A stretch of 64,000 nt of DNA from Leptodesmis sichuanensis A121 (GCF_021379005.1 NZ_CP075171.1:4526001-4590000), one strand, 5' to 3'. Counted from the first letter of the stretch, positions 1 through 64,000 are shown. The notes: generated by a model not told the origin, from the letters alone. Made by a program: numbers and translations.

Positions 1-1
1 A

Positions 2-1045
2 GGGCTATCCTTTTCTGCGATCGCGGCAACACTCGCGTTAGCCGCCTGCACCTCTCCCCCCCAGCCTGAACAGAAAACCTTGATTGGGCCACCTGCTGGA
101 AAGATTGTGGCAGATGGGTCCAGTACGGTCTACCCGATCACTGATGCCGTTGCCAAAGCTTTTCGGGCGACACCAGAGGGAGCAAACGCCGACATTGAAG
201 TTAAATTTGCAGGTTCCACGGCAGGATTTCGGCGATTCTGTGCCGGAGAAACAGACATCAATGATGCCTCCCGCCCAATTTCGAAAGAAGAACTATCAAC
301 GTGTGTCAACAATGGGGTTGCTTTTATCGAGTTACCCGTGGCCTTTGATGCCCTGACTATTGCGGTCAATCCCCAAAACTCCTGGGCAAAAGACATGACC
401 GTTGCTGAACTGAAGCAAGTTTGGGAACGAGCCGCGCAGGGCAAGATTACTAACTGGAATCAAATCCGATCGTCCTATCCCAACCAACCTCTCAATTTGT
501 TTGGAGCCGGGGCTAATTCTGGCACCTTCGATTACTTCAATGAAGTGATCACGGGTGGGAGAAACAATGCCCGCTCTGACTATGTGGGCAGTGAAGACGA
601 CAACGTTCTTGTGCAAGGAATTCAAAAATTTCCGGGAGCACTGGGGTACATTCCTCATGCATATTACGTAAAGAACAAGAATGCCATCAAAGCGCTGCCG
701 ATCGACAACGGTAAAGGGGCCGTTCCGCCGGATGATGAGAATATCAAAAATGCTTCTTATCAGCCCCTGTCTCGTCCCCTGTTTATTTATGTCAACTCCA
801 AAGCAGCTCAGGACAAGCCAAAACTACGGGCGTTTGTAGAGTTCTATCTGAAACAAGCACCCACGTTAGTGGAGAGCGTAGGCTATTTACCCTTGCCACA
901 GGAGGCTTACCGACTTGCAGAGATTCAATTTACCCGAGGCGAAATTGGTACGGCTTTTGAGGGGATTCCAGAACCGAACATCACAGTGGCTGAGTTGTTG
1001 CGTCGGCAGACCACATTCCAGGCAGAACAAGCCAGTAAGCCGTAG
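2..1045 (+). CDS. PstS-family phosphate-binding lipoprotein (5' truncated)
   Basis: Periplasmic substrate-binding component of a phosphate-type ABC transporter (PstS/SphX family). The frame is open to the window edge, so the true start lies upstream; 347 residues are visible. The visible N-terminus is the end of a signal peptide with a lipobox (LALAAC), so the product should be a membrane-anchored lipoprotein. The mature part has family hallmarks: DGSSTVYPIT near the start, FAGSTAGFRRFC, SRPIS, the NSGTFDYF phosphate-loop region and GALGYIPHAYY. It ends 111 bp before arsR on the same strand. Phosphate-binding proteins are often found beside arsenic genes because arsenate enters through phosphate transporters; whether this one belongs to the ars transcription unit cannot be decided here. 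The family call is strong; ligand preference is unknown. Confidence 0.9.
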   Translation, partial: GLSFSAIAATLALAACTSPPQPEQKTLIGPPAGKIVADGSSTVYPITDAVAKAFRATPEGANADIEVKFAGSTAGFRRFCAGETDINDASRPISKEELSTCVNNGVAFIELPVAFDALTIAVNPQNSWAKDMTVAELKQVWERAAQGKITNWNQIRSSYPNQPLNLFGAGANSGTFDYFNEVITGGRNNARSDYVGSEDDNVLVQGIQKFPGALGYIPHAYYVKNKNAIKALPIDNGKGAVPPDDENIKNASYQPLSRPLFIYVNSKAAQDKPKLRAFVEFYLKQAPTLVESVGYLPLPQEAYRLAEIQFTRGEIGTAFEGIPEPNITVAELLRRQTTFQAEQASKP

Positions 1046-1127
1046 GTCTGATGTCATGGTTGCCGAATGTGTGCCCAGAATTTGTAAAGTCGTGACAGAT
1101 GGGAGGAGATGCTTTAGGATCGGTTAA

Positions 1128-1143
1128 ATCAAGCAAATTTGAT
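1128..1143. promoter_or_regulatory. Candidate ArsR operator 1 (ATCAA-N6-TTGAT)
   Basis: A 16-bp interrupted inverted repeat, ATCAA at 1128-1132 and TTGAT at 1139-1143, ends 13 bp before the arsR start codon. The same arms and spacing recur before gapdh at 1539-1554. From memory, this pattern matches the operator type described for the ArsR repressor of cyanobacterial ars genes. Binding here is inferred. Confidence 0.65.
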
Positions 1144-1156
1144 GAAAGTATTCTGA

Positions 1157-1489
1157 ATGACAAAAGCTATCTCCCTCCCATCCGAACTTGTCGTAGCTGG
1201 CTTTCATGCGCTTGCAGAGCCGCTTCGAGTCAAAGTTTTGGAACTCCTGCGGGAGAATGAGCTTTGTGTTTGTGACCTTTGCCAGGCACTGGATGTTGCC
1301 CAGTCTAAGCTATCGTTTCACCTCAAGACCTTGAGGGACGCTCAATTAGTCCGATCGCGTCAGGAAGGACGCTGGATTTACTACAGTCTCAATTTGCCTC
1401 AATTGGTTGTTCTGGAGCAGTACTTATCAGAGTTTCGCCGTTATAGTCCGATGCTGCCTGCTCGTCCTTGCACTGACGAGGATCAGTAG
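1157..1489 (+). CDS. arsR: ArsR-family arsenic-responsive repressor
   Basis: A 110-residue winged-helix repressor of the SmtB/ArsR family. Residues 12-34 form the first helices; the metalloid-site helix reads ELCVCDLC with Cys37, Cys39 and Cys42, the three-cysteine arrangement of the classical E. coli-type As(III) site. The recognition helix region follows (AQSKLSFHLKTLRDAQLV), then the wing (GRWIYYSLN). It is first in a same-strand series with gapdh, arsJ, acr3, a phosphatase and a flavoprotein, and should repress its own promoter until arsenite or antimonite binds. An inverted repeat lies 13 bp upstream of the start. The ATG start gives the normal family length. Function is well supported by motif and context. 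Confidence 0.93.
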   Translation: MTKAISLPSELVVAGFHALAEPLRVKVLELLRENELCVCDLCQALDVAQSKLSFHLKTLRDAQLVRSRQEGRWIYYSLNLPQLVVLEQYLSEFRRYSPMLPARPCTDEDQ

Positions 1490-1538
1490 CTGAATTGGGC
1501 CGCCCACAAGGATTGGTTGGCATTGTTTTGTCCGATCA

Positions 1539-1554
1539 ATCAATATTTTTTGAT
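1539..1554. promoter_or_regulatory. Candidate ArsR operator 2 (ATCAA-N6-TTGAT)
   Basis: Second copy of the interrupted inverted repeat: ATCAA 1539-1543, TTGAT 1550-1554, with the same 6-nt spacer as copy 1 but an unrelated spacer sequence. It lies 30 bp before the gapdh ATG in the arsR-gapdh gap, suggesting an additional ArsR-controlled promoter or cooperative binding. Inference from sequence only. Confidence 0.6.
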
Positions 1555-1584
1555 GACATCAGCTTATTTTGAATTGGAGGGATA

Positions 1585-2598
1585 ATGGCTGTACGGGTTG
1601 GAATCAATGGATTTGGTCGGATTGGACGGTTAGACTTGCGAGCCGCCTGGGGGTGGCCAGAGTTCGAGTTTGTTCATATCAATGAAGTGAAGGGAGGAAC
1701 TGCAGCAGCGGCTCACCTGTTGAAGTTTGATTCTGTGCACGGACGGTGGGCACCGGAGGTGACTGCGGGAGAAGACCGCATTTACATTGATGGTCAGCCG
1801 CTGACCTTCTCGGAATATGCCAAACCCGGTGATGTCCCCTGGGATGATCTGGGGGTGGATCTGGTGCTGGAATGTTCCGGTAAATTTCGGACACCGGAAA
1901 CGCTTGACCCCTACTACAAACGGGGGGTGCGTAAAGTGATTGTGGCGGCTCCAGTGAAGGAGGGCGCGTTGAATGTGGTGATGGGGGTGAATGATGATCT
2001 GTATGATCCTGCTGAACATCACCTGCTGACAGCCGCTTCCTGCACCACCAATTGCCTCGCCCCTGTGGTCAAGGTGATTCATGAAAGTATTGGCATCAAG
2101 CATGGAGTGGTGACCACGATTCATGACAATACCAATACCCAAACCCTGGTGGATGCTCCCCACAAAGACCTGCGACGGGCGCGGGCTTCGGCACTGTCGT
2201 TAATTCCTACGAGTACGGGTTCAGCCACGGCGATCGGACTCATCTATCCAGAACTCAATGGCAAACTCAACGGTCTGGCGGTGCGGGTTCCTCTGCTCAA
2301 TGCCTCTCTCACTGATTGTGTGTTTGAGGTCATGCGTCCAACTACGGTGGCAGAGGTGAATCAATTGTTGAAACAAGCCTCAGAGCAGCCGCCACTGCAA
2401 GGCATTTTGGGCTATGAGGAGCGCCCATTGGTGTCGATCGATTACCTGAATGATCCGCGTTCTTCCATTGTGGATGCCCTATCAACCATGGTCGTAGATG
2501 AGACCCAGGTCAAGATCTATGCCTGGTATGACAACGAGTGGGGGTATTCCAACCGTATGGTGGAACTGGCCAAGAAAGTTGCACTCAGCCTGAGTTAA
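1585..2598 (+). CDS. gap: Glyceraldehyde-3-phosphate dehydrogenase, ArsJ-associated
   Basis: Type I GAPDH, 337 residues. It has the Rossmann start [10 protein letters not shown], the catalytic cysteine in [11 protein letters not shown] (Cys153) and the C-terminal [12 protein letters not shown] signature. A good ribosome site (GGAGG) lies 4 nt before the ATG. In ars operons, a GAPDH paired with ArsJ uses arsenate in place of phosphate to form the unstable 1-arseno-3-phosphoglycerate, which ArsJ exports. The gene sits between arsR and arsJ, with arsJ starting 13 bp after its stop, so the detoxification role is favoured over a glycolytic one. Cofactor preference cannot be settled from sequence; the residues after the second beta strand (HINEVKG) carry Glu rather than the usual Asp. 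Confidence 0.92.
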
Positions 2599-2611
2599 GA
2601 GGTTCCCTACT

Positions 2612-3874
2612 ATGCCTGCAACAACTGCTGCTAACGCCAATTTGAAAAACTACGCCCTCGTGACGCTGGCTTACTGGGGGTTTACTCTCACCGACGGTGC
2701 CCTGCGGATGTTGGTGTTGCTGTATTTCAACGAAATTGGCTATACCCCGATTGAAATTGCCTTTTTGTTTCTGTTCTACGAAATCTTTGGCATCATCACC
2801 AACTTTTTAGGTGGCTGGATCGGTTCTCAGTTAGGCTTGAAAGTTACGCTTTACAGCGGCATTGGGCTACAGGTGTTTGCCCTGCTCATGTTGTCTTTTT
2901 TGAACCGGGACTGGCCCCAGTGGTTGGCGGTGTTGTATGTGATGACCTCGCAAGCCTTTTCGGGGATTGCCAAAGACCTGACCAAAATGAGTTCCAAGAG
3001 TGCCATCCGACTTGTGGTGCCACAGGAGGCGCAATCCTCCTTATTTAAGTGGGTGGCCGTGCTGACGGGATCCAAGAATGCGTTAAAGGGGGTCGGGTTC
3101 TTCCTGGGAGCGGCTTTACTCGCTGCCTTTGGATTTGTCACGTCCCTGTGGATTATGGCAATTGGATTGATCTTGATCCTGTTCACCGGGGTGATGCTGC
3201 CTAAAGGGATGGGCAAGATTAAGGCCAAGGTGAAGTTTACCCAACTCTTCTCCAAGAGCCGTGAGATCAATATTCTGTCAGCCGCTCGCTTCTTTCTATT
3301 TGGGTCGAGAGACGTGTGGTTTGTGGTAGGATTACCCGTCTTTTTGCGAAGTGTGTTGGGCTGGTCGTTCTATCAGGCGGGGGGATTTTTAGCCTGTTGG
3401 GTGATTGGTTATGGCATCATTCAGTTTTTAGCCCCCACCTTGCTCAGACGTTTCGGTAGTGGGGAACCGCCCAAGTCGAAAACGATTCAGTTTTGGACTG
3501 GCATTCTCACGGCAGTGCCTGCCAGTATTGCGATCGCAATGCAACTTCAGGCTCCACCAGATGTGACGATCGTGGTGGGATTGATGATCTTTGGCGTTGT
3601 GTTTGCCTTTAACTCAGCGGTGCATTCCTATCTTGTGCTGGCGTTCACGGATGATGACAAAGTGGCACTCAACGTCGGTTTCTATTACATGGCGAATTCC
3701 GGTGGACGATTGATTGGCACGGTGTTGTCGGGGGTGATTTATCAACTGTATGGTCTGGTCGGTTGCCTGTGGGCTTCCTCACTGTTCGTATTGGCCGCAT
3801 GGGTGATCTCGCTCAAACTGCCCGATCCCCAACCCCGTAAGGCGATCGTCTGGCAAGCAGGCGACGGAGATTAA
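2612..3874 (+). CDS. arsJ: ArsJ organoarsenical efflux permease (MFS)
   Basis: A 420-residue polytopic inner-membrane protein with about 12 hydrophobic segments, of the major facilitator superfamily. The N-terminus ([20 protein letters not shown]) and internal sequence ([18 protein letters not shown]) fit the ArsJ group. ArsJ exports 1-arseno-3-phosphoglycerate made by the neighbouring GAPDH; the compound then breaks down outside, so arsenate is removed without prior reduction. The 13-bp gap after gapdh and the 43-bp gap before acr3 indicate cotranscription. The pairing with GAPDH makes this call much safer than similarity of a generic MFS protein would. Confidence 0.92.
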
Positions 3875-3917
3875 CCGGGGTTTCCCTGCTCATTTTTCCC
3901 TTCCCCTTGGCCTAACT

Positions 3918-5081
3918 ATGACTCTGAAAGGTTCTATGCGCAATTCTCGTGCGGTACAAGCAGGCGGGTCGCTCAGTTTCTTTGAACGGTATCTCACCCT
4001 CTGGGTATTTCTTTGTATTGGAGCAGGAATTCTACTGGGACGACTATTTCCAGGGGTGGCCGTTGCTCTCGATGCCATGAGTCTCTATCAGGTCTCCATT
4101 CCGATCGCGATCTGCCTGTTCTTCATGATGTACCCCATCATGGTGAAAATTGATTTTACCCAAGCCGCCCAAGCCATCCGTGCACCGAAACCTGTCCTTC
4201 TGACGCTCGTCGTAAACTGGCTGGTCAAGCCCTTTACGATGGTTGTCTTTGCCCAGTTCTTTCTGGGTTGGCTTTTCCGTCCGCTGATTCCAGGTACGGA
4301 ACTGATTCGAGGGGTGGAAGTGCCGCTGGCAAACTCCTATATTGCGGGGGCAATTTTACTGGGCATTGCTCCCTGTACAGCGATGGTGCTGATGTGGGGA
4401 TACCTCTGTTACGGGAATCAAGGACATACGCTGGTGATGGTGGCCGTGAACTCGCTGGCGATGCTGTTTCTCTATGCTCCTCTGGGACGCTGGTTACTGG
4501 CCGCCAATGATTTAATGGTGCCCTGGCAGACGATCGTTCTCTCAGTCTTGATTTATGTAGGACTCCCTCTAGTTGCGGGAATGTATTCTCGCTATTGGAT
4601 CTTCAAACACAAAGGACGAGCGTGGTTTGAACAACGGTTTCTCAAATATTTAAGTCCGATCGCGATTATGGCCTTGTTGATCACGCTGATTCTGCTGTTT
4701 GCCTTTAAGGGTGAGTTGATTATTAACAATCCTCTGCACATTCTGCTGATTGCAGTCCCCCTGTTTATCCAAACCAACTTCATTTTCTTAATTGCCTACG
4801 TGGCTGCTCAAAGGCTAAAGCTGGCTTACGAGGATGCCGCCCCCGCCGCCTTGATTGGAGCCAGTAATCACTTTGAAGTGGCGATCGCAACAGCCGTTAT
4901 GTTGTTTGGGTTAAACTCGGGCGCAGCGTTGGCAACGGTGGTGGGAGTGCTGATTGAAGTACCCGTGATGTTGATGTTGGTTGAGTTTTGCAAACGCACC
5001 GCGATGTGGTTTCCACGGGAGCCGGAGAAGGCAACACTGCGTGATCCTCGCTGCGTCAGTCCTTATCGGACATGGCAATGA
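3918..5081 (+). CDS. acr3: Acr3-type arsenite efflux transporter
   Basis: A 387-residue, ten-helix member of the bile/arsenite/riboflavin transporter superfamily that expels As(III) across the cytoplasmic membrane. The signature [16 protein letters not shown] contains Cys153, the position corresponding to the essential conserved cysteine of Acr3 proteins. A conserved late helix motif ([13 protein letters not shown]) is also present. The length is normal for the short bacterial form without fused domains. A second in-frame ATG lies six codons downstream of the chosen start. It is the fourth gene of the ars series. With ArsJ in the same operon, the cell has separate exit routes for As(III) and for organic As(V). 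Confidence 0.95.
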
Positions 5082-5115
5082 ACTGCTAACGTATGCATGA
5101 AGCGAGTGATATTTA

Positions 5116-5586
5116 ATGGAAAAACAGACCATTCAACCGATTGTAGAAAATTTATGGTGGGTGATTCCGGGTCAACTAGCAGGGGTACGGATGCCGACTG
5201 CAGAAGAGTTAAGTGAATTACAACAGGCAGGTGTGGGAGCGATCGTTTCTGTCTTTCATGATGACTCTAATTTAGGTCTGTACGAACAAGCGGGACTTCC
5301 TTTTATTTGGCTTCCCATTGCAGTTGATTTTTATCCTACTGAAGCTCAGCTGCAAGAATTCCTCGACTTCGTTGATCAGCAGAATGAGTTAGGTCACGGT
5401 GTTGCAGTTCATTGCAGTACGGGCAGACACCGAACCGGCACTATTCTGGCGGCTTATCTAATCCGTACTGGTTCGTCTTGCGAATGTGCGATGCAAACAA
5501 TCCTGGCCGCAAATCCTAATATTAACCTGCCTGAATCTCAATCCAATTTTCTTCAATCGTTAGCGAAAGGAGAAGACCTGACATGA
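5116..5586 (+). CDS. Cys-dependent protein-tyrosine-phosphatase-like protein in ars operon
   Basis: A 156-residue protein of the dual-specificity/tyrosine phosphatase fold. The active-site loop HCSTGRHRTG gives the CX5R signature with Cys100 and Arg106. A candidate general acid precedes it (VDFYPT region), but this is uncertain. It is not a low-molecular-weight ArsC, in which CX5R sits at the N-terminus, nor a glutaredoxin-type ArsC. The operon has no classical arsenate reductase among its visible genes, so a reductase-like or arsenylated-intermediate role is possible but inferred. It overlaps the next gene by an ATGA junction, implying translational coupling with the flavoprotein. Confidence 0.8.
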   Translation: MEKQTIQPIVENLWWVIPGQLAGVRMPTAEELSELQQAGVGAIVSVFHDDSNLGLYEQAGLPFIWLPIAVDFYPTEAQLQEFLDFVDQQNELGHGVAVHCSTGRHRTGTILAAYLIRTGSSCECAMQTILAANPNINLPESQSNFLQSLAKGEDLT

Positions 5587-6965
5587 CTCGACTTCTGATT
5601 ATTGGCGGTAGTGACGCAGGAATTAGTGCTGCATTACGAGCAAGAGAGTTAAATTTGACGGTTGAACCAACGATCGTCATGGCTGATCACTTTCCCAATT
5701 TCAGCATTTGCGGGTTGCCATTCTTTATCAGTGGAGAAGTGCAAGACTGGCGTAATCTGGCGCATCGTAGTGCAGAAGAGATCAGCCAGCAAGGCATTCA
5801 GGTGTGGATGAATCACTGGGCAGAGGCGATAGATCCAATACAGAAAACTGTCACCGTCAAAGACCCTAATGGGCAACAGCACATCCTCCACTACGACAAG
5901 CTGATTTTAGGAACTGGTGGCACGTCGGTTTTGCCTCCCTTGCCAGGATTAAATTTGCCTGGAGTGTACCCCCTGCGTTGGATGACGGATAGTTTTGCGG
6001 TTCAGAAGCATGTGACTGAACGATCGCCGCAACATGCGCTCATTATCGGAGCAGGCTACATCGGCTTGGAGATGGCAGATGCCTTGAGCTTACGAGGACT
6101 GGAGGTGACGCTAATCCAGCGATCGCAGTCAATCCTGAAAACAGTCGATGCAAGCATCAGTCAACTTGTGCAAGACGAGTTGCAACGGCGGGGTGTTGAA
6201 GTGATGACTGGTGTGAGCGTGAGTCAGATTGAACTAAAGGGTGATCGCTTGCTTGTTTCTGATGCAAAAGGATTTCAACGAGTTACCGATTTAGTGATCG
6301 TTGCGGTTGGGGTTAATCCCTCAACCCAACTGGCTCAAACGGCTGGAGTTCAAACAGGTGTTCGTGGCGCAATTCAAGTCAATCGCCGCATGGAAACCAA
6401 TATCCCAGACATTTATGCAGCAGGTGACTGTGTGGAAACCTATCACCGCATTCTACAGCACAATACTTATTTACCGTTAGGAACGACAGCGCATAAACAA
6501 GGACGTATTGCCGGAGAAAATGCAGTGGGCGGCGATCGCGAATTTGAGGGGTCACTGGGAACGCAAGTTGTTAAAGTGTTTGATGTGGCAGCCGCACGAA
6601 CGGGTCTGCACGATGTAGATGCGATGGCTGCTGGATTTAACCCCTTAACGGTAGAAACAGAAGCGTGGGATCACAAAGTCTATTATCCAGGAGCACACAA
6701 GCTACGAATTCGAGTGACGGGAGATCGTACATCAGGTCGTCTCCTCGGTGCTCAAATCGCCGGCCACTATCATGGTGAAGTTGCCAAGCGCATCGATGTT
6801 TTTGCTACGGCTCTCTTTCACGGTATGACAGTTGATGCTATGAGCGACCTTGACCTCAGCTACACCCCGCCGCTCGGTAGTCCTTGGGATGCGATACAAA
6901 TTGCGGCTCAAGGGTGGTCAAGGCAATTTTCAGAGTTTTCTAAGGTAAGTCATTCTATATCTTGA
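5583..6965 (+). CDS. CoA-disulfide-reductase-like FAD/NAD(P)H oxidoreductase
   Basis: A 460-residue flavoprotein of the pyridine nucleotide-disulfide family, single-cysteine branch (CoA-disulfide reductase / NADH oxidase). Visible elements in order: FAD-binding GGSDAGISAALRA near the start; the active-site FSICGLPFF with Cys43, the same position as the catalytic cysteine of S. aureus CoADR; GTGGTSVLPP; the NAD(P)H-binding IIGAGYIGLEMADAL; the second FAD motif DIYAAGDCVE; and a C-terminal dimerisation domain. It is translationally coupled to the phosphatase and is the last gene of the ars series. It probably reduces a thiol or persulfide carrier; the arsenic link is by context only. Confidence 0.85.
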   Translation: MTRLLIIGGSDAGISAALRARELNLTVEPTIVMADHFPNFSICGLPFFISGEVQDWRNLAHRSAEEISQQGIQVWMNHWAEAIDPIQKTVTVKDPNGQQHILHYDKLILGTGGTSVLPPLPGLNLPGVYPLRWMTDSFAVQKHVTERSPQHALIIGAGYIGLEMADALSLRGLEVTLIQRSQSILKTVDASISQLVQDELQRRGVEVMTGVSVSQIELKGDRLLVSDAKGFQRVTDLVIVAVGVNPSTQLAQTAGVQTGVRGAIQVNRRMETNIPDIYAAGDCVETYHRILQHNTYLPLGTTAHKQGRIAGENAVGGDREFEGSLGTQVVKVFDVAAARTGLHDVDAMAAGFNPLTVETEAWDHKVYYPGAHKLRIRVTGDRTSGRLLGAQIAGHYHGEVAKRIDVFATALFHGMTVDAMSDLDLSYTPPLGSPWDAIQIAAQGWSRQFSEFSKVSHSIS

Positions 6966-7087
6966 TCTTGCTGGTTGAATAAGCCATAGCCTGCATCTGT
7001 CTGTTGCGAGCATGGAATCAATCTAATCCACTCGTAGAAGCATAACATTTGTGGAGTGATGGCTAGACGACGAGAGACTTCCCCCAC

Positions 7088-10000
7088 CTAGAACATGGAT
7101 AACGCTTCATTCTCCTGAACCACAGGGCCGCTGATGCGATAATCTTCTGGGTCTTCGCCAATCTCGCCGACAAAGGAGAAGGAGCGGATCAGGTTGAAGA
7201 TTTCGTGGCTCATGTCGTGCAATGTCAGGTTGCGCGGGAGGATCTCGGTTTGCAGGGCATCGTGTTGCAGTTTTTCAAACTCCCGTTGCAGATAGCGATC
7301 GCCCTCTGGCAGTTGGTAGTTCCTGAAGAAGTCCCGCAGCGGACTTTCTAAATGGAGGAAGTAAGACATTTGCTCGGCCTGTTGACGGGTACGCTGCTCT
7401 TCAAAGCAGGTCTGGATATCCTCAAAGATGCCCCGCATGAGATTGGGGTAACGGCCTGAAAGCGCCAGCAGCGCCAGGATTGCCTGTTGCACCTGTAGAC
7501 TGGGCTTGGTGCCACGGGTGCGGCAGACAATTTTGAACAGCTTATAAACATTAGTCAGGCGCTTGATCGTGCGGGGAGTCAGGTCTACCTGTCTACAACA
7601 CTCCAGTAGCATATTGAATTCCTGACGGCTGAATTCGCTAAATTTCGCTCCGCCAGTAGCACTGTCTTGCAGCACGACCTGAGCACGCAGGTAGGTTTCC
7701 AGTGTATTGGCCATGATCGGACGTACCCGGTAGGGGATTTGGATAATTTTTTCCAGGTAGTCGGTGCCGGAGGGGCTACCGTGGCGCAGCAGCACGCCTT
7801 TGTAGAACTGCTCTAGGGCGCGAGTAATGTAGCGCTCGTCGATCGCCAGTACGGCAATAAACAGGGGCGTTTTGACCAGCAGTTGCACGGCTTCGAGGAC
7901 TTGGACGACCCGACGGGGGGGACAGCGATCCAGGTCGTCGATATACACCACAACGCGGGCTGGCCCTCTGGGGAAAACGGCTTTCAGGTCATTCAGTTTA
8001 TGAATATATTCCTGACTGCCGGGTGGGGGTGGCAGCAGTCGATAACTGAGGTTGGTCAGATCCTCTTTCACTTGATGCATTAAGCCAAGATTCTTATCGT
8101 AAATGCCGTCCTTAATGCGATTGTCAACAAACTCCTGAAGTGAGGCGTATACATTGTCGGGCACCGCTTCCCGCGCTTCCTGCACCTGTTTTTCCAGTTC
8201 CTGTGCCTGTTGAGTCAGCTTCTCAATTTCAGCCTGAAGGGTGGCAATACGTTCTTCCTGATGCTTTTGGAATCGTTGTGTCTCTCGCTTAAGCACCGTC
8301 TGGGAATCTTTGATTTGGGTTTCGCAATCCAACAACGCTTGTTTGGCCTGGTCATACCACCGCTGTCCCGCCCGCCAGAGTTTTTGTGCCATGCCAATGG
8401 CCGGGAGGAGGGGGGCGATAAAGGCAACCAGTTGGGGCACGATCGCACCAGGAAGCTGCCAGGCAATCAGCAGAGGGGCGACCACTGACGCGGCTGCAAA
8501 GCCACAGAAAATAACAATCAGGGCCAGGTTTTTGCGCCCCCATTGCTTGAACACTTTGCAGGAGAAATTATAGGGTTTGCCATCGGCATCCGTGCCCTCC
8601 AGAATGTTGGAGATCAGCAAGCGCAGGTCTCCGCCGAACTTCCTGAGCGATTCAGCGGTCAGGTCTGGGGGTAAAAGGCTCGTAATTTGTTGGCTAATGT
8701 CTCTAAAAGCGTCATCTCCAATCCGTTTTCGCAGCAGCACTCCAGAAACAATCAGGATTTGATTCACCTGTCCCACTAACTCTTGTACCTCTGGTTCCTG
8801 AGATTTTTTTAATTGGGTTTTGGCTGTTTCTAATTGCTCCTGTTTCTGTTTCAGGCGATCGTTGACACTCTGCAAAGCCGTTTCTTGTTTATGCAACTCC
8901 TCCGTTGCCGCCTGTTTAACAACGTCCCGTGTTTTCCAGAGCAACTCGTCAATTTTTTGCTGCTGGGCTGGATCAAGATTTTCCAGATCAGATTTCTGCA
9001 AGACCCGTTCCAGGAAATAGTCTCGTTCTTCATCCCGGACTTGATAAAGCACCTTCCAAATATCGCCGTAGGGAGAGTTCTTAGCGTAGGGATCGATACC
9101 GTTATCCCTAAAAAACTTGAATAGCTTTTGCTCTAGAGTAATTTGACGATTTAACTCAAAGAAAATGGTTTGCATCAAGCTGGCCCACAGGTCCGACTTG
9201 GCAAACGTCCAGGCATCGAACTTGATCTGGTAAATGTGACCCACGTAAGGCGAGAGTTTTTCGTAGTTGGGGTTTTCGTTCCAGGCTTCGATCGGGTGAA
9301 CCGGACGACTGCGAATCGTGGTCATCTGAGCCTGCATCAGGTGCATGATGTAAGACTTGCCCCCACCCCAGCCACCGAGAATGCCGACGGCCATGGGTGG
9401 CTCCAGATCGCGCATCAGCAATAACCCCGACAGGGCGTTAATTTCATTTTTGAGGTCAAGCAGGTCTCGATCCTGGGCGGCATCATTGCGCAGGGTGCCC
9501 CCTTGCAGGGCATCACGGTAGCCTCGCGCCAGCAGGAAGAGGGCACGATCGTACAGTTCTCTTGAAATCAACCGACCCAGGGCTAACTCCCGCTTAACTT
9601 CGCGGTTGATCCGCATGGGCAGGTGGGGAGCCAGGGCCAGCAGGATGTCACGACGCTCTATTTTGATTGCAAAAGTTTCTGTTTCGTTGTTGCGGTCTTC
9701 AGTGGTTTCAGAGGATTGGTCGATGTGAAGCGATTCGGCCAGTTTGATGATTTCGGGGAGTAGCTCTGGCATGTCGATCGCCAGTTGACTCAGTTGCTCA
9801 ATTTTGTGAACGCGGGATTCCAGGTTCCGCGCATCGGCCAGGGCAGCATTAAAAATTTCCGATTCAGGAAACGTTTGAGCCAGGGCGACACGGGCACTGA
9901 CCCGATGGTAGTGATCGCGAATATCACCAATCACATTAATGGCTTCAATCCGCTCTCTGGCTTCAAGACTTGGGATCAGCCGCTGTAAATATTCAGCTTG

Positions 10001-13000
10001 CAGATAGGGATTTTCGTTCAGTTCCCCGATCCACCGTAAAGCCATTATTTGCAACCCATGGGTTCTGGAACCCACAGGATGTCGGGCGATTTCCACCAGG
10101 GCTTCAGCTTGGTAATACTTCCCCTGAATTGCTTCAAGCGAGCCAAGAGGCTCTGCGATAGTGGTGGTATCGGAATTGCCAGCTAAGGCTAATTGAATTT
10201 TGACCTTGAGTACGGCGCGGTAATCATCTCCCTGGTAGTGCTGAAGTAACTCGTTAACCTGCTGGGGAAAGTCAGGTGCTAAGGCTATCAGCACCTCGGC
10301 TTGATACCCAGGATCTGCAAGGTTATAGATAGTTTCAAAAAATGTTGCTTGCGTTGTTTCTGCAGAGTGTTTGAGCAGGGGAGCTAATCGACTAAAGATA
10401 TCGGAAACCGCTCGTTCATAAGAGAAGTCATCCCGTTTGGTAGCACCGAGTCCAATGGTTAATGGAATTAGCCTGTTGTAACCGTCTTGATAGAATTGGT
10501 TCTCTGGCTCTGCTGATTGTGTTGCGGTTAAGGTTGTTTTTTGTTCGGCTTGGGTGATGAGAGCCGTTGCGAGAGAACTTAGTACTCTCGACTGAAGTTG
10601 AGGCAGTGGCAAGGTTTCGACCAGCCTCAATACCGCATCGAAGCAGTCAATCTCTAAAAAGGGTGTGAGAGCTTCCAGGGCTGAGGTACGGTGGTAAGGA
10701 TTCTGGATGGATCCCTCAACTAACTTGATAGCCTCTGAAAACTGGGCTGAGGGGAGATAGGGCATCAGATTGCTGAGGGTTTCGGCACGAAAGCGATCGT
10801 CTGTGATTTCAGTCTCAATTAACTTAAGTACAGCGGGAAATCGACCGGGAGGGAGCCGGGGAATGAGAGCGCTGAGGAATTTGACTTTGTCTTCGTTGCC
10901 AGACAGGTGCTGAACAATTTCCAGGGCGACCGGATGCCGGTTTGCAGGTAAAAGCAAAAGGAAGTCTTCCGGGAAGCGGCTGACAGGAGAAGCCAGAATT
11001 ATAGCGGCTTCAGCCTGATTCAGAGCGGCCTCTGTAAAGAGCTTGAGAGTTGCTGGGGTAAGTTGTGGGGCGAGTTGTGGGGCGATCGCCATTAAATCGT
11101 AGGAATGCTTCATGGCTGAAACGGCAGTAAGCCCCTGTTGAAGTAAGCCATGTGCTTGTTGGAGTAACTCCTGCTGTTGTGATTCAGGTAGACGGGGTGC
11201 AATCGCACCTAAGCCCATTGCCCTGTAGAGTGACTCCTCAATGCCTTGCGCGATGGCACGGGCTTGTTCGAGAAGGTCTACCGAAGATTTGGGCAATTGA
11301 GGAGCAATTGCGATTAAAGCAGTAGCCTTGTTCTGAGAATCATCGAGAGCTTGAATAAGGTTAAGAGTTTTGCGGAAAAGGTGAGTCGCCGATTCGGGCA
11401 GGCGAGGCGAGATCGCCCTCAAGGCAGCGGCTCTATCGGATGACCTCATAGCAAATTGCAATGCGTTAGCTACGTTAGTGCCAATAGATTCCACTACAGT
11501 TAAAGCTTGTTGAAGCACGTCAGCTTTTTGCGACTCTGGCAAGCAAGACGCAATCGCGCTCAAGGCGACGGCTTTGTATTGTGAGTTGTCAAGTGATTGA
11601 GCGGAATTGAGAGCTTGTTGCAGCAGATCGGTAGCAGATTCTGGTAGGCGGGGCGCGATCTCGCTTAAAGCTTTAGCTCTGCTGGATGAGTTCTGAATTG
11701 ATAACGCAGTAGTAAGAGCTAGATAGAAAATGCCAGGTTGTTGCAATTTAGAAAGGTAGGGGGCAATCTCACTTAAGGCTACAGCTTTGAAGTATGGATC
11801 CTCAAGAGATTGAGCCAAGATCAATGCTCGTTGGAGTACTTCAGACTGTTGTGATTTAGACAGGCAGGACGCGATTGCGCTTAAAATAGTGGCTTTGTCA
11901 AAGGGATCCTTAAAAGATCGAGCCACAATAAGAACCTGATGGAGCAGGTCTGGGGTAAATTGAGATAAGTGAGATGAGATTGCACCTAAGGCAGCGACTT
12001 TAGCATAGGAATTTTCAGGGGACTGAGCTAAAAAAAGAAATTTTTGCAGTAGTTCTGGAGCAGATTCAGGTAATGAGGGAGCAATCGTGCTCAAGGTATC
12101 AGCTCTGGGGAAAGAGGGATAAAATCCATGCTCGACTATATCTTCAAGGGATTCAGCCAGAGTAAGAGTTTGCCGGAGTACCTCCTGGTGTTGTGATTCA
12201 GGTAGGTGAAGCGCGATCACACTTAAGGCTTTAACTCTGTCAGATACATTTTCAATAGAAAGAGCGGCAGTAAGAGATTGATAAATCACCTCAAGCTGTT
12301 GTGATTCGGGCAGGTAGGACACGATATCCCCTAGGGCTTTGGCTTTAGAGCCTGAGTCTTCAATGGATTGAGCGACAGCGAGGGCTGTTTGAAGTGCGTC
12401 CTGCTGTTGAGATTCGGGTAGGTAGGGCGCGATATCCCTTAAGGCTTTGGCCTTGTCAGATGCATCCTCAAGAGATAGAACAGCGGTAAGAATTTTTTGG
12501 AGAAGGTCTGTCGCCGATTTGGGCAGATGGGAGACAATTGCGGTGAGAGCCTCAACTTTGGCGGATGAGCCAAATAATCCTTCCCATCCATGTGTGTCGA
12601 TGGACAGAGAAAGAGTAAGGGCTTGTTGAAACACCTCCTGTTGTTGTGATTCCGGTAAGTGAGGGGCGATCGCACTTAAGGCTTTGACCTTGGTGGCTAC
12701 ATCCTGAATATCCTGAGCAGCGGTGAGGGTTTGTTGGAACACCTCTTTTTGTGATTCTGGCAGGTAAGGGGCGATCTCGCTTAAGGCTTCAATTTTGGTA
12801 GATGTTTCCTCAATCTCCTGAGCAGCGGTGAGGGCTTGCTGGAACACCTCTTTTTGTGATTCTGGCAGGTGAGGGGCAATTTTCATTAAGACTTCAGCTT
12901 TTTTATTTGGCCATTCGATCCCCTGAGCCGCGGTGAGGGCTTGTTGCAGCACCTGCTGTTGTTGTGACTCTGGCAGGTGAGGAGCAATCTCGATCAAGGC

Positions 13001-13204
13001 GTTCGCTTTGGCAGATGGTTCTTCAATATTTTGAGCAGTGGCAAGGGCTTCTTGGAAAACATCTGCGGGGGAGGGCAATAACTGAGAAGCTAATTCAACC
13101 AGTGCTTTCACCTTCTGCAAGGAATCAGGGATGCGATCGATCTCCGCCAGGCGATCGTCCACCCAAGTTCGTGAGTCTACTTCCCCTGTCTTTTCTTCAT
13201 TCAT
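7088..13204 (-). CDS. Giant KAP-family P-loop NTPase with N-terminal helical-repeat solenoid
   Basis: A 2038-residue protein. The ATG at 13204 is preferred over the TTG at 13219. Residues about 30-700 hold some 18 tandem repeats of 34-47 residues (core near 35) with consensus KALxxIAPHLPESxxxxVLQQALTxAQSIE, that is, two-helix HEAT-like units; more degenerate units continue to about 1180. The NTPase domain follows: Walker A GILGGWGGGKS (Lys1283), a coiled coil near 1430-1470, a hydrophobic hairpin near 1555-1605, a second coiled coil near 1625-1680, then Walker B VYIDDLDRCPP (Asp1756-Asp1759). Membrane segments between Walker A and B, and a DDLDR Walker B, are hallmarks of KAP NTPases, a family including phage-exclusion PifA and animal Kidins220. 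It is convergent with the ars operon, with no obvious partner gene. The cellular function is unknown. Confidence 0.88.
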   Translation of the reverse strand: MNEEKTGEVDSRTWVDDRLAEIDRIPDSLQKVKALVELASQLLPSPADVFQEALATAQNIEEPSAKANALIEIAPHLPESQQQQVLQQALTAAQGIEWPNKKAEVLMKIAPHLPESQKEVFQQALTAAQEIEETSTKIEALSEIAPYLPESQKEVFQQTLTAAQDIQDVATKVKALSAIAPHLPESQQQEVFQQALTLSLSIDTHGWEGLFGSSAKVEALTAIVSHLPKSATDLLQKILTAVLSLEDASDKAKALRDIAPYLPESQQQDALQTALAVAQSIEDSGSKAKALGDIVSYLPESQQLEVIYQSLTAALSIENVSDRVKALSVIALHLPESQHQEVLRQTLTLAESLEDIVEHGFYPSFPRADTLSTIAPSLPESAPELLQKFLFLAQSPENSYAKVAALGAISSHLSQFTPDLLHQVLIVARSFKDPFDKATILSAIASCLSKSQQSEVLQRALILAQSLEDPYFKAVALSEIAPYLSKLQQPGIFYLALTTALSIQNSSSRAKALSEIAPRLPESATDLLQQALNSAQSLDNSQYKAVALSAIASCLPESQKADVLQQALTVVESIGTNVANALQFAMRSSDRAAALRAISPRLPESATHLFRKTLNLIQALDDSQNKATALIAIAPQLPKSSVDLLEQARAIAQGIEESLYRAMGLGAIAPRLPESQQQELLQQAHGLLQQGLTAVSAMKHSYDLMAIAPQLAPQLTPATLKLFTEAALNQAEAAIILASPVSRFPEDFLLLLPANRHPVALEIVQHLSGNEDKVKFLSALIPRLPPGRFPAVLKLIETEITDDRFRAETLSNLMPYLPSAQFSEAIKLVEGSIQNPYHRTSALEALTPFLEIDCFDAVLRLVETLPLPQLQSRVLSSLATALITQAEQKTTLTATQSAEPENQFYQDGYNRLIPLTIGLGATKRDDFSYERAVSDIFSRLAPLLKHSAETTQATFFETIYNLADPGYQAEVLIALAPDFPQQVNELLQHYQGDDYRAVLKVKIQLALAGNSDTTTIAEPLGSLEAIQGKYYQAEALVEIARHPVGSRTHGLQIMALRWIGELNENPYLQAEYLQRLIPSLEARERIEAINVIGDIRDHYHRVSARVALAQTFPESEIFNAALADARNLESRVHKIEQLSQLAIDMPELLPEIIKLAESLHIDQSSETTEDRNNETETFAIKIERRDILLALAPHLPMRINREVKRELALGRLISRELYDRALFLLARGYRDALQGGTLRNDAAQDRDLLDLKNEINALSGLLLMRDLEPPMAVGILGGWGGGKSYIMHLMQAQMTTIRSRPVHPIEAWNENPNYEKLSPYVGHIYQIKFDAWTFAKSDLWASLMQTIFFELNRQITLEQKLFKFFRDNGIDPYAKNSPYGDIWKVLYQVRDEERDYFLERVLQKSDLENLDPAQQQKIDELLWKTRDVVKQAATEELHKQETALQSVNDRLKQKQEQLETAKTQLKKSQEPEVQELVGQVNQILIVSGVLLRKRIGDDAFRDISQQITSLLPPDLTAESLRKFGGDLRLLISNILEGTDADGKPYNFSCKVFKQWGRKNLALIVIFCGFAAASVVAPLLIAWQLPGAIVPQLVAFIAPLLPAIGMAQKLWRAGQRWYDQAKQALLDCETQIKDSQTVLKRETQRFQKHQEERIATLQAEIEKLTQQAQELEKQVQEAREAVPDNVYASLQEFVDNRIKDGIYDKNLGLMHQVKEDLTNLSYRLLPPPPGSQEYIHKLNDLKAVFPRGPARVVVYIDDLDRCPPRRVVQVLEAVQLLVKTPLFIAVLAIDERYITRALEQFYKGVLLRHGSPSGTDYLEKIIQIPYRVRPIMANTLETYLRAQVVLQDSATGGAKFSEFSRQEFNMLLECCRQVDLTPRTIKRLTNVYKLFKIVCRTRGTKPSLQVQQAILALLALSGRYPNLMRGIFEDIQTCFEEQRTRQQAEQMSYFLHLESPLRDFFRNYQLPEGDRYLQREFEKLQHDALQTEILPRNLTLHDMSHEIFNLIRSFSFVGEIGEDPEDYRISGPVVQENEALSMF

Positions 13205-13288
13205 GCCAGGCTGCCCCAAGCGACGGAAATACTGCCAATGATCAGATTTTGCCCGTGAAAAGCGACTTTTGTCAGCGACAATCTTAAC

Positions 13289-13489
13289 TCACAGAGAAGA
13301 GGTGCCCCAGCCCGCCAACGACACCGAATAGCCATACTCCCGACAAAATTGGGTTAACTTCTCCGTGGCCTTTTTTGGCACCGTCGATCGCAACAGGGGC
13401 GTAAAGACCAGTAGGGCTGGCCGTGCCCATCCTGTTGGCTGAAGGGCTTCAAAATCTTGGCTGAGCGGTATCGCAACTGCCGCCATCAC
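13289..13489 (-). CDS. Small ORF overlapping the 3' end of queA, unrecognised
   Basis: A 66-residue frame starting with GTG at 13489 (ATG is the next codon), overlapping queA by 41 bp in another frame. The product (middle: [18 protein letters not shown]) looks protein-like, with a hydrophobic strand followed by an amphipathic helix. The frame stays open about 14 codons upstream of the GTG, inside queA. It may be a short real gene, or the displaced tail of a longer ancestral reading frame. I do not recognise the family. Confidence 0.35.
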
Positions 13490-14627
13490 CTTGGCTTGCG
13501 GGACAATGTGATGGCCGCTTTGCTTCTGGCAAAATCAACATCGCATCACCAAAGGAATAAAAACGATACCCTTCCTCGATCGCAACCTGATACAGATCCA
13601 GCAACCGCTGCCGACCAATCAGGGCACTCACCAGCATCATCAAACTGGACTTTGGTAGGTGAAAATTGGTGATCAGACCATCGATAACCTGCCACTGGTA
13701 GCCCGGATAAATGAAGAGATTGGTTTTGCCGTATAAGGGTTGCAGGGTGCCTGACTGAGCGGCTGCTTCCAGCGATCGCACCACGGTTGTTCCTACGGCA
13801 ATTACCCGTCCTCCCTGAGCCTGCGTTTGGCGAATGCGATCGACCGTATCCTGGGAGACTTCTGCCCATTCCGCGTGCATTTGATGCTGGGTAATGTCCT
13901 CCGCCTCTACAGGACGAAAGGTGCCGACCCCCACATGCAGGGTGACAAATGCCTTTTGAATTCCCCGATCGTCCAACCTTTGTAAGAGTTCGGGTGTGAA
14001 ATGTAGGCCAGCAGTGGGGGCAGCAACGGCTCCCAGGCGATCGGCATACACGGTTTGATACTGGTCAGGGGTTGTGTCTGGATTCGAGATGTAGGGCGGT
14101 AACGGCACCTGACCAAATTCATAGAGCCAATCTTTCAGAAACTGCCCCGGAGGCACCTGAAACTCAATAATTCTGCCACTGGTGGTCGGATCTGAGGCTA
14201 ACACCTTCGCTTTCAGGGGGGTCTGATCTGTTGCTGCATCAGTTGACGGCCCTTTGAACCAGATTTCCGCTCCCGGTTTGAGTCGTCTACCAGGCTTCAC
14301 CAGCGCCAACCAGCGAGTCGCAAAGTCATCGACGGCTGGAGTCTCATCGGGCTGAGGTTCTAGTAACAGAATTTCTACCGAGAGGCCACTGGGTTTATGA
14401 CCGTACAAGCGGGCGGGTAAGACGCGGGTATTGTTTAAAACCAGCAGGTCGCCCGGTTTGAGTAATTGAGGCAAATCCCGAAAGATGGCGTGAGTGTGTT
14501 CATTAGCATCTTTCACGACTAACAGACGGGCACTATCTCTGGGAACAACAGGAGCCTGAGCAATCCGGTCTGGGGGGAGAGTGTAATCGTAAGCGGACAG
14601 TAAGCGATCGCAATCCACTGGGCACAT
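13449..14627 (-). CDS. queA: S-adenosylmethionine:tRNA ribosyltransferase-isomerase
   Basis: QueA transfers and isomerises the ribosyl group of AdoMet onto 7-aminomethyl-7-deazaguanine in tRNA, giving epoxyqueuosine. The 392-residue product has the start [19 protein letters not shown], the DSARLLVV and [12 protein letters not shown] motifs, [21 protein letters not shown] and the near-terminal [11 protein letters not shown]. Most family members stop within a few residues of that last motif; here about 24 more residues follow, low in recognisable structure and overlapping the small ORF at 13289-13489 in another frame. This may mean a lost stop or a small frameshift at the 3' end. The enzyme core is intact. 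Confidence 0.93.
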
Positions 14628-14807
14628 CCAACACTGAATCTGCCTTCATTAAACCATTCTTAAGATTTTCAAGAAATCAGGAGGCAAGAATCTGATTCCT
14701 GCGGTACTCCTCCCTTTTCATGTCGGAGCAGAAAGTTGGGAGGGAGAGGTCTGCCAAATGACGTTAATTGGGTGAAATCCCTCTGGTAATAGCGGGCTTC
14801 TCCCCTG

Positions 14808-15257
14808 TTGCAGTTTGTGGTTGCGATCGACGATAGAGGTATATGCATTGCCCATTGGGTAGACGAAACTATGGATTACCTCTACTACCTCGCCAATACC
14901 AGTCTTACCTTGAGAGTGGTTGAGTATCTTTACAGTGGCCGGCTGCCCGTTCAATTCCTGACTGTGATTCATCAGATTGACGGCTGGATCGTCCGCATCA
15001 AAATGAGAGAGTACCTGGAGCCGCATCAACACGGAGACTTTCAGGCATTTATGAATGAGTTGGGCGTTCCCTATACTCCAGATATTCGGGTTCAGATGGC
15101 TCTGTGGGGATTGGAAACGGGTCAATCTCCAGTCGATGTGATGCAACGCTATCAGGTAGCGATCGTGTCTCATGGCTTGCCCGATCGCGAAGAAATCGAA
15201 GAGTTCCGCAGGCAGTTTGTTCGTGGCTTGGGTTACTGTCCCGAAACGTTAGCTTAG
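14808..15257 (+). CDS. Unrecognised soluble protein beside ccmO
   Basis: Up to 149 residues; no family recognised. An in-frame stop at 14790 limits the 5' end. Possible starts are TTG 14808, GTG 14817 or ATG 14874, so the N-terminus is uncertain. The protein is hydrophilic, with a YLYSGRLPVQFLTVIHQIDGW segment near the middle and an acidic/basic helical C-terminus (DREEIEEFRRQFVRGL). Base composition and codon use resemble the neighbours, and the opposite-strand frame looks like a shadow, so this frame is favoured. Its stop overlaps the convergent ccmO stop by 4 bp. The position suggests no role in the carboxysome operon, as transcription runs the other way. Confidence 0.6.
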   Translation: MQFVVAIDDRGICIAHWVDETMDYLYYLANTSLTLRVVEYLYSGRLPVQFLTVIHQIDGWIVRIKMREYLEPHQHGDFQAFMNELGVPYTPDIRVQMALWGLETGQSPVDVMQRYQVAIVSHGLPDREEIEEFRRQFVRGLGYCPETLA

Positions 15258-16261
15258 GGCCGACGCGGATATTGGGCACGATGCCGCTGGCGGATTGCCT
15301 TTGGTTCCGGTTGAGCCAACCTTGACACCGATTCATCAGGAGACGGTTCCGGGTCTACTTCTGTGATTACAGGAATCGCGTCCGTTTCCAGGCTTTCCAT
15401 TGCTTCTGGTTGAGCCAAATCCAGAGTTGGCTCTGACTCAGCCAAAGCAGGTTTAGAGTTTTCCCTCAATTCTTGCAGCGGCATAACCTCCAACTCGGGT
15501 TCGGGTTGGGTCAGGTCTGATAAAGGACGCACCCCTTCACTCAAAGCTAATTCCTGCTGCTCTTGCTTCAATTCCGGTAAGGCGACAACCTCCTTTTCCG
15601 TTTCCTTAACCGATAGCGGAATCCGCAACGGTTGCATCTCTTCGATCCAGCAACTGGCCAACGGTAGAGTTTGATCCAGATCTTCCAGGGGACGGGGCAC
15701 CAGCATTACCGCATGGAGTTCCCCAATCCGTTCAGCCTCCACCATCCCGGCATCCAGGGCCACAGCGACATTGGCCACGGAACCCCGCACGATCGCCGTA
15801 CACAGCCCCGCCCCGATCGTTTCATAAGCCGCCAATACCACATCTGCAGACTTGAGCATGGCATCGGCAGCACCCACCATTGCCGGAAAGCCACGAGTTT
15901 CCAGTAAACCAACGGCCTGATTGCTCAACTTACTATGTCCCCGGCCAGTCGCTAATTGGGCCAACCGATTGCCGATCGGCAACACAACTTCCAGATTGGG
16001 CATGGGACGGGGAATTACCAGCGTTGATAGCTTCTGGCCAAATTGTTCGGCTCGTTCGGCTCCTTCCTGAACCGCCAACCGGACATCGGCAACAGAACCC
16101 CGGACAATCGCCGTACAGTGACCGCTGCCAATCTTCTCATAACCCACCAGCGTCACCCCGGAGGACTTCAGCATGTGGTCGGCAATTCCCACGATCGCGG
16201 GAAAACTCTGGGCAGAAACCAACCCCAAAGCGGTATCAGTAAAATCTTCGCGTCGGCTCAT
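15254..16261 (-). CDS. ccmO: Carboxysome shell protein CcmO (tandem BMC), extended C-terminus
   Basis: A 335-residue protein with two bacterial-microcompartment (BMC) domains, about residues 10-95 and 112-197. Each has the SxxFPAxVGxADxMLKS entry and an xGxGxCTAIVRGSVA core, forming a pseudohexameric trimer unit of the beta-carboxysome shell. Residues from about 200 to the end form an acidic, Pro/Glu/Leu-rich tail (PELKQEQQELALSE, LTQPEPELEVMP) that ends in a basic cluster (RQRHRAQYPRRP). This tail makes the protein longer than the CcmO proteins I know. It is the last gene of the ccm series, separated from ccmN by a 262-bp purine-rich gap, so it may have its own promoter. Confidence 0.93.
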   Translation of the reverse strand: MSRREDFTDTALGLVSAQSFPAIVGIADHMLKSSGVTLVGYEKIGSGHCTAIVRGSVADVRLAVQEGAERAEQFGQKLSTLVIPRPMPNLEVVLPIGNRLAQLATGRGHSKLSNQAVGLLETRGFPAMVGAADAMLKSADVVLAAYETIGAGLCTAIVRGSVANVAVALDAGMVEAERIGELHAVMLVPRPLEDLDQTLPLASCWIEEMQPLRIPLSVKETEKEVVALPELKQEQQELALSEGVRPLSDLTQPEPELEVMPLQELRENSKPALAESEPTLDLAQPEAMESLETDAIPVITEVDPEPSPDESVSRLAQPEPKAIRQRHRAQYPRRP

Positions 16262-16523
16262 TCAATCTAGAAGGGCGAGATCCGGTAGTTACTCTTATCC
16301 TAACTGCAATTCACTGACCCGGAAGTTCCCTGAGCACTTCCAGAAACTGGGAAGGCAGAAGGTAGCTGGGGAAGATGGGCAGGGTGAGGAAGGTAGAGAA
16401 GGCAGTGAGAAACAATTCAATATTCTAAATTCTCCCCATCTCCTCTATCTCCCCTCCCTCCACCCAATCCCCGATCGTTAAAATGGGCTTTTCCCTCTGC
16501 CTTTTTCCTTCTGCCCTCCTAAC

Positions 16524-17159
16524 CTAGTCCTCCCAGGGGTCATCGGTAGATGGCAATGGCTCAGGAGTCGGCGGTGGCGGAGTCGGTTGACGATTGGGAA
16601 AGAGTTTGACCAGCAGTTGATTCACATACACCTGGCCGTAAACATTCATGCCAGAAGCCTGAGTTTCCAGCTTGGAGTTAGATGAATTTTCAGTTTCAGT
16701 CAGCGGTGCAGCAGGTAGGGAATTCTCCTGTCCCTCTACGGTGGCTGCCTCGGTGGGGGGATAGATGACGGTATCCGTGGCTTTCAACTCTTCAGGGTGA
16801 CGGCTAGGATCGCCAATCAACGATCCGGGAGGAATCATCTGCCCCCATTCCACAGAGCCGTTATAAATGGTAGTGGCGGCTCCAATACAGGCATTGGCCC
16901 CGATTTTGACCGCTCCCACCAGCAGCACTTCTGCGCCAATGTTGGCTCCTTCCCCCACTTCCAACGTGCCGCTGTAGGCGTGCAGAATTGAGCCAATCCC
17001 AATACAGGCTCCAGTTTTAATGACAATCCGACTGTTTGGATCGGCCTGAATCAGCACGCCAGGAGCGATCGCAACCCCCGCCTGAATCGTGACATCCCCA
17101 CTGATGTAGTAATGAGACGTACTGACAGGTCGCAGTTGCAAGGATAGCGGCAAGGACAT
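16524..17159 (-). CDS. ccmN: Carboxysome assembly protein CcmN
   Basis: A 211-residue protein linking the CcmM/Rubisco core to the shell. Residues about 15-125 are a left-handed beta-helix of hexapeptide repeats (GDVTIQAGVAIAPGVLIQ; IGANACIGAATTIYNG) that binds the gamma-carbonic-anhydrase-like domain of CcmM. A variable linker follows, then a short amphipathic encapsulation peptide (NVYGQVYVNQLLVKLF, about residues 174-189) that recruits CcmK. The terminus is Pro-rich. It lies 87 bp downstream of ccmM on the same strand. The domain order and the peptide make the identification clear. Confidence 0.93.
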   Translation of the reverse strand: MSLPLSLQLRPVSTSHYYISGDVTIQAGVAIAPGVLIQADPNSRIVIKTGACIGIGSILHAYSGTLEVGEGANIGAEVLLVGAVKIGANACIGAATTIYNGSVEWGQMIPPGSLIGDPSRHPEELKATDTVIYPPTEAATVEGQENSLPAAPLTETENSSNSKLETQASGMNVYGQVYVNQLLVKLFPNRQPTPPPPTPEPLPSTDDPWED

Positions 17160-17246
17160 GGAACCCCCTCTATGGAGTTAAAAGTGATGAATCGTACTCA
17201 ACGAGAGCGCTTAGAACGCTCAACTTTCAACTCTCACAACTCCTGA

Positions 17247-19313
17247 TTAGCGACCGTTCGGCTGCTGAATAATGGTTTCGACCACCCGGCGCTTCGCCTT
17301 TGGATCAATCCCAATCAGCCGCACATACTCTCCGGCATGGTCATGCATAAACGCATTGAGAGCAGAGAGCACTTCTGAATCCCGTCCCGTTGGCAGCGAA
17401 CCACCACTTTGCCAGGAACTGGTCTTAAAGCGACGCTCATCGGCATACTCGGCTCCAATTCGATAGCCTTGAGCTAACAACTGACGGACTTGTTCAGCCA
17501 CAGCCCCACCGACAGCCCCATTACTACTTCCCTGTCCTGCTGCAGGTGGAGTATAGGGAGAGGAAGGAGCATTATAGGTTGTACCGGAGTAACTGCTTGC
17601 TGGAGCCGCAGTGCCACCCGACTTCCCATTGGGGCGGTGAACAATTACTTCTGCCACCCGACGTTTTGCTCTGGGATCCACACCGACCAGCCGTACATAG
17701 TCTCGATCGTGCTCTGCCACAAACGCTTGCACAGCCGCCATCACTTCCGCTTCCCGACGACCCGGAACCGTCATGGCACTCTGCCAGGAACTGGTCTTAA
17801 AACGCCGTTCATCGGCATATTCCAGGCTGATCTGACAACCCTGGGCCAGCAACTGACCCACCTGTTGCATCACATCCTGACCCACACCGCCGGCAGCGGC
17901 ACCAGACTGAGCCGGAGCTGCATATCCAGCAGCAGAACCGGGAGCCGCCGTTGCATAAGTGGAGCCATTGCTGGAAGCTGGAGAACCCTTACCGTTAGGA
18001 CGTTGCACAATCACTTCGGCAATCCGCCGTTTGGCTTTCGGATCAATCCCAATTAAGCGCACGTATTCCCCTGGGTGCTCTTTCAGACAGGCTTCAACTG
18101 CCGCCAGTACATCAGATTCGCGTGTGGCGTGGATAGGGGCACAGCTATGCCAGGAACTGGTTTGGAAGCGGCGTACATCTGCGTGTTCGGTGCCAATCCG
18201 TGCGCCCTGAGCAATTAACTGCCGTACCTGGGCAACTACCTCTGCACTCAATCCGCCCGATCCATAGCTGGAGGCACTGGAACCGCCATAGCTGGCCGTC
18301 GCTCTGGGAGATGCATAGCTGCTGGAACTATAGCCAGAGGTTTGAATCGCCTGACCGGGCTGATCGCCAGGACGTTGAATAATTGTTTCCAGAACTCGCC
18401 TCTTCGCTTTCGGGTCAATGCCAATCAGACGCACGTATTCGCCTGTGTGTTCTTTCAAACAGGCTTGCAATTGCGTCAGTACGTCTGACTCCCGCGTGGT
18501 TTGAATCGGGGCACAACTCTTCCAGGAACTGGTCTGGAAGCGGCGATCGTCCGCATGTTCCGTCCCAATTCGATAGCCCTGGGCTAACAGTTGCCGCACC
18601 TGGCTGACTACATCTGTATCCATACTCCCTTCCTTTGTCCGGCTTTCTGAACCGCTTTCACCTGTTAAATTCGTTACTGTCAACTCACTCAATGCCTCTG
18701 GAACCGATGGGGTGTAAGCCCTGCTTTCAGGTCGGTGGTATCCCGATCGCACGCTATCCTGAATGCCAGCAATATGAGCCGCAATCTGAATATCGGACTC
18801 CTGAACATCTGGCAGCCGATCGGCCTGCTGCTGATCGGTAATCATGGAACCAGACGGAATAAATTTACCGGGCGGAATTTCCACGTCTTGAATTAAGACA
18901 TGCATCATCACAATGCAATTGTGGCCAACCCGGGCATTAAAGACCGTAGACCGAAACCCAATAAAACAATTGTCCCCGATGTATACCGGCCCATGAATTA
19001 AGGCCATGTGGGTAATCGAGGTATTATCCCCAATCCACACCGAATAAGCCTGACCATCATCCCCAATGACCCGGCCCTGCTCCAACCCATGAATGACCAC
19101 CCCATCCTGAACTTTGGATTGGTTCCCAATATGAAAAGGATTTCCCTCATCGGCCCGGATCGACGTTCCCGGTGCAATCAGCACGTTGGCACCAATCCGC
19201 ACATCTCCGATCAGGTTGGAAAATGAGTGAATCGAAGCCGTTTCGTGAATTTTAGGTTCGGTCAGAGGTTTCGACCAAGGGATTGGAGGAGTCCCAGAAC
19301 TACGGACTGCCAT
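17247..19313 (-). CDS. ccmM: Carboxysome scaffold CcmM (gamma-CA domain plus four SSU-like modules)
   Basis: A 688-residue scaffold that condenses Rubisco in the beta-carboxysome. The ATG at 19313 is chosen because upstream codons overlap non-homologous sequence. Residues about 20-200 form the gamma-carbonic-anhydrase domain, with histidines in VVIHG and [10 protein letters not shown] that fit zinc ligands. Four Rubisco small-subunit-like modules follow at about 231-315, 358-441, 479-563 and 603-688, joined by Ser/Ala/Gly-rich linkers. Modules 1 and 2 each have a Cys pair 18 residues apart (Cys267/285, Cys391/409), matching the spacing of the redox disulfides in S. elongatus; module 3 has one Cys and module 4 none. 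No Cys follows the carbonic anhydrase core before module 1. An internal start at 18623 should give a short form. Confidence 0.95.
18619..18640 (-). promoter_or_regulatory. Internal ribosome site and ATG for short-form CcmM
   Basis: On the minus strand the sequence AAGGAAGGGAGT directly precedes an in-frame ATG at 18623 (Met231 of CcmM). Translation from it gives a 458-residue product holding only the four SSU-like modules, the counterpart of CcmM35 in S. elongatus. The Shine-Dalgarno match is strong. Short-form production from an internal start is established for CcmM; at this exact codon it is inferred. Confidence 0.75.
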
Positions 19314-19365
19314 ACGGTCAACTCTCCAAACTGAAAATGAAAGACTGGAACAGGGCGATCGGCAC

Positions 19366-19665
19366 TCACCACTGTTCCCGCTTGCTATATAAGAGACCAG
19401 TTTCAACGCTCACTGTGTCAATAATGGCAATCACAGCGGCATCAACGGGGCGTTGTTCACTGCCTGACACTTGGCGAGCAGCGCTGCCGTGGCTCACGAG
19501 AACCCACTCGCCAATTCCCGCTCCGACGTTATCGGCTGCGACCTCGTACCCTGGTAGAATCTCGCCATTATCATCCAATAGTTGTAAGACGAGGAACTTG
19601 ATTCCGCGAAGACTTGGCTCCTTTTGGGTACTGGTAACAGTGCCAAATACTCTGGCAATCTGCAT
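19366..19665 (-). CDS. ccmL: Carboxysome vertex protein CcmL
   Basis: A 99-residue pentameric vertex protein (EutN/CcmL, BMV fold) that caps the corners of the icosahedral shell. It has the N-terminal [20 protein letters not shown], the central [20 protein letters not shown] glycine-rich loop and [12 protein letters not shown]. The gene starts 6 bp after the ccmK stop, and ccmM begins 52 bp downstream, so the three are cotranscribed. Length and motifs are normal for the family. Confidence 0.95.
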
Positions 19666-19671
19666 CAGGTC

Positions 19672-20013
19672 TTAGGGGCGGTTAAGAGGACGAATACCGC
19701 TGACGCTCTCCCGGAAGGGTTCTACTGCCTCGGTGTAGCGAATTGGCAGAACATACTCCAGGTTCTCGTGGGGACGCGCAATGATGTGAGTAGACAGTAC
19801 CTGGCCGCCGTTTACCCGCTTCACGTTCTCAATGCCAGCGGCTACAGAGGCTTGTACTTCTGATACATCCCCCCGCACGATCACTGTTACCCGTCCGCTG
19901 CCGATCTTTTCGTAGCCTACCAGCGTCACACGAGCGGCTTTCACCATCGCATCAGCGGCTTCTACGACAGCAGGGAAACCCAGAGTTTCAACCATTCCAA
20001 CTGCGATTGCCAT
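19672..20013 (-). CDS. ccmK1: Carboxysome shell hexamer protein CcmK (CcmK1-type)
   Basis: A 113-residue single-BMC protein forming shell hexamers. The ATG at 20013 ([14 protein letters not shown]) is preferred over a TTG two codons earlier. It shares nearly its whole length with the upstream ccmK copy, including [20 protein letters not shown], where KIGSG forms the central pore, and the [21 protein letters not shown] edge. The C-terminal tail ([15 protein letters not shown]) is about 11 residues longer than that of the paralogue. The gap to the upstream ccmK is 95 bp. Which copy is orthologous to CcmK1 or CcmK2 of model strains cannot be fixed by eye. Confidence 0.93.
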
Positions 20014-20108
20014 TGTCAATTCTCCCTTCCAATGAAATTTAACAAACTAAAATTGTTGAACCAAACAACGTTAGAGTCTCTGAAGGAATTCCGGTGAATT
20101 CTTCAGTG

Positions 20109-20417
20109 CTAAGTGCGGAACTGGTCTACCGCCTCGGTATAGCGAATCGGCAGCACATACTCCAGGTTTTCGTGGGGACGCGCAATGATGTGGGTTGAGA
20201 TCACTTCCCCACCATTAACCCGCTTGGCAGATTCAATCCCAGCGGCGACAGAAGCCTGGACTTCCGACACATCACCCCGCACGATGACCGTCACCCGTCC
20301 GCTTCCAATTTTTTCGTACCCCACGAGAGTCACCCGAGCCGCTTTGACCATAGCGTCCGCCGCCTCAACAACGGCAGGAAACCCCCGCGTCTCAATCATT
20401 CCAACTGCGATCGGCAT
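20109..20417 (-). CDS. ccmK2: Carboxysome shell hexamer protein CcmK (CcmK2-type)
   Basis: A 102-residue BMC-domain shell protein, first gene of the minus-strand ccm series. It has [19 protein letters not shown], the KIGSG pore loop and the same edge residues as the following paralogue, ending in TEAVDQFRT. The two copies form a recent tandem duplication, and their products may assemble mixed hexamers. Upstream lies a 617-bp region shared with divergent ndhF4; a 9-bp-arm dyad is at 20511-20532. Confidence 0.94.
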
Positions 20418-21034
20418 TCTTGTCTCCTGATAAGTGAAACTAATCTTTTTGAGAAGGGCTGATTTTTTTGACGGGAACGCCCATCGTTTTAAGCCTTATC
20501 AAATCGTTCACTATGCTTAAGACTAAGCATAGAGGTGGGGCTATCACTTGAGCAATATAAAGACCAATGATAGTTGCAAATTTCAGGCATTAGTCAAACT
20601 TATTAAAAGCTGAAACCCAATACTTCAAAGCTTTGTGAAGCTCAGGTCCGACCTGTCTGAAGATTTATTCCCCACCGATAGTCAGGTGAAAATGGCCTAT
20701 GAATAGCTAGGCATCCTACGCTGAAGACCTTGCTACCTGGGCTTAAAGGTAAGGTCACGATCGCTGAATAGGATTTTCCCCCTCATCATCATAGGCTTTT
20801 TTCGATTAAAGTTAAAAAGATTCTTGCTTGACTATAAGTTACATTTATACAAACAAGTTAGAGTTTCTCTACGGAAGTTCGTGATTGTAAAAGCAGGCTT
20901 ATGATTGCCATTAAAAAAAACAACTTTGAGAATTCATTGGGTTTTCCTAAGATGACGATAGAGAAATTCTTTTAACTGGCCTCCGGGTTCAGGAACGATT
21001 TGAGATTTTACGCAGTGGTCTAAAGGCCGAGGTT
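20418..21034. promoter_or_regulatory. Divergent control region between ccm operon and ndhF4
   Basis: A 617-bp AT-rich region with no convincing ORF or tRNA. It must hold the promoters of ccmK2 (minus) and ndhF4 (plus). Visible elements are the dyad at 20511-20532, a small inverted repeat (CAGGT/ACCTG) near 20643-20655, and the string TTGACTATAAGTTAC near 20828 that could include promoter hexamers, though spacing is poor. The length suggests long leaders or several regulator sites. Confidence 0.6.
20511..20532. promoter_or_regulatory. Perfect 9-bp-arm dyad upstream of ccmK2
   Basis: Arms CTATGCTTA (20511-20519) and TAAGCATAG (20524-20532) are perfect complements around a 4-nt AGAC spacer. The element lies 94 bp upstream of the ccmK2 start codon. 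It may be an operator for a dimeric regulator or a hairpin in the ccm leader. No regulator is assigned. Confidence 0.55.
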
Positions 21035-22888
21035 ATGCCAATGCCCGAATTTTTTTTACAAACAAGTTGGTGGATTCCATGTTATGGGCTACTCGGCGCA
21101 CTGTTGTCGATGCCCTGGTCACTCGGCATAATTCGTCGCACAGGCTCTAGACCTGCGGCCTATCTCAATATCTTGATGACCGTTATCGCCCTGATCCACG
21201 GTGCGATCGCCTTCCAGTTCAGCCTCCACACAGAGCCGCAACCAATGGTACTGCACTGGTTTCACGCGGCTGACCTGGATCTCTCCTTCGCGATCGACAT
21301 TTCACCAATCAGTCTAGGAGCAGCAGAAGTGGTAGCTGGCTTGAGCGTTTTGGCTCAAGTGTTTGCCCTGGGCTACATGGAAAAAGACTGGGCCTTGGCG
21401 CGGTTCTTTTCCTTAATGGGATTTTTTGAGGGCGCAATGACGGGAATAGCATTGAGTGACTCGCTGTTTCTGTCCTATGCCCTCCTGGAAATGCTGACCC
21501 TATCCACCTACCTGCTGGTCGGTTTCTGGTATGCCCAACCGCTGGTGGTAACGGCTGCCCGTGATGCCTTTTTAACCAAACGGGTGGGGGATGTTTTACT
21601 GCTGATGGGGGTAGTGGCTTTGGCTAGTATGGCCGGCACGCTCAACTTTCCTGATCTCTATGAGTGGGCAGATGTGACGACGCTTTCTCCGATCGTCTCT
21701 GCCTTACTGGGGTTAGCACTGATTGCTGGGCCGATCGGGAAATGCGCGCAGTTCCCTCTCCATCTCTGGTTGGATGAAGCAATGGAAGGGCCAAACCCAG
21801 CTTCGATTTTACGAAATTCAGTGGTGGTGGCCTGCGGGGCTTACATTCTGATCAAACTTCAGCCCATTTTGATCCTGTCTCCAGTAGCGTCGATCGCTCT
21901 GGTTACCCTGGGAACGATGACAGCCATTGGTGCCTCTCTTGTTGCCCTGGCTCAAATTGATATCAAACGAGCCTTTTCCCACTCCACCAGTGCCTTTCTG
22001 GGACTGGTCTTTATTGCTGTAGGAATGCAATGGACAAACTTTGCGCTGCTGATGCTGTTTGCCCATGCGATCGCGAAAGCCCTGATCTTTATGAGTGTTG
22101 GCTCCATTATTGTCACTACCAGCACTCAGGATATTACCGAGATGGGTGGCTTGTGGACTCGCATGCCAGCTACAACGGCGGCTTATGTCGTGGGTTCAGC
22201 CGGATTGATTGGGTTATTCCCACTAGGCGGATTTTGGGCCTTTCGAGAAGGAATTAATGCTTTCTGGTACGACAATCCCTGGTTGGTGGCTGTGTTGCTC
22301 TTGGTGAATGGCTTGACAGCGATCAATATTGTGCGGGTCTTTCGACTGGTCTTTCTTGGCCCACGGCAACTGAAAACCCGCCGTGCTCCTGAAGTGATCT
22401 GGCTGATGGCTCTGCCCATGGTGTCTCTGACGATCGTGACTCTGCTGGTTCCCTTTATCCTGCAACGGCTGCAGATTCTGCCAGATTGGGTCTATCTGAA
22501 CCAAACGGCGATCGCCCTGATGATGCTCTCTGCCTTAATTGGCTGTGCCATTGGAGCCGCTTTGCCCCTCACGCGGGTCTGGTCGCGTCCGGTGCAAATG
22601 CCCTACAAACTGATTCAGGATCTGCTGGCCTACGACTTTTATGTAGAGCAACTGTATAAAGTGACCGTGATCTGGTTGGTGAATCTGATTTCTCAAGCCA
22701 GTGCCTGGTTCGATCGCTACATTGTGGATGGCGTGGTCAACTTTGTCGGTCTGGCTTCTATTTTCAGTGGCGAAACCTTGAAATACAGCATCTCTGGTCA
22801 GTCTCAAGCCTATCTGCTGACCATCCTGTTGGGAGTGAGTCTGTTGGGCATCTTCTTGACTTACCCCCTGTGGTATCCCCTGCTTTAA
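21035..22888 (+). CDS. ndhF4: NDH-1 subunit NdhF4-type (CO2 uptake complex)
   Basis: A 617-residue, proton-pumping antiporter-like subunit of the cyanobacterial NDH-1 complex (NuoL/NdhF family), in the thylakoid membrane. It has about 15 hydrophobic segments and the conserved core PIGKCAQFPLHLWLDEAMEGPNP, in which the lysine and Leu-Trp-Leu region line the proton path, followed by SIL, then a lateral helix near the C-terminus. Because it is followed by ndhD and a ChpX/Y protein, it belongs to a CO2-uptake form of NDH-1 rather than the respiratory form. F4 rather than F3 is chosen because of the ccm-adjacent position, the CupB-length partner and the lack of a cupS gene after cup; this is inference. 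The start ATG at 21035 has a second ATG two codons on. Confidence 0.88.
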   Translation: MPMPEFFLQTSWWIPCYGLLGALLSMPWSLGIIRRTGSRPAAYLNILMTVIALIHGAIAFQFSLHTEPQPMVLHWFHAADLDLSFAIDISPISLGAAEVVAGLSVLAQVFALGYMEKDWALARFFSLMGFFEGAMTGIALSDSLFLSYALLEMLTLSTYLLVGFWYAQPLVVTAARDAFLTKRVGDVLLLMGVVALASMAGTLNFPDLYEWADVTTLSPIVSALLGLALIAGPIGKCAQFPLHLWLDEAMEGPNPASILRNSVVVACGAYILIKLQPILILSPVASIALVTLGTMTAIGASLVALAQIDIKRAFSHSTSAFLGLVFIAVGMQWTNFALLMLFAHAIAKALIFMSVGSIIVTTSTQDITEMGGLWTRMPATTAAYVVGSAGLIGLFPLGGFWAFREGINAFWYDNPWLVAVLLLVNGLTAINIVRVFRLVFLGPRQLKTRRAPEVIWLMALPMVSLTIVTLLVPFILQRLQILPDWVYLNQTAIALMMLSALIGCAIGAALPLTRVWSRPVQMPYKLIQDLLAYDFYVEQLYKVTVIWLVNLISQASAWFDRYIVDGVVNFVGLASIFSGETLKYSISGQSQAYLLTILLGVSLLGIFLTYPLWYPLL

Positions 22889-22921
22889 AGGAACATCCCC
22901 TGATGCCAGATTTATTGCCTC

Positions 22922-22976
22922 TCTACCCTAATTCCTAATCCCCAATTCTCAACCCCTAATCCCCAATCCCCTACTC
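22922..22976. repeat. Heptanucleotide tandem repeat between ndhF4 and ndhD4
   Basis: Imperfect head-to-tail copies of a 7-nt unit (CCCCTAA / CCCCAAT / TCCTAAT variants) fill most of the gap before the ndhD4 ATG. This is the STRR class of short tandem repeats common in cyanobacterial intergenic DNA. Confidence 0.75.
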
Positions 22977-22982
22977 ATACCT

Positions 22983-24503
22983 ATGCTCAGTGCCCTCATT
23001 TGGTTTCCCATTATTGGAGCCGCGATCGTGGGATTCCTCCCACAAACGGCTCCGGCAAAAGCAGCCCGTTGGATTAGTCTCGTGATCTTGGGTGTGACCC
23101 TGATTTTATCGATCGTGGCCGGATTCCGGTTTGATGCCACCGATGCCACATCTCAGTTTCAGGAGGTGTTGCCCTGGATTGACTCCCTGGGACTCAACTA
23201 CCAGTTGGGAATGGATGGCCTGTCTTTACCACTTGTGATTCTCAATGGTCTGCTGTCCTGGATTGCGGTTTATAGTACGGAACCAACCATTCAGCGGCCT
23301 CGGCTGTACTACGTGCTGTTGCTGTTGCTAAATGCGGGCGTTGCGGGAGCATTTCTGGCGGAAAACCTGCTGCTGTTTTTCCTGTTCTATGAATTGGAAC
23401 TGATTCCCCTGTACTTTCTGATTGCTATCTGGGGAGGGGCGCGACGGGGTTATGCCGCAACCAAATTCCTGATTTACACAGCAGTTTCCGGCATCTTAAT
23501 TTTGGCGGCCTTTTTGGGAGTGGTCTGGCTCAGCGGAGCACCCAGTTTTGAATATGATGCCATTCATACCAACCTGCTCTCTACCACTGCCCAAGTCATT
23601 TTGTTGGCACTGCTGCTGATTGGGTTTGGCATTAAGATTCCGCTGGTGCCGCTCCATACCTGGTTACCGGATGCTCACGTTGAAGCTTCCACTCCTATTT
23701 CAGTGCTGCTGGCTGGTGTGCTATTGAAATTAGGGACCTATGGATTGCTGCGGTTTGGTTTAGGGCTGTTTCCAGAGGCATGGTCGTTGCTGGCACCTGG
23801 ATTGGCAGCTTGGGCTGTTGTGAGCGTCCTATATGGAGCGTTTACCGCGATCGCGCAAACCGATATGAAAAAGATGGTGGCCTATAGTTCGATCGGTCAC
23901 ATGGGATTTATTTTGCTGGCCGTCGCAGCCGCCACCCCCATTAGCATTCTGGGCACCGTCTTTCAGATGATCAGCCACGGCTTGATTTCCGCCATGTTGT
24001 TTTTGCTGGTAGGTGTGGTTTATCAGAAAACAGGCACACGAGACATTACGGTTCTGCGTGGCCTCTTGAACCCAGAACGGGGAATGCCGATCATTGGCAG
24101 TCTGATGGTCATCGGGGTGATGGCCAGTGCGGGAATTCCTGGCATGATGGGATTCATTTCAGAGTTTTTAATCTTCCGAGGTAGTTTTCCCGTCTTTCCC
24201 GTGCAAACCTTACTCTGCATGGTGGGAACTGGCTTGACCGCTGTGTACTTCTTACTGCTGGTCAACCGAACTTTCTTTGGCCGTTTGCCAGAGCAGTTTG
24301 CCAATCTCCCCAAAGTAGAGTGGTCAGATCGGGTTCCAGCTTTTGTCCTGGCAATGCTGATTGTGCTGCTAGGAGTGCAGCCCAACTGGATGGTGCAATG
24401 GAGCGAAACCACCACCACCGCGCTCCTGTCACCCAATTCTGCAGTGGCTACAGTTCCTTCACTGAATCTATCGGCTCCATCTCCCAATACTCATAATCCC
24501 TAA
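22983..24503 (+). CDS. ndhD4: NDH-1 subunit NdhD4-type (CO2 uptake complex)
   Basis: A 506-residue NuoM/NdhD-family membrane subunit with about 14 helices. It has the conserved YELELIPLYFLI (the Glu of the proton path), GIKIPLVPLHTWLPDAHVE, and the TDMKKMVAYSSIGHMGF segment with catalytic-path lysine. Together with NdhF4 and CupB it forms the distal arm of the constitutive CO2-hydrating NDH-1 complex. The last dozen residues (SAPSPNTHNP) are encoded by DNA resembling the heptamer repeats around, so the C-terminus may have drifted. cupB starts 41 bp downstream. Confidence 0.9.
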   Translation: MLSALIWFPIIGAAIVGFLPQTAPAKAARWISLVILGVTLILSIVAGFRFDATDATSQFQEVLPWIDSLGLNYQLGMDGLSLPLVILNGLLSWIAVYSTEPTIQRPRLYYVLLLLLNAGVAGAFLAENLLLFFLFYELELIPLYFLIAIWGGARRGYAATKFLIYTAVSGILILAAFLGVVWLSGAPSFEYDAIHTNLLSTTAQVILLALLLIGFGIKIPLVPLHTWLPDAHVEASTPISVLLAGVLLKLGTYGLLRFGLGLFPEAWSLLAPGLAAWAVVSVLYGAFTAIAQTDMKKMVAYSSIGHMGFILLAVAAATPISILGTVFQMISHGLISAMLFLLVGVVYQKTGTRDITVLRGLLNPERGMPIIGSLMVIGVMASAGIPGMMGFISEFLIFRGSFPVFPVQTLLCMVGTGLTAVYFLLLVNRTFFGRLPEQFANLPKVEWSDRVPAFVLAMLIVLLGVQPNWMVQWSETTTTALLSPNSAVATVPSLNLSAPSPNTHNP

Positions 24504-24544
24504 TCCTCCTTGCCATCTCGCTCACTCTGCCTTCTGGAACCCCT

Positions 24545-25702
24545 ATGAACATGACCCGCACCTCAACCTTACCGCCTTCTACCCATCCCTTAGCTGAGAT
24601 CATCGATCGCATTGAACAGGGAGGGGCGCTCCTGCCGGAATCCGATGAGAATGTGATGGAAGTGGTGGGCGTTTTGAAGAGCTACGGGGTAGTTCTGGAT
24701 GCCTACTGGCGCAATCTCCTCTTCATTGCCGATCGCCAGTTTCTGGTGCTGTTTCCGTTCTTTAAATACTTCAATGGTGAGGTTTCCCTCAGTAAGTTGT
24801 TGAAGCACTGGTGGCACGATCGCATCAACTATGAATTCTCTGAATATTGCATGAAGGCCATGTTCTATCACGGGGGAGGAAAGCTGGATGCTTATCTCGA
24901 TACCCCGGAGTTTGAGGAACGGGCACGGCAAGCGATCGCGGCCAAGTTATCCGGAAATTGGTTCATGCAGGGGCTAAACAAAGCATTTCCTGATTTTCTG
25001 GTAGAACAGGTGCGGCAACTGGCTTACTACAGTGTGCTGGGGCAGTTCTGGCGAGTCATGAGTCCGATGTTTTTAGACCTGTCCGATCGGTACGATCGGG
25101 GTGAAATTCAAACAATTCGCGATGTGGTAGACCACGTTCTGGCGGGATTGGTGGCGGCGGCGAATCAACCCATCACCTATGCGGTGAAGATTAAGGACAA
25201 AGAGTACACCATTATTCCTGAGTCTGCTGGACTTACATTCCTGATGGATGCGGCGGTTCCCTATGTAGAGGCTGTTTTTTTCCGTTCGTTTCCTTTTATG
25301 GGCACTGTGTCTTACAATGCCCAGGCCTATCAAATTTCTCATGATATCTCCCGCTTCACCTATGGAGCGTTGTATGCCGATCCGCTGCCCATCGGTGGGG
25401 CGGGGATTCCTCCCACTCTGCTGATGCAGGATATGCGTCACTTTCTGCCCGACTACTTGCACCAGTTCTATCAAAAAATCTCTTTAAGAGGAGAAGAAGA
25501 TTTACGCACTCGCATCTGTGTCAGTTTCCAAAAATCCATGTTTTGCGTTACGACGGCTGCCATGTTGGGCTTGATGCCTTATCCCTTGCAGACAAGTGAG
25601 TTGACCGAGCAACAAACGAACCGGAAATACCTGGAGTCCTGGATGGATCGATTTGTGGCATCGCGTCTACCTCATGTTCAGGTCTGTGAAGTCAAAGCCT
25701 AA
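24545..25702 (+). CDS. cupB: CO2 hydration protein CupB/ChpX-type
   Basis: A 385-residue member of the ChpX/ChpY (CupA/CupB) family, which sits on NDH-1 and is thought to convert CO2 to bicarbonate in a reaction driven by electron flow, a vectorial carbonic-anhydrase-like activity. The sequence is rich in conserved aromatics, e.g. FFKYFNGEVSLSKLLKHWWH, and has several His and Cys candidates for zinc binding. The length fits CupB better than the longer CupA, and no cupS follows. It is third in the ndhF4-ndhD4-cupB unit. A partner complex role is established for the family; B versus A is inference. Confidence 0.9.
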   Translation: MNMTRTSTLPPSTHPLAEIIDRIEQGGALLPESDENVMEVVGVLKSYGVVLDAYWRNLLFIADRQFLVLFPFFKYFNGEVSLSKLLKHWWHDRINYEFSEYCMKAMFYHGGGKLDAYLDTPEFEERARQAIAAKLSGNWFMQGLNKAFPDFLVEQVRQLAYYSVLGQFWRVMSPMFLDLSDRYDRGEIQTIRDVVDHVLAGLVAAANQPITYAVKIKDKEYTIIPESAGLTFLMDAAVPYVEAVFFRSFPFMGTVSYNAQAYQISHDISRFTYGALYADPLPIGGAGIPPTLLMQDMRHFLPDYLHQFYQKISLRGEEDLRTRICVSFQKSMFCVTTAAMLGLMPYPLQTSELTEQQTNRKYLESWMDRFVASRLPHVQVCEVKA

Positions 25703-25730
25703 GTATTTTTGAGGAAGCTGCACACAAAAT

Positions 25731-25758
25731 TCAGGTTGTTCTTCCTGATAAAACCTGA
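25731..25758 (+). terminator. Weak hairpin after cupB
   Basis: Inverted repeat TCAGGTT (25731-25737) and AACCTGA (25752-25758) with a 14-nt loop lies 28 bp after the cupB stop. There is no clear T-tract, so termination is uncertain. It may instead belong to the leader of the following kinase gene. Confidence 0.3.
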
Positions 25759-25833
25759 CTGGGATCGTCGATACTAAGGGGAATCACAGACAATATAAAT
25801 ATTGAAATATTGATATGACTCCATTCGACGAGC

Positions 25834-28575
25834 ATGTCAGCAATGAATACTGATCCGATCGCTTCCAGGGATGGCGAGTCTAATGGCAACCAACCGTTCA
25901 GTCCCGTTATCCCCGTAGCTAACTCCCAGCCGCAAAAGTTGTCCTTGCCGCACTCTCAGGAGCGGTATGAAATTCTGGTGCGCTCGATCGCAGGAATTTT
26001 TTGGGAAGCGGATGTCAAAACCTTGCAGTTTACATTTGTTAGTGAACGAGCCGAACAACTTCTGGGGTATCCCCTCCATCAATGGCTGGAGGCCGATTTT
26101 TGGATTAACCATATCTATCCGCCCGATCGCGATCAAGCCGTCAATGCCTGTCTCATGGCCACCCAGCAGCGGCAAAATCACGAACTGGAATACCGGATGG
26201 TGACGGCGGATGGTCGTCTGATCTGGTTGAAAGATTTGGTAACCGTGGTGGAAGAAGCGGAACAACCTATTTTACTGCGGGGCATAATGGTGGATGTGAC
26301 TCGCGAAAAGCAGCGAGAAGAGACTTTACAGGCTCAGCAAGTCCAGTTGGATCTGGCGCTTGAAGTGGCTCAAATTACAATCTGGACTCTGGATTTGAAG
26401 ACCAATGTGATTACTTGCTCAAATCATTCGGATGCATTATCTGGCTTGCCTGCCTCGGTGCTGGGGTACTCCACTTTTCAAGAGGTTTTAGACCATGTGT
26501 ACCCGGAGGATAGAGAGTTGTTGCGTCAGGCCATGGCGCGCTCGCTACAAAACCGTAATGACTATGACGTGGAGTTTCGCATCTTCTGGCCGGATGGCAG
26601 CCTGCACTGGGTGAGCAGCCGGGGACGAGTCTTCTGTGATAGTGGGGGACAACCGATCCAGATGGTGGGGGTTGCAATGGATGTCACCCAGCGACGGCAA
26701 TTGGAACAACAGCACCTGGAACGGGAAGCCTTAATGGCCGCGATCGTTCAGAATATTCGTCAATCTCTGGACTTCAAACATATTTTGAACACAACGGTTT
26801 CTGAAGTCCGGCGATTTTTGCAAACTGATCGAGTACTCATTTTCCGGTTTCGCACCAATGGAAACAGCGGAGTTGTCACAGCAGAGTCTGTTGCCCAGGG
26901 GTGGAGGTCGATCGCGGGAGAAATCTTTCAGGATCCCTGTTTTGCCAGGAACTTTGCCCGGTTGTATGAACAGGGCCGCATACGATCGCTGAGCAATTTG
27001 CAAGCTGAGAACCTGCCTGAGTGCTACCTCAAGATGCTGCAATCCCTGCAAGTCCAGGCAATGCTGATTGTACCTATTCACGAAAAAGGGGAGTTGTGGG
27101 GATTGTTGATTGCCCATCACTGTCAGGAGCCTCGCTCATGGCAACCCTTTGAAATCGATCTGTTGAAACAATTGGCGGTGCAGGTAGGAATCGCGATCGA
27201 GCAATCGGAACTGTATCAACAGGTGCAGCGGCTGAATGCCGACCTGGAACGGCAGGTGCATATTCGGACGGCTGAGCTACAACTGGCTTCCGAATTTGAA
27301 GCCACGCTGAAGCGAATTACCGATCGAGTGCGAGACAGTCTGGATGAAGATCAAATTCTCCAGACAGCAGTGCAAGAACTGGCCATGGCTCTGGGAGTCA
27401 CCAGTTGCAATGCGGCTCTCTATGATTTGGAGCAGCGCACCTCAAAAGTTTCCTATGAGTACACGGATTCTCGTGTGGCCTTGCAGGGGCGAGTGGTGCA
27501 AATGGATAACTTTCCAGAAGGCTACCAGCAGTTATTGCAGGGGCAGTATTTCCAATTTTGCTCCTTAACACCGAACCCACTGCGCGGCTATGTGGCGATG
27601 TTGGCTTGCCCGATTCTGGATAACGAGGTGGTCATGGGCGACCTGTGGCTGGTGAGCCATAAGTATCGGGCGTTCAATCAGCAGGATATTGGGTTGGTGC
27701 AGCAAGTCGCCAATCAGTGCGCGATCGCCATCCGTCAGGCCAGACTCTACCAGAAGGCGCAGGCTCAGGTGGAAGTTTTAGCCGAGCTGAATCGCTTGAA
27801 AGATGATTTTCTCAGTACCGTCTCTCATGAACTGCGGACTCCTATGTCTAACATCAAGCTGGCGACTCAGATGTTAGAAACCATTCTGTTCCGCAACGCT
27901 GGGCAGATGTCCCCATCCCAGGACCATTTGAATTCTCAAGATGCGGCCTTAATCTTGCCTGCTGCGGCCTTTTCAAAAGCAGTCAAGTATTTTCAAATTT
28001 TGAAAGATGAATGCCAGCGAGAGATTTCTTTAATTAACGATCTCCTGGATTTGTCTCGTCTGGAAACGGGCAGCGATGTTCCGGTTTTGCAAGCGATCGA
28101 CCTGGCATCCTGGTTACGTCAGAGGATCGACCCCTTCCTGGAACGCGCTCGCAGTCAGGAGCAAACCTTACAAATATCGATTCCGTCCAACCTGCCAGTC
28201 TTCGCGACAGATCCCTCCCATCTCGATCGCATTGTCACCGAACTCTTGAACAATGCCTGTAAATATACGCCAGCGGGTGAAACGATCGCGGTGACGGTAC
28301 AAATTGTTGAGAGTGCTGACGTGCGATCGCAGGTGCTACAGATGTATGTTTGTAACTCTGGTGTTGAAATCTCCGGTGAGGAGTTAAATCGCATTTTTGA
28401 TAAGTTCTATCGCATTCCCAATAACGATCCCTGGAAACATGGAGGAACTGGATTAGGTCTGGCTTTGGTGAAAAAATTGGTGGAGTCCTTGGGAGGCACG
28501 ATTCAAGTCGATAGTGCCGATCGGCAGACCCGCTTTGTCGTTGAACTACCCTCCCTGGGAGTAGAATGCGACTGA
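25834..28575 (+). CDS. PAS-PAS-GAF-GAF sensor histidine kinase, candidate cyanobacteriochrome
   Basis: A 913-residue soluble hybrid-sensor kinase without a receiver domain. In order: PAS/PAC about 45-165, PAS/PAC about 175-295, GAF1 about 305-465, GAF2 about 490-640, HisKA with SHELRTPMSN (His665), and HATPase_c with the N box NNACKYT (about 806) and the G box GGTGLGLAL (about 870). GAF1 has features of bilin-binding GAFs: DPCF at 367-370, then ECY with Cys397 exactly 28 residues after Cys369, and LWGLLIAHHCQEPRSW. DXCF-type cyanobacteriochromes have the same 28-residue spacing between their two cysteines. The usual His after the canonical Cys is Tyr here. GAF2 lacks these features. The gene begins 132 bp after cupB on the same strand; no response regulator lies nearby. 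Confidence 0.88.
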   Translation: MSAMNTDPIASRDGESNGNQPFSPVIPVANSQPQKLSLPHSQERYEILVRSIAGIFWEADVKTLQFTFVSERAEQLLGYPLHQWLEADFWINHIYPPDRDQAVNACLMATQQRQNHELEYRMVTADGRLIWLKDLVTVVEEAEQPILLRGIMVDVTREKQREETLQAQQVQLDLALEVAQITIWTLDLKTNVITCSNHSDALSGLPASVLGYSTFQEVLDHVYPEDRELLRQAMARSLQNRNDYDVEFRIFWPDGSLHWVSSRGRVFCDSGGQPIQMVGVAMDVTQRRQLEQQHLEREALMAAIVQNIRQSLDFKHILNTTVSEVRRFLQTDRVLIFRFRTNGNSGVVTAESVAQGWRSIAGEIFQDPCFARNFARLYEQGRIRSLSNLQAENLPECYLKMLQSLQVQAMLIVPIHEKGELWGLLIAHHCQEPRSWQPFEIDLLKQLAVQVGIAIEQSELYQQVQRLNADLERQVHIRTAELQLASEFEATLKRITDRVRDSLDEDQILQTAVQELAMALGVTSCNAALYDLEQRTSKVSYEYTDSRVALQGRVVQMDNFPEGYQQLLQGQYFQFCSLTPNPLRGYVAMLACPILDNEVVMGDLWLVSHKYRAFNQQDIGLVQQVANQCAIAIRQARLYQKAQAQVEVLAELNRLKDDFLSTVSHELRTPMSNIKLATQMLETILFRNAGQMSPSQDHLNSQDAALILPAAAFSKAVKYFQILKDECQREISLINDLLDLSRLETGSDVPVLQAIDLASWLRQRIDPFLERARSQEQTLQISIPSNLPVFATDPSHLDRIVTELLNNACKYTPAGETIAVTVQIVESADVRSQVLQMYVCNSGVEISGEELNRIFDKFYRIPNNDPWKHGGTGLGLALVKKLVESLGGTIQVDSADRQTRFVVELPSLGVECD

Positions 28576-28767
28576 GCATTTTCTGTAAATAAAAAATGGA
28601 GAAATGCAATGATAAGCCATTATGGATAAGGAACATTCACAATGTTTGTCTTGATCGCCCGGTTTAAACCCAGTTCACCGTGCCAATGGTCGTTCCCCAT
28701 CAGAGAAGCTACGGTTCTGGGCCTGGACAACGTTTAATTAGTCAGTAGGAATGTTTTTTTGAGTGTA

Positions 28768-29376
28768 ATGCAGTTAAATAGTCCACCGAGCCAACCCTCT
28801 GTGCCGTTAATTTTGGGTAGTCTGCCTGATCCGCCTATCCAGGATGAGACGTGCCCGCGTCGAGCCAGAATTGAGATTGACCTGATGTTACTGGCGATCG
28901 AAGCGCTGGAACTGGAAGGATCAGAGGCGATTTTGCAGACCGCGAAGCAGTTAGAGTTGGATGAAATTATTAAAGACCGGGTGACGCTCTGGCGGTTACG
29001 TAATACGAATCCTTTGCGGCGACATAATCAACGGCGAGCGTTGACCCTCGTGGAAGCCAAAGCACTGGTTGTCGTTGGATGTTACATGGCCCGTCGATTG
29101 ACTGTTTTGATTCGGCAACTGTTGCTGGCTTATCAACAACTCAGCGAAAAGCAGCTATCTGTAGAGCATCACTTTCGGCTCAACGACTACCTGGAGCGGT
29201 TTCGTGCCCATTTTCGATCGCGCATGAACCCCCGACGGGCGGCTGTTGCCGAGAATTATTCTGACGAAAAAATTAATCAACTGGCGCTGAATTTGCTGAC
29301 AGAACTCTTGTTCTGCACAGGCACTTACGGGATTCAGCGTTATTGGTTTAGCTTGTTTGACGGAGAGGCGGGATGA
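28768..29376 (+). CDS. DUF3038 family protein
   Basis: A 202-residue protein of a family typical of cyanobacteria, with no known activity. The ATG at 28768 is preferred to the TTG three codons earlier. It is mostly helical and charged (ARIEIDLMLLAIEALELEGSEAIL; AERF-like basic helices; DYLERFRAHFRSRMNPRRAA). No signal peptide or membrane helix is seen. It shares an ATGA overlap with the DUF4335 gene, so both are translationally coupled and probably act together. Family name is from recognition of the sequence pattern and the characteristic pairing. Confidence 0.8.
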   Translation: MQLNSPPSQPSVPLILGSLPDPPIQDETCPRRARIEIDLMLLAIEALELEGSEAILQTAKQLELDEIIKDRVTLWRLRNTNPLRRHNQRRALTLVEAKALVVVGCYMARRLTVLIRQLLLAYQQLSEKQLSVEHHFRLNDYLERFRAHFRSRMNPRRAAVAENYSDEKINQLALNLLTELLFCTGTYGIQRYWFSLFDGEAG

Positions 29377-30803
29377 CCATTCAACGACAGTACAGTTTAC
29401 CAAACTGCACCTTGACGATAGAGGGGTTGGGAGATGTAATTAGCCTCAGTCCCACGGAACCCCGGCCTCCAGTTTCGGTGTTAATTAACGCGGAGTGTCG
29501 TTTGGCAGGTCAAGAACAGCCTTTATCAGGAGGTCGAGAATTTTTGGACAGCCTGGTGAAAGCGGTCAGCCAGTATGTTCAAGGCTTACTAAGCGGTCTT
29601 CATGGTAATCGACTGGTACACGAGGAGAATCCGCTTGTACAACTTCATGCCATCAATAGTACGACCCATCGGTTAAGTGTACGTTCCCCAGGTTCCGGCG
29701 ATTCCCAAACCTCTAGAGACATTGATCTCAATACCGTACAGCTTTTTGATCTGATGGAAGCCATTGATCAACTGCTGGCCGATACGCAGACCCTGCCTGA
29801 CCTGACCCTGAATTTGAGGCCCCTGTCACGTCGGGAAATTGCTAAAGCTGAACCGATCGCCAAGCGGGTGGTGCCAGCAGCAATCGGGGTATCCAGTCTG
29901 GCGGCAGCCGCAGTGCTCCTTTCTCTACTGCCAGTACCGAAGGTCAATCCACCAAAGGATTTGTATCCAGTCCGTTCTACTGCAACTGCCACACCAGGAA
30001 CCAGCCCTTCCCCAGGAACCTCCCCGACTACGGAAGCTTCTCCTACAACCAGTCCTACAACCAGTCCTGCCAGTCCCAGCCCGACCACAGCCGCCAGTCC
30101 GAATGTGAAGCAACTGGAGGCAAATCTGACGACTGCTCCCGAAATTACGGATTCCGAGGAATTGGACAAACTGGGTCAGCAACTCCGTCAGCAGATTGAA
30201 GGAAGCTGGAAATCTGGGACTGCCTTGTCTCAGGATTTAATTTACCGGGTTGGAGTTAGTCAGAATGGCGATATCTTGGGCTATAAGCCAGTGAACTCTG
30301 CGGCCTTACAGAATGTGCAAAAAACCCCTCTGTTAAGTCTGCTCTCGCGACAGGGCGATCGCCCCACCACCGATCCCCTGGCCCAATTCAAAGTCTCGTT
30401 TACCAAGGCCGGCCGGGTAGAAGTAACTCCCTGGCGGCAGGCAACGACCTCTCCAGTCAGTGGGGTGACTGAAATCACGAGTGCTGCGGAGCTTGAAGAG
30501 ATTCTGCCCAAGCTGCAAGCGCAAATCAATGACAATTGGCCGGGGACTCCAACAGTGAATGATGAACTAATTTTCAAAGTTCGCGTTCATGCCGATGGTA
30601 CGGTGGTGGATTACAGCCCAGAAAATGATGCGGCAGCGCGAGCGGTAGAGGATACCCCCTTTGCTAAGTTAGGCAAGCCGATCGCTGATAACGGCACCAA
30701 TCCAGAGACCTCCCCGACTGAACCTGTCGCCCTGTTCAAAGTGGTCTTTAAGCCGCCTAGTGGAGCCACAGAAATCAGCCCCTGGCGCGGTTGGCCAAAT
30801 TGA
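29373..30803 (+). CDS. DUF4335 family membrane-anchored protein with duplicated C-terminal module
   Basis: A 476-residue protein. The N-terminal part (about 1-160) is the cyanobacterial DUF4335 region (QRQYSLPNCTLTIEGLGD at the start). One transmembrane helix lies near 170-192 (PAAIGVSSLAAAAVLLSLLP). A Pro/Thr/Ser-rich linker near 205-245 follows, with short DNA repeats. The remainder has two related modules of about 100 residues, each beginning ITxxxELxxL, continuing IYRV/IFKV and ending in PWR; these are an internal duplication. Topology would be a cytoplasmic N-domain with tandem domains on the other side, or a two-side linker. Coupled to DUF3038 by ATGA. Function unknown. Confidence 0.8.
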   Translation: MTIQRQYSLPNCTLTIEGLGDVISLSPTEPRPPVSVLINAECRLAGQEQPLSGGREFLDSLVKAVSQYVQGLLSGLHGNRLVHEENPLVQLHAINSTTHRLSVRSPGSGDSQTSRDIDLNTVQLFDLMEAIDQLLADTQTLPDLTLNLRPLSRREIAKAEPIAKRVVPAAIGVSSLAAAAVLLSLLPVPKVNPPKDLYPVRSTATATPGTSPSPGTSPTTEASPTTSPTTSPASPSPTTAASPNVKQLEANLTTAPEITDSEELDKLGQQLRQQIEGSWKSGTALSQDLIYRVGVSQNGDILGYKPVNSAALQNVQKTPLLSLLSRQGDRPTTDPLAQFKVSFTKAGRVEVTPWRQATTSPVSGVTEITSAAELEEILPKLQAQINDNWPGTPTVNDELIFKVRVHADGTVVDYSPENDAAARAVEDTPFAKLGKPIADNGTNPETSPTEPVALFKVVFKPPSGATEISPWRGWPN

Positions 30804-30810
30804 TGCCATG

Positions 30811-30825
30811 CTTGTCCAAGTCCAG
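30811..30825. repeat. Fragment of the 70-bp intergenic repeat (left arm)
   Basis: Fifteen bases identical to positions 46911-46925 of the full 70-bp element. The right arm is missing, so this looks like a relic. Chance identity over 15 bases at an intergenic site is unlikely but possible. Confidence 0.4.
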
Positions 30826-30877
30826 CGTCAACCGATTTAAACCACGATCGTTGCACATAACCCCACCGCCTTCAGCA

Positions 30878-30898
30878 CCTCCCCTTGGCAAGGGGAGG
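30878..30898. repeat. Palindromic dispersed repeat / bidirectional terminator
   Basis: Arms CCTCCCCTTG and CAAGGGGAGG are perfect complements around one central base, so the realistic hairpin has 9 bp and a 3-nt loop. It is followed by CTAGGAGGGGTC. The element lies between the convergent DUF4335 and rnc genes. Very similar palindromes are dispersed in many cyanobacterial genomes, so it is probably a mobile-type repeat that also works as a terminator. Confidence 0.65.
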
Positions 30899-30941
30899 CT
30901 AGGAGGGGTCACATTTGGACTGTTTTCAAATCAAATTGGCA

Positions 30942-31649
30942 TCACTTGCCGCAAGTGATTGAAAAGGCCACCTGAGCCGCTGCCTGTTCTGCTGCTTTAA
31001 TCGATCGCCCCTGCCCTACGCCCAGGCACTGGTTTTGTAACCATACCTCGGCGATAAAGCGGTGTTCTGCATCGGAACTGCTGGCTTCTCTCACTTTGTA
31101 CTCGGGCAGGCATTTATAGTGTGCTTGAGTCCACTCCTGCAAAGCGGCTTTGTAATTTTGACGCGCCGGATCCGTGAGAATTTCATCCACCAGTTGATGA
31201 AAGTGCGGATCTAGCCAGGGATGGATGAAGACCATGGAATGGGTGCTGAGGTATAAAGCGCCCAATAAAGCTTCAAAAGCTTCTGCCAGCCTTGATTCTT
31301 CTCCCAACTTGTCATTGATGGCACTGTTAGCGACCAGGAGATAGCGATCTAAGGTATATTCTCGAGCGATGCGGGCCAGGATACGATCGCTCACCAGCAC
31401 AGAGCGAATGGCTGAAAACTCGCCGACTGGCAAATGAGAAAAGTGTTGCATCAAAAATTCGGCCACGGCTAGCCGCACTACCGCATCGCCGACAAACTCA
31501 AGCTGTTCATAGTTTGCTTCCGGTGATACGGTGGGGTGGGTCAGAGCCAGGTCCAGCAGGTGCCACTTTACGGCAGACTGCTTTGGCAGAGACAGCTTTT
31601 CAATCAGCCGCTCTAATTGCTTTTGTCGTTGCGGATACTGTAGAGGCAT
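30942..31649 (-). CDS. rnc: Ribonuclease III
   Basis: A 235-residue double-strand-specific endoribonuclease for rRNA and mRNA processing. The catalytic RIIID domain spans about residues 10-150 with the signature QLEFVGDAVVRLAVAE (metal ligands Glu and Asp), followed by the second acidic cluster EAFEALLGALYLS. A double-stranded RNA-binding domain covers about 165-232, ending in AAEQAAAQVAFSI. It lies 21 bp downstream of an unrecognised gene on the same strand and is convergent with DUF4335. Confidence 0.94.
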   Translation of the reverse strand: MPLQYPQRQKQLERLIEKLSLPKQSAVKWHLLDLALTHPTVSPEANYEQLEFVGDAVVRLAVAEFLMQHFSHLPVGEFSAIRSVLVSDRILARIAREYTLDRYLLVANSAINDKLGEESRLAEAFEALLGALYLSTHSMVFIHPWLDPHFHQLVDEILTDPARQNYKAALQEWTQAHYKCLPEYKVREASSSDAEHRFIAEVWLQNQCLGVGQGRSIKAAEQAAAQVAFSITCGK

Positions 31650-31670
31650 TACTGCTAGCCTAGCAGTTCC

Positions 31671-32327
31671 TCAAGCAGAACAGGGTAAGGCAAGCGTAAA
31701 AGATTCCAAACCAGGCGGACGATGCACAGTAGCTTTGAAGGGAATCGTATGAAAAAGCTGACTCTCCAATCTGAGAATGCTGACATTCACATCATTGGCA
31801 AAAGTATCTAAGGAGACCGAAGTGGCAGAAGACTGGCTTCGGGATTGTACCATGGCGATCGTCTGGGGTAATACGCCAGCCAGTAAGCCCAGGACTTCGA
31901 TCGGAATGCGAGCTAGAATTCCACTGCCAAAAAATTCTTCAAATCCGGACAGTAACTTTTCTGTGCGCTGCAGTGGGTCAGAATAGGACACGATTTTATG
32001 TAGCCATCGCACCCACTGAATTCTTCTGCTGTAAGCTTTTTGCCGTTCTTCGTGGGTTTCTACAGGAATGATGTCAGGAGCGCCGATCGCCAGGATCAAG
32101 GTATAGCTCTGTTCCATTGTGCAGTTAATGGCTGCTCCTGGCCCTGCGAACTCGGCATAATGCTCTTTACAGAGGATCACCCCGCTCCGCTTTTGCTCCC
32201 CAACAACCAGTAAGCGATGGGCAGGGACACAGGTTTCTAAAGCTTGGACACTGGAACTGTGGGAAATACAGCTATTCACGGGCTTATCCTGCAATAGGCA
32301 AATAGCAGATTTGGAGGTAGGGATCAA
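31671..32327 (-). CDS. Unrecognised protein upstream of rnc
   Basis: Up to 218 residues from a TTG at 32327; a GTG at 32279 is an alternative. I do not recognise the family. The N-terminal half has VGEQKRSGVILCKEHYAEF and several cysteines; the middle is aromatic and basic (RRIQWVRWLHKIVSYSDP); then a hydrophobic helix (EVLGLLAGVLPQTIAMV) follows. No signal peptide. Coding character and the 21-bp spacing to rnc support a real gene in an operon with rnc. An inverted repeat (GATAACC/GGTTATC, 32353-32374) lies just upstream. Confidence 0.6.
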   Translation of the reverse strand: MIPTSKSAICLLQDKPVNSCISHSSSVQALETCVPAHRLLVVGEQKRSGVILCKEHYAEFAGPGAAINCTMEQSYTLILAIGAPDIIPVETHEERQKAYSRRIQWVRWLHKIVSYSDPLQRTEKLLSGFEEFFGSGILARIPIEVLGLLAGVLPQTIAMVQSRSQSSATSVSLDTFANDVNVSILRLESQLFHTIPFKATVHRPPGLESFTLALPCSA

Positions 32328-32352
32328 TCTACCGCCTGCTCACCATCCTAGC

Positions 32353-32374
32353 GATAACCCACAAATTGGTTATC
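32353..32374. promoter_or_regulatory. Inverted repeat before the gene upstream of rnc
   Basis: GATAACC (32353-32359) and GGTTATC (32368-32374), 7-bp perfect arms with an 8-nt spacer. It lies 26 bp upstream of the TTG start of the 31671-32327 gene and downstream of sucD. It may be an operator or a weak sucD terminator. No T-tract is seen. Confidence 0.35.
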
Positions 32375-32502
32375 CAGCGATCGCTAGCTTTGTTAAATCT
32401 ACATATAGGAAGGATGCACCTAAAAAATTTTGATAAATTCCCACACTCTCGTCCGGACACTATCAACTTTCCCTGGTATGGGGGAAATGGGAGAGCAGTA
32501 TT

Positions 32503-33414
32503 CTAAGCACTCGATCGCTTGGAAGGTAATCGGAGTGCTTTCTTCACCAGGGTTGGAATCTGGGAGGGATGGTGCGCAACTGGAATTTTGGCCCGTTCAA
32601 AGGCGGCCACTTTACTGGCAGCAGTTCCTATTTCAGTTCCCAACTCTGAAATTTGGGAGGCAATGATCGCCCCAGCATGACCAATGCGCCGCCCTTTAGG
32701 AGCCGTATGGCCGGCGACGTAAGCGATCACAGGTTTATCGATCGCCTCCGCAATGTAGTGAGCCGCGGCTTCCTCACTATCCCCACCAATTTCACCCACC
32801 AGTACAATCACTTCCGTTGCATCGTCCTCGTCCAGAATTTCCAGCCATTGAGGAAAAGAAGAACCGAGAATGGCATCACCGCCAATGCAAACGCCCATCG
32901 ACTGCCCTAATCCGGCTTGAGTCAGTTCCCAGGCAATCTCGTAGGTCAGGGTACCACTGCGACTAATCAGACCGACGGGGCCGGGAGTGTAGAATTCACT
33001 GGGATGAATTCCTAATAATATCTGTCCTGGAATAATAATACCGGGGCTATTTGGCCCGACGACCAGGGTTTCAGTCAACTCTGCTGTTTGCAATAACTTC
33101 ACCATATCCAGAGGGGGAATGCCCTCTACAATCAGCACAATTTGGTGGATTCCTGCCGCGATCGCCTCCAAGGCCGCATCCAGAGCCGCGTAGGGTTGGA
33201 CAAAAATAATTGACACATCAATATCGCCAACGCTGGCCACGGCCTCTTCCACTAGATCAAAAACAGGAATTCCATGCAGGCTCTTACCGCCACTCCCCGG
33301 ACTCACCCCAGCCACAATTTGGGTGCCATACGCCTGCATCAACGGGGTATACACGAAACCCAGGGGGGCAGCAATACCCTGTACCAGTACTTTGCTATGG
33401 GGTGTGAGGTTCAT
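32503..33414 (-). CDS. sucD: Succinyl-CoA ligase alpha subunit
   Basis: A 303-residue subunit carrying the CoA-binding and phosphohistidine sites of succinate-CoA ligase, which couples succinyl-CoA to succinate conversion to ATP or GTP formation. The ATG at 33414 (MNLTPHSKVLVQGI) gives the normal length; the longer frame upstream is unsupported. CoA-binding Rossmann part is N-terminal; IVEGIPPLDMVKLL, RSGTLTYEIAWELT and the active-site GHAGAIIA with its histidine are visible. The residue equivalent to Cys in the GPNCPG motif of E. coli is Ser here. It is 185 bp downstream of sucC, same strand. Confidence 0.92.
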   Translation of the reverse strand: MNLTPHSKVLVQGIAAPLGFVYTPLMQAYGTQIVAGVSPGSGGKSLHGIPVFDLVEEAVASVGDIDVSIIFVQPYAALDAALEAIAAGIHQIVLIVEGIPPLDMVKLLQTAELTETLVVGPNSPGIIIPGQILLGIHPSEFYTPGPVGLISRSGTLTYEIAWELTQAGLGQSMGVCIGGDAILGSSFPQWLEILDEDDATEVIVLVGEIGGDSEEAAAHYIAEAIDKPVIAYVAGHTAPKGRRIGHAGAIIASQISELGTEIGTAASKVAAFERAKIPVAHHPSQIPTLVKKALRLPSKRSSA

Positions 33415-33599
33415 GAGAATAACCAGCCAATAATTAAAGAGAGCGGAGATGTTAACGAGGCAGTAGGAGCAGACCAGGGGCGGCATCAAAGCTACCTCCT
33501 TCAGGATGACGAATTTGCCGTCGTCCTGCTGCAACCTGAGTGACAAATATAAATTTTTTATAAGAAATCAGACTGCATGGGGAAGTAGGTGAGGCTAGA

Positions 33600-34796
33600 T
33601 TAGGACGTTCGATTGGCCTTTGACAAGGCAACGGCCTGAGTAACCGTTTCATCCAAACTATCAATCAGGGGCAGGGAAACAGCGGCCAGCAGTTCTCTGG
33701 CGCGATCGCTTTGGGAACCCAGCAGGCGTACCACTAGAGCAGGCATCCGATTCGACTGGGCAATCAGGGTATCGGGGCGCAACTCTGATAGGGGGCGTAC
33801 TTTAGGAGCGCGTCGCTGCCAGTAGGCAGTAATGATGTCTGCAATCTCATCGCAGGGAACCAGATTACTGATCACATTGACCAGGATGACCCGCACCTGC
33901 TTATTTTGCCCCATCACTTCTAACCCCCTCTCCAGGCGCTGCTTGAGTAGGTCAGCGGAAGCATCCCATTGCGTTTCTCCACCGATATTCAGGAAGCTGG
34001 CGGGTTTGCCACCTGCCTGACCGACCAGATCAAGAATGGCCATCGTCAACCCTGCACCATTACAGACAATGCCGATCGTTCCTTCCGAGTCGATCGCGAC
34101 CGGAGTAGCTCCAGTCAAATCCGGCGGATTGCCACCCAATTTGCTGATCAAAGACACTAGATTGGGATGCCGACCTAAGGCATCATCATTGACACTGACT
34201 TTGCCATCCAGGGCCATAACTTTACCACTGGCACTTACCCCCAGAGGATTAATCTCAACTAAGTCCAGGTCATATTGGACGAACAGATGATACATTTTTT
34301 CAATCACGGAACTGACCGCTTCGATCAACGCGCCCCGTAGCCCCATCTTGACTGCCAGACGACGGGCGTAGTAAGGAGAAAATTCCTGATCGACAATGAT
34401 ATGCTGCATCTGGTCGATCGCGTCCTGGACATCAATTCCTCCCTGCTGAGATCCCAGTAATACAGGTCGCCGTACTGACCGATTCAGGGCGATCGCCAGA
34501 TAAAATTCTCGATCCGCATCGTACTTTGCCTCCGCCAGCAGCATTTTGGGATATTCCCCCATGATCGGCAGGTTAAAGATGGTTTGGGCTGCCGCGATCG
34601 CATCGATCGTATTTTCAGCAAACTTCACGCCGCCAACCCGTCCCCGTCCACCGATATACACCTGAGACTTCAGAACAACTGGATAGGGAATGGTTAACCC
34701 TTTTAGATCCTTAGGCCGATCAATGCGCTGGGAAGGCAACACTGGGATGCCCATCTCCCGAAACAATTCTTTTGCCTGATACTCTAGCAAGTCCAT
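33600..34796 (-). CDS. sucC: Succinyl-CoA ligase beta subunit
   Basis: A 398-residue ATP-grasp subunit that binds succinate and the nucleotide. It starts MDLLEYQAKELFREMGIPV, has VLKSQVYIGGRGRVGGVKFA in the nucleotide-binding lobe, DLDLVEINPLGVS (metal ligand Glu/Asn), and NGAGLTMAILDLVGQAGGKPASFLNIGG in the flavodoxin-like C-domain. It precedes sucD by 185 bp. Having both subunits supports a route between 2-oxoglutarate-derived succinyl-CoA and succinate in this organism. Confidence 0.94.
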   Translation of the reverse strand: MDLLEYQAKELFREMGIPVLPSQRIDRPKDLKGLTIPYPVVLKSQVYIGGRGRVGGVKFAENTIDAIAAAQTIFNLPIMGEYPKMLLAEAKYDADREFYLAIALNRSVRRPVLLGSQQGGIDVQDAIDQMQHIIVDQEFSPYYARRLAVKMGLRGALIEAVSSVIEKMYHLFVQYDLDLVEINPLGVSASGKVMALDGKVSVNDDALGRHPNLVSLISKLGGNPPDLTGATPVAIDSEGTIGIVCNGAGLTMAILDLVGQAGGKPASFLNIGGETQWDASADLLKQRLERGLEVMGQNKQVRVILVNVISNLVPCDEIADIITAYWQRRAPKVRPLSELRPDTLIAQSNRMPALVVRLLGSQSDRARELLAAVSLPLIDSLDETVTQAVALSKANRTS

Positions 34797-34955
34797 GATA
34801 GTCCCCTGTGAGATGTATATGCTAACGGTTGTTCTAGTTAATATGCAAATGCTCCCCCAGCAGATGTCGCTTACTCATCACCGGGATACAGTTCTAAGTA
34901 AGCGCTTCGTTTATCATGCAATAAACTGATTGACCTTCAATTGATTAAATTAACC

Positions 34956-36653
34956 GTGCCACCTTTAGCTCAACCACCATCCGCAGCCTCCTATGCCTCA
35001 TCCAGTTCGTCTCAGCAGAACTGGAAACTAACGATTCGTCCGTTGGGAGCCTGTGTACTGCAAGGTATCTGTTTTCACGGCGATGAGTTGATTGCCCTGG
35101 ACTCTGTTCGGGGCTATCTGCTGCGGATTAATCCCGTGAATGAGGACTCAACCATTCTCAACCCCCTGAATGTGGAAGAATTCATTGGGGCTGAAGGGTT
35201 AACTGTCTGGAAAGACACGTTTTGGATTGCGCGGGAGAATAGTGTTTACTTCTTCGACCTGGAACGGCAGGTCTTGCAACACTTTTTTACAATTCCCTAT
35301 CCCGTGACCGGAATTGCCGTGCTGGAAGATACGGTGTATGCCGCTTCCCAAAAAGCGGGCTATATCTATATTTTTGAGCGCAATTCCAGACGACAGATTA
35401 CCCGCTTGCCGATGCCGGGAGTTGGCCCTGCCAATATCACGATTCGGGGTGAAGAGTTATGGGCCTGCGATCGCGTGGAACAAACTGTCTATTGCCTGGA
35501 TCGAGCTACGGGAGAGCAAATTTTCTCTGTTTTGACTCCGTTTGATTCTCCCACTGGGCTGGCTTTCTATACCGATCCGGCTACGGGGAAAGATACCCTT
35601 TACGTCTGTTACGCCCAGGAAGAACCCTTCATTCGGGATAATCCCAACAATCCGGAGGGAGCCTATGAGTTATCCTTTCGCGATCGCACCTTTATTCATG
35701 CCCTCGATTTCCACTACGACCCAAAAGCCCACTACGCCTTGTCCAACGGCTACCGGATTGAAATGTCCTACGCCGAGGAGTTACTGCCCTTAGAGGAAAT
35801 CCATCTGGAGAATCTGGAATGGCGAATTGCTCTGCCTGCAGAAACCGATCGCCAGAAGGTGATTCACGTTGAACCAATTGGACGACCTTTTGTGGAGGAA
35901 AATCAGCAGGGGCAACGGGTGGCTGTCTTTCACTTCGATCAGCTTCGACCCAACGAGCGGCACCTGTTTGGCTGGAAAGCGGTGCTGGAAGTGCGAGCGA
36001 TTAAATACCAGTTCACGTTTGATGATGTCGATCAGGTACCCCCCCTGTCCCCCGAATTCAAAGCAGCTTATCTGGTAGATGACGATGAGTTAGCGATGGA
36101 TACTCCGATCATTCAAGCCGCTGCCAAGGAAGCGATCGGCACTGAAACGAATATCCTGCGGAAAATTCTGAAGATTCGTAACTATGTCTACGATCGCCTC
36201 TCCTATGCCCTCACGCCCCGCATTGATACGCCCGATGTGGTTCTGGAGCGGGGTATTGGTTCCTGCGGCGAATATGTCGGATTATTGTTGGCTTTGGCTC
36301 GCTTAAATGGGATTGCCTGCCGCACCGTGGGCCGCTATAAATGTCCCCCGGAGGCAGAACACCAGATGGTGCCTCTGGAACCGGACTATAACCACGTCTG
36401 GCTGGAATTTTATATTCCCGGTTTTGGCTGGGTGCCGATGGAATCTAACCCGGACGACATTATTGAGGGTGGCCCCTATCCTACGCGCTTTTTCATGGGA
36501 CTGCCCTGGTATCATGCCGAAATTGCCAAAGGGATCCCATTTGAAACCCTGACGGCGAATGGAGAACCCGTGGAGACAGTCTCGATCGGTGAACTCGCCA
36601 TCAACCACATCCGCTTCACCATCCTGGACGAACTCCCTCCTCTAAAAGAGTGA
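34956..36653 (+). CDS. Beta-propeller plus transglutaminase-like protein
   Basis: About 565 residues from the GTG at 34956; a TTG at 34941 is also possible. Residues about 20-230 contain repeated LW/FW-type blades resembling a YVTN/SMP-30 propeller (GDELIALDSVRGYLLRI; DTVYAASQKAGYIYIF). The C-terminal half (about 390-530) is a transglutaminase-like papain-fold domain with the triad in GSCGEYVGLLLALARLNGI (Cys), YNHVWLEFY (His) and PMESNPDD (Asp). No signal peptide is evident, so it is probably cytoplasmic. The fusion is unusual. Substrate unknown; it could be a protease or a protein cross-linker. Divergent from sucC, convergent with the porin. Confidence 0.75.
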   Translation: MPPLAQPPSAASYASSSSSQQNWKLTIRPLGACVLQGICFHGDELIALDSVRGYLLRINPVNEDSTILNPLNVEEFIGAEGLTVWKDTFWIARENSVYFFDLERQVLQHFFTIPYPVTGIAVLEDTVYAASQKAGYIYIFERNSRRQITRLPMPGVGPANITIRGEELWACDRVEQTVYCLDRATGEQIFSVLTPFDSPTGLAFYTDPATGKDTLYVCYAQEEPFIRDNPNNPEGAYELSFRDRTFIHALDFHYDPKAHYALSNGYRIEMSYAEELLPLEEIHLENLEWRIALPAETDRQKVIHVEPIGRPFVEENQQGQRVAVFHFDQLRPNERHLFGWKAVLEVRAIKYQFTFDDVDQVPPLSPEFKAAYLVDDDELAMDTPIIQAAAKEAIGTETNILRKILKIRNYVYDRLSYALTPRIDTPDVVLERGIGSCGEYVGLLLALARLNGIACRTVGRYKCPPEAEHQMVPLEPDYNHVWLEFYIPGFGWVPMESNPDDIIEGGPYPTRFFMGLPWYHAEIAKGIPFETLTANGEPVETVSIGELAINHIRFTILDELPPLKE

Positions 36654-36660
36654 GGCTCCA

Positions 36661-36693
36661 GCAACCGGGTTTCTTTCGAAGAAACCCGGTTGC
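36661..36693. repeat. Perfect 15-bp-stem palindrome between convergent genes
   Basis: Fifteen-base arms, each a perfect complement, around a 3-nt TCG loop (left arm begins GCAACCGGGTTTCTT). It lies 7 bp after the transglutaminase gene and 14 bp before the porin stop. There is no T-tract. Similar AACCGGGTTTCTT hairpins recur in other cyanobacterial genomes as I recall, so it is a dispersed repeat probably serving as bidirectional terminator. Confidence 0.7.
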
Positions 36694-36706
36694 TAAACGC
36701 TCTTCC

Positions 36707-38545
36707 CTAGAAACTGAATTGGGTTCTCAGGTTGAACACGTACACATTGGGGTTGCTATCAAAGTTATTGGGGTTAAAGATGGCATAGAAGGCTGGTACC
36801 AGGGAAAGGTTATCCGTGATGGGATAGTAGTAACTGGCTTCCAACTCGTACATGGTGCCACCATCACCTCCGCCAGCGGCAAAGTAACGTCTGCCACTGC
36901 GAATGTCCATTGGCATCAGGAAGGTAACAACCCCTAATGCTCCCCGCTTCAGCAGATCGGGGAAACCCAAACCCACCTGGAAGGATTGGACATTCACTTC
37001 CTTGCCAATGGGTTGCAGGAAGATCTGACCATAGCCATAGCGTCCGAAGATACCAAATCCATTGGTAATCGCCCAATCAAAGTTAACCGCAAAGAAGTTT
37101 GCTGTGGCAGACTTTAATCCCCCACTAAAGCCATTCGCGATCGCAAACTCGGGGCCAGCATCTAGATAACCATAGGGAATGGGTTCACCCACGGCCCCCC
37201 CAACTTGGCCAAAGACCGCCTGCAGCCTGGAGTAGTTGTACATCAAGCGCAAGTTGAACTTGGGAGAGGGGGAGAAGGTTAACTCGGCTGTTGTCGTATT
37301 GGAGCCTCCAAATAAACCAAAGTTGGGATTGCTGGAGGTATTCAACCCAGGGATCCCACCTGGCAGGAATTCCGTATTCTCACCCAGGTAGGCCGCCGCA
37401 AAACGCAGTTGGGGGCTGATGTTCCACTCAATGACGGCTCCCGACCCGCGATCGATCGCATTGGATTGGGTACTGCCGATCGAGTCAAAACTGCTGGCTC
37501 CCGTCAAGAAGAAAGTATAGCGGTTGAAATCAAAGTGGCGATACCAGTTCACCCGTGGGCCAACTGTTACATTGACAGCTTCACCCAGCGGGAAGGTATA
37601 GAACAAATCGTGAATCACCACCTGGGAACTGCCATTCACTGGGCTAGCCGATTGATCCGTAAAGGGAACCCCCCAGGAATTAAAGAACCCTGCGGAAGCA
37701 AATTGGTTCGCAGGGGAAATCCCATTGCCGGCAGCCAGTTGAGTCACCAGGCTATCTCTTCCGGTAAAGGAGGTATTGAGCGTCAGCCAGGTTAAATAGC
37801 TAAAGGTGATCTGAGCCTTATCCGTGGTCTGCACCAGCGGTCTACCGGTGATTGGATCTCGTCCAGCCAAACGGATGTCCCCATTAGGAGCAGCACTGGG
37901 CGCTCTGCCATTAACGGGAATGGCTTCAAACTGAACGTTTTTCCCGCCGGAAGTTGCTCCTGTGACGTTAAACCAGGCTAACCCACTGAGTTTTGTGGTG
38001 GTAGAAAATTGCTGCTTTTCTAGAGTAGCGGTACGCACTTCCAGCGCATCCACCCGACCTCGAAGGGCAGACAGCTCAGCCGCAAAGGCTTCTTGCAGCT
38101 TTTTCACGGTTTCCAGGTCTTCCTTTCTGACAAAATCAGCGGTGGCTGCTGCAATCAATTCCTGAATTTTGTCCAAACAGGCATTCAGACCAGCGGCAAA
38201 TTCCCAGCGGCTGAGCGCACGATTGCCGCGATAGGTCTTATCGGGATAGCCCACAATACAACCATAGCGTTCCACCAGGGATTTCAACGCCTGATATGCC
38301 CAGTCGGTTGGCTTGACATCCGTTAACTGAGAAACAGATGTAACCTGAGCTATATCATCGTCCAGGGCAGGAGTGCCTTGCTGCAATTCAGCGACCCCAG
38401 ACAGAGTATCCATTGCTCCAGATGGTTCATCTGCAATGGCTTTTGGTGTTGCAAACCCTAACGCTGCCCCAGAAATTAACAGTGCTGCCCAAAAGGTGGT
38501 CGATCGATGCCGCCTCAACCCGTTGAAAGAAAGACAATTTGTCAT
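36707..38545 (-). CDS. Outer-membrane iron-uptake-type porin (SLH + OprB)
   Basis: A 612-residue porin of the cyanobacterial Som/iron-uptake type. A signal peptide covers about residues 1-38 (WAALLISGAALGFATPKAIA). An SLH domain about 65-125 (VTSVSQLTDVKPTDWAYQAL, GYPDKTYRGNRALSRWEFAAGLNACLD) anchors it to the peptidoglycan-linked polymer. A short coiled coil near 130-170 (LRGVD-type heptads, ALRGRVDALEVRTATLEK) follows. The rest is an amphipathic beta-barrel with C-terminal Phe (NLRTQFSF), typical of outer-membrane insertion. It is known to pass small inorganic solutes, including iron. The function is family-based. Confidence 0.9.
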   Translation of the reverse strand: MTNCLSFNGLRRHRSTTFWAALLISGAALGFATPKAIADEPSGAMDTLSGVAELQQGTPALDDDIAQVTSVSQLTDVKPTDWAYQALKSLVERYGCIVGYPDKTYRGNRALSRWEFAAGLNACLDKIQELIAAATADFVRKEDLETVKKLQEAFAAELSALRGRVDALEVRTATLEKQQFSTTTKLSGLAWFNVTGATSGGKNVQFEAIPVNGRAPSAAPNGDIRLAGRDPITGRPLVQTTDKAQITFSYLTWLTLNTSFTGRDSLVTQLAAGNGISPANQFASAGFFNSWGVPFTDQSASPVNGSSQVVIHDLFYTFPLGEAVNVTVGPRVNWYRHFDFNRYTFFLTGASSFDSIGSTQSNAIDRGSGAVIEWNISPQLRFAAAYLGENTEFLPGGIPGLNTSSNPNFGLFGGSNTTTAELTFSPSPKFNLRLMYNYSRLQAVFGQVGGAVGEPIPYGYLDAGPEFAIANGFSGGLKSATANFFAVNFDWAITNGFGIFGRYGYGQIFLQPIGKEVNVQSFQVGLGFPDLLKRGALGVVTFLMPMDIRSGRRYFAAGGGDGGTMYELEASYYYPITDNLSLVPAFYAIFNPNNFDSNPNVYVFNLRTQFSF

Positions 38546-38719
38546 TGAACCTCACACCAAAAATACACACCAAAAACTGTGGGACACTCGTCCTCCTCAA
38601 TACGTGAGAATAACAGAATGACCAAGTCAATTATGTAATTTCTGCCACACCTGGAAGACGGATCTTGGCCAGATGATTGTTACTTTAAGGTGTCAAAGAC
38701 GCTCCACTGGCAATTATTC

Positions 38720-38893
38720 ATGATCGGCTTTTCTGGCGATCTGCCTCTCCACCAACTGCAGCCCTTAAGTCGTTTTTCCGATCGCGCAGAAGATTACGCC
38801 CGGTTTCGGCCTACCTATACAACGGCTGCGATCGTGGCCATGCTTGACGGTTTAGGCGATCCCACTAAAACAAATCGTCGTCCCTCAAATTAA
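38720..38893 (+). pseudogene. N-terminal relic of a class I SAM methyltransferase
   Basis: A short frame (57 residues from the ATG at 38720; open from GTG 38690) encoding LQPLSRFSDRAEDYARFRPT and then AAIVAMLDGLGDP. This is the characteristic start of a class I methyltransferase (RFSxRxEDYxxYRPxYP...). A stop follows where the AdoMet-binding GxGxG motif should begin, and no matching frame continues downstream. The intact methyltransferase at 40148 is a different type. The relic overlaps the terminator hairpin at 38873-38910. Confidence 0.6.
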
Positions 38894-38910
38894 CTGCAAG
38901 GACGACGATT
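38873..38910 (-). terminator. Terminator of the PEP-CTERM gene
   Basis: Arms AATCGTCGTCC (38873-38883) and GGACGACGATT (38900-38910) form an 11-bp stem with a 16-nt loop. Read on the minus strand, the stem is followed by TTGTTTTAG. It lies 53 bp past the stop of the PEP-CTERM gene and is a good intrinsic-type terminator. Confidence 0.65.
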
Positions 38911-38962
38911 CGTTGAAAGCCTGATAAGGACTATTCAAATTAAGAAAAGAACGCGCTACTGG

Positions 38963-39691
38963 TTAGGCTTCCTTTTTGCGCTGCAACCGCTTTCTGCCCA
39001 GGAATGCTCCGCCTGCAGCGATCGCTCCCAGCATTGTAGTGGGTTCTGGAACAGCGGCAGAGTTGCCACCACCAGACTCAGGCAATAGACCGCCGATGAC
39101 TTTATCACTACCGCCTCCAGCATTGACTTGCTGGAAGCGACCGACTACATCCAGAGAACCATTGCTAATGCCGGTTTTGAAGGCCGATTCAACAGCACTT
39201 GCAGTCAAATTTGTCCCACTAAACAGGAAACTCACTGTAGTAGATTGGCCTGCTGTCAAACCTTGTTGAGGGTTGCCACCCGCAAAGTTACCGGAGCCAG
39301 CCGAACGAATTCCCACATCAAAGGTGCCATAGGGCTGCAGGGCGGCATTTTGATAAAGGTTTGTGAATGTGCTGGTTCCAGCGTTGTAGGTGAAGTTCCT
39401 AATTAGCGAGGGCAAATCAAAGCCAACACCCACAAGAGTGGCTTGGGTAGCTCCCAAACCCAGGCTACCATTGGTTGTGTTTGTGATGCCCAAATTCAGT
39501 TTGACGTTAGAGCCATCCTGGACAAAGTTGAAGTTTAATAATGCGCTGGCACCAGTATTTTCAGTGCTTCCATTGGCTGGGTTGATAGACAGCGTAAAAG
39601 CTTGTGCAGGGTTGCTGGCAAACATGGATGAAGCGATCGCCAGACCAACAGCAGCAGACAAAGCTAGGGAAGGTGAAGGAATCCGATTCAT
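38963..39691 (-). CDS. PEP-CTERM-anchored exported protein
   Basis: A 242-residue secreted protein. A signal peptide (about 1-31, AVGLAIASSMFASNPAQA) is followed by a Gly/Asn/Thr-rich beta-strand body of low complexity. The C-terminus is a PEP-CTERM sorting signal: VPEPTTM, a hydrophobic helix and a basic end (GRKRLQRKKEA). This tag is recognised by an exosortase and used for surface or extracellular-matrix proteins. The body shows no enzyme motif; function unknown. A 456-bp region upstream separates it from a divergent methyltransferase gene. Confidence 0.88.
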   Translation of the reverse strand: MNRIPSPSLALSAAVGLAIASSMFASNPAQAFTLSINPANGSTENTGASALLNFNFVQDGSNVKLNLGITNTTNGSLGLGATQATLVGVGFDLPSLIRNFTYNAGTSTFTNLYQNAALQPYGTFDVGIRSAGSGNFAGGNPQQGLTAGQSTTVSFLFSGTNLTASAVESAFKTGISNGSLDVVGRFQQVNAGGGSDKVIGGLLPESGGGNSAAVPEPTTMLGAIAAGGAFLGRKRLQRKKEA

Positions 39692-40147
39692 GATGTTTCT
39701 TTCCTACTTAATTCGCTTGGATGAAGTTCAGTTCGTGTTAGATGCTTATGTATCTAAAATGACTGTTTAACCCAGGCTGTAGCCTGCGCCAAAATACTGA
39801 GAAAAGCGGAACTAAGCAAGCGTTTTACCCTTCAGCAAAGCAATGGAAAAGTACTGATAAGTAGCCAATTCAATGCCCAGGTAGTTGCGTGTAAATACCA
39901 GACAAGCAGAATGAACAAAATTTTGCTACTTACAGCCGCTTTCCCTGGCAGTCACCACACTCCACACCCTACCCCCCATCCCCCAATCTCCAGGCTATCG
40001 CTTTCTCATCTGAAAATCGCTGTAAATCCAGTCCGTGCTAACGGCCAAGATAAAAAGCCCACAGTACACTTGAGGAAGTGCGATCAACGAAAAGGGAGAT
40101 CGGGCTGTACCGGAGTTTTTCCTGTTGTTTAATTCATCAACATTACT
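39692..40147. promoter_or_regulatory. Divergent intergenic region (PEP-CTERM / methyltransferase)
   Basis: A 456-bp non-coding stretch that must contain the promoters of both flanking genes. Near 39950-39990 lies a C-rich low-complexity run (CACACTCCACACCCTACCCC type) related to the heptamer repeats elsewhere. Short ORFs here lack coding character. No RNA gene is recognised. Confidence 0.5.
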
Positions 40148-41014
40148 ATGGCAACCCGCAAAGATACCATTTTTGAGCGTTTCTTAGCTCCGGTGTTCAA
40201 ACTATTTGTTAATTCGGAGGAGCTAAATCACCTATATCAAAGTATTGATTGGCAAACCGCCAGCGAGCGTTTAACCAATCCGGCAGTCATTTATCCGACT
40301 TACTACAGCAGTCAAAACTTTCACGGCATTGCAGGCGGTTATCTCACAACCGGAGCGGCTGTGTCCTACGATGCCGTGACTCACTATGCGCTGCCTCCAG
40401 GAGAATCACTGGTACGGCAGGCATTGATTGATGCAATTCAAACCAAACCGCGCCGAATTTTGGATCTGGGCTGTGGCACCGGGTCTACGACCTTGATGCT
40501 GAAGCAGGCATTTCCTGAAGCTGAGGTGATTGGCCTGGATCTATCTCCTTATATGTTGGTAGCAGCCGAGTACAAAGCACAACAGGCTGGATTGGACATC
40601 CAATGGCGACATGGGAAGGCGGAACAAACTGGGTTTCCAGCGGCCTCCTTTGATCTGGTGACAGCCTCCTTACTGTTTCATGAAACCCCACCCGTGATCT
40701 CCCAGGCGATTTTGCGCGAAAGCTTGCGACTGCTGATGGTAGGTGGAGAAGTGTTGGTTTTGGATGGTAATCAAAAAGTGCTGCGGCAAACGGAATGGCT
40801 GACCAACATTTTTGAAGAACCGTACATCCAGGACTATGCGGCGGAAAGTGTGGATGCCTGGATGGGAGCAGCTGGCTTTGGGGCGATTCAAACTCAGGAT
40901 GTGTGGTTGCTGCATCAACTGACCCGCGGCGTAAAACCCATCAAAGCTCAGTCCGTTAATTTTTCTGAGCTAGATGTGGAGATCGACGGCATGGGGCAAT
41001 GGGCACCGGGATAG
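40148..41014 (+). CDS. Class I SAM-dependent methyltransferase
   Basis: A 288-residue cytoplasmic methyltransferase. The AdoMet-binding motif I is ILDLGCGTGSTTLMLKQAFP, followed by the acidic VIGLDLSPYML and motif III around FDLVTASLLFHETPP. The first 95 residues form an unusual helical N-domain before the Rossmann fold. The ATG at 40148 is used. Substrate is not evident; resemblance to quinone or small-molecule methyltransferases is general. It is followed by a strong hairpin at 41037-41066. Confidence 0.85.
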   Translation: MATRKDTIFERFLAPVFKLFVNSEELNHLYQSIDWQTASERLTNPAVIYPTYYSSQNFHGIAGGYLTTGAAVSYDAVTHYALPPGESLVRQALIDAIQTKPRRILDLGCGTGSTTLMLKQAFPEAEVIGLDLSPYMLVAAEYKAQQAGLDIQWRHGKAEQTGFPAASFDLVTASLLFHETPPVISQAILRESLRLLMVGGEVLVLDGNQKVLRQTEWLTNIFEEPYIQDYAAESVDAWMGAAGFGAIQTQDVWLLHQLTRGVKPIKAQSVNFSELDVEIDGMGQWAPG

Positions 41015-41036
41015 TACTGCTACGCGGAATGAAAAA

Positions 41037-41066
41037 TTCCCTCCTGATTCTCAACTCAGGAGGGAA
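41037..41066 (-). terminator. Bidirectional hairpin terminator (moaD / methyltransferase)
   Basis: Arms TTCCCTCCTGA (41037-41047) and TCAGGAGGGAA (41056-41066) with an 8-nt loop. On the minus strand it is followed by TTTTTC, so it is a good intrinsic terminator for the moaD-like gene; it also lies 22 bp after the plus-strand methyltransferase stop. Confidence 0.7.
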
Positions 41067-41133
41067 GGGAAGATTGAACTTGCGATTGAACCCTTGTCCA
41101 GGCTCAAAACTGTTTCTCGAATGAGAGAACTAT

Positions 41134-41409
41134 TCAACCACCTGCGATCGCGGGAATAATGCTAACTTCATCCCCATCTTTGAGAGGAGTTTTCACGCCA
41201 TCTAGAAAGCGAATGTCTTCACTGTTGACGTAGAAGTTAACAAAACGACGAAGTTCACCGTTGTTGTCGCACAGGCGGCCCTTAATACCAGGACAATTCG
41301 TTTCCAGGGATTCCAGCAACTCGGCGATCGTGCTGCCCTGACACTCAACGGTTGCCTGGTCGTTGGTCAGCTTCTGTAAGGGAGTTGGGATCAATACTTT
41401 AACGGCCAT
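41134..41409 (-). CDS. MoaD/ThiS-family sulfur carrier next to thrC
   Basis: A 91-residue beta-grasp protein ending in the diglycine IPAIAGG, which is activated as a thiocarboxylate in sulfur-carrier proteins. The start [15 protein letters not shown] and [20 protein letters not shown] are typical of the CysO/MoaD group. It lies 172 bp downstream of threonine synthase on the same strand. MoaD-type genes are commonly beside thrC or cysteine-synthase-like genes in cyanobacteria and other bacteria, suggesting a part in sulfur amino acid synthesis rather than molybdopterin; this is inferred. Confidence 0.88.
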
Positions 41410-41581
41410 AGTGAATCGTGAAATAGAGCTAATGGACAGAAAATTGTGTGGTCGTGCCTAGTGGCCAGGGTAAGACCAACGGCGGAATAATGTGATGCCA
41501 TGCACAGGGCTTTTGTGAAACCTTAACAGTTAAAGTAGACAGGCTTCACGGTTTATTAACAGCAAACATCTGACATCTGGA

Positions 41582-42883
41582 CTACACCAGCACCTGTTGC
41601 CATTCCAGGCGATCCAGAGTGCGAGAGCGTTCCAGTGCTCGCTCAAAGCTATCCAGTTTGGGTGCGATCGTCAGCGGTTCACCAACATAACCCTGGACGG
41701 CTTCCTGGGTTTTCAACCCATTGCCCGTGATGTAAACGACTGTCGTTTCATCTGGGTCAATTTTGCCAGCTTCCACCAGCTTCTTCAACACGGCAACGGT
41801 TGTTCCCCCAGCGGTTTCTGTGAAAATGCCTTCGGTTTCTGCCAGCAACTTGATGCCTTCGACGATTTCGGCATCGGTGACAGATTCAATATTACCGTTG
41901 GTCTTCCGCGCAATATCGATCGCATACACCCCATCAGCCGGATTGCCGATCGCGATCGACTTGGCAATTGTGTTTGGCTTCACTGGAGAAATGAAGTCCC
42001 GCTCTTCCCGGAACGCTTGAGCAATCGGAGAACAGCCTTCTGCCTGAGCACCACTGAAGCGCACAGGCTTATCCTCGACCAGCCCCACTTCTACAAATTC
42101 GCGGAAGCCTTTGTAAATCTTGGTGAACAGGGAACCCGAAGCCAGCGGCGCGACAATATGATCGGGCAATTGCCAGCCCAATTGTTCTGCCACTTCATAT
42201 CCCAGCGTCTTGGAACCTTCAGAGTAGTAAGGACGCAGGTTGATGTTAACAAAGCCCCAACCGTGGGTATTAGCCACTTCCGAGCAGAGGCGATTTACCT
42301 GATCGTAATTGCCCTGCACAGCCATCACCGTGGGACTGTAGATTAACGTGCCCATGACTTTACCCGCTTCCAGATCTGCCGGAATGAAGACACAGCAATC
42401 TAATCCGGCATGAGCCGCGATCGCGGCTGTGGAATTGGCCAGGTTGCCAGTACTGGCACAAGACACGGTAGAAAAGCCCAGTTCTCGTGCCCGCGTTAAA
42501 GCGACGGATACCACCCGATCCTTAAAGCTGAGGGTGGGCATATTCACTGCGTCATTTTTAATGAATAGCTTGTTCAAACCCAACCGCCGCGCCAGTCGAT
42601 TCGCCTGTACCAGCGGAGTCATACCTGTTCCCACATCGATCGGCTGATCGCTCTCAACAGGGAGAAACGCCCGGTAGCGCCAGATAGAGTTGGGGCCAGC
42701 CTGGATCGTTTCACGGGTCACGGTTTGCCGCAGGGTACTGTAGTCATAAACAACTTCCAGCGGGCCGAAACAGTATTCGCAAACATGGACAGCCTTCGGT
42801 TCATACTCCGCTCCGCACTCTTTACACTGCAGGGCGCGGAAGGTAGCAGTGGACTTTGTTTTCAGTTGGGTGGCCTGGGTCAT
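41582..42883 (-). CDS. thrC: Threonine synthase
   Basis: A 433-residue PLP enzyme converting O-phosphohomoserine to threonine. It starts with a zinc-ribbon-like segment (CKECGAEY...CEYCFG, about residues 20-40) seen in plant/cyanobacterial-type threonine synthases. The PLP lysine is in MPTLSFKDRV, the Ser/Gly phosphate loop in ASTGNLANS, and the NINLRPYYSEGSKTLGYEV region follows. The paralogous fold of cysteine synthase is excluded by these motifs. A MoaD-like gene follows it. Confidence 0.93.
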   Translation of the reverse strand: MTQATQLKTKSTATFRALQCKECGAEYEPKAVHVCEYCFGPLEVVYDYSTLRQTVTRETIQAGPNSIWRYRAFLPVESDQPIDVGTGMTPLVQANRLARRLGLNKLFIKNDAVNMPTLSFKDRVVSVALTRARELGFSTVSCASTGNLANSTAAIAAHAGLDCCVFIPADLEAGKVMGTLIYSPTVMAVQGNYDQVNRLCSEVANTHGWGFVNINLRPYYSEGSKTLGYEVAEQLGWQLPDHIVAPLASGSLFTKIYKGFREFVEVGLVEDKPVRFSGAQAEGCSPIAQAFREERDFISPVKPNTIAKSIAIGNPADGVYAIDIARKTNGNIESVTDAEIVEGIKLLAETEGIFTETAGGTTVAVLKKLVEAGKIDPDETTVVYITGNGLKTQEAVQGYVGEPLTIAPKLDSFERALERSRTLDRLEWQQVLV

Positions 42884-43102
42884 GGGTAAAGTCTCTTAAG
42901 GGTGGTTAACGCATAGTCAATCTTCATTGTTGGGGATAGTAACACGGTGAAAAAGCACGGTCAAACATATCCGACTTTTTTTGTCGGGATTAGTGGAGGT
43001 ATAGAGAGGGCGGGGGAGGTGGAGAAGCCAATCGGGTAACGGGGTGAGGGGAAGGAGTTTTGAGTTTTGAATTTGAGTTGCTTCGTCTTTTGTTCTTTGT
43101 CC

Positions 43103-43183
43103 TCTGCCAATGACCCATGACAAATGACCCATAACGAATCACTTGCCTCTTTTCTAATCTCCCGATCCCCGATCCCTAATCCC
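43103..43183. repeat. Mixed heptanucleotide repeats upstream of thrC and over the M16 3' end
   Basis: Two repeat types: ATGACCC/ATGACAA/ATAACGA units at 43109-43140, and GATCCCC/GATCCCT/AATCCCT units at about 43163-43190. The second type runs into the M16 coding end, whose last four residues (GIRD) and stop are encoded by it. Confidence 0.65.
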
Positions 43184-44783
43184 TAATTCCCTTTTCCGCT
43201 TTTGGCAAAATCTTCCCAATGGTGCGATTCTGGGGGGTGAAGGTGGCCTGGGCAACCCGTTGAATGTCGGCAGCAGTGATCGCGGCAATCTGTTCAAGTT
43301 CTTTGAATAAATTGCGCCAACTACCAGTTTTGACTTCGTATTCCACCAACGCTTGGGCCATGCCCATGTTGGAATTGAGCGATCGCACTAATCCGGCTTT
43401 GGCTTGAGTCTTGACTCGCTCTAATTCCTCCAGCGAGACGGGTTCTGTTTTTAGCCGTTCCACTTCCGCTCGCAGGGCTGTGGCAACTTCATCCACTGTA
43501 TGATTTGGAGCCGTGAGCGCATAGAACAGCATCAAATTGGGGAACTTATTGCCAGGGAATCCGGTGAAGCCCTGGGCCGATAGCGCAACCTGTTGCTGTT
43601 CCACCAGAGATTTGTATAGCCGGGAAGTACGACCACTGCTGAGAATACTGCCGATCATGTCGTAAACCACATAATCCGGATGGTTGAAGGCAGGAGCGTG
43701 ATAACCCTCCAGGTACCAGGGTTGAGAAACCAGATTCAGAGTAACTTCGCGGGTTTCCTGCTGGGGTGGCTCGACGGCTTTCACTTCTGGAGGCGCAGGT
43801 TTTGCTGGATAGCGGCCAAAGTAAATTTTGGCCAAGCGCTTCACTTCTTTGGGATTGACATCGCCAACGATCGCGATTGTTAAATTACTGGGGACGTAAT
43901 ATTTTTCAAAAAAATCCTGGACGTTTTGCCGCGTCAGTCCCTGAATGTCCTGGTTATAGCCAATCACCGGGCGACGGTAGGGATGTACAGTAAACGCTTT
44001 ATCTAAAAACGCTTCAATCATCTGCCCGATCGGTGAATTATCGGTTCGCAGACGGCGTTCCTCCAAGATTACATTCTGTTCCTTATAAAATTCTCGGAAC
44101 ACCGGGTCTAAAAAGCGTTCCGACTCCAGAGACATCCACAGTTCCAGTTTGTTGGAGGGGAAACTGTAAAAGTAGCGGGTGGCATCGGTGGAAGTGGTGG
44201 CATTCAAGCCCACTCCTCCGGCCTGCTCCACGATGCGTCCCATTTCATTCTGTTGGACTAGCCGGGCCGCTTCTGCCTCCACTTTGGCAAACTCGGCTTT
44301 TAGTTGTTTAGTTTTTGTCACATCTTCCTTGGATGCCGATCGAATTTGTTGCGATAGCTCATCCAAGCGATCGAGTAAGGGCTTTTCTGTCTGGTAATCG
44401 GTCGTGCCAATTCGGCTCGTTCCTTTAAAGGCCAGGTGCTCCAGAAAGTGAGCTACTCCGGTCTGGCCATCAGGTTCATCTACCCCACCGACATCGGCAT
44501 AGGTGAGAAACGAGACGACAGGGGCTTTGTGCCGCTCTAACACGATGAACTTCAGGCCATTGTCCAACTTGAATTCTGTGACCTGCTGAATCACGCGATC
44601 GAGGTAAGGCTGCAAGGATTCCGTAGAGACTGGACTGGTTGCCTCAGACACAGTAGTCTTGGCCAGTGCCTCCCCCGGTGAAAAACTCCACAAAGTCAGG
44701 CAGAGCAGCACAATCGCCCAGATTCCTCGCCTCCGCAACGCAGAGAAATGGGCCTTAGAACGCAAACGCGGCAGTGAAGTCAT
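43176..44783 (-). CDS. M16-family (insulinase-like) zinc peptidase
   Basis: A 535-residue exported or membrane-anchored peptidase. The N-terminus has a basic region then a hydrophobic helix ending at ALAKT (about residues 20-42). The inverted zinc motif HFLEH sits in GVAHFLEHLAFKG, with the downstream Glu ligand further on (NEMGRIVEQAGGVGLNATTS region). The second M16 C domain follows. It is related to mitochondrial processing protease subunits. Many bacteria pair two M16 genes; only one is seen here. The last residues are encoded in a heptamer repeat. Confidence 0.9.
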   Translation of the reverse strand: MTSLPRLRSKAHFSALRRRGIWAIVLLCLTLWSFSPGEALAKTTVSEATSPVSTESLQPYLDRVIQQVTEFKLDNGLKFIVLERHKAPVVSFLTYADVGGVDEPDGQTGVAHFLEHLAFKGTSRIGTTDYQTEKPLLDRLDELSQQIRSASKEDVTKTKQLKAEFAKVEAEAARLVQQNEMGRIVEQAGGVGLNATTSTDATRYFYSFPSNKLELWMSLESERFLDPVFREFYKEQNVILEERRLRTDNSPIGQMIEAFLDKAFTVHPYRRPVIGYNQDIQGLTRQNVQDFFEKYYVPSNLTIAIVGDVNPKEVKRLAKIYFGRYPAKPAPPEVKAVEPPQQETREVTLNLVSQPWYLEGYHAPAFNHPDYVVYDMIGSILSSGRTSRLYKSLVEQQQVALSAQGFTGFPGNKFPNLMLFYALTAPNHTVDEVATALRAEVERLKTEPVSLEELERVKTQAKAGLVRSLNSNMGMAQALVEYEVKTGSWRNLFKELEQIAAITAADIQRVAQATFTPQNRTIGKILPKAEKGIRD

Positions 44784-44951
44784 GGCACAACTGAAAAAGA
44801 TCCTCTCTCAGAATAGCGAAAGGGCCAGCTTTAGCGATCGGGCCAGGAACCCAAATTAAAGGTATTCACGATTGGCGAGAATTCTGCACCACCCCCCGGT
44901 TCTTGATGCTAGCGGGAATCGCAGGCAGTAATGGGGTTTACCTTCTTCCCT

Positions 44952-45236
44952 CTACCCGTTCCGCAGTCCATTACAGAAGGCATAGGTATCAAACAGAATT
45001 CCAACCACACTACAAGTAGTGGCAATGACGATCGCCCCTTCAATGGCATTACCTGTGCCAAATACCATCAGCACCTGCAACACCTGCTGCACCATTGCCT
45101 GACTGACGCTTTCGGCGATCGGAATGTGCATAATCAGGAACAACGTCATCACAACAGCACTGATCAGGATAATTGGCACCATGAAGCTCAGTGTGCTGGT
45201 GACCAGTAGAGAGTGCAGGAAAGCTTTTGAGCGCAT
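44952..45236 (-). CDS. Small membrane protein, conserved type of unknown function
   Basis: A 94-residue protein with two hydrophobic stretches (SLLVTSTLSFMVPIILISAVV; the long segment near residues 55-80), so probably two membrane helices. The start MRSKAFLHSLLVTSTLSFM is strongly hydrophobic after a basic residue. The plus-strand frame in the same place is hydrophilic and lacks coding character, so the minus-strand gene is favoured. It resembles small cyanobacterial membrane proteins I have seen but has no assigned role. Confidence 0.65.
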   Translation of the reverse strand: MRSKAFLHSLLVTSTLSFMVPIILISAVVMTLFLIMHIPIAESVSQAMVQQVLQVLMVFGTGNAIEGAIVIATTCSVVGILFDTYAFCNGLRNG

Positions 45237-45565
45237 AAAACCGGGAAAGGTGAACGACAGGAACCAAAAAGCTTCATCAAAGGAATGGACTAAAAAACGG
45301 CATATGGTATGGAGGTAAAGATGTAAATGTTCTGCTAACTAAACCGTGTCCAAGTCCAGAACCGGAGTTGCTCTGATCGGAAAACGACCGTTCTCTAGCT
45401 GGACTTGGTTGAGATCCTAAAAGGCTGACTTCACAATAGGGTGGATTGAGTGGGATTGGCTACTATGCTTGCAAATCTTAAAATACCCTTAAGAAACTTG
45501 GTGAAGCGATCGCTACGATTTGAGGCCGGATTCTGGCTGAATTTCGGTATTCTGGCTAAGGACAG
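45237..45565. other. Intergenic region before mlaE with repeat copy 1
   Basis: A 329-bp gap between divergent genes: the small membrane protein (minus) and the permease (plus). Besides the 70-bp repeat at 45341-45410, no RNA gene is recognised. Confidence 0.5.
45341..45410. repeat. 70-bp hairpin repeat, copy 1
   Basis: A 70-nt element 66/70 identical to 46907-46976. It has perfect 10-bp terminal arms, CCAAGTCCAG (45350-45359) and CTGGACTTGG (45399-45408), enclosing a 39-nt loop with the invariant CTCTGATCGGAAAACGACCG. It lies 156 bp before the permease start. Possibly a miniature mobile element or a structured RNA. Confidence 0.8.
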
Positions 45566-46378
45566 TTGTTTGAGGCATTTGTGAAAGGAGCACCGACCTT
45601 TACAGGCTTAGGACGATGGAGCCGCCGCCTACTGGCTGCCCTTCTATTAGGTGGCCAAGTGATTGTGCATCTGCTGGCTGGTAAGATTCATCGGCGGAAT
45701 ACCCTGGAGCAAATGGCTCTGGTTGGCCCAGCCTCATTGCTGATTGCGTTAATTACGGCTGGGTTTGTGGGCATGGTGTTTACGATTCAGGTGGCGAGAG
45801 AGTTTATCACGCTAGGGGCAGGTAGCGCCGTGGGTGGGGTGCTGGCCCTGGCGCTCTGTCGGGAACTGGCTCCGGTGCTGACAGCGGTAGTGTTAGCGGG
45901 ACGGGTGGGATCTGCCTTTGCTGCAGAGTTGGGAACCATGCAGGTGACTGAGCAGATTGATGCGCTGTATGTTCTGAAGACGGATCCGATCGACTATCTA
46001 GTCATTCCCAGAGTCATTGCCTGCTGCTTGATGTTACCCATTCTGACGGTACTGTCTCTGCTCACCGGCTTAGGCGGCGGCCTGTTAATCGCTAGTACTT
46101 TGTATGGTATTCCCCATTCAGTCTTTCTCGATTCCGTTCATAATTTTCTCCGTCTGTGGGATCTGTTCAGTGCACCGATCAAAGGATTTTGTTTTGGCGC
46201 CCTGATTGCTGTGATTGGCTCCAGTTGGGGATTAACAACAACCGGAGGAGCCAAGGGAGTGGGACAATCGACGACGACAGCCGTTGTCACCTCCTTGCTG
46301 GCCATTTTTATCAGTAATTTTTTCTTGTCATGGATTATGTTTCAGGGGACGGGAAGTGCGGTATTGCAGGGATTCTAG
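45566..46378 (+). CDS. MlaE-type lipid ABC transporter permease
   Basis: A 270-residue inner-membrane permease of the MlaE family, with about five hydrophobic helices. Motifs: ARE-type ELAPVLTAVVLAGRVGSAFAAELGTMQVTEQIDALYVL is the conserved family core, with ALxxDP immediately after. The start is TTG 45566; GTG 45581 is possible. Such permeases work with an MCE-domain protein and an ATPase to move lipids between membranes; neither partner is in the window. DUF3119 and DUF3086 genes follow, and plsY is downstream, hinting at a lipid-related cluster. Confidence 0.9.
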   Translation: MFEAFVKGAPTFTGLGRWSRRLLAALLLGGQVIVHLLAGKIHRRNTLEQMALVGPASLLIALITAGFVGMVFTIQVAREFITLGAGSAVGGVLALALCRELAPVLTAVVLAGRVGSAFAAELGTMQVTEQIDALYVLKTDPIDYLVIPRVIACCLMLPILTVLSLLTGLGGGLLIASTLYGIPHSVFLDSVHNFLRLWDLFSAPIKGFCFGALIAVIGSSWGLTTTGGAKGVGQSTTTAVVTSLLAIFISNFFLSWIMFQGTGSAVLQGF

Positions 46379-46398
46379 GGCTCATGGATTGGGGGATT

Positions 46399-46429
46399 TG
46401 TAGGGGCATTGCATTGCAATGCCCCTACA
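46399..46429. repeat. Perfect 14-bp-stem palindrome after mlaE
   Basis: Arms TGTAGGGGCATTGC (46399-46412) and GCAATGCCCCTACA (46416-46429) with a 3-nt ATT loop; a TTTAGATCTTT run follows. It lies 21 bp after the permease stop. Similar GTAGGGGCAN GCCCCTAC palindromes are dispersed in cyanobacterial genomes as I recall. It should end or attenuate transcription. Confidence 0.7.
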
Positions 46430-46504
46430 TTTAGATCTTTCTGCCCTCGCGATGTGTCTGCCACCCGTGCATAGAATAGAGTGGTAAACAAATGTGAATC
46501 ATAA

Positions 46505-46894
46505 GTGCCTGTGACCACTGTTTCATCCTCTTCCCGTCAAACCGTTGAACTTGCACCTTTCTACGGGTTGCCAGTTGCTCTGATTGTGGCTGCGGTGCCG
46601 CTCCTGTTCCTGCAAATCTGGGTCAGTTTGGCGATCGCCCTCTTGGGGACATTCCTGCTATTTCAAACAGTGGTGATCCGACTACGCTTCACGGAAACGG
46701 ATCTGGATGTTTACCGGGGCGATCGCTTGTTGCGCCGATTTCCTTATCGGGACTGGCAAAATTGGCGGATTTTCTGGCCGTCTCTTCCTATCCTGTTCTA
46801 TTTCAGAGAAGTGAACAGTATTCATTTTTTACCCGTCCTGTTTGATCCCCAGGTTTTACGGCAATGTTTGGAAACTCGTTGTCCTCGGAGTTAA
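46505..46894 (+). CDS. DUF3119 family membrane protein
   Basis: A 129-residue protein, GTG start, with two adjacent hydrophobic helices near residues 18-62 (PVALIVAAVPLLFLQIWVSL and following) and a short cytoplasmic C-domain containing LRRFPYRDWQNWRIFW. This is the DUF3119 pattern, found in cyanobacteria and plastids. Neighbouring genes are mlaE and DUF3086. Activity unknown; a membrane-envelope role is inferred from location only. Confidence 0.8.
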   Translation: MPVTTVSSSSRQTVELAPFYGLPVALIVAAVPLLFLQIWVSLAIALLGTFLLFQTVVIRLRFTETDLDVYRGDRLLRRFPYRDWQNWRIFWPSLPILFYFREVNSIHFLPVLFDPQVLRQCLETRCPRS

Positions 46895-46906
46895 GACAAG
46901 ACATTT

Positions 46907-46976
46907 AAACCTTGTCCAAGTCCAGAACCATAGTTTCTCTGATCGGAAAACGACCGTTCTCTAGCTGGACTTGGTT
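46907..46976. repeat. 70-bp hairpin repeat, copy 2
   Basis: Second copy of the element at 45341-45410, in the same orientation and 1,566 bp away. The four differences fall at one outer base and three bases of the loop, outside the 10-bp arms. It lies 12 bp after the DUF3119 stop and 52 bp before the DUF3086 start. Confidence 0.8.
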
Positions 46977-47028
46977 TAACGAAACTCATTAGCTGCAACA
47001 ACTACTTGACCTCTTACCCAAAACGGTT

Positions 47029-48192
47029 ATGAATTCCGACGAATACCAAACTGGAGACGAACGATCCACTGAAGAGCCGCTGGGAATTCAGGAAGCGTCG
47101 ATGCAATCCCTGATGAATGAAGAATACGCTCCTACGGCCCAGAGTCAGGAGGGCAGTCTTCTGGATAGTCCTGTTACTCGCCTCAAGGATGAACCAGAAT
47201 CGCTACCATTTTCTCCAACCTCCGCTCAATCTGCCCCTCTCCACCAGCAAGCGGATAACCTGAGACAGGAAATTGCTCAATTACAGGCAACCAAGGCGCA
47301 ACTTCAGAATGAAATTGCTACGGCTCAGGCCAAAATGAGCCAACTGGTTGAAGCAGGACTGAAGGAGCTAGAGAGCCGTAAACGAGACTTGCAGATCAGT
47401 ATTGAGCAGTTAGAGCGCCGTCAGGAACGGATCCAGGCTGAGATGCGAACAACGTTTGCTGGAGTCTCGCAAGACCTGGCCATTCGAGTACAGAGCTTTA
47501 AGGATTATCTGGTTGGCAGCTTGCAGGATCTGGCCTATGCCGCAGAGCAGTTGGAATTGCCCAAGGTGATTCAGCAGGCGGCAAAACCTGCCCCAGCATC
47601 TGAGCCTGCCGCTCAGTCTCCGGCATCCCTCACCCCCAAGTTTGCCGAGCAAAGCTTTCAGGATCAAACTAAGAAAATTCGTGCTTTGATTGACCAGTAT
47701 CGCAACCGTCCGGACTACTACGGCCCACCCTGGCAGTTACGCCGCACCTTTGAACCGATTCACGCAGAACGGGTATCTAACTGGTTCTTCACGCAAGGCG
47801 GTCGGGGAGCCATCCGCACCATGGGGAGCCGTCTGCAAAATATTCTGGTGGCCTCTGCCATTATCTCGATCCTGAATGAGCTGTATGGCGATCGCGTCTG
47901 CACCCTCGTATTGGCTGACTCTCCAGAGCGGTTGGGTGAATGGCGGCGAGGATTGCAAGATTGTTTGGGCATTACCCGCGCTGACTTTGGCCCCGATCAG
48001 GGAGCCGCCTTGTTTGAAGACCCTTTAGTGCTGGCTCAGAAGGCCGATCGCCTGCAAAAAGATGGCTTACTCCCCTTTATTGTCATGGATGAAACCGAAG
48101 AACAAGTTGATCTGGCCATCCTGCAATTTCCCCTCTGGTTAGCCTTCGCCCCCAATCCCCAAATCCCTGGCTACACCCGCGATTGGGTCTAA
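47029..48192 (+). CDS. DUF3086 family protein
   Basis: A 387-residue soluble protein. Residues about 1-70 are acidic and disordered; about 70-150 form a coiled coil (LRQEIAQLQATKAQLQNEIA); a Pro/Ala linker follows; the C-terminal domain about 205-385 is globular (PPWQLRRTFEPIHAERVSNW, SAIISILNELYGDR). The C-domain is a cyanobacterial DUF3086 region with no known reaction. The preceding 70-bp repeat separates it from DUF3119; plsY starts 51 bp downstream in heptamer-type DNA. Confidence 0.82.
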   Translation: MNSDEYQTGDERSTEEPLGIQEASMQSLMNEEYAPTAQSQEGSLLDSPVTRLKDEPESLPFSPTSAQSAPLHQQADNLRQEIAQLQATKAQLQNEIATAQAKMSQLVEAGLKELESRKRDLQISIEQLERRQERIQAEMRTTFAGVSQDLAIRVQSFKDYLVGSLQDLAYAAEQLELPKVIQQAAKPAPASEPAAQSPASLTPKFAEQSFQDQTKKIRALIDQYRNRPDYYGPPWQLRRTFEPIHAERVSNWFFTQGGRGAIRTMGSRLQNILVASAIISILNELYGDRVCTLVLADSPERLGEWRRGLQDCLGITRADFGPDQGAALFEDPLVLAQKADRLQKDGLLPFIVMDETEEQVDLAILQFPLWLAFAPNPQIPGYTRDWV

Positions 48193-48242
48193 CTTCTCGA
48201 TCCCTGCTCCTCAATTCCTAATCTCCGACTCCTGATCCCCCT

Positions 48243-48926
48243 ATGGCACTCTGGCTCACTCTCAATGCTCTATTAATCCTCCTGGCCTATCTCCTCGGTT
48301 CCCTGGCGACGGGTTATTGGGCCGGACGCTGGTTAAAAGGTATTGATATTCGAGAGCATGGATCTGGCTCTACTGGGGCAACCAATGTGCTGAGAACTCT
48401 GGGAACGGGACCAGGAGTTGTGGTACTCCTGATCGATGTTTTAAAGGGAGTGGGCGCGATCGCCCTGGTGACCTGGTTTTACACTACCGACCTGATCCAA
48501 CCCCTGATCCCTGGTACCCTTAACCCAGCCACCTGGCTCCCGTGGATGGTTACTCTGGCTGGAATTGCTGCTTTACTGGGACACAGTAAATCCATTTTCC
48601 TCAATTTCACTGGTGGCAAATCAGTGGCAACCAGCTTAGGGGTGCTACTAGCCATGAGTTGGCTGGTGGGTGTGGGAACATTTGCTGTGTTTTTGCTGGT
48701 ACTGGCCATTACCCGGATTGTGTCGATTAGTTCTATGAGTGGTGCGATCGCAGTTCCTGGCTTAATGCTGGCAACCCATCAACCGCTGCCCTACGTCTTG
48801 TTCGGTTTAGCGGGTGGTCTGTACGTCATCTTGCGTCATCGCGCCAATATCCAACGTTTATTGCAGGGAACCGAACCTCGCCTGGGCCAGAAGTTACCAG
48901 AGCCAGATAGTTCTGCTCAATCCTAA
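48243..48926 (+). CDS. plsY: Glycerol-3-phosphate acyltransferase PlsY
   Basis: A 227-residue integral membrane enzyme transferring an acyl group from acyl-phosphate to glycerol-3-phosphate, the first step of phospholipid synthesis. About five helices are visible, with the motifs GSLATGYWAGRWLKGIDIRE, then HGSGSTGATNVLRTLG (the phosphate-binding glycines) and GHSKSIFLNFTGGKSVATSLG. The length is typical. It lies in a block of lipid-linked genes. Confidence 0.93.
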   Translation: MALWLTLNALLILLAYLLGSLATGYWAGRWLKGIDIREHGSGSTGATNVLRTLGTGPGVVVLLIDVLKGVGAIALVTWFYTTDLIQPLIPGTLNPATWLPWMVTLAGIAALLGHSKSIFLNFTGGKSVATSLGVLLAMSWLVGVGTFAVFLLVLAITRIVSISSMSGAIAVPGLMLATHQPLPYVLFGLAGGLYVILRHRANIQRLLQGTEPRLGQKLPEPDSSAQS

Positions 48927-48938
48927 AGCGTTTCTTTT

Positions 48939-49463
48939 ATGCTTTCCTTATCCAGCCTGGAGTTTATTCCTTACTTGAACGATCGCGGTTTACTGCCCGA
49001 TCAGTTTCAAGGCAAAGTAGGAGTGTATGCCATCTTCGATGCGGATCAGAAACTGCAATACATTGGCTATTCGCGGGATATCTACCTGAGTTTGAAGCAA
49101 CATCTGGTACGCCAACCGCAGCACTGTTACTGGGTGAAGGTGGCGACCATCGATCGCCCAAACCGCACGCTGCTGGAAGAAATCCGGGATAGCTGGATGG
49201 CCGAAAATGGCTCTATCCCAATTGGTAACGGGGCGGATGTGGCTCTCTGGAACCAACCGATTGACGTTAAACAGCGGATGACAACAATAGAGCAAACGGC
49301 TTACCAAACAGCCGCTGATGAACTTTCGCAAATCAAGATATTGAAACAGGTGGCTCGCCGAGTTGAAGCAGAGTTGATGGAGATTTTGAGCGATCGGGGA
49401 GTTCAGGAAGAACTGCGCTTCAACCCCAAAATGAAGGAAGAGGGATTGTTAGATTTAAAGTAA
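48939..49463 (+). CDS. GIY-YIG domain nuclease-like protein
   Basis: A 174-residue protein. The N-terminal 60-90 residues have the GIY-YIG fold motif GVYAIFDADQKLQYIGYSRD and downstream Glu candidates. The rest is helical and charged (TAADELSQIKILKQVARRVE). It starts 13 bp after plsY. Standalone GIY-YIG proteins of this size occur in cyanobacteria with unknown DNA or RNA targets; nuclease activity is not established. Confidence 0.78.
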   Translation: MLSLSSLEFIPYLNDRGLLPDQFQGKVGVYAIFDADQKLQYIGYSRDIYLSLKQHLVRQPQHCYWVKVATIDRPNRTLLEEIRDSWMAENGSIPIGNGADVALWNQPIDVKQRMTTIEQTAYQTAADELSQIKILKQVARRVEAELMEILSDRGVQEELRFNPKMKEEGLLDLK

Positions 49464-49497
49464 GTCAATAGTCTGAAACACTGACTGTTAAATTCAT

Positions 49498-49541
49498 CCA
49501 CTAGCATGAGTTTTTTTTCTTCAATAGTGCGAAGCTAGTGG
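49498..49541. promoter_or_regulatory. Inverted repeat enclosing a T-tract
   Basis: CCACTAGC (49498-49505) and GCTAGTGG (49534-49541) with a 28-nt loop that has eight T bases near its start. It lies 35 bp after the GIY-YIG stop. The T-run is inside the loop, not after the stem, so it is not a classical terminator; it may be a structured leader or operator. Confidence 0.4.
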
Positions 49542-49663
49542 TATAGGTTCTGCATAAAATTCCTGATAGTCCTGCGTAGAACTTTAAGTTTAATTCCTGC
49601 CTTTCCGAAATTGATCAGGAAGCTGGTGTAGTAACCTATCGATCGCTTCACGAGGAGGCAACC

Positions 49664-50098
49664 ATGAAAGCTATTGTTCTTCCTATTATCGCCACGCTAG
49701 CAGCCCTGTCGCTGCCCTTGGTGGCAAAAGCCGAGAACCCCGCCCATGTGAAGCAACTTTTGGAGACAGGGGCCTGCGCTGGATGTGACCTGGTTGGAGC
49801 CAATTTACAAGCAGCCCACCTGATTGGGGCCGATTTGAGAAATGCCAACCTGGAAGGTGCCAATCTGACTTACGCCAATTTAGAAGGGGCAGACTTGACA
49901 GGTGCAAATTTGAAGAATGCCGATATGACTAGCTCCTTTGCCACGAATGCTGTGTTCAATAATGCCAATATGAGCGGTGTCAATTTGGCTAATGCTCGCA
50001 TGATTAACGCCGAAACTTTTGGTGCGAACTTAACGAATATCAACATCGCTGGCTCAGACATTTATGGCAGTGGCATTAGTGTGGGTGGCGAACGATAG
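49664..50098 (+). CDS. Secreted pentapeptide-repeat protein
   Basis: A 144-residue exported protein. The ribosome site GAGGAGG lies 6 bases before the ATG. The signal peptide is about residues 1-22 ([14 protein letters not shown]). The mature part has A(N/D)LxxAN-type pentapeptide repeats from about 45 to 130 ([20 protein letters not shown]), forming a right-handed quadrilateral beta-helix. A cysteine pair (CAGC) precedes the repeats, possibly a disulfide. Such proteins are common in cyanobacteria; function is unknown. Confidence 0.88.
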
Positions 50099-50119
50099 AG
50101 AACACAGCCATCGTTTATA

Positions 50120-50143
50120 GGGATGTTCCGTTGCAACGTCTCC
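50120..50143. repeat. Imperfect hairpin between pentapeptide and rfbD genes
   Basis: GGGATGTT (50120-50127) pairs imperfectly with AACGTCTCC (50135-50143), with a mismatch or bulge. The central GTTGCAAC is itself palindromic. It sits between two convergent genes and resembles the GACGTTGCAACG-type dispersed repeats of cyanobacteria. Confidence 0.35.
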
Positions 50144-50167
50144 ATTGATGTATCGTGAAGATGGCTA

Positions 50168-51052
50168 TCAGGGTTGCGTTTGTTGCAATTCAGCCAGCAT
50201 TTTTCGTAAGCTGTGCCGCCAATAGGGGGGAGGGCCACCTAACAGAGCAGAAGTTTTGCGTAAAGACAACACTGAGAATGGGGGGCGGGTAGCGGGAGTC
50301 GGATATTCTTCCGTCGCAATCGGAGTGACTCGTTGAACTTGTAGCGGAAACCCCAAGGTTTTAGCTTCTTCAAAGATGGCGATCGCAAAATCGTACCAGC
50401 TACACACGCCGCTGTTGGTGTAGTGATAAGTGCCTGCTGTGTCGGCACTGAGTTGAGGGGCGAGTTGAGCGATCGCGATCGCCAGATCCCTGGCCCAAGT
50501 AGGAGCACCAATTTGATCGGTCACGACCCGCAGTTCTTCCCGTTGGGCACCCAGCCGCAGCATAGTCTTTACAAAGTTTCCTTTTCCCCGTACCCCATAC
50601 ACCCAGGCAGTGCGAATAATCATGTGATTGGGGCAGGTCGATCGAATCGCCTCTTCTCCTGCCAATTTTGATTTACCGTATTCCCCCAGCGGGTTGGTCG
50701 GATCACTTTCCAGATAGGGACGACTGTTGTTGCCGTCGAATACATAGTCCGTCGAAATATGAATCAGTCCTGCCCCCGTTTTTTCAGCCGCTGCAGCCAG
50801 GATGCCCGGAGCTTTACCGTTGACCAGCAAGGCTAACTCAGGCTCACTTTCTGCTTTGTCTACGGCGGTATAAGCTGCCGCATTCACAATTAACGTGGGC
50901 TGAACCTCCTCAATGATGCTTAAGATGGCTTCTGGTTGGGCAAGATCCCAGCTTGTGCGATCGATCGCGGTGACGGATCCCAAAGGAGTGAGAGTTTGCC
51001 GGAGTTCTTCCCCGACCTGTCCGTTCGCGCCTGTTAATAGGATGCGTGTCAT
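50168..51052 (-). CDS. rfbD: dTDP-4-dehydrorhamnose reductase
   Basis: A 294-residue short-chain reductase making dTDP-L-rhamnose for cell-surface polysaccharide. The ATG at 51052 (MTRILLTGANGQVGEEL) is chosen; the longer frame adds non-homologous residues. The NAD(P)H site is TGANGQVG, the catalytic Ser and YGKSK are present, and the late WARDLA and YHYTNSGVCSWYDFA motifs fit RfbD. No other rfb genes are nearby, so rhamnose synthesis genes are dispersed. Confidence 0.92.
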   Translation of the reverse strand: MTRILLTGANGQVGEELRQTLTPLGSVTAIDRTSWDLAQPEAILSIIEEVQPTLIVNAAAYTAVDKAESEPELALLVNGKAPGILAAAAEKTGAGLIHISTDYVFDGNNSRPYLESDPTNPLGEYGKSKLAGEEAIRSTCPNHMIIRTAWVYGVRGKGNFVKTMLRLGAQREELRVVTDQIGAPTWARDLAIAIAQLAPQLSADTAGTYHYTNSGVCSWYDFAIAIFEEAKTLGFPLQVQRVTPIATEEYPTPATRPPFSVLSLRKTSALLGGPPPYWRHSLRKMLAELQQTQP

Positions 51053-51139
51053 TGAATGTGTCTGGAGTATATGTGCTGGATCAACCATATCCCAGAGTTT
51101 TGCGATCGACGAGAGGCAGAGGGAAGGGAGATGCGGAAG

Positions 51140-51182
51140 GTGGGGCAGGGGAGCGCAGGGGAGCAGGGGGAGCAGGGGATCG
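51140..51182. repeat. Purine-rich tandem repeat
   Basis: A GGGGAGCAGGGG-type run of 7- to 9-nt units (GGGGAGCG, CAGGGGAG, CAGGGGGAG) lies in the 256-bp gap between rfbD and the C39 peptidase gene. It is the same class as the heptamer repeats. Confidence 0.55.
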
Positions 51183-51308
51183 AGAGTTTTTTAAAGCTTG
51201 TGTCAACACTGAATGAATTGTTTGATGGGTAGTTGTGGTTCTAGGAACTGCGATTATCCGCGCTCAGTCAGGACAGTTGGTAAAAATCACTTTTCAGGGA
51301 GTCTGCTG

Positions 51309-52082
51309 ATGTATGCCAAAGTTTTGAGAACCACGATCGCGAAACAATCCACAGCTCAGGCTAAAACCCTGGCACCGCAATTTAAGATCGAGTTAAAGCC
51401 TGGAACTTACGAGATTCTCAAGTGGGAGTTTGCCCCCAATGGGCATCAAAGAGTCACCTTTAAGAACAAAATTGCGGGCTACCAGACCTGGTTGCTGTGG
51501 GGTGATGATGTTGAGTGTGAGGGGGAATCGAAGCAAATTAACCTGAAAGTGCCGTATTACTCGCAGCGAGATAATCAGGAACAATGGTGGCGGACGTGCA
51601 GTACGAGCAGTCACGCCATGACACTCAACTTTTTGAAACCAGGAAGTGTTGCCTCCGATGATGACTATTTTCAAAAACACGTGAAGCCCTATGGTGACTC
51701 TACCGATTGGGCCGTTCATACGAATGCCTTGAAGCGATTTGGCATTGGTTCAGTCTATCGACAAAATCTGGATTTTACCGATTTGGAGAAGTCATTAGAG
51801 TTGGGCTACCCGGTGATTATTGGGGTTTTACATCATGGCCCGGTGACGGCTCCTTCTGGAGGTGGTCACATCATTGTGATCGTGGGCATGGATAAAGCCA
51901 AAGGGGTGTTCTATGCCAATGATCCCTGGGGAGCGGGTTTCAGCTATACCAACACGAATGGGGCGAATGTGGCATACCCCATTAATCCCTCCTTAGACCG
52001 CCGCTGGTTAGTAGATGGCCCAAAAACTGGATGGGGCCGACTGATTACCGCCATTAATGGAAAATCAACAGGTCTGGGCTAA
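51309..52082 (+). CDS. C39-like cysteine peptidase family protein
   Basis: 257 residues from the ATG at 51309, which follows AGGGAGT; an upstream in-frame start would add 32 poorly supported residues. The N-terminal about 70 residues are an SH3-like or beta-rich module. The C-terminal papain-fold domain contains WWRTCSTSSHAMTLN (catalytic Cys), GGHIIVIVG (His) and NDPWG (Asn/Asp). The C39_2 family is usually a secreted or cell-wall-associated cysteine peptidase. No signal peptide is obvious. Substrate unknown. Confidence 0.8.
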   Translation: MYAKVLRTTIAKQSTAQAKTLAPQFKIELKPGTYEILKWEFAPNGHQRVTFKNKIAGYQTWLLWGDDVECEGESKQINLKVPYYSQRDNQEQWWRTCSTSSHAMTLNFLKPGSVASDDDYFQKHVKPYGDSTDWAVHTNALKRFGIGSVYRQNLDFTDLEKSLELGYPVIIGVLHHGPVTAPSGGGHIIVIVGMDKAKGVFYANDPWGAGFSYTNTNGANVAYPINPSLDRRWLVDGPKTGWGRLITAINGKSTGLG

Positions 52083-52089
52083 TCCTACC

Positions 52090-52821
52090 TCAGCGAGCTT
52101 TAGCTGCTCCCAGGTAAAGCTCGCCTACCTTTGGATCGTTGAGCAGGTCAATTCCCCGTCCCTCGAAGCGATCGCGCCCCGCTTCCAGGACATAGCCGCG
52201 ATCGGCCATTTCCAATGCTTTGCGGGCATTCTGTTCTACCAACACGATCGCGGTGCCGCTTTGGTTAATCTCCCGGATTTGCTCAAACACGCTGTTGACC
52301 AGAATGGGGGAGAGAGCCGCTGAGGGTTCATCTAATAACAGCAGGGAGGGCTTCAGCATCAGGGCTTTACCCATTGCCAGCATTTGCCGTTCTCCTCCCG
52401 AAAGAGTGCCTGCCCGTTGTTTGCGGCGATCGGCCAATCTGGGAAAGCGGGAAAACACACTCTCCTTCAAAGATTGCAGTGGCTGATCCAGCACAAAGGC
52501 TCCCATTTCCAGATTTTCTTCTACCGTCAGGGAGCGAAACACGTTGGAGATCTGCGGCACGTAGCCCATGCCCCGTTGCACGATCTGATCTGACTTCAAT
52601 CCCACAATGTTTTGTCCCTGAAAGACAATGGTGCCCTGGTGGGGAGTCAGCAGGCCAAAAATCGTCTTTGCCAGAGTGGATTTTCCGGCTCCATTGGGGC
52701 CAATTACGGCTACTAATTCCCCCGGCGCAATCCGAAAGTTAATCCCTTGTAAAATATCCAGGTCTTTCACATACCCGGCATATACATCCTGGACTTCGAG
52801 CAGTGGAGAGGAGGCAGACAT
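52090..52821 (-). CDS. livF: Branched-chain/neutral amino acid ABC transporter ATPase LivF-type
   Basis: A 243-residue ATP-binding subunit. The ATG at 52821 is preferred; an upstream extension overlaps the ferredoxin gene. Walker A is VIGPNGAGKSTLAKT, the signature LSGGERQMLAMGKALM, Walker B LLLLDEPSAAL, and the H-loop follows in VLVEQN. This is the LivF-type ATPase paired with LivG in amino acid uptake; no LivG, permease or binding-protein gene is in the window, as is common for cyanobacterial Nat-type transporters. It is 55 bp downstream of the ferredoxin gene. Confidence 0.9.
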   Translation of the reverse strand: MSASSPLLEVQDVYAGYVKDLDILQGINFRIAPGELVAVIGPNGAGKSTLAKTIFGLLTPHQGTIVFQGQNIVGLKSDQIVQRGMGYVPQISNVFRSLTVEENLEMGAFVLDQPLQSLKESVFSRFPRLADRRKQRAGTLSGGERQMLAMGKALMLKPSLLLLDEPSAALSPILVNSVFEQIREINQSGTAIVLVEQNARKALEMADRGYVLEAGRDRFEGRGIDLLNDPKVGELYLGAAKAR

Positions 52822-52876
52822 AAGGGGCTTGGGGATTGGGATGAATGACCAATGACGAGGGACAAAAGGCGGATGA

Positions 52877-53104
52877 CTATTCCGGTGTTTTCTGCAGGTC
52901 GGGGCGCTCTTCGGGGACGATCGCCCCTTCGATGGGACACACCTGCAAGCAGATACCGCAATCGATACAGGTGGTGAAGTCAATCCAGTACCAGTCAGTT
53001 CCTTTCATGTTCTTACCAGGGCCGGGATGGATGCAGGCAACCGGGCAAGCATCAACGCAATCCGCAATACCTTCACAGGTTTCAGTCACGATTGTATGTG
53101 GCAT
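52877..53104 (-). CDS. Bacterial-type 2[4Fe-4S] ferredoxin
   Basis: A 75-residue ferredoxin with two CxxC-type cluster motifs. The first region is CEGIADCVDACPVACIHPG and the second is CIDCGICLQVCP. An insertion between them (about 15 residues) and the acidic tail are family features. It accepts electrons at low potential; the partner is unknown. It starts 44 bp after the hisZ stop on the same strand. Confidence 0.93.
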   Translation of the reverse strand: MPHTIVTETCEGIADCVDACPVACIHPGPGKNMKGTDWYWIDFTTCIDCGICLQVCPIEGAIVPEERPDLQKTPE

Positions 53105-53147
53105 CTTTAACGCTTAGCTCTCAACTTTTAACTCTCAACTATCCACT

Positions 53148-54383
53148 CTATACTCTTTCCACCTTCGCTTCGCCGCTGTCCTGAATCCAGGCAATTTGAG
53201 GGATGAGGCGGTGGCGAGCATAGTCATACACTTCGCTAGGGGTGCGGCTTCCCAGTTCCAGTTCCACTCGTAAGTGGTCGTTGGTCATCCGCAGATTCTG
53301 AGCGTAGGCCAGGGCCGCAGGATAGGCTTGAGCCGTTTCGGGAACAATCAACCAATCACTGTTGGGGGGTTGTTGGGGTAGTTGGCCTGTGGACAGCAGT
53401 ACCTGATGCAAATGCTCAATATGCAGGGCAAAGCCAATACCAGGATAGGTTTTTCCCTGGGGATCGTAGAGGCCCAGTAGTTGGTCATAGCGCCCCCCCT
53501 GTCCTAAAACCTGAATGCCAGAGGGGGGATGGCTGACGACTTCAAAGACAATTCCAGTGTAGTAATCGAGGGACTGGATCAGGCTAAGGTCGAGCAAAAG
53601 GGTGTGGGGTGTGGGGTGTGGGGTGTGGGGTGTGGGATGGGTGGTGGATAGAAGTTCGATGAGAGATTTGAGGTTGTTGAGGGAGGCTCGTTGGGCGGGT
53701 TTTAAGTCTAGACTGGCGACTCGTTGCAGGACGGTTTCGGGTTCTCCCCTTAGATCAAGCAACAGGAGTGATCGATCGCGCAGTTCGTCGCTCATCGGCA
53801 AAGTTTCCAGGGCAACGCGATCCAGGTTGGCGATCGCAGTGCGAACTTTGGCTTGCAGGGATTCGGGGAAGGGGGAAAGCAGCGATCGCGTCAGTCCGGC
53901 ATCTCCCAGGACGATCGACCATTGCTGCAGGCCGAGGGTTTGCAGACAGTCCATGATCAGCAGTAGCGTTTCTGCGTCGGCCAGTAACCCGCCAACACCC
54001 AACAACTCTACCCCCGCCTGGTAGAACTCTTGCTGCCGATTGTGGCTATTGTCCTGAGCGCGACGAAAGACATTGGCGTTGTAATAGAGTCGCAGGGGAT
54101 GAGTGACTCCGGCCATGCGGGTGACAACAGTGCGGGCGATCGATGCGGTTAATTCAGGGCGTAACCCCAGATCTTCGTCCTCAGAACTTTGTACCCGCAG
54201 AACCGTAGAGGGTTGAATGGCCCCCCCAGCCATCAACGTATCCAACCGTTCTAGAGACGAGGTAATGATTCGGTGATACCCCCATCGCCGAAACACCTGC
54301 TGCAACCGCTCTTCGATCCAACGCTTTTGCACTACATCCAGGGGCAGCAAATCCCTGGCTCCAACGGGAGACTGATAAACCAT
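53148..54383 (-). CDS. hisZ: ATP phosphoribosyltransferase regulatory subunit HisZ
   Basis: A 411-residue paralogue of histidyl-tRNA synthetase lacking the anticodon domain, which regulates short-form HisG in histidine synthesis. Motifs include VGARDLLPLDVV, RPELTASIARTVVTRM, and LLGVGGLLADAETL. The ATG shares one base with the stop of the upstream J-domain gene. At about residues 247-262 the sequence THPTPHTPHPTPHT is encoded by a pure 7-nt tandem repeat (53601-53635), an insertion not expected in the family; the frame remains open. The HisG partner is not in the window. Confidence 0.88.
   Translation of the reverse strand: MVYQSPVGARDLLPLDVVQKRWIEERLQQVFRRWGYHRIITSSLERLDTLMAGGAIQPSTVLRVQSSEDEDLGLRPELTASIARTVVTRMAGVTHPLRLYYNANVFRRAQDNSHNRQQEFYQAGVELLGVGGLLADAETLLLIMDCLQTLGLQQWSIVLGDAGLTRSLLSPFPESLQAKVRTAIANLDRVALETLPMSDELRDRSLLLLDLRGEPETVLQRVASLDLKPAQRASLNNLKSLIELLSTTHPTPHTPHPTPHTLLLDLSLIQSLDYYTGIVFEVVSHPPSGIQVLGQGGRYDQLLGLYDPQGKTYPGIGFALHIEHLHQVLLSTGQLPQQPPNSDWLIVPETAQAYPAALAYAQNLRMTNDHLRVELELGSRTPSEVYDYARHRLIPQIAWIQDSGEAKVERV
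53601..53635. repeat. Five perfect heptamer copies inside hisZ
   Basis: Five head-to-tail copies of GGTGTGG (35 bp) within the hisZ coding strand region, followed by a partial unit. Because 7 and 3 are coprime, three units give a 7-residue protein period. It is an in-frame expansion of the intergenic heptamer class. Confidence 0.85.
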
Positions 54384-55369
54384 TACTTCTTCTTTCCACC
54401 AAATAGGCCAAATAAACCGCCACCAGATTGATTGCCGGATTGGTTTGGTTTAGTCGCTGGTTTTTGCGAGGCAGCCCTGGCGCTCGTTGCCGCTGCATCA
54501 CTGGCTCTACCACTCGCTTTTTGAACCTGCTCTAACCGTTGTTTCCCCTGATTAGCCATGGCATTTTCGGGCTCAATTTCCAGTGCTTTATTAAAGTGGA
54601 TTTTTGCCATCGTTGTCTGATTCTGTTTTAGATAAACCATCCCCAGCAAAGCATGGCAGCGACTATTGCGAGGCTCAATCTGCAGCGCATCCCGCAGTTC
54701 CAGTACCGCCTGAGCAAAATTATTTTTGGAGGCATATCCTTCCGCTCGCCGATAGTATTGATCAGCGATACTTTCTCGGCGTACTTGAGGTTGCGGAGCC
54801 GGACGAGTGGCGGGTCTAACTGAAGATTGAGACGAATCGGGAAGATTGCTGCCTGTATAAATGGCCTTCTTCGGTTCACTGGCTCCCACCGTGCTCTGGC
54901 CTTCCTTTCGCATCAGGTAGACCATATTCAGTTCACTGATCTGTCCGGTAATCTCCAGCACCTGATCCAGGTGTTCATATTGCCTGTCGGCTAATCCCTT
55001 CAGGGAGGTGTGGTAGAAATGCTCGGGATTGCTGGCTGTCGATAATTCTTTGCCTAGCGTACTGAGTTCACCACTACTTTGCCGACTGGCCTGCTGCCCC
55101 TTTAGTTTCAGTAGTAAATCGTATTCGACTCTCTCTTTCTCCTGAGACAATTGCTCCCAGGCCGGATTGACCAGTTTAGAAAGAAATTGGCTGGCCCGTT
55201 GCCTATCTTCCTCACTCTCGGAGGCACAACTGTCCGGGTGTAATCGACGAGCGATTTTCAGGTATCGCTTCCGAATCGTTTGTGTATCTGCATCGATCGG
55301 CACCCCCAAAACGGCGTGGTGGTCTGCAAAATCGAATTGAAATAACCCGCGATCAATTTGGAAAGACAT
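54383..55369 (-). CDS. J-domain and TPR protein
   Basis: A 328-residue protein. The J domain is at about residues 15-75, with helix II motif and HPD in ARRLHPDSCAS, so it can stimulate a DnaK. There is a helical middle region (residues 80-140), a Pro/Ser linker, and TPR repeats at about 205-275 (YYRRAEGYASKNNFAQAVLEL). The C-terminus is Gly-Phe-rich (GGGLFGLFGGKKK). It is not a canonical DnaJ, as the zinc-binding domain is absent. Its stop codon shares a base with hisZ start. Confidence 0.88.
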   Translation of the reverse strand: MSFQIDRGLFQFDFADHHAVLGVPIDADTQTIRKRYLKIARRLHPDSCASESEEDRQRASQFLSKLVNPAWEQLSQEKERVEYDLLLKLKGQQASRQSSGELSTLGKELSTASNPEHFYHTSLKGLADRQYEHLDQVLEITGQISELNMVYLMRKEGQSTVGASEPKKAIYTGSNLPDSSQSSVRPATRPAPQPQVRRESIADQYYRRAEGYASKNNFAQAVLELRDALQIEPRNSRCHALLGMVYLKQNQTTMAKIHFNKALEIEPENAMANQGKQRLEQVQKASGRASDAAATSARAASQKPATKPNQSGNQSGGGLFGLFGGKKK

Positions 55370-55512
55370 GGTTTTTTGCTGCCTGCCGTTGAATAGTCTC
55401 TAGTGTAATCTGACCGATCGCTGTCTGCGCCAGAGGAACTGACCAGATTTTTAAGAAAGTTTGATCATTACCTTACATAGACGCGATCGCCTGTTTTACT
55501 AACCCTGTTTCT

Positions 55513-55562
55513 CTTCATCCCCAATCCCCAACCCCCAACCCCCAATCCCTGATCCCCATTCC
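55513..55562. repeat. Heptanucleotide tandem repeat before inositol phosphatase stop
   Basis: Copies of CCCCAAT / CCCCAAC / CCCTGAT-type units between the J-domain gene start and the inositol phosphatase stop. STRR class. Confidence 0.7.
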
Positions 55563-56393
55563 CTACCCCTCATCCCATCTCCCTAACGGCGGTACCTCCT
55601 GCAATGCCTGACTCAATTGGGTATGGATGGAGCCATTGGTGGCTAGAATCCGTCCTGTGGGCATCTGAAAAGGACTGCCATCATAAGCTGTGACCTGTCC
55701 TCCTGCTTCCCGCAAAATTACAATGCCTGCCGTCATATCCCAGGGAGACAAGCCCCGTTCCCAGTAGCCATCAAAGCGGCCACAAGCGGTGTATGCCAGA
55801 TCCATGGCGGCAGAACCACTGCGTCTCACTCCTTGAGTCAGATGGGTCAGATAACAAAATTCTGCATAGTTAGTATCGCGGGTTTGATGGCGATCGTAAG
55901 CAAACCCAGTTACCAACAAGCTCTTGCTCAGTTCCGAGGTGCTGGATACGTGAATTGGACGGCGATTGCGAGTTGCCCCTAGCCCGATCGCGGCCCGAAA
56001 TAACTCTTGACGAAAGGGATCGTAGATGGCACCCACGGCAGGTTCTCCATGAATCATGAGGCCGACTGAAACGGCAGAAACGGGATACTGGTGGGCATAA
56101 TTGGTCGTTCCATCCAGTGGATCGATCGCCCACATCAAATCACTGTTTAGATTACCCAGGGATCCAGTCTCCTCAGTCAAAATCCGATGATCGGGCGTGT
56201 GCCGCTTGAGAATGTCCAGAATCACGGTTTCAGCCGTGCGATCGGCCACCGTGACCAGATCGCCCGGACGACCTTTTTCTTCAATCTCATCTAATTTCCC
56301 TAAAAAATCCTGGAGCACCGTGCCTGCGGCCAGTACTGCCTCTGTAGCCACGTCCAGGAAAATCTGCAGGTCAGTTGTTGATATAGAAGTCAT
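55563..56393 (-). CDS. Inositol-monophosphatase-family protein
   Basis: A 276-residue Mg-dependent phosphatase of the IMPase/SuhB family. The metal and substrate motifs are ILTEETG (about 72-78) and the family signature WAIDPLDGTTNYAH (about 90-103); the second motif WDMTAGIVILREAGG is near residues 215-230. Such proteins may act on inositol phosphates, fructose bisphosphate or in ribosomal RNA handling; the substrate is unknown here. It ends in heptamer-repeat DNA. Confidence 0.9.
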   Translation of the reverse strand: MTSISTTDLQIFLDVATEAVLAAGTVLQDFLGKLDEIEEKGRPGDLVTVADRTAETVILDILKRHTPDHRILTEETGSLGNLNSDLMWAIDPLDGTTNYAHQYPVSAVSVGLMIHGEPAVGAIYDPFRQELFRAAIGLGATRNRRPIHVSSTSELSKSLLVTGFAYDRHQTRDTNYAEFCYLTHLTQGVRRSGSAAMDLAYTACGRFDGYWERGLSPWDMTAGIVILREAGGQVTAYDGSPFQMPTGRILATNGSIHTQLSQALQEVPPLGRWDEG

Positions 56394-56491
56394 TGGGGAT
56401 CAGGGATTGGGGATTAGAGAACTGTAGGAGCGCGGCATTCGGCAGGAGATTCTATCCTCATTCCAGAGATTTATCCCCGAATGCTACGCCC

Positions 56492-57685
56492 TTACTTTCT
56501 AGGAAATTGTTGGATAGCTTCGATCAGTTGATCAATTTCGGATTCCAGGGTGAAGTAGTGGACACAGGCTCGCACACAGTCTGGATCGAGGATAGTACGC
56601 AGCATGATATGACGGCTTTCCAGGAACTGGACTAATTGGTGGTGGGATTGATTCGGTAACTGGAAGGAGACTAATCCGGCTTGCGGGGGGGACGATCGCA
56701 GGCAATGGACCTCAGGAATTTCTGTTAACCGCTGCCAGAGATAGTGGCTCAGATGGCAAATCCGGTCATAGCGTTGTTGCGCCGTGCCCCATTCGTGATG
56801 CAGGGCGATCGCCTGCCGCAGCCCCGTATAGAGAGGATAGGCCGAGGTCGCAATTTCGTAACGCTCTCCTCCGGGCTTCCATCCAGTCGGAAATCCTTTG
56901 CGGTCTTTGGTAATTCCCCGCCACCCGATGAAAGTGGGATTGAGGCTGTCCAATGCTGCCGGATGCACATATAACCCACCCAAACCTTCGGGGCCACACC
57001 ACCATTTGTGTCCGGTGAAGGCGTAAAAGTCAGGCTGCAATTCAGTTAAGTTGAGGGGCAGGACTCCGACTGATTGGGCTGCATCCACTAGCACCCGCAC
57101 CGGACGAGTATTGGAGTAGCTATGACAGGCCGCCACGATTTCAGCCAGCGGCAACACCTGTCCCGTATTCCAGAGAATGTGACTGAGGACCACTAAACGG
57201 GTGTTGGGTTTTAGATGACTGGCAACTACCGCCACTGGATCGCCCTGATTCAAGGTGGCTTGCAGAGGACAGGTAGAAACTTCAATCCCAAAGCGCCGTT
57301 CTAGTTCTTGAGCGGCAGCCATAATGCCAGGGTGTTCACAGTCGGTCAGTAATAAATGATCGCCGATTCGCCAGTCGATGCCCCAGAGCGCAATGTTACA
57401 GCCCACGGTGACATCTTCTGTCAGGGTAATGGTGTTGGGAGTTGCGCCCAATTCCTGAGCGATCGCCTGCCGGGTTTGCTCGGTTTCCTGCACGGTCCAG
57501 GTATAGGCTGCTCCTGAAAATGGCCCCACTTGCTGAAGTATGCGGTAGGACTGAACGATCGCCTCCAGCACTGCCTGGGACATTGGCCCCTGCCCTCCGT
57601 AGTTAAAGTAAGCCTTGTTTTGCAAAGCCGGAAACTGCTGTCGAAAGGTTTCTAAAGAAAGCTGAGGGGGAGAAATGCCCATCAT
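56492..57685 (-). CDS. Class V-fold PLP aminotransferase
   Basis: A 397-residue PLP enzyme, related to cysteine desulfurases and isopenicillin N epimerases. The cofactor lysine is in YAFTGHKWWCGPEGLGGLY, and the conserved DAAQSVGV is visible. No C-terminal desulfurase Cys-loop of NifS/IscS type can be seen clearly, so it is probably an aminotransferase or epimerase-like enzyme. Context: upstream of an inositol phosphatase family gene on the same strand; no pathway deduced. Confidence 0.82.
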   Translation of the reverse strand: MMGISPPQLSLETFRQQFPALQNKAYFNYGGQGPMSQAVLEAIVQSYRILQQVGPFSGAAYTWTVQETEQTRQAIAQELGATPNTITLTEDVTVGCNIALWGIDWRIGDHLLLTDCEHPGIMAAAQELERRFGIEVSTCPLQATLNQGDPVAVVASHLKPNTRLVVLSHILWNTGQVLPLAEIVAACHSYSNTRPVRVLVDAAQSVGVLPLNLTELQPDFYAFTGHKWWCGPEGLGGLYVHPAALDSLNPTFIGWRGITKDRKGFPTGWKPGGERYEIATSAYPLYTGLRQAIALHHEWGTAQQRYDRICHLSHYLWQRLTEIPEVHCLRSSPPQAGLVSFQLPNQSHHQLVQFLESRHIMLRTILDPDCVRACVHYFTLESEIDQLIEAIQQFPRK

Positions 57686-57775
57686 AAAAGTGGTGAAGAA
57701 GAGACAACCTGTTGCATATTAAAGCTAACAGGATCCGGGAACCAGTTAACGTGGGTGCAGGAAGTTAGGCAATTT

Positions 57776-57838
57776 TGGATTTTAGATTTTGGATGTTGGA
57801 TTGATTGTCATTGGACAAATGACGAATAACCAATGACG
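57776..57838. repeat. Heptamer-type repeats before the RecB-like gene
   Basis: A run of TTTTGGATTTTAGATTTTGGATG and then ATGACGAATAACCAATGACGG units in the 252-bp gap. Same class as other intergenic tandem repeats in the window. Confidence 0.5.
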
Positions 57839-57937
57839 GCTTTATTGATCGTCATCAACCTATTGAATTGCCAATTTTCAATGCCTTGTTGTCTGTAAAA
57901 CACCACATAAGTTGCAATTTCCTGCTAATTTGAGAAC

Positions 57938-59470
57938 ATGCTGATAGATGCCGAGCAGTTAATTCACTACCAACGCTGCCGTCGCAGAGCTTTTTTGGAT
58001 GTGCATGGGGATCTCTCGCAACGAGATGCCCCCAATGAATATCTCTTGAAATTAATTCAGGATAGTCGAGCCAATCATCGCTCTGTCCTATTCAACCAGA
58101 TCTTCAGTCAGCCTGAGTATCCTGCAAATGATTGGGAAGCAGGAGCACGGGCAACTTTGGAATTGATGCAGCAGGGGGTAGACCGGATCTATCAGGGCGT
58201 TTTGTTGAGCGAAGGAGACGCAGGAGCCACCTTCAAAAGTGTGCCAGATTTGTTGGTCAAACAGCCCGGTCAGTCCAATTTTGGTGACTGGTTGTATGTA
58301 CCAATGGACATCAAACTGGGCAAACGTCCCAAGCTCGAATATCAGGTGGTCACCGCTTTTCACACGTATGTTCTGGCTCAGGTACAGGGGGCTTGGCCGG
58401 AGGCGGCCTGGTTAATGCTCAGGGAACGGGGAGTTTATTCAGTCGATCTGTGGGAGGTATTGCCCCGGATGCAAGAGATTCTGGATGACTGTGTGCAAAT
58501 GTTGTTGCAGCAGGAGGAGCCAGAAGTCTTCATTGCCCGTAGCCGTTGCAGTCTTTGTCACTGGCTCAGCCATTGCCACACACTCGCCCAAATGGATCAC
58601 CATCTGTCGTTGCTTCCCGGAGTCACCCCCAGCCGCTATTTACAACTGCAAGACCTGAATTTAGTCACGGTTAAATCTCTGGCTGAAGCAAATCCTGCCG
58701 ATCTGGAGCCGCTGCCAGGATTTGGTCGGGAAACGGCATATAAACTGGTGCGACAGGCGCGATCTACTCTGCATAATCGCGCCTTGTTGATTGAAGAGGG
58801 GTTGATTCCATCTGAGAAATCGGCTGGTAGTAATCTTGTGGAACTGCCTATTTATCCCCCTGCTGAGGTGTTAATCTCAGCCGAGATTCCGACCGCTCCT
58901 GTGGAACTGTATTTTGACATTGAAGCCGAACCCAGCATGAATGTGGCTTACTTGCATGGGGTTTTGGTTGTAGATCGGGTGGCGAATTCTCAGGTGTTTC
59001 ATCCTTTGCTAGCTGAGAAACCAGCCGATGAAATTCTGGTCTGGCAAGAGTTTCTGGATCTGACCGCTCGCTATCCCAATGCGCCCATCTTTCACTTTTG
59101 TCCTTACGAAGTGCAAACTGTAGAGCGCTTGGCCAAACTCTACGGTACCCCCTCTCACCGGATCAAACCCTTGCTGAATCGCTTTGTTGATTTACATGAG
59201 CGAGTCACTCGGCTGGTTACATTACCCGTGGAAAGTTACGCCCTGAAACCGATCGCCCGCTGGTTAGGGTTTGATTGGCGAGATCCATCTGCTAACGGTG
59301 CTCAGTCCATCTGCTGGTACTCCCAATGGTTAAGCACGGGCGATCGGACTCACCTCAACTCCATCGTGATCTACAACGAAGACGACTGCCGAGCGACCCA
59401 CCGCATTAAAGATTGGCTGGTGGGTTTTTTAATGGAAAGTACCTCAGAACACAGGGCTGAACTGGCGTGA
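57938..59470 (+). CDS. TM0106-type RecB-like nuclease family protein
   Basis: A 510-residue protein starting MLIDAEQLIHYQRCRRRAFLDV. The N-terminal half has the PD-(D/E)xK-like RecB arrangement with PMDIKLGKRPKLEYQ, followed by cysteine residues (SLCHWLSHC) resembling a Fe-S-type cluster motif. A helix-hairpin-helix follows at about 250-275 (LPGFGRETAYKLV). The C-terminal half is an RNase H-like exonuclease domain with ELYFDIEAEPS (acidic pair) and IVIYNEDDCRATHRI (last acidic). The gene ends with a strong terminator. DNA repair or nucleic acid processing is likely; the substrate is unknown. Confidence 0.82.
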   Translation: MLIDAEQLIHYQRCRRRAFLDVHGDLSQRDAPNEYLLKLIQDSRANHRSVLFNQIFSQPEYPANDWEAGARATLELMQQGVDRIYQGVLLSEGDAGATFKSVPDLLVKQPGQSNFGDWLYVPMDIKLGKRPKLEYQVVTAFHTYVLAQVQGAWPEAAWLMLRERGVYSVDLWEVLPRMQEILDDCVQMLLQQEEPEVFIARSRCSLCHWLSHCHTLAQMDHHLSLLPGVTPSRYLQLQDLNLVTVKSLAEANPADLEPLPGFGRETAYKLVRQARSTLHNRALLIEEGLIPSEKSAGSNLVELPIYPPAEVLISAEIPTAPVELYFDIEAEPSMNVAYLHGVLVVDRVANSQVFHPLLAEKPADEILVWQEFLDLTARYPNAPIFHFCPYEVQTVERLAKLYGTPSHRIKPLLNRFVDLHERVTRLVTLPVESYALKPIARWLGFDWRDPSANGAQSICWYSQWLSTGDRTHLNSIVIYNEDDCRATHRIKDWLVGFLMESTSEHRAELA

Positions 59471-59472
59471 CT

Positions 59473-59505
59473 GGATTCTCATCAACACAGGATTCTCATC
59501 AACAC
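59473..59505. repeat. Two tandem 17-bp units after the RecB-like gene
   Basis: GGATTCTCATCAACACA at 59473 and GGATTCTCATCAACACT at 59490, immediately after the stop codon at 59470. Recent duplication; no function evident. Confidence 0.6.
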
Positions 59506-59540
59506 TGATTGGGGGATGGATGGCTCCCTTCCCGCGTTCT

Positions 59541-59571
59541 AGTCCTTCTCTTTAAGGAGAAGGACTTTTAC
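59541..59571 (+). terminator. Intrinsic terminator between RecB-like and RND genes
   Basis: Arms AGTCCTTCTC (59541-59550) and GAGAAGGACT (59557-59566) with a 6-nt loop and a TTTTA tail on the plus strand. It serves the RecB-like gene and also lies 27 bp beyond the RND stop on the opposite strand. Confidence 0.8.
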
Positions 59572-59592
59572 GTTGATAAGAGCATTTATTCC

Positions 59593-62500
59593 TCAACGGC
59601 TTTCTTTGACTTGGGGTTGCTGAACTGAGCCATCCCTTCTCCCGGTGCCATCCAATTGATTCTCCGCCTCCTCATAGGAATGACGTTTGGGCAGGTAGCG
59701 ATCGCGCAACCCATTAATCGCGAGATACAACATAGGTACTACAAACAGGCTCAGAAACGTGGCGACAAATAACCCCCCAAAAACGGCTGTACCGAGGGAA
59801 ACCCGACTGGCGGCTCCAGCGCCAGAAGCCAGCATCAGGGGAGTGAACCCTAACAAGGCAGAGAAGGAGGTCATCAAAATAGGCCGCAACCGTTCCTGCG
59901 AAGCTTCAATCACGGCTTTGGTCAGGGGCAGCCCCCGTTCCCGTAACTGGTTGGCAAACTCCACAATCAGAATTGAGTTCTTACTGGCCATCCCAATCAG
60001 CATCACCAGACCAATCTGGCAATAAACATCATTGGGTAACCCACGTAAGGATTGGGCCAGGAGTGCACCCAAAATGGCCAATGGGACGGCCAGCATGATG
60101 ATCAACGGGTCAATGAAGTTCTCATACTGGGCTGACAACACCAGAAACACAAACACCAGACCCAGCCCAAAGATAATAGGAGCCAGACCGCCGGATTCCA
60201 CTTCTTCCAGGGCAGTTCCGGCCCACTCATAGCCAAAACCTGGAGGCAACACCTGATTGGCGACCGTTTGCATATTCTGAATGGCAGATCCTGAACTGAC
60301 TCCTGGCGCAGCACTTCCAGAAATCTCGATCGCCCGGAACAAGTTGAAGTGCGTAATGGTTTGAGCACCTGTAGTCGGTGTAATCTTCACCAAATTACTG
60401 AGCGGCACCATTTCTCCCTGGCTCGATCGCACATACAGACTCCCGATATCGCTGGGATTAGCCCGGAAGGGTTGATCCGCCTGCACATACACGCGGTAAC
60501 TGCGCTGTCCCAGGTTGAAATCATTGACATATTGCGACCCCAGAGCCGTCTGCAGCGTATTGAAAATGGTGTCCACGGGAATCCCCAACGCTTTCGCCAG
60601 ATCTCGATTCACCTCTACCTGGAACTGGGGCGTACTGGCGGCAAACTGAGTAAAGACCCGTTGCAAACCACTGCCCGGTATATTGGCCCGTCCAATGAGT
60701 TGCTGTGCTGTCTTTAAAAGATCCTGGATGTTGCCGCTACCGCGTTGATCCTGCAACTGAAATTGAAATCCACCAAAGCTCCCCAGGCCCCGAATAGAGG
60801 GTGGGTTGACCGGTAAGACTCTGGCTTCCGTAATCGTTCCCACCTTACTGAACAAGCGGCCAATAATGGCCTGAGCCGATGCTGCTTGCTCTTTTCGTTC
60901 TTTCCACGGCTTCAGGGTGGTAAAGATTACCCCCGAGTTGGCAGTACTACCACTAAAGCCAAAGCCACCAACGGCAAAGGTTCCGGTTACTTCGGGAAAC
61001 TCTTTTGGGTCAAGCAAAATCTTCTCTACCCTGGCCATCACCTGATCGGTGTAATTCAGTGATACCCCTTCCGGCCCCTGCACGATCGTAATGAAGTAGC
61101 CCTGATCTTCTTCGGGTAGAAAGGCTTGCGGCACATTCAAATACAGCAGCGCCGTGGCTCCAATCAGCACCACAAATAGGCCAATCACCAGCATTTTGAA
61201 TCGTACTAGCTGAGTTAGCCATCCCTGATAGGTGTGCCGCACGCGATCGAACCCTCGATTAAACCGATTAAAGAACCAGGCTGACCAGTGTGGCGGTTGA
61301 TGCTCTGACCGCAGAAGTAAAGCACACAGGGAAGGGGTTAGAGTCAGCGCCAAAAAGGTAGATAGACCGATGGAGAAGACGATCGTCAGAGCAAATTGCT
61401 TGTACAGTGCGCCTGTCGTTCCTGGAAAAAAGGCAACTGGGATAAACACCGCCATCAGAACTAAAGACGTAGCAATCACCGCTCCCAGCAATTCCCGCAT
61501 GGACTCAGCAGCGGCTCGGAAGGGGTTCATGCCACGATCGTGAATCAGACGGCTGACATTTTCTACCACAACGATCGCATCATCCACCACCAGTCCCGTA
61601 GCCAGAGTCAGGCCAAACAGGGTGAGACTGTTGATCGAGAAATTAAACGCTTTGACAAAGGCAAAGGTGCCAATCAGGGAGAGGGGAATGACGATCGCCG
61701 GAATCAACGTCGTGCGCCAGTTTTGCAAAAAGACAAAAATTACCAACACCACCAGCAAGATAGCTTCCAGGAGTGTCTTCTGCACCTCCGCTAGGGATTC
61801 TTCCACATACAACGTGGTGTCGAAAGCCACTTGATACTTCATGCCAGGGGGGAACGATCGCGATAGTTTCTCGATTTCCTCTTTCACACCCTCCGCCACC
61901 TGGATCGCGTTACTGCCGGGAGTTTGGAAAATCCCCAGACCAACCGCTTCTTTACCTCTAAACCGCAAGAAACTGGTGTAATTTTCTGCCCCTAACTCAG
62001 CGCGGCCCACATCCCTGAGCTTAATCAACGTTCCGTCCGTACCCGTTTTGACAATCAGATCATCAAACTCAGAAGGATCCTTTAATCGACCGAGAGCCTG
62101 TAAATCGATCTGGTAAAGCTGATCCTTGGGAGACGGAGATTGCCCAATCCGGCCTGCTCCCACCTGAATATTTTGCTCCTTGAGAGCATTCACCACATCC
62201 TGCACTACCAGTCCCCGTGCCGCCAATCGATCTGGATCCAGCCATAGCCGCATGGAGTAACGCCGTTCTCCAAAAATCTGCACGTTCCCAACTCCAGGCA
62301 CCCGCTTTAAAGCATCGGCCAGGTAAAGATCGGCGTAGTTACTCAAGAAAATTGTGTTGTATTCCTGGTTATCAGTATAAAGGCCGATCCCCATCAGGAT
62401 ATTGTTGGCCTGCTTCGTTACCCGCACTCCCGTCTGCTGTACGGTGTCTGGCAACTGGGAAGTCACCGATGAAATCCGGTTTTGCACATCCACGGCAGCA

Positions 62501-62805
62501 ATGTTTTTATTGCGAGTGGATTGAAACGTCGCTGTGATCGTACTGGAGCCATCATTACTGCTGGTGGAAGACAGGTAGCGCAAACCTTCAACCCCGTTAA
62601 TCTGGCGCTCCAGAATCGTCGTTACGGCACTTTCCACCACCTCCGCATTGGCTCCTGGATAGTTGGCTGATACCTGCACCTGTACCGGACTGATATCAGG
62701 GAACTGGTCAACGGGCAAGGAAGGAATGGAAATGGCTCCAATCAGCAGAATGATCAGGGCACAAACGATGGAAAAAACTGGCCGTCGAATGAAAAAGTCT
62801 GCCAT
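59593..62805 (-). CDS. RND multidrug efflux permease (HAE1/AcrB type)
   Basis: A 1070-residue inner-membrane, proton-driven efflux pump. The start is MADFFIRRPVFSIVCALIIL. Two large periplasmic loops separate two sets of helices, and the proton-relay acidic pair is in GLVVDDAIVVVENVSRLI (about residue 410); the second half has a matching helix set to FVVPMLYLAINGL. AcrB-like residues such as the drug-pocket region cannot be assigned by eye. It is preceded by its adaptor gene, with a 163-bp heptamer-rich gap. An outer-membrane factor is not in the window. Confidence 0.94.
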   Translation of the reverse strand: MADFFIRRPVFSIVCALIILLIGAISIPSLPVDQFPDISPVQVQVSANYPGANAEVVESAVTTILERQINGVEGLRYLSSTSSNDGSSTITATFQSTRNKNIAAVDVQNRISSVTSQLPDTVQQTGVRVTKQANNILMGIGLYTDNQEYNTIFLSNYADLYLADALKRVPGVGNVQIFGERRYSMRLWLDPDRLAARGLVVQDVVNALKEQNIQVGAGRIGQSPSPKDQLYQIDLQALGRLKDPSEFDDLIVKTGTDGTLIKLRDVGRAELGAENYTSFLRFRGKEAVGLGIFQTPGSNAIQVAEGVKEEIEKLSRSFPPGMKYQVAFDTTLYVEESLAEVQKTLLEAILLVVLVIFVFLQNWRTTLIPAIVIPLSLIGTFAFVKAFNFSINSLTLFGLTLATGLVVDDAIVVVENVSRLIHDRGMNPFRAAAESMRELLGAVIATSLVLMAVFIPVAFFPGTTGALYKQFALTIVFSIGLSTFLALTLTPSLCALLLRSEHQPPHWSAWFFNRFNRGFDRVRHTYQGWLTQLVRFKMLVIGLFVVLIGATALLYLNVPQAFLPEEDQGYFITIVQGPEGVSLNYTDQVMARVEKILLDPKEFPEVTGTFAVGGFGFSGSTANSGVIFTTLKPWKERKEQAASAQAIIGRLFSKVGTITEARVLPVNPPSIRGLGSFGGFQFQLQDQRGSGNIQDLLKTAQQLIGRANIPGSGLQRVFTQFAASTPQFQVEVNRDLAKALGIPVDTIFNTLQTALGSQYVNDFNLGQRSYRVYVQADQPFRANPSDIGSLYVRSSQGEMVPLSNLVKITPTTGAQTITHFNLFRAIEISGSAAPGVSSGSAIQNMQTVANQVLPPGFGYEWAGTALEEVESGGLAPIIFGLGLVFVFLVLSAQYENFIDPLIIMLAVPLAILGALLAQSLRGLPNDVYCQIGLVMLIGMASKNSILIVEFANQLRERGLPLTKAVIEASQERLRPILMTSFSALLGFTPLMLASGAGAASRVSLGTAVFGGLFVATFLSLFVVPMLYLAINGLRDRYLPKRHSYEEAENQLDGTGRRDGSVQQPQVKESR

Positions 62806-62968
62806 AGGGAGAAAGGGAGAGAGGGAAGAGGAGAGTTGAGAGTAGCTAAGAGTGATGAGTTTTAAGTTTTGAGTTTTGAATTGTCATGAGTTATTCGTTC
62901 TTGGTTCTCTACCAATAACGAATGATCCATGCCCCATGACATTTCGCTATCGAATATCCACTTTGTCG

Positions 62969-64000
62969 CTACTGGCTCACTGGGGCGATCGGCGCACATT
63001 CCGACAAATTCAAAATTCCGGAGAGAACGATTTGTTCATTGGGCTTGAGGCCATCCAGAACGTTGTAACTATTGCCCTGAATGGCTCCCAATTTAACGGG
63101 GCGTTGGCGGACAATTAACGTGGGAGCGTTGCCGGGAGGTGCGCCTGCGGGTGGGCCAGCCTGGGGCATTTTGCTCATCATCTCTTTACAGGTGTTGTCC
63201 ATCGGTTGGGCGACAAAGATAAAGGTTTCGCCACCCAGACGAGAAATGGCAGCCGTGGGCACCAGAATGCCAGGACGCGATCGCCACACGACTCTGGCCT
63301 TGGCAAATTGTCCTGCTCTCAGTGCGCCAGCCCGATTGTCAAAGGTTGCTTTGGCGAGAATGCTCTGAGCACGGTTGTCGGCCTGGGGAGAAACAAAGCT
63401 AATCTGTCCGCTGCTGAGAACGCCTCCCTGATGATTCAAAAGTTGGACTGGTAAGCCTTCGCGTAATTCCGAGGCTCTTTCTAGCGGAATCGAAAGGTTC
63501 AGTTCCAGCACTTCATTCTGGGTAACGCTGGTGAGGGTGTCGCTGGTAGAAACCAACTGGCCCAGTTTTACGGGAATGTCACCCACCACCCCATCAAAGG
63601 GAGCCACGGTTGTTGTTTGTTGCAATCGTACATTGGTAACATTGGCATTGGCTTTGGCCTGCTGCAGACCGGCTTCAGCTTCAGAAAGGTTGGCCCTTGC
63701 GGCTTGGATCTGGCGATCGAGTGCTCTTAATTCCGAAATCGCTTGAAAGCGATCGCGTTCCACCTGATCTAACTGTTGCTGTGGTAACGCTCCTTCCTTG
63801 ACCAAAGCTTGAATTCGCTGATATTGCTGATTCTGTAAGTCTACTTCTGCCTGTTTGGCAATCCGATTCGCTTCCTGGGCCTGAAGTTGAGAAAAAGCAT
63901 TGGAACGGGTCGCACGAGCGGAATTCACGGCTGCCAGGTTACTCGCCAACTGAGCTTCTTGCTCCTGGGGTTTAACTTGAATCAAGGGATCGCCTTTGCG
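62969..64000 (-). CDS. RND periplasmic adaptor (membrane fusion protein), 5' truncated
   Basis: 343 residues are visible; the frame continues past the window end, so the signal peptide and lipoyl half-domain are missing. Visible: a long coiled-coil hairpin (ANRIAKQAEVDLQNQQYQRI; VERDRFQAISELRALDRQIQ), then APFDGVVGDIPVKLGQLV (the second lipoyl half), a beta-barrel and a membrane-proximal domain. It couples the inner-membrane RND pump to an outer-membrane channel. An unusual Pro/Ala/Gly stretch (PQAGPPAGAPPGNAP) lies near the C-terminus. Confidence 0.92.
   Translation of the reverse strand, partial: RKGDPLIQVKPQEQEAQLASNLAAVNSARATRSNAFSQLQAQEANRIAKQAEVDLQNQQYQRIQALVKEGALPQQQLDQVERDRFQAISELRALDRQIQAARANLSEAEAGLQQAKANANVTNVRLQQTTTVAPFDGVVGDIPVKLGQLVSTSDTLTSVTQNEVLELNLSIPLERASELREGLPVQLLNHQGGVLSSGQISFVSPQADNRAQSILAKATFDNRAGALRAGQFAKARVVWRSRPGILVPTAAISRLGGETFIFVAQPMDNTCKEMMSKMPQAGPPAGAPPGNAPTLIVRQRPVKLGAIQGNSYNVLDGLKPNEQIVLSGILNLSECAPIAPVSQ

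Follow-up and report, generated by a model that had tools for sequence, protein, structure and literature searches.

A cyanobacterial solenoid-KAP NTPase with an exchanged membrane cassette, a candidate NLR-like receptor

What a single protein joining a long array of helical repeats to a KAP NTPase may do in a cyanobacterium is the question raised by this locus. The gene, here called solenoid-KAP, resides on the minus strand of the window, as the whole 64-kb stretch of DNA analysed will be called. The original prediction of one giant protein holds: ORF 7088-13204 is intact, encodes 2038 residues and is free of internal stops. An alternative start, the TTG at 13219, would give a minus-strand ORF of 7088..13219. 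KAP_NTPase is the only significant Pfam domain of the protein, DUF7365 scoring 15.9 bits, below the cut-off. The gene is the sole KAP of the genome, no match having been found elsewhere in its 5.35 Mb, and the only place in it where the repeats of this array occur. Rfam and tRNA searches found no RNA features in the window. The closest homologue resides in Synechococcales M55_K2018_004 (G078), a metagenome-assembled genome (MAG) from a different cyanobacterial family. The features of the locus are the following:

7088..13204, minus strand: solenoid-KAP gene, ATG at 13204, 2038 codons
7111..13234, minus strand: DNA similarity to the G078 homologue, ending at the gene edges
11126..13117, minus strand: 18 clear repeats of ~35 residues, residues 30-693 (repeat profile and AlphaFold2 helical hairpins)
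12728..12832, minus strand: one 35-residue repeat unit missing from the G078 homologue
9497..11125, minus strand: degenerate solenoid part, residues 694-1236, including a conserved junction at ~1101-1236
9965..10684, minus strand: second exchanged block, residues 841-1080, 47% amino acid identity to G078, between blocks of 97-99%
7547..9448, minus strand: KAP P-loop NTPase domain, residues 1253-1886 (Pfam span; AlphaFold2 fold)
9353..9376, minus strand: Walker A GGWGGGKS, residues 1277-1284 (sequence motif)
7985..9157, minus strand: exchanged cassette of long helices and membrane hairpin, residues 1350-1740 (breakpoints in homologue pairs)
8417..8521, minus strand: predicted transmembrane hairpin, residues 1562-1596 (hydropathy)
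7922..7939, minus strand: Walker B DDLDRC, residues 1756-1761 (sequence motif, invariant)

The KAP assignment is well founded. The KAP_NTPase profile (PF07693) scores 126.7 bits (cut-off 20; E=1.4e-36), both Walker motifs are intact, and Walker A, the hydrophobic hairpin and DDLDRC all lie where they had been predicted. G1280, G1282 and K1283 of Walker A and the key residues of Walker B are invariant across 62 sequences. Kyte-Doolittle peaks at 1562-1580 and 1578-1596 place the hairpin inside the NTPase, between Walker A and Walker B. A hydrophobic segment is found at this site in 19 of 19 relatives examined, and the membrane segment seems to be part of the constant design of the family, because none of the variants examined lacks a hydrophobic segment between the two motifs. 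Aravind and colleagues reportedly defined the KAP family, in 2004, by a P-loop domain into which transmembrane segments are inserted, and the hairpin predicted at 1562-1596 is an insert of this kind. In the AlphaFold2 model the KAP part (pLDDT 82) carries a long helical insert, running from the strand which follows Walker A to the Walker B strand. The closest solved fold is RdrA of RADAR (Z 16.1), followed by ORC/Cdc6 and the NRC4 resistosome (Z 13.3); RdrA superposes with rmsd 4.9 over 343 residues at 12% identity, ORC/Cdc6 being tied, a similarity at the fold level only. No solved KAP structure was retrieved by sequence.

The N-terminal array comprises, as predicted, some 18 helical-hairpin repeats, a profile derived from the protein's own array counting 18 units. 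Units are spaced by 35-36 residues, with three exceptions at 44-47, and autocorrelation over residues 1-700 is highest at lag 35, where it lies 5.3 standard deviations over the mean. The alpha-solenoid which had been suspected is indeed predicted by AlphaFold2 (ten sequences), but its extent had been understated, as residues 31-1230 are modelled as unbroken helical hairpins (pLDDT 81). The model best resembles HEAT-type solenoids, namely mTOR, CAND1 and karyopherins (E down to 1.5e-9), and part of the array has a sequence match (4.6e-5) in one solved protein, TON_1535 (3zpj). The notion of a recent expansion survives in part. The array is not fresh, because its units are only 60-80% alike in DNA; yet the arrays of the window and G078 differ by exactly one 35-residue unit set in flanking DNA ~99-100% identical and, judging from this pair, copy number is still changing, by whole units.

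Comparison with G078 reveals a mosaic gene. Around this locus the two DNAs align over the gene alone, the G078 neighbours being different genes and the flanks unrelated. DNA identity is ~99% at residues 61-780/800, with scattered differences, 52-60% at 841-1080, ~98% at 1141-1320, 41-53% at 1381-1740, 83-87% at 1741-1920 and 91-94% at 1921-2038. Two blocks are saturated with change, 841-1080 and 1350-1740, the latter corresponding to the coiled-coil/membrane insert. Fourfold-site differences along the gene are 0.02, 0.62, 0.07, 0.76, 0.39 and 0.05, in blocks whose borders differ slightly from those of DNA identity, and max-chi2 peaks at residue 1351 with 219.9, the highest value among 200 permutations being 35.9. 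Rapid divergence of the insert was considered for this pair and rejected, as fourfold-site differences are 0.07 on one side of a border and 0.76 on the other. The queA proteins of the two genomes are ~67% identical, and other window DNA having a G078 counterpart is 68-79% identical, and resides on other G078 contigs. Recent transfer between cyanobacteria plus recombination is what these sequences indicate, because blocks of the gene are ~99% identical, against those far lower values elsewhere, and flanks are unrelated. For the divergent blocks no parental alleles turned up, the identities of the blocks to the other homologues being similar.

Since G078 is a MAG, the mosaic might be an assembly artefact of its contig, but this is very improbable. 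The break at ~1349 is found also between FACHB-1136 and CCT1, neither of which has a record titled as a MAG (residue 1349, max-chi2 131.8, against at most 26.3 in permutations; cores 90% and 97% alike, inserts 28%), the near-identical blocks still bear the scattered differences mentioned above, and the flanks of the G078 contig match in composition other G078 contigs, not the window genome. Contamination of the contig is unsupported on the same ground. The pair ULC186 and CCT1 breaks at the same insert border, and cassette breakpoints at ~1349-1351 and 1740 recur in three homologue pairs. Inside an AAA+ domain, a membrane-insert cassette is swapped at borders that stay the same. Because WD40-KAP pairs with equally similar cores retain inserts 55-97% alike, exchange seems, in the homologues compared, to belong chiefly to the solenoid clade. 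A prophage or plasmid origin was discarded: viral contigs gave only distant matches (22-40% identity), many limited to the Walker B part, and no place covering 80% of the query was found in plasmids. Copies are often broken, by in-frame stops in L089/L128, L088, L091 and L104/L181, or by an IS605 OrfB gene in Okeania. The pattern is loss-prone, patchy and mobile, and typical of conflict genes.

On one side of solenoid-KAP lie a dual-specificity phosphatase (PTP), a pyridine-nucleotide oxidoreductase (Pyr_redox) and an SBF transporter, on the other queA and ccmO/ccmN/ccmM; a small ORF nearby (14721-15173) has no Pfam match. The gene adjoins queA and the ccm genes, and QatA, a KAP protein, acts in a system using a QueC-family enzyme (PMC13279940); the gene might hence belong to a local carboxysome/queuosine block, either linked to queA in the manner of QatABCD or taking part in CO2 concentration. 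Such a link is hardly credible. It is ruled out by the conservation of queA and its small upstream neighbour in 26 of the 29 relatives shown, all devoid of solenoid-KAP, by ccm synteny continuing in G009, and by the unrelated locus of the G078 homologue, which shares its contig with neither the queA nor the ccm genes of that genome; moreover, queA is not queC, and no QatB, QatC or QatD was seen. Clustering of neighbours over 68 loci found no recurrent partner gene, clusters reflecting only closely related genomes or common families (GGDEF/EAL), in agreement with the suggestion that the function lies in one polypeptide. The defence islands sought around homologues were not recognisable: homologues sit alone among varied housekeeping genes. 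Housekeeping neighbours, coupled to the lack of membrane localisation, had been indicated as evidence against the original prediction; the former are what is seen, but the membrane hairpin is conserved.

The KAP-core family is modular and mostly cyanobacterial, the KAP core being the constant part and the N-terminal module the variable one. Core relatives (KAP part, E<=1e-20) are patchily distributed, in 34 of the 390 class genomes sampled, and the core occurs also beyond cyanobacteria. Solenoid modules are carried by the window protein, G078/L126, L125, L087, L133, L127, L130, L142 and L128, and by two forms cut by contig ends (L129, L143). The core is joined to WD40 in L096-L098, L100, L101, L103, L122, L124, L141, L173 and L185, to caspase in L095, L099 and L167, to TIR in L123, to a nucleoside phosphorylase (PNP_UDP) in L093, to PG_binding with a weak Macro match in L092, to GH25 in L189, and to EAD7 in L144 and L168, EAD7-KAP relatives coming from Anaerolineae/Chloroflexi; weak trypsin and CARF matches were found in L187 and L162. 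In the core tree the main solenoid-KAPs form one clade (100/100), WD40-KAPs another. At least two separate joinings or changes of the solenoid are forced by the starred branches of this tree, because L164, a solenoid-bearing Acaryochloris protein whose module is partial and near a contig end, groups apart, with TIR, caspase and CARF forms. The repeats also make up, at 37-52% identity, the C-terminal arm of NB-ARC proteins, either fused to caspase (L115) or trypsin (L114, L108), or with NB-ARC alone (L105, L109, L111). One repeat module is thus common to two distinct receptor ATPase classes in cyanobacteria, KAP and NB-ARC. In STAND receptors a C-terminal repeat arm occupies the ligand-reading position, and by analogy a sensor role may be assigned to the solenoid-KAP array.

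Taken together, solenoid-KAP is probably a single-polypeptide, membrane-anchored, NLR-like receptor in conflict or defence, in which the solenoid senses, KAP assembles, and the insert gates or anchors. According to this view, the N-terminal alpha-solenoid would bind an invader or a non-self protein, the target being plausibly phage or non-kin. The KAP AAA+ domain would then bind or hydrolyse ATP and assemble into a ring, a step suggested by the RdrA-like fold and by the heptamer or octamer reported for QatA (PMC13279940). The coiled-coil/transmembrane insert, from Walker A to Walker B, would couple assembly to the membrane, acting either as effector, by membrane perturbation, or as effector platform, an output via the insert which may hold for Tmn as well (PMC11846954). 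The gene travels alone between cyanobacteria, the solenoid and the membrane cassette reassorting by recombination. What the sequences show is the layout of domains, the modular family, the lateral transfer, the mosaic and the conservation of the hydrophobic hairpin; sensing of a ligand, assembly into a ring, effector action at the membrane and the target, like defence itself, are inferences. A role in alarm or defence, originally raised as a possibility, is strengthened, because related KAP cores carry caspase, TIR, PNP and EAD7 modules, and the repeats sit on caspase- and trypsin-NB-ARC proteins, though recognisable defence islands do not accompany it. Against the receptor reading stand the lack of a defence island or recurrent partner at the loci surveyed, and of a fused effector in this copy. 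The likeness to RdrA is, moreover, one of fold, and in the window/G078 pair the near-identical part is the solenoid, the putative sensor not being always the part which varies.

Patchiness and mosaicism also fit allorecognition, a role against mobile elements, or a transferable stress module. A membrane scaffold in housekeeping or stress, in which clients gathered at the membrane by the solenoid are remodelled by the ATPase, is unlikely. In animal Kidins220/ARMS a scaffold of repeats at the N-terminus precedes a KAP domain that has membrane segments, a layout similar to that of repeats, KAP and membrane hairpin found here; the solenoid model resembles HEAT scaffolds (CAND1, karyopherins, mTOR), and the gene is chromosomal, amid housekeeping genes. 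A scaffold of this sort is hard to reconcile with a gene missing from most relatives, the solenoid form being present in one of 42 family members, and which is recently transferred, mosaic and often broken, and has relatives bearing TIR, caspase and PNP modules. Rather unlikely, too, is an allorecognition or kin-discrimination receptor of filamentous cyanobacteria, where cassettes would be compatibility types and a mismatch would kill the cell by way of its membrane, much as NLR-like incompatibility does in fungi. Diverged insert forms do sit, with shared borders, on near-identical NTPase cores, and such modules in multicellular bacteria have been likened to heterokaryon incompatibility (PMC10907252), but non-cyanobacterial relatives carry this KAP core as well.

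Within the conflict-receptor reading, a further step is tentative and somewhat doubtful: solenoid-KAPs may be mobile single-gene NLR-like receptors in which solenoid and membrane cassette reassort independently on a constant ATPase core, providing a combinatorial immune or self/non-self repertoire. If the combinatorial reading is true, the repertoire is diversified at the membrane gate as well as at the sensor. Should solenoid-KAP prove to be a receptor in immunity or allorecognition, the cassette swaps found in nature already part the sensor from the membrane output, making the mechanism of KAP defence directly testable.

Tmn, PifA and QatA share with solenoid-KAP the KAP core with its Walker A and B motifs; none of them is known to have a solenoid of ~1200 residues. 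PADLOC matches the protein to QatA (5.6e-18) and PifA (3.3e-12), the best stretch of the latter being profile positions 182-312 of 720. The full-length QatA equivalog fails (73.2 bits against a cut-off of 600), and no qatB, qatC (QueC) or qatD (TatD) was found among the Pfam-typed neighbours. KAP NTPases in phage defence have been published (Tmn, PMC11846954; QatA, PMC13279940). Two transmembrane segments are reported for Tmn, which blocks phages by a mechanism described as unexplored (PMC11846954); the membrane segments predicted in solenoid-KAP are a likeness to that description. KAP substitutes for STAND NTPases in conflict systems (PMC8195603), and EAD/bDLD counter-invader and DGR conflict systems include KAP proteins (PMC8195603, PMC10907252). 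With these, solenoid-KAP shares KAP as a STAND substitute, but has no EAD match, and its locus no multi-gene operon. To speak of an undescribed system, as originally done, is therefore too strong. Searches of the open-access literature turned up no account of solenoid-KAPs as a class, of a repeat module common to them and NB-ARC proteins, or of a membrane cassette that is exchanged, though this is no proof of absence. RdrA, the closest solved fold, is an AAA+ ring with a large helical insertion (PMC9994260), but identity is as low as stated above, RdrA lacks a solenoid, and no RdrB deaminase neighbour was seen here.

Kidins220/ARMS shares repeats, KAP and membrane segments. Solenoid-KAP differs in being bacterial, HEAT-like rather than ankyrin (Pfam found no ankyrin match), recombining and laterally transferred. 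In setting variable modules on a constant NTPase the family follows the logic of STAND/NLR receptors, and the superstructure-forming repeat array beside the NTPase is present, as 18 repeats in a predicted solenoid. In contrast to STAND/NLR proteins, solenoid-KAP has KAP in place of NB-ARC or NACHT, neither of which is matched in Pfam, its repeats are N-terminal, it carries a membrane insert, and has no fused protease, nor any other fused effector domain recognised by Pfam, at variance with its relatives. STAND/NLR receptors include the cyanobacterial NB-ARC-repeat proteins L115, L114 and L108, in which the same family of ~35-residue repeats lies beside an assembling NTPase.

Some solenoid-KAP genes are found in a damaged state in other cyanobacteria. 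In Phormidium sp. FACHB-1136 (L087, 12952-18690), a solenoid-KAP gene is immediately followed by two genes, one encoding a MACPF-jacalin protein and the other a Peptidase_M15/GH19 protein, and beyond them resides another solenoid-KAP copy (L088), in which in-frame stops are present. In Okeania sp. SIO3I5, the KAP part of the gene is split by an IS605 OrfB/TnpB-type gene (L142, 10650-12068). The repeats also occur by themselves. An 893-residue protein of genome G086 (L107, 8356-11034) is made up for nearly its whole length of 27 solenoid repeats, about 50% identical to those of the window; no other credible domain has been identified beyond the repeats, and the protein is a stand-alone solenoid.

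Among the neighbour genes in the window, queA is adjoined by the carboxysome genes ccmO, ccmN and ccmM (15254-19406), the last carrying RuBisCO small-chain-like repeats, and this order is preserved in genome G009. ORFs for a dual-specificity phosphatase and a pyridine-nucleotide disulphide oxidoreductase (5116-6965) overlap by a few bases at the start of the latter, as in an operon.

A different N-terminal module is joined to KAP in genome G189:

L093, 8159-11347: PNP_UDP_1 phosphorylase fused to KAP, in the same place as L138 of Leptolyngbya sp. PCC 7375

The fusion is possibly a nucleotide-depleting KAP effector, and its phosphorylase matches a PADLOC effector profile (PN-superfamily).
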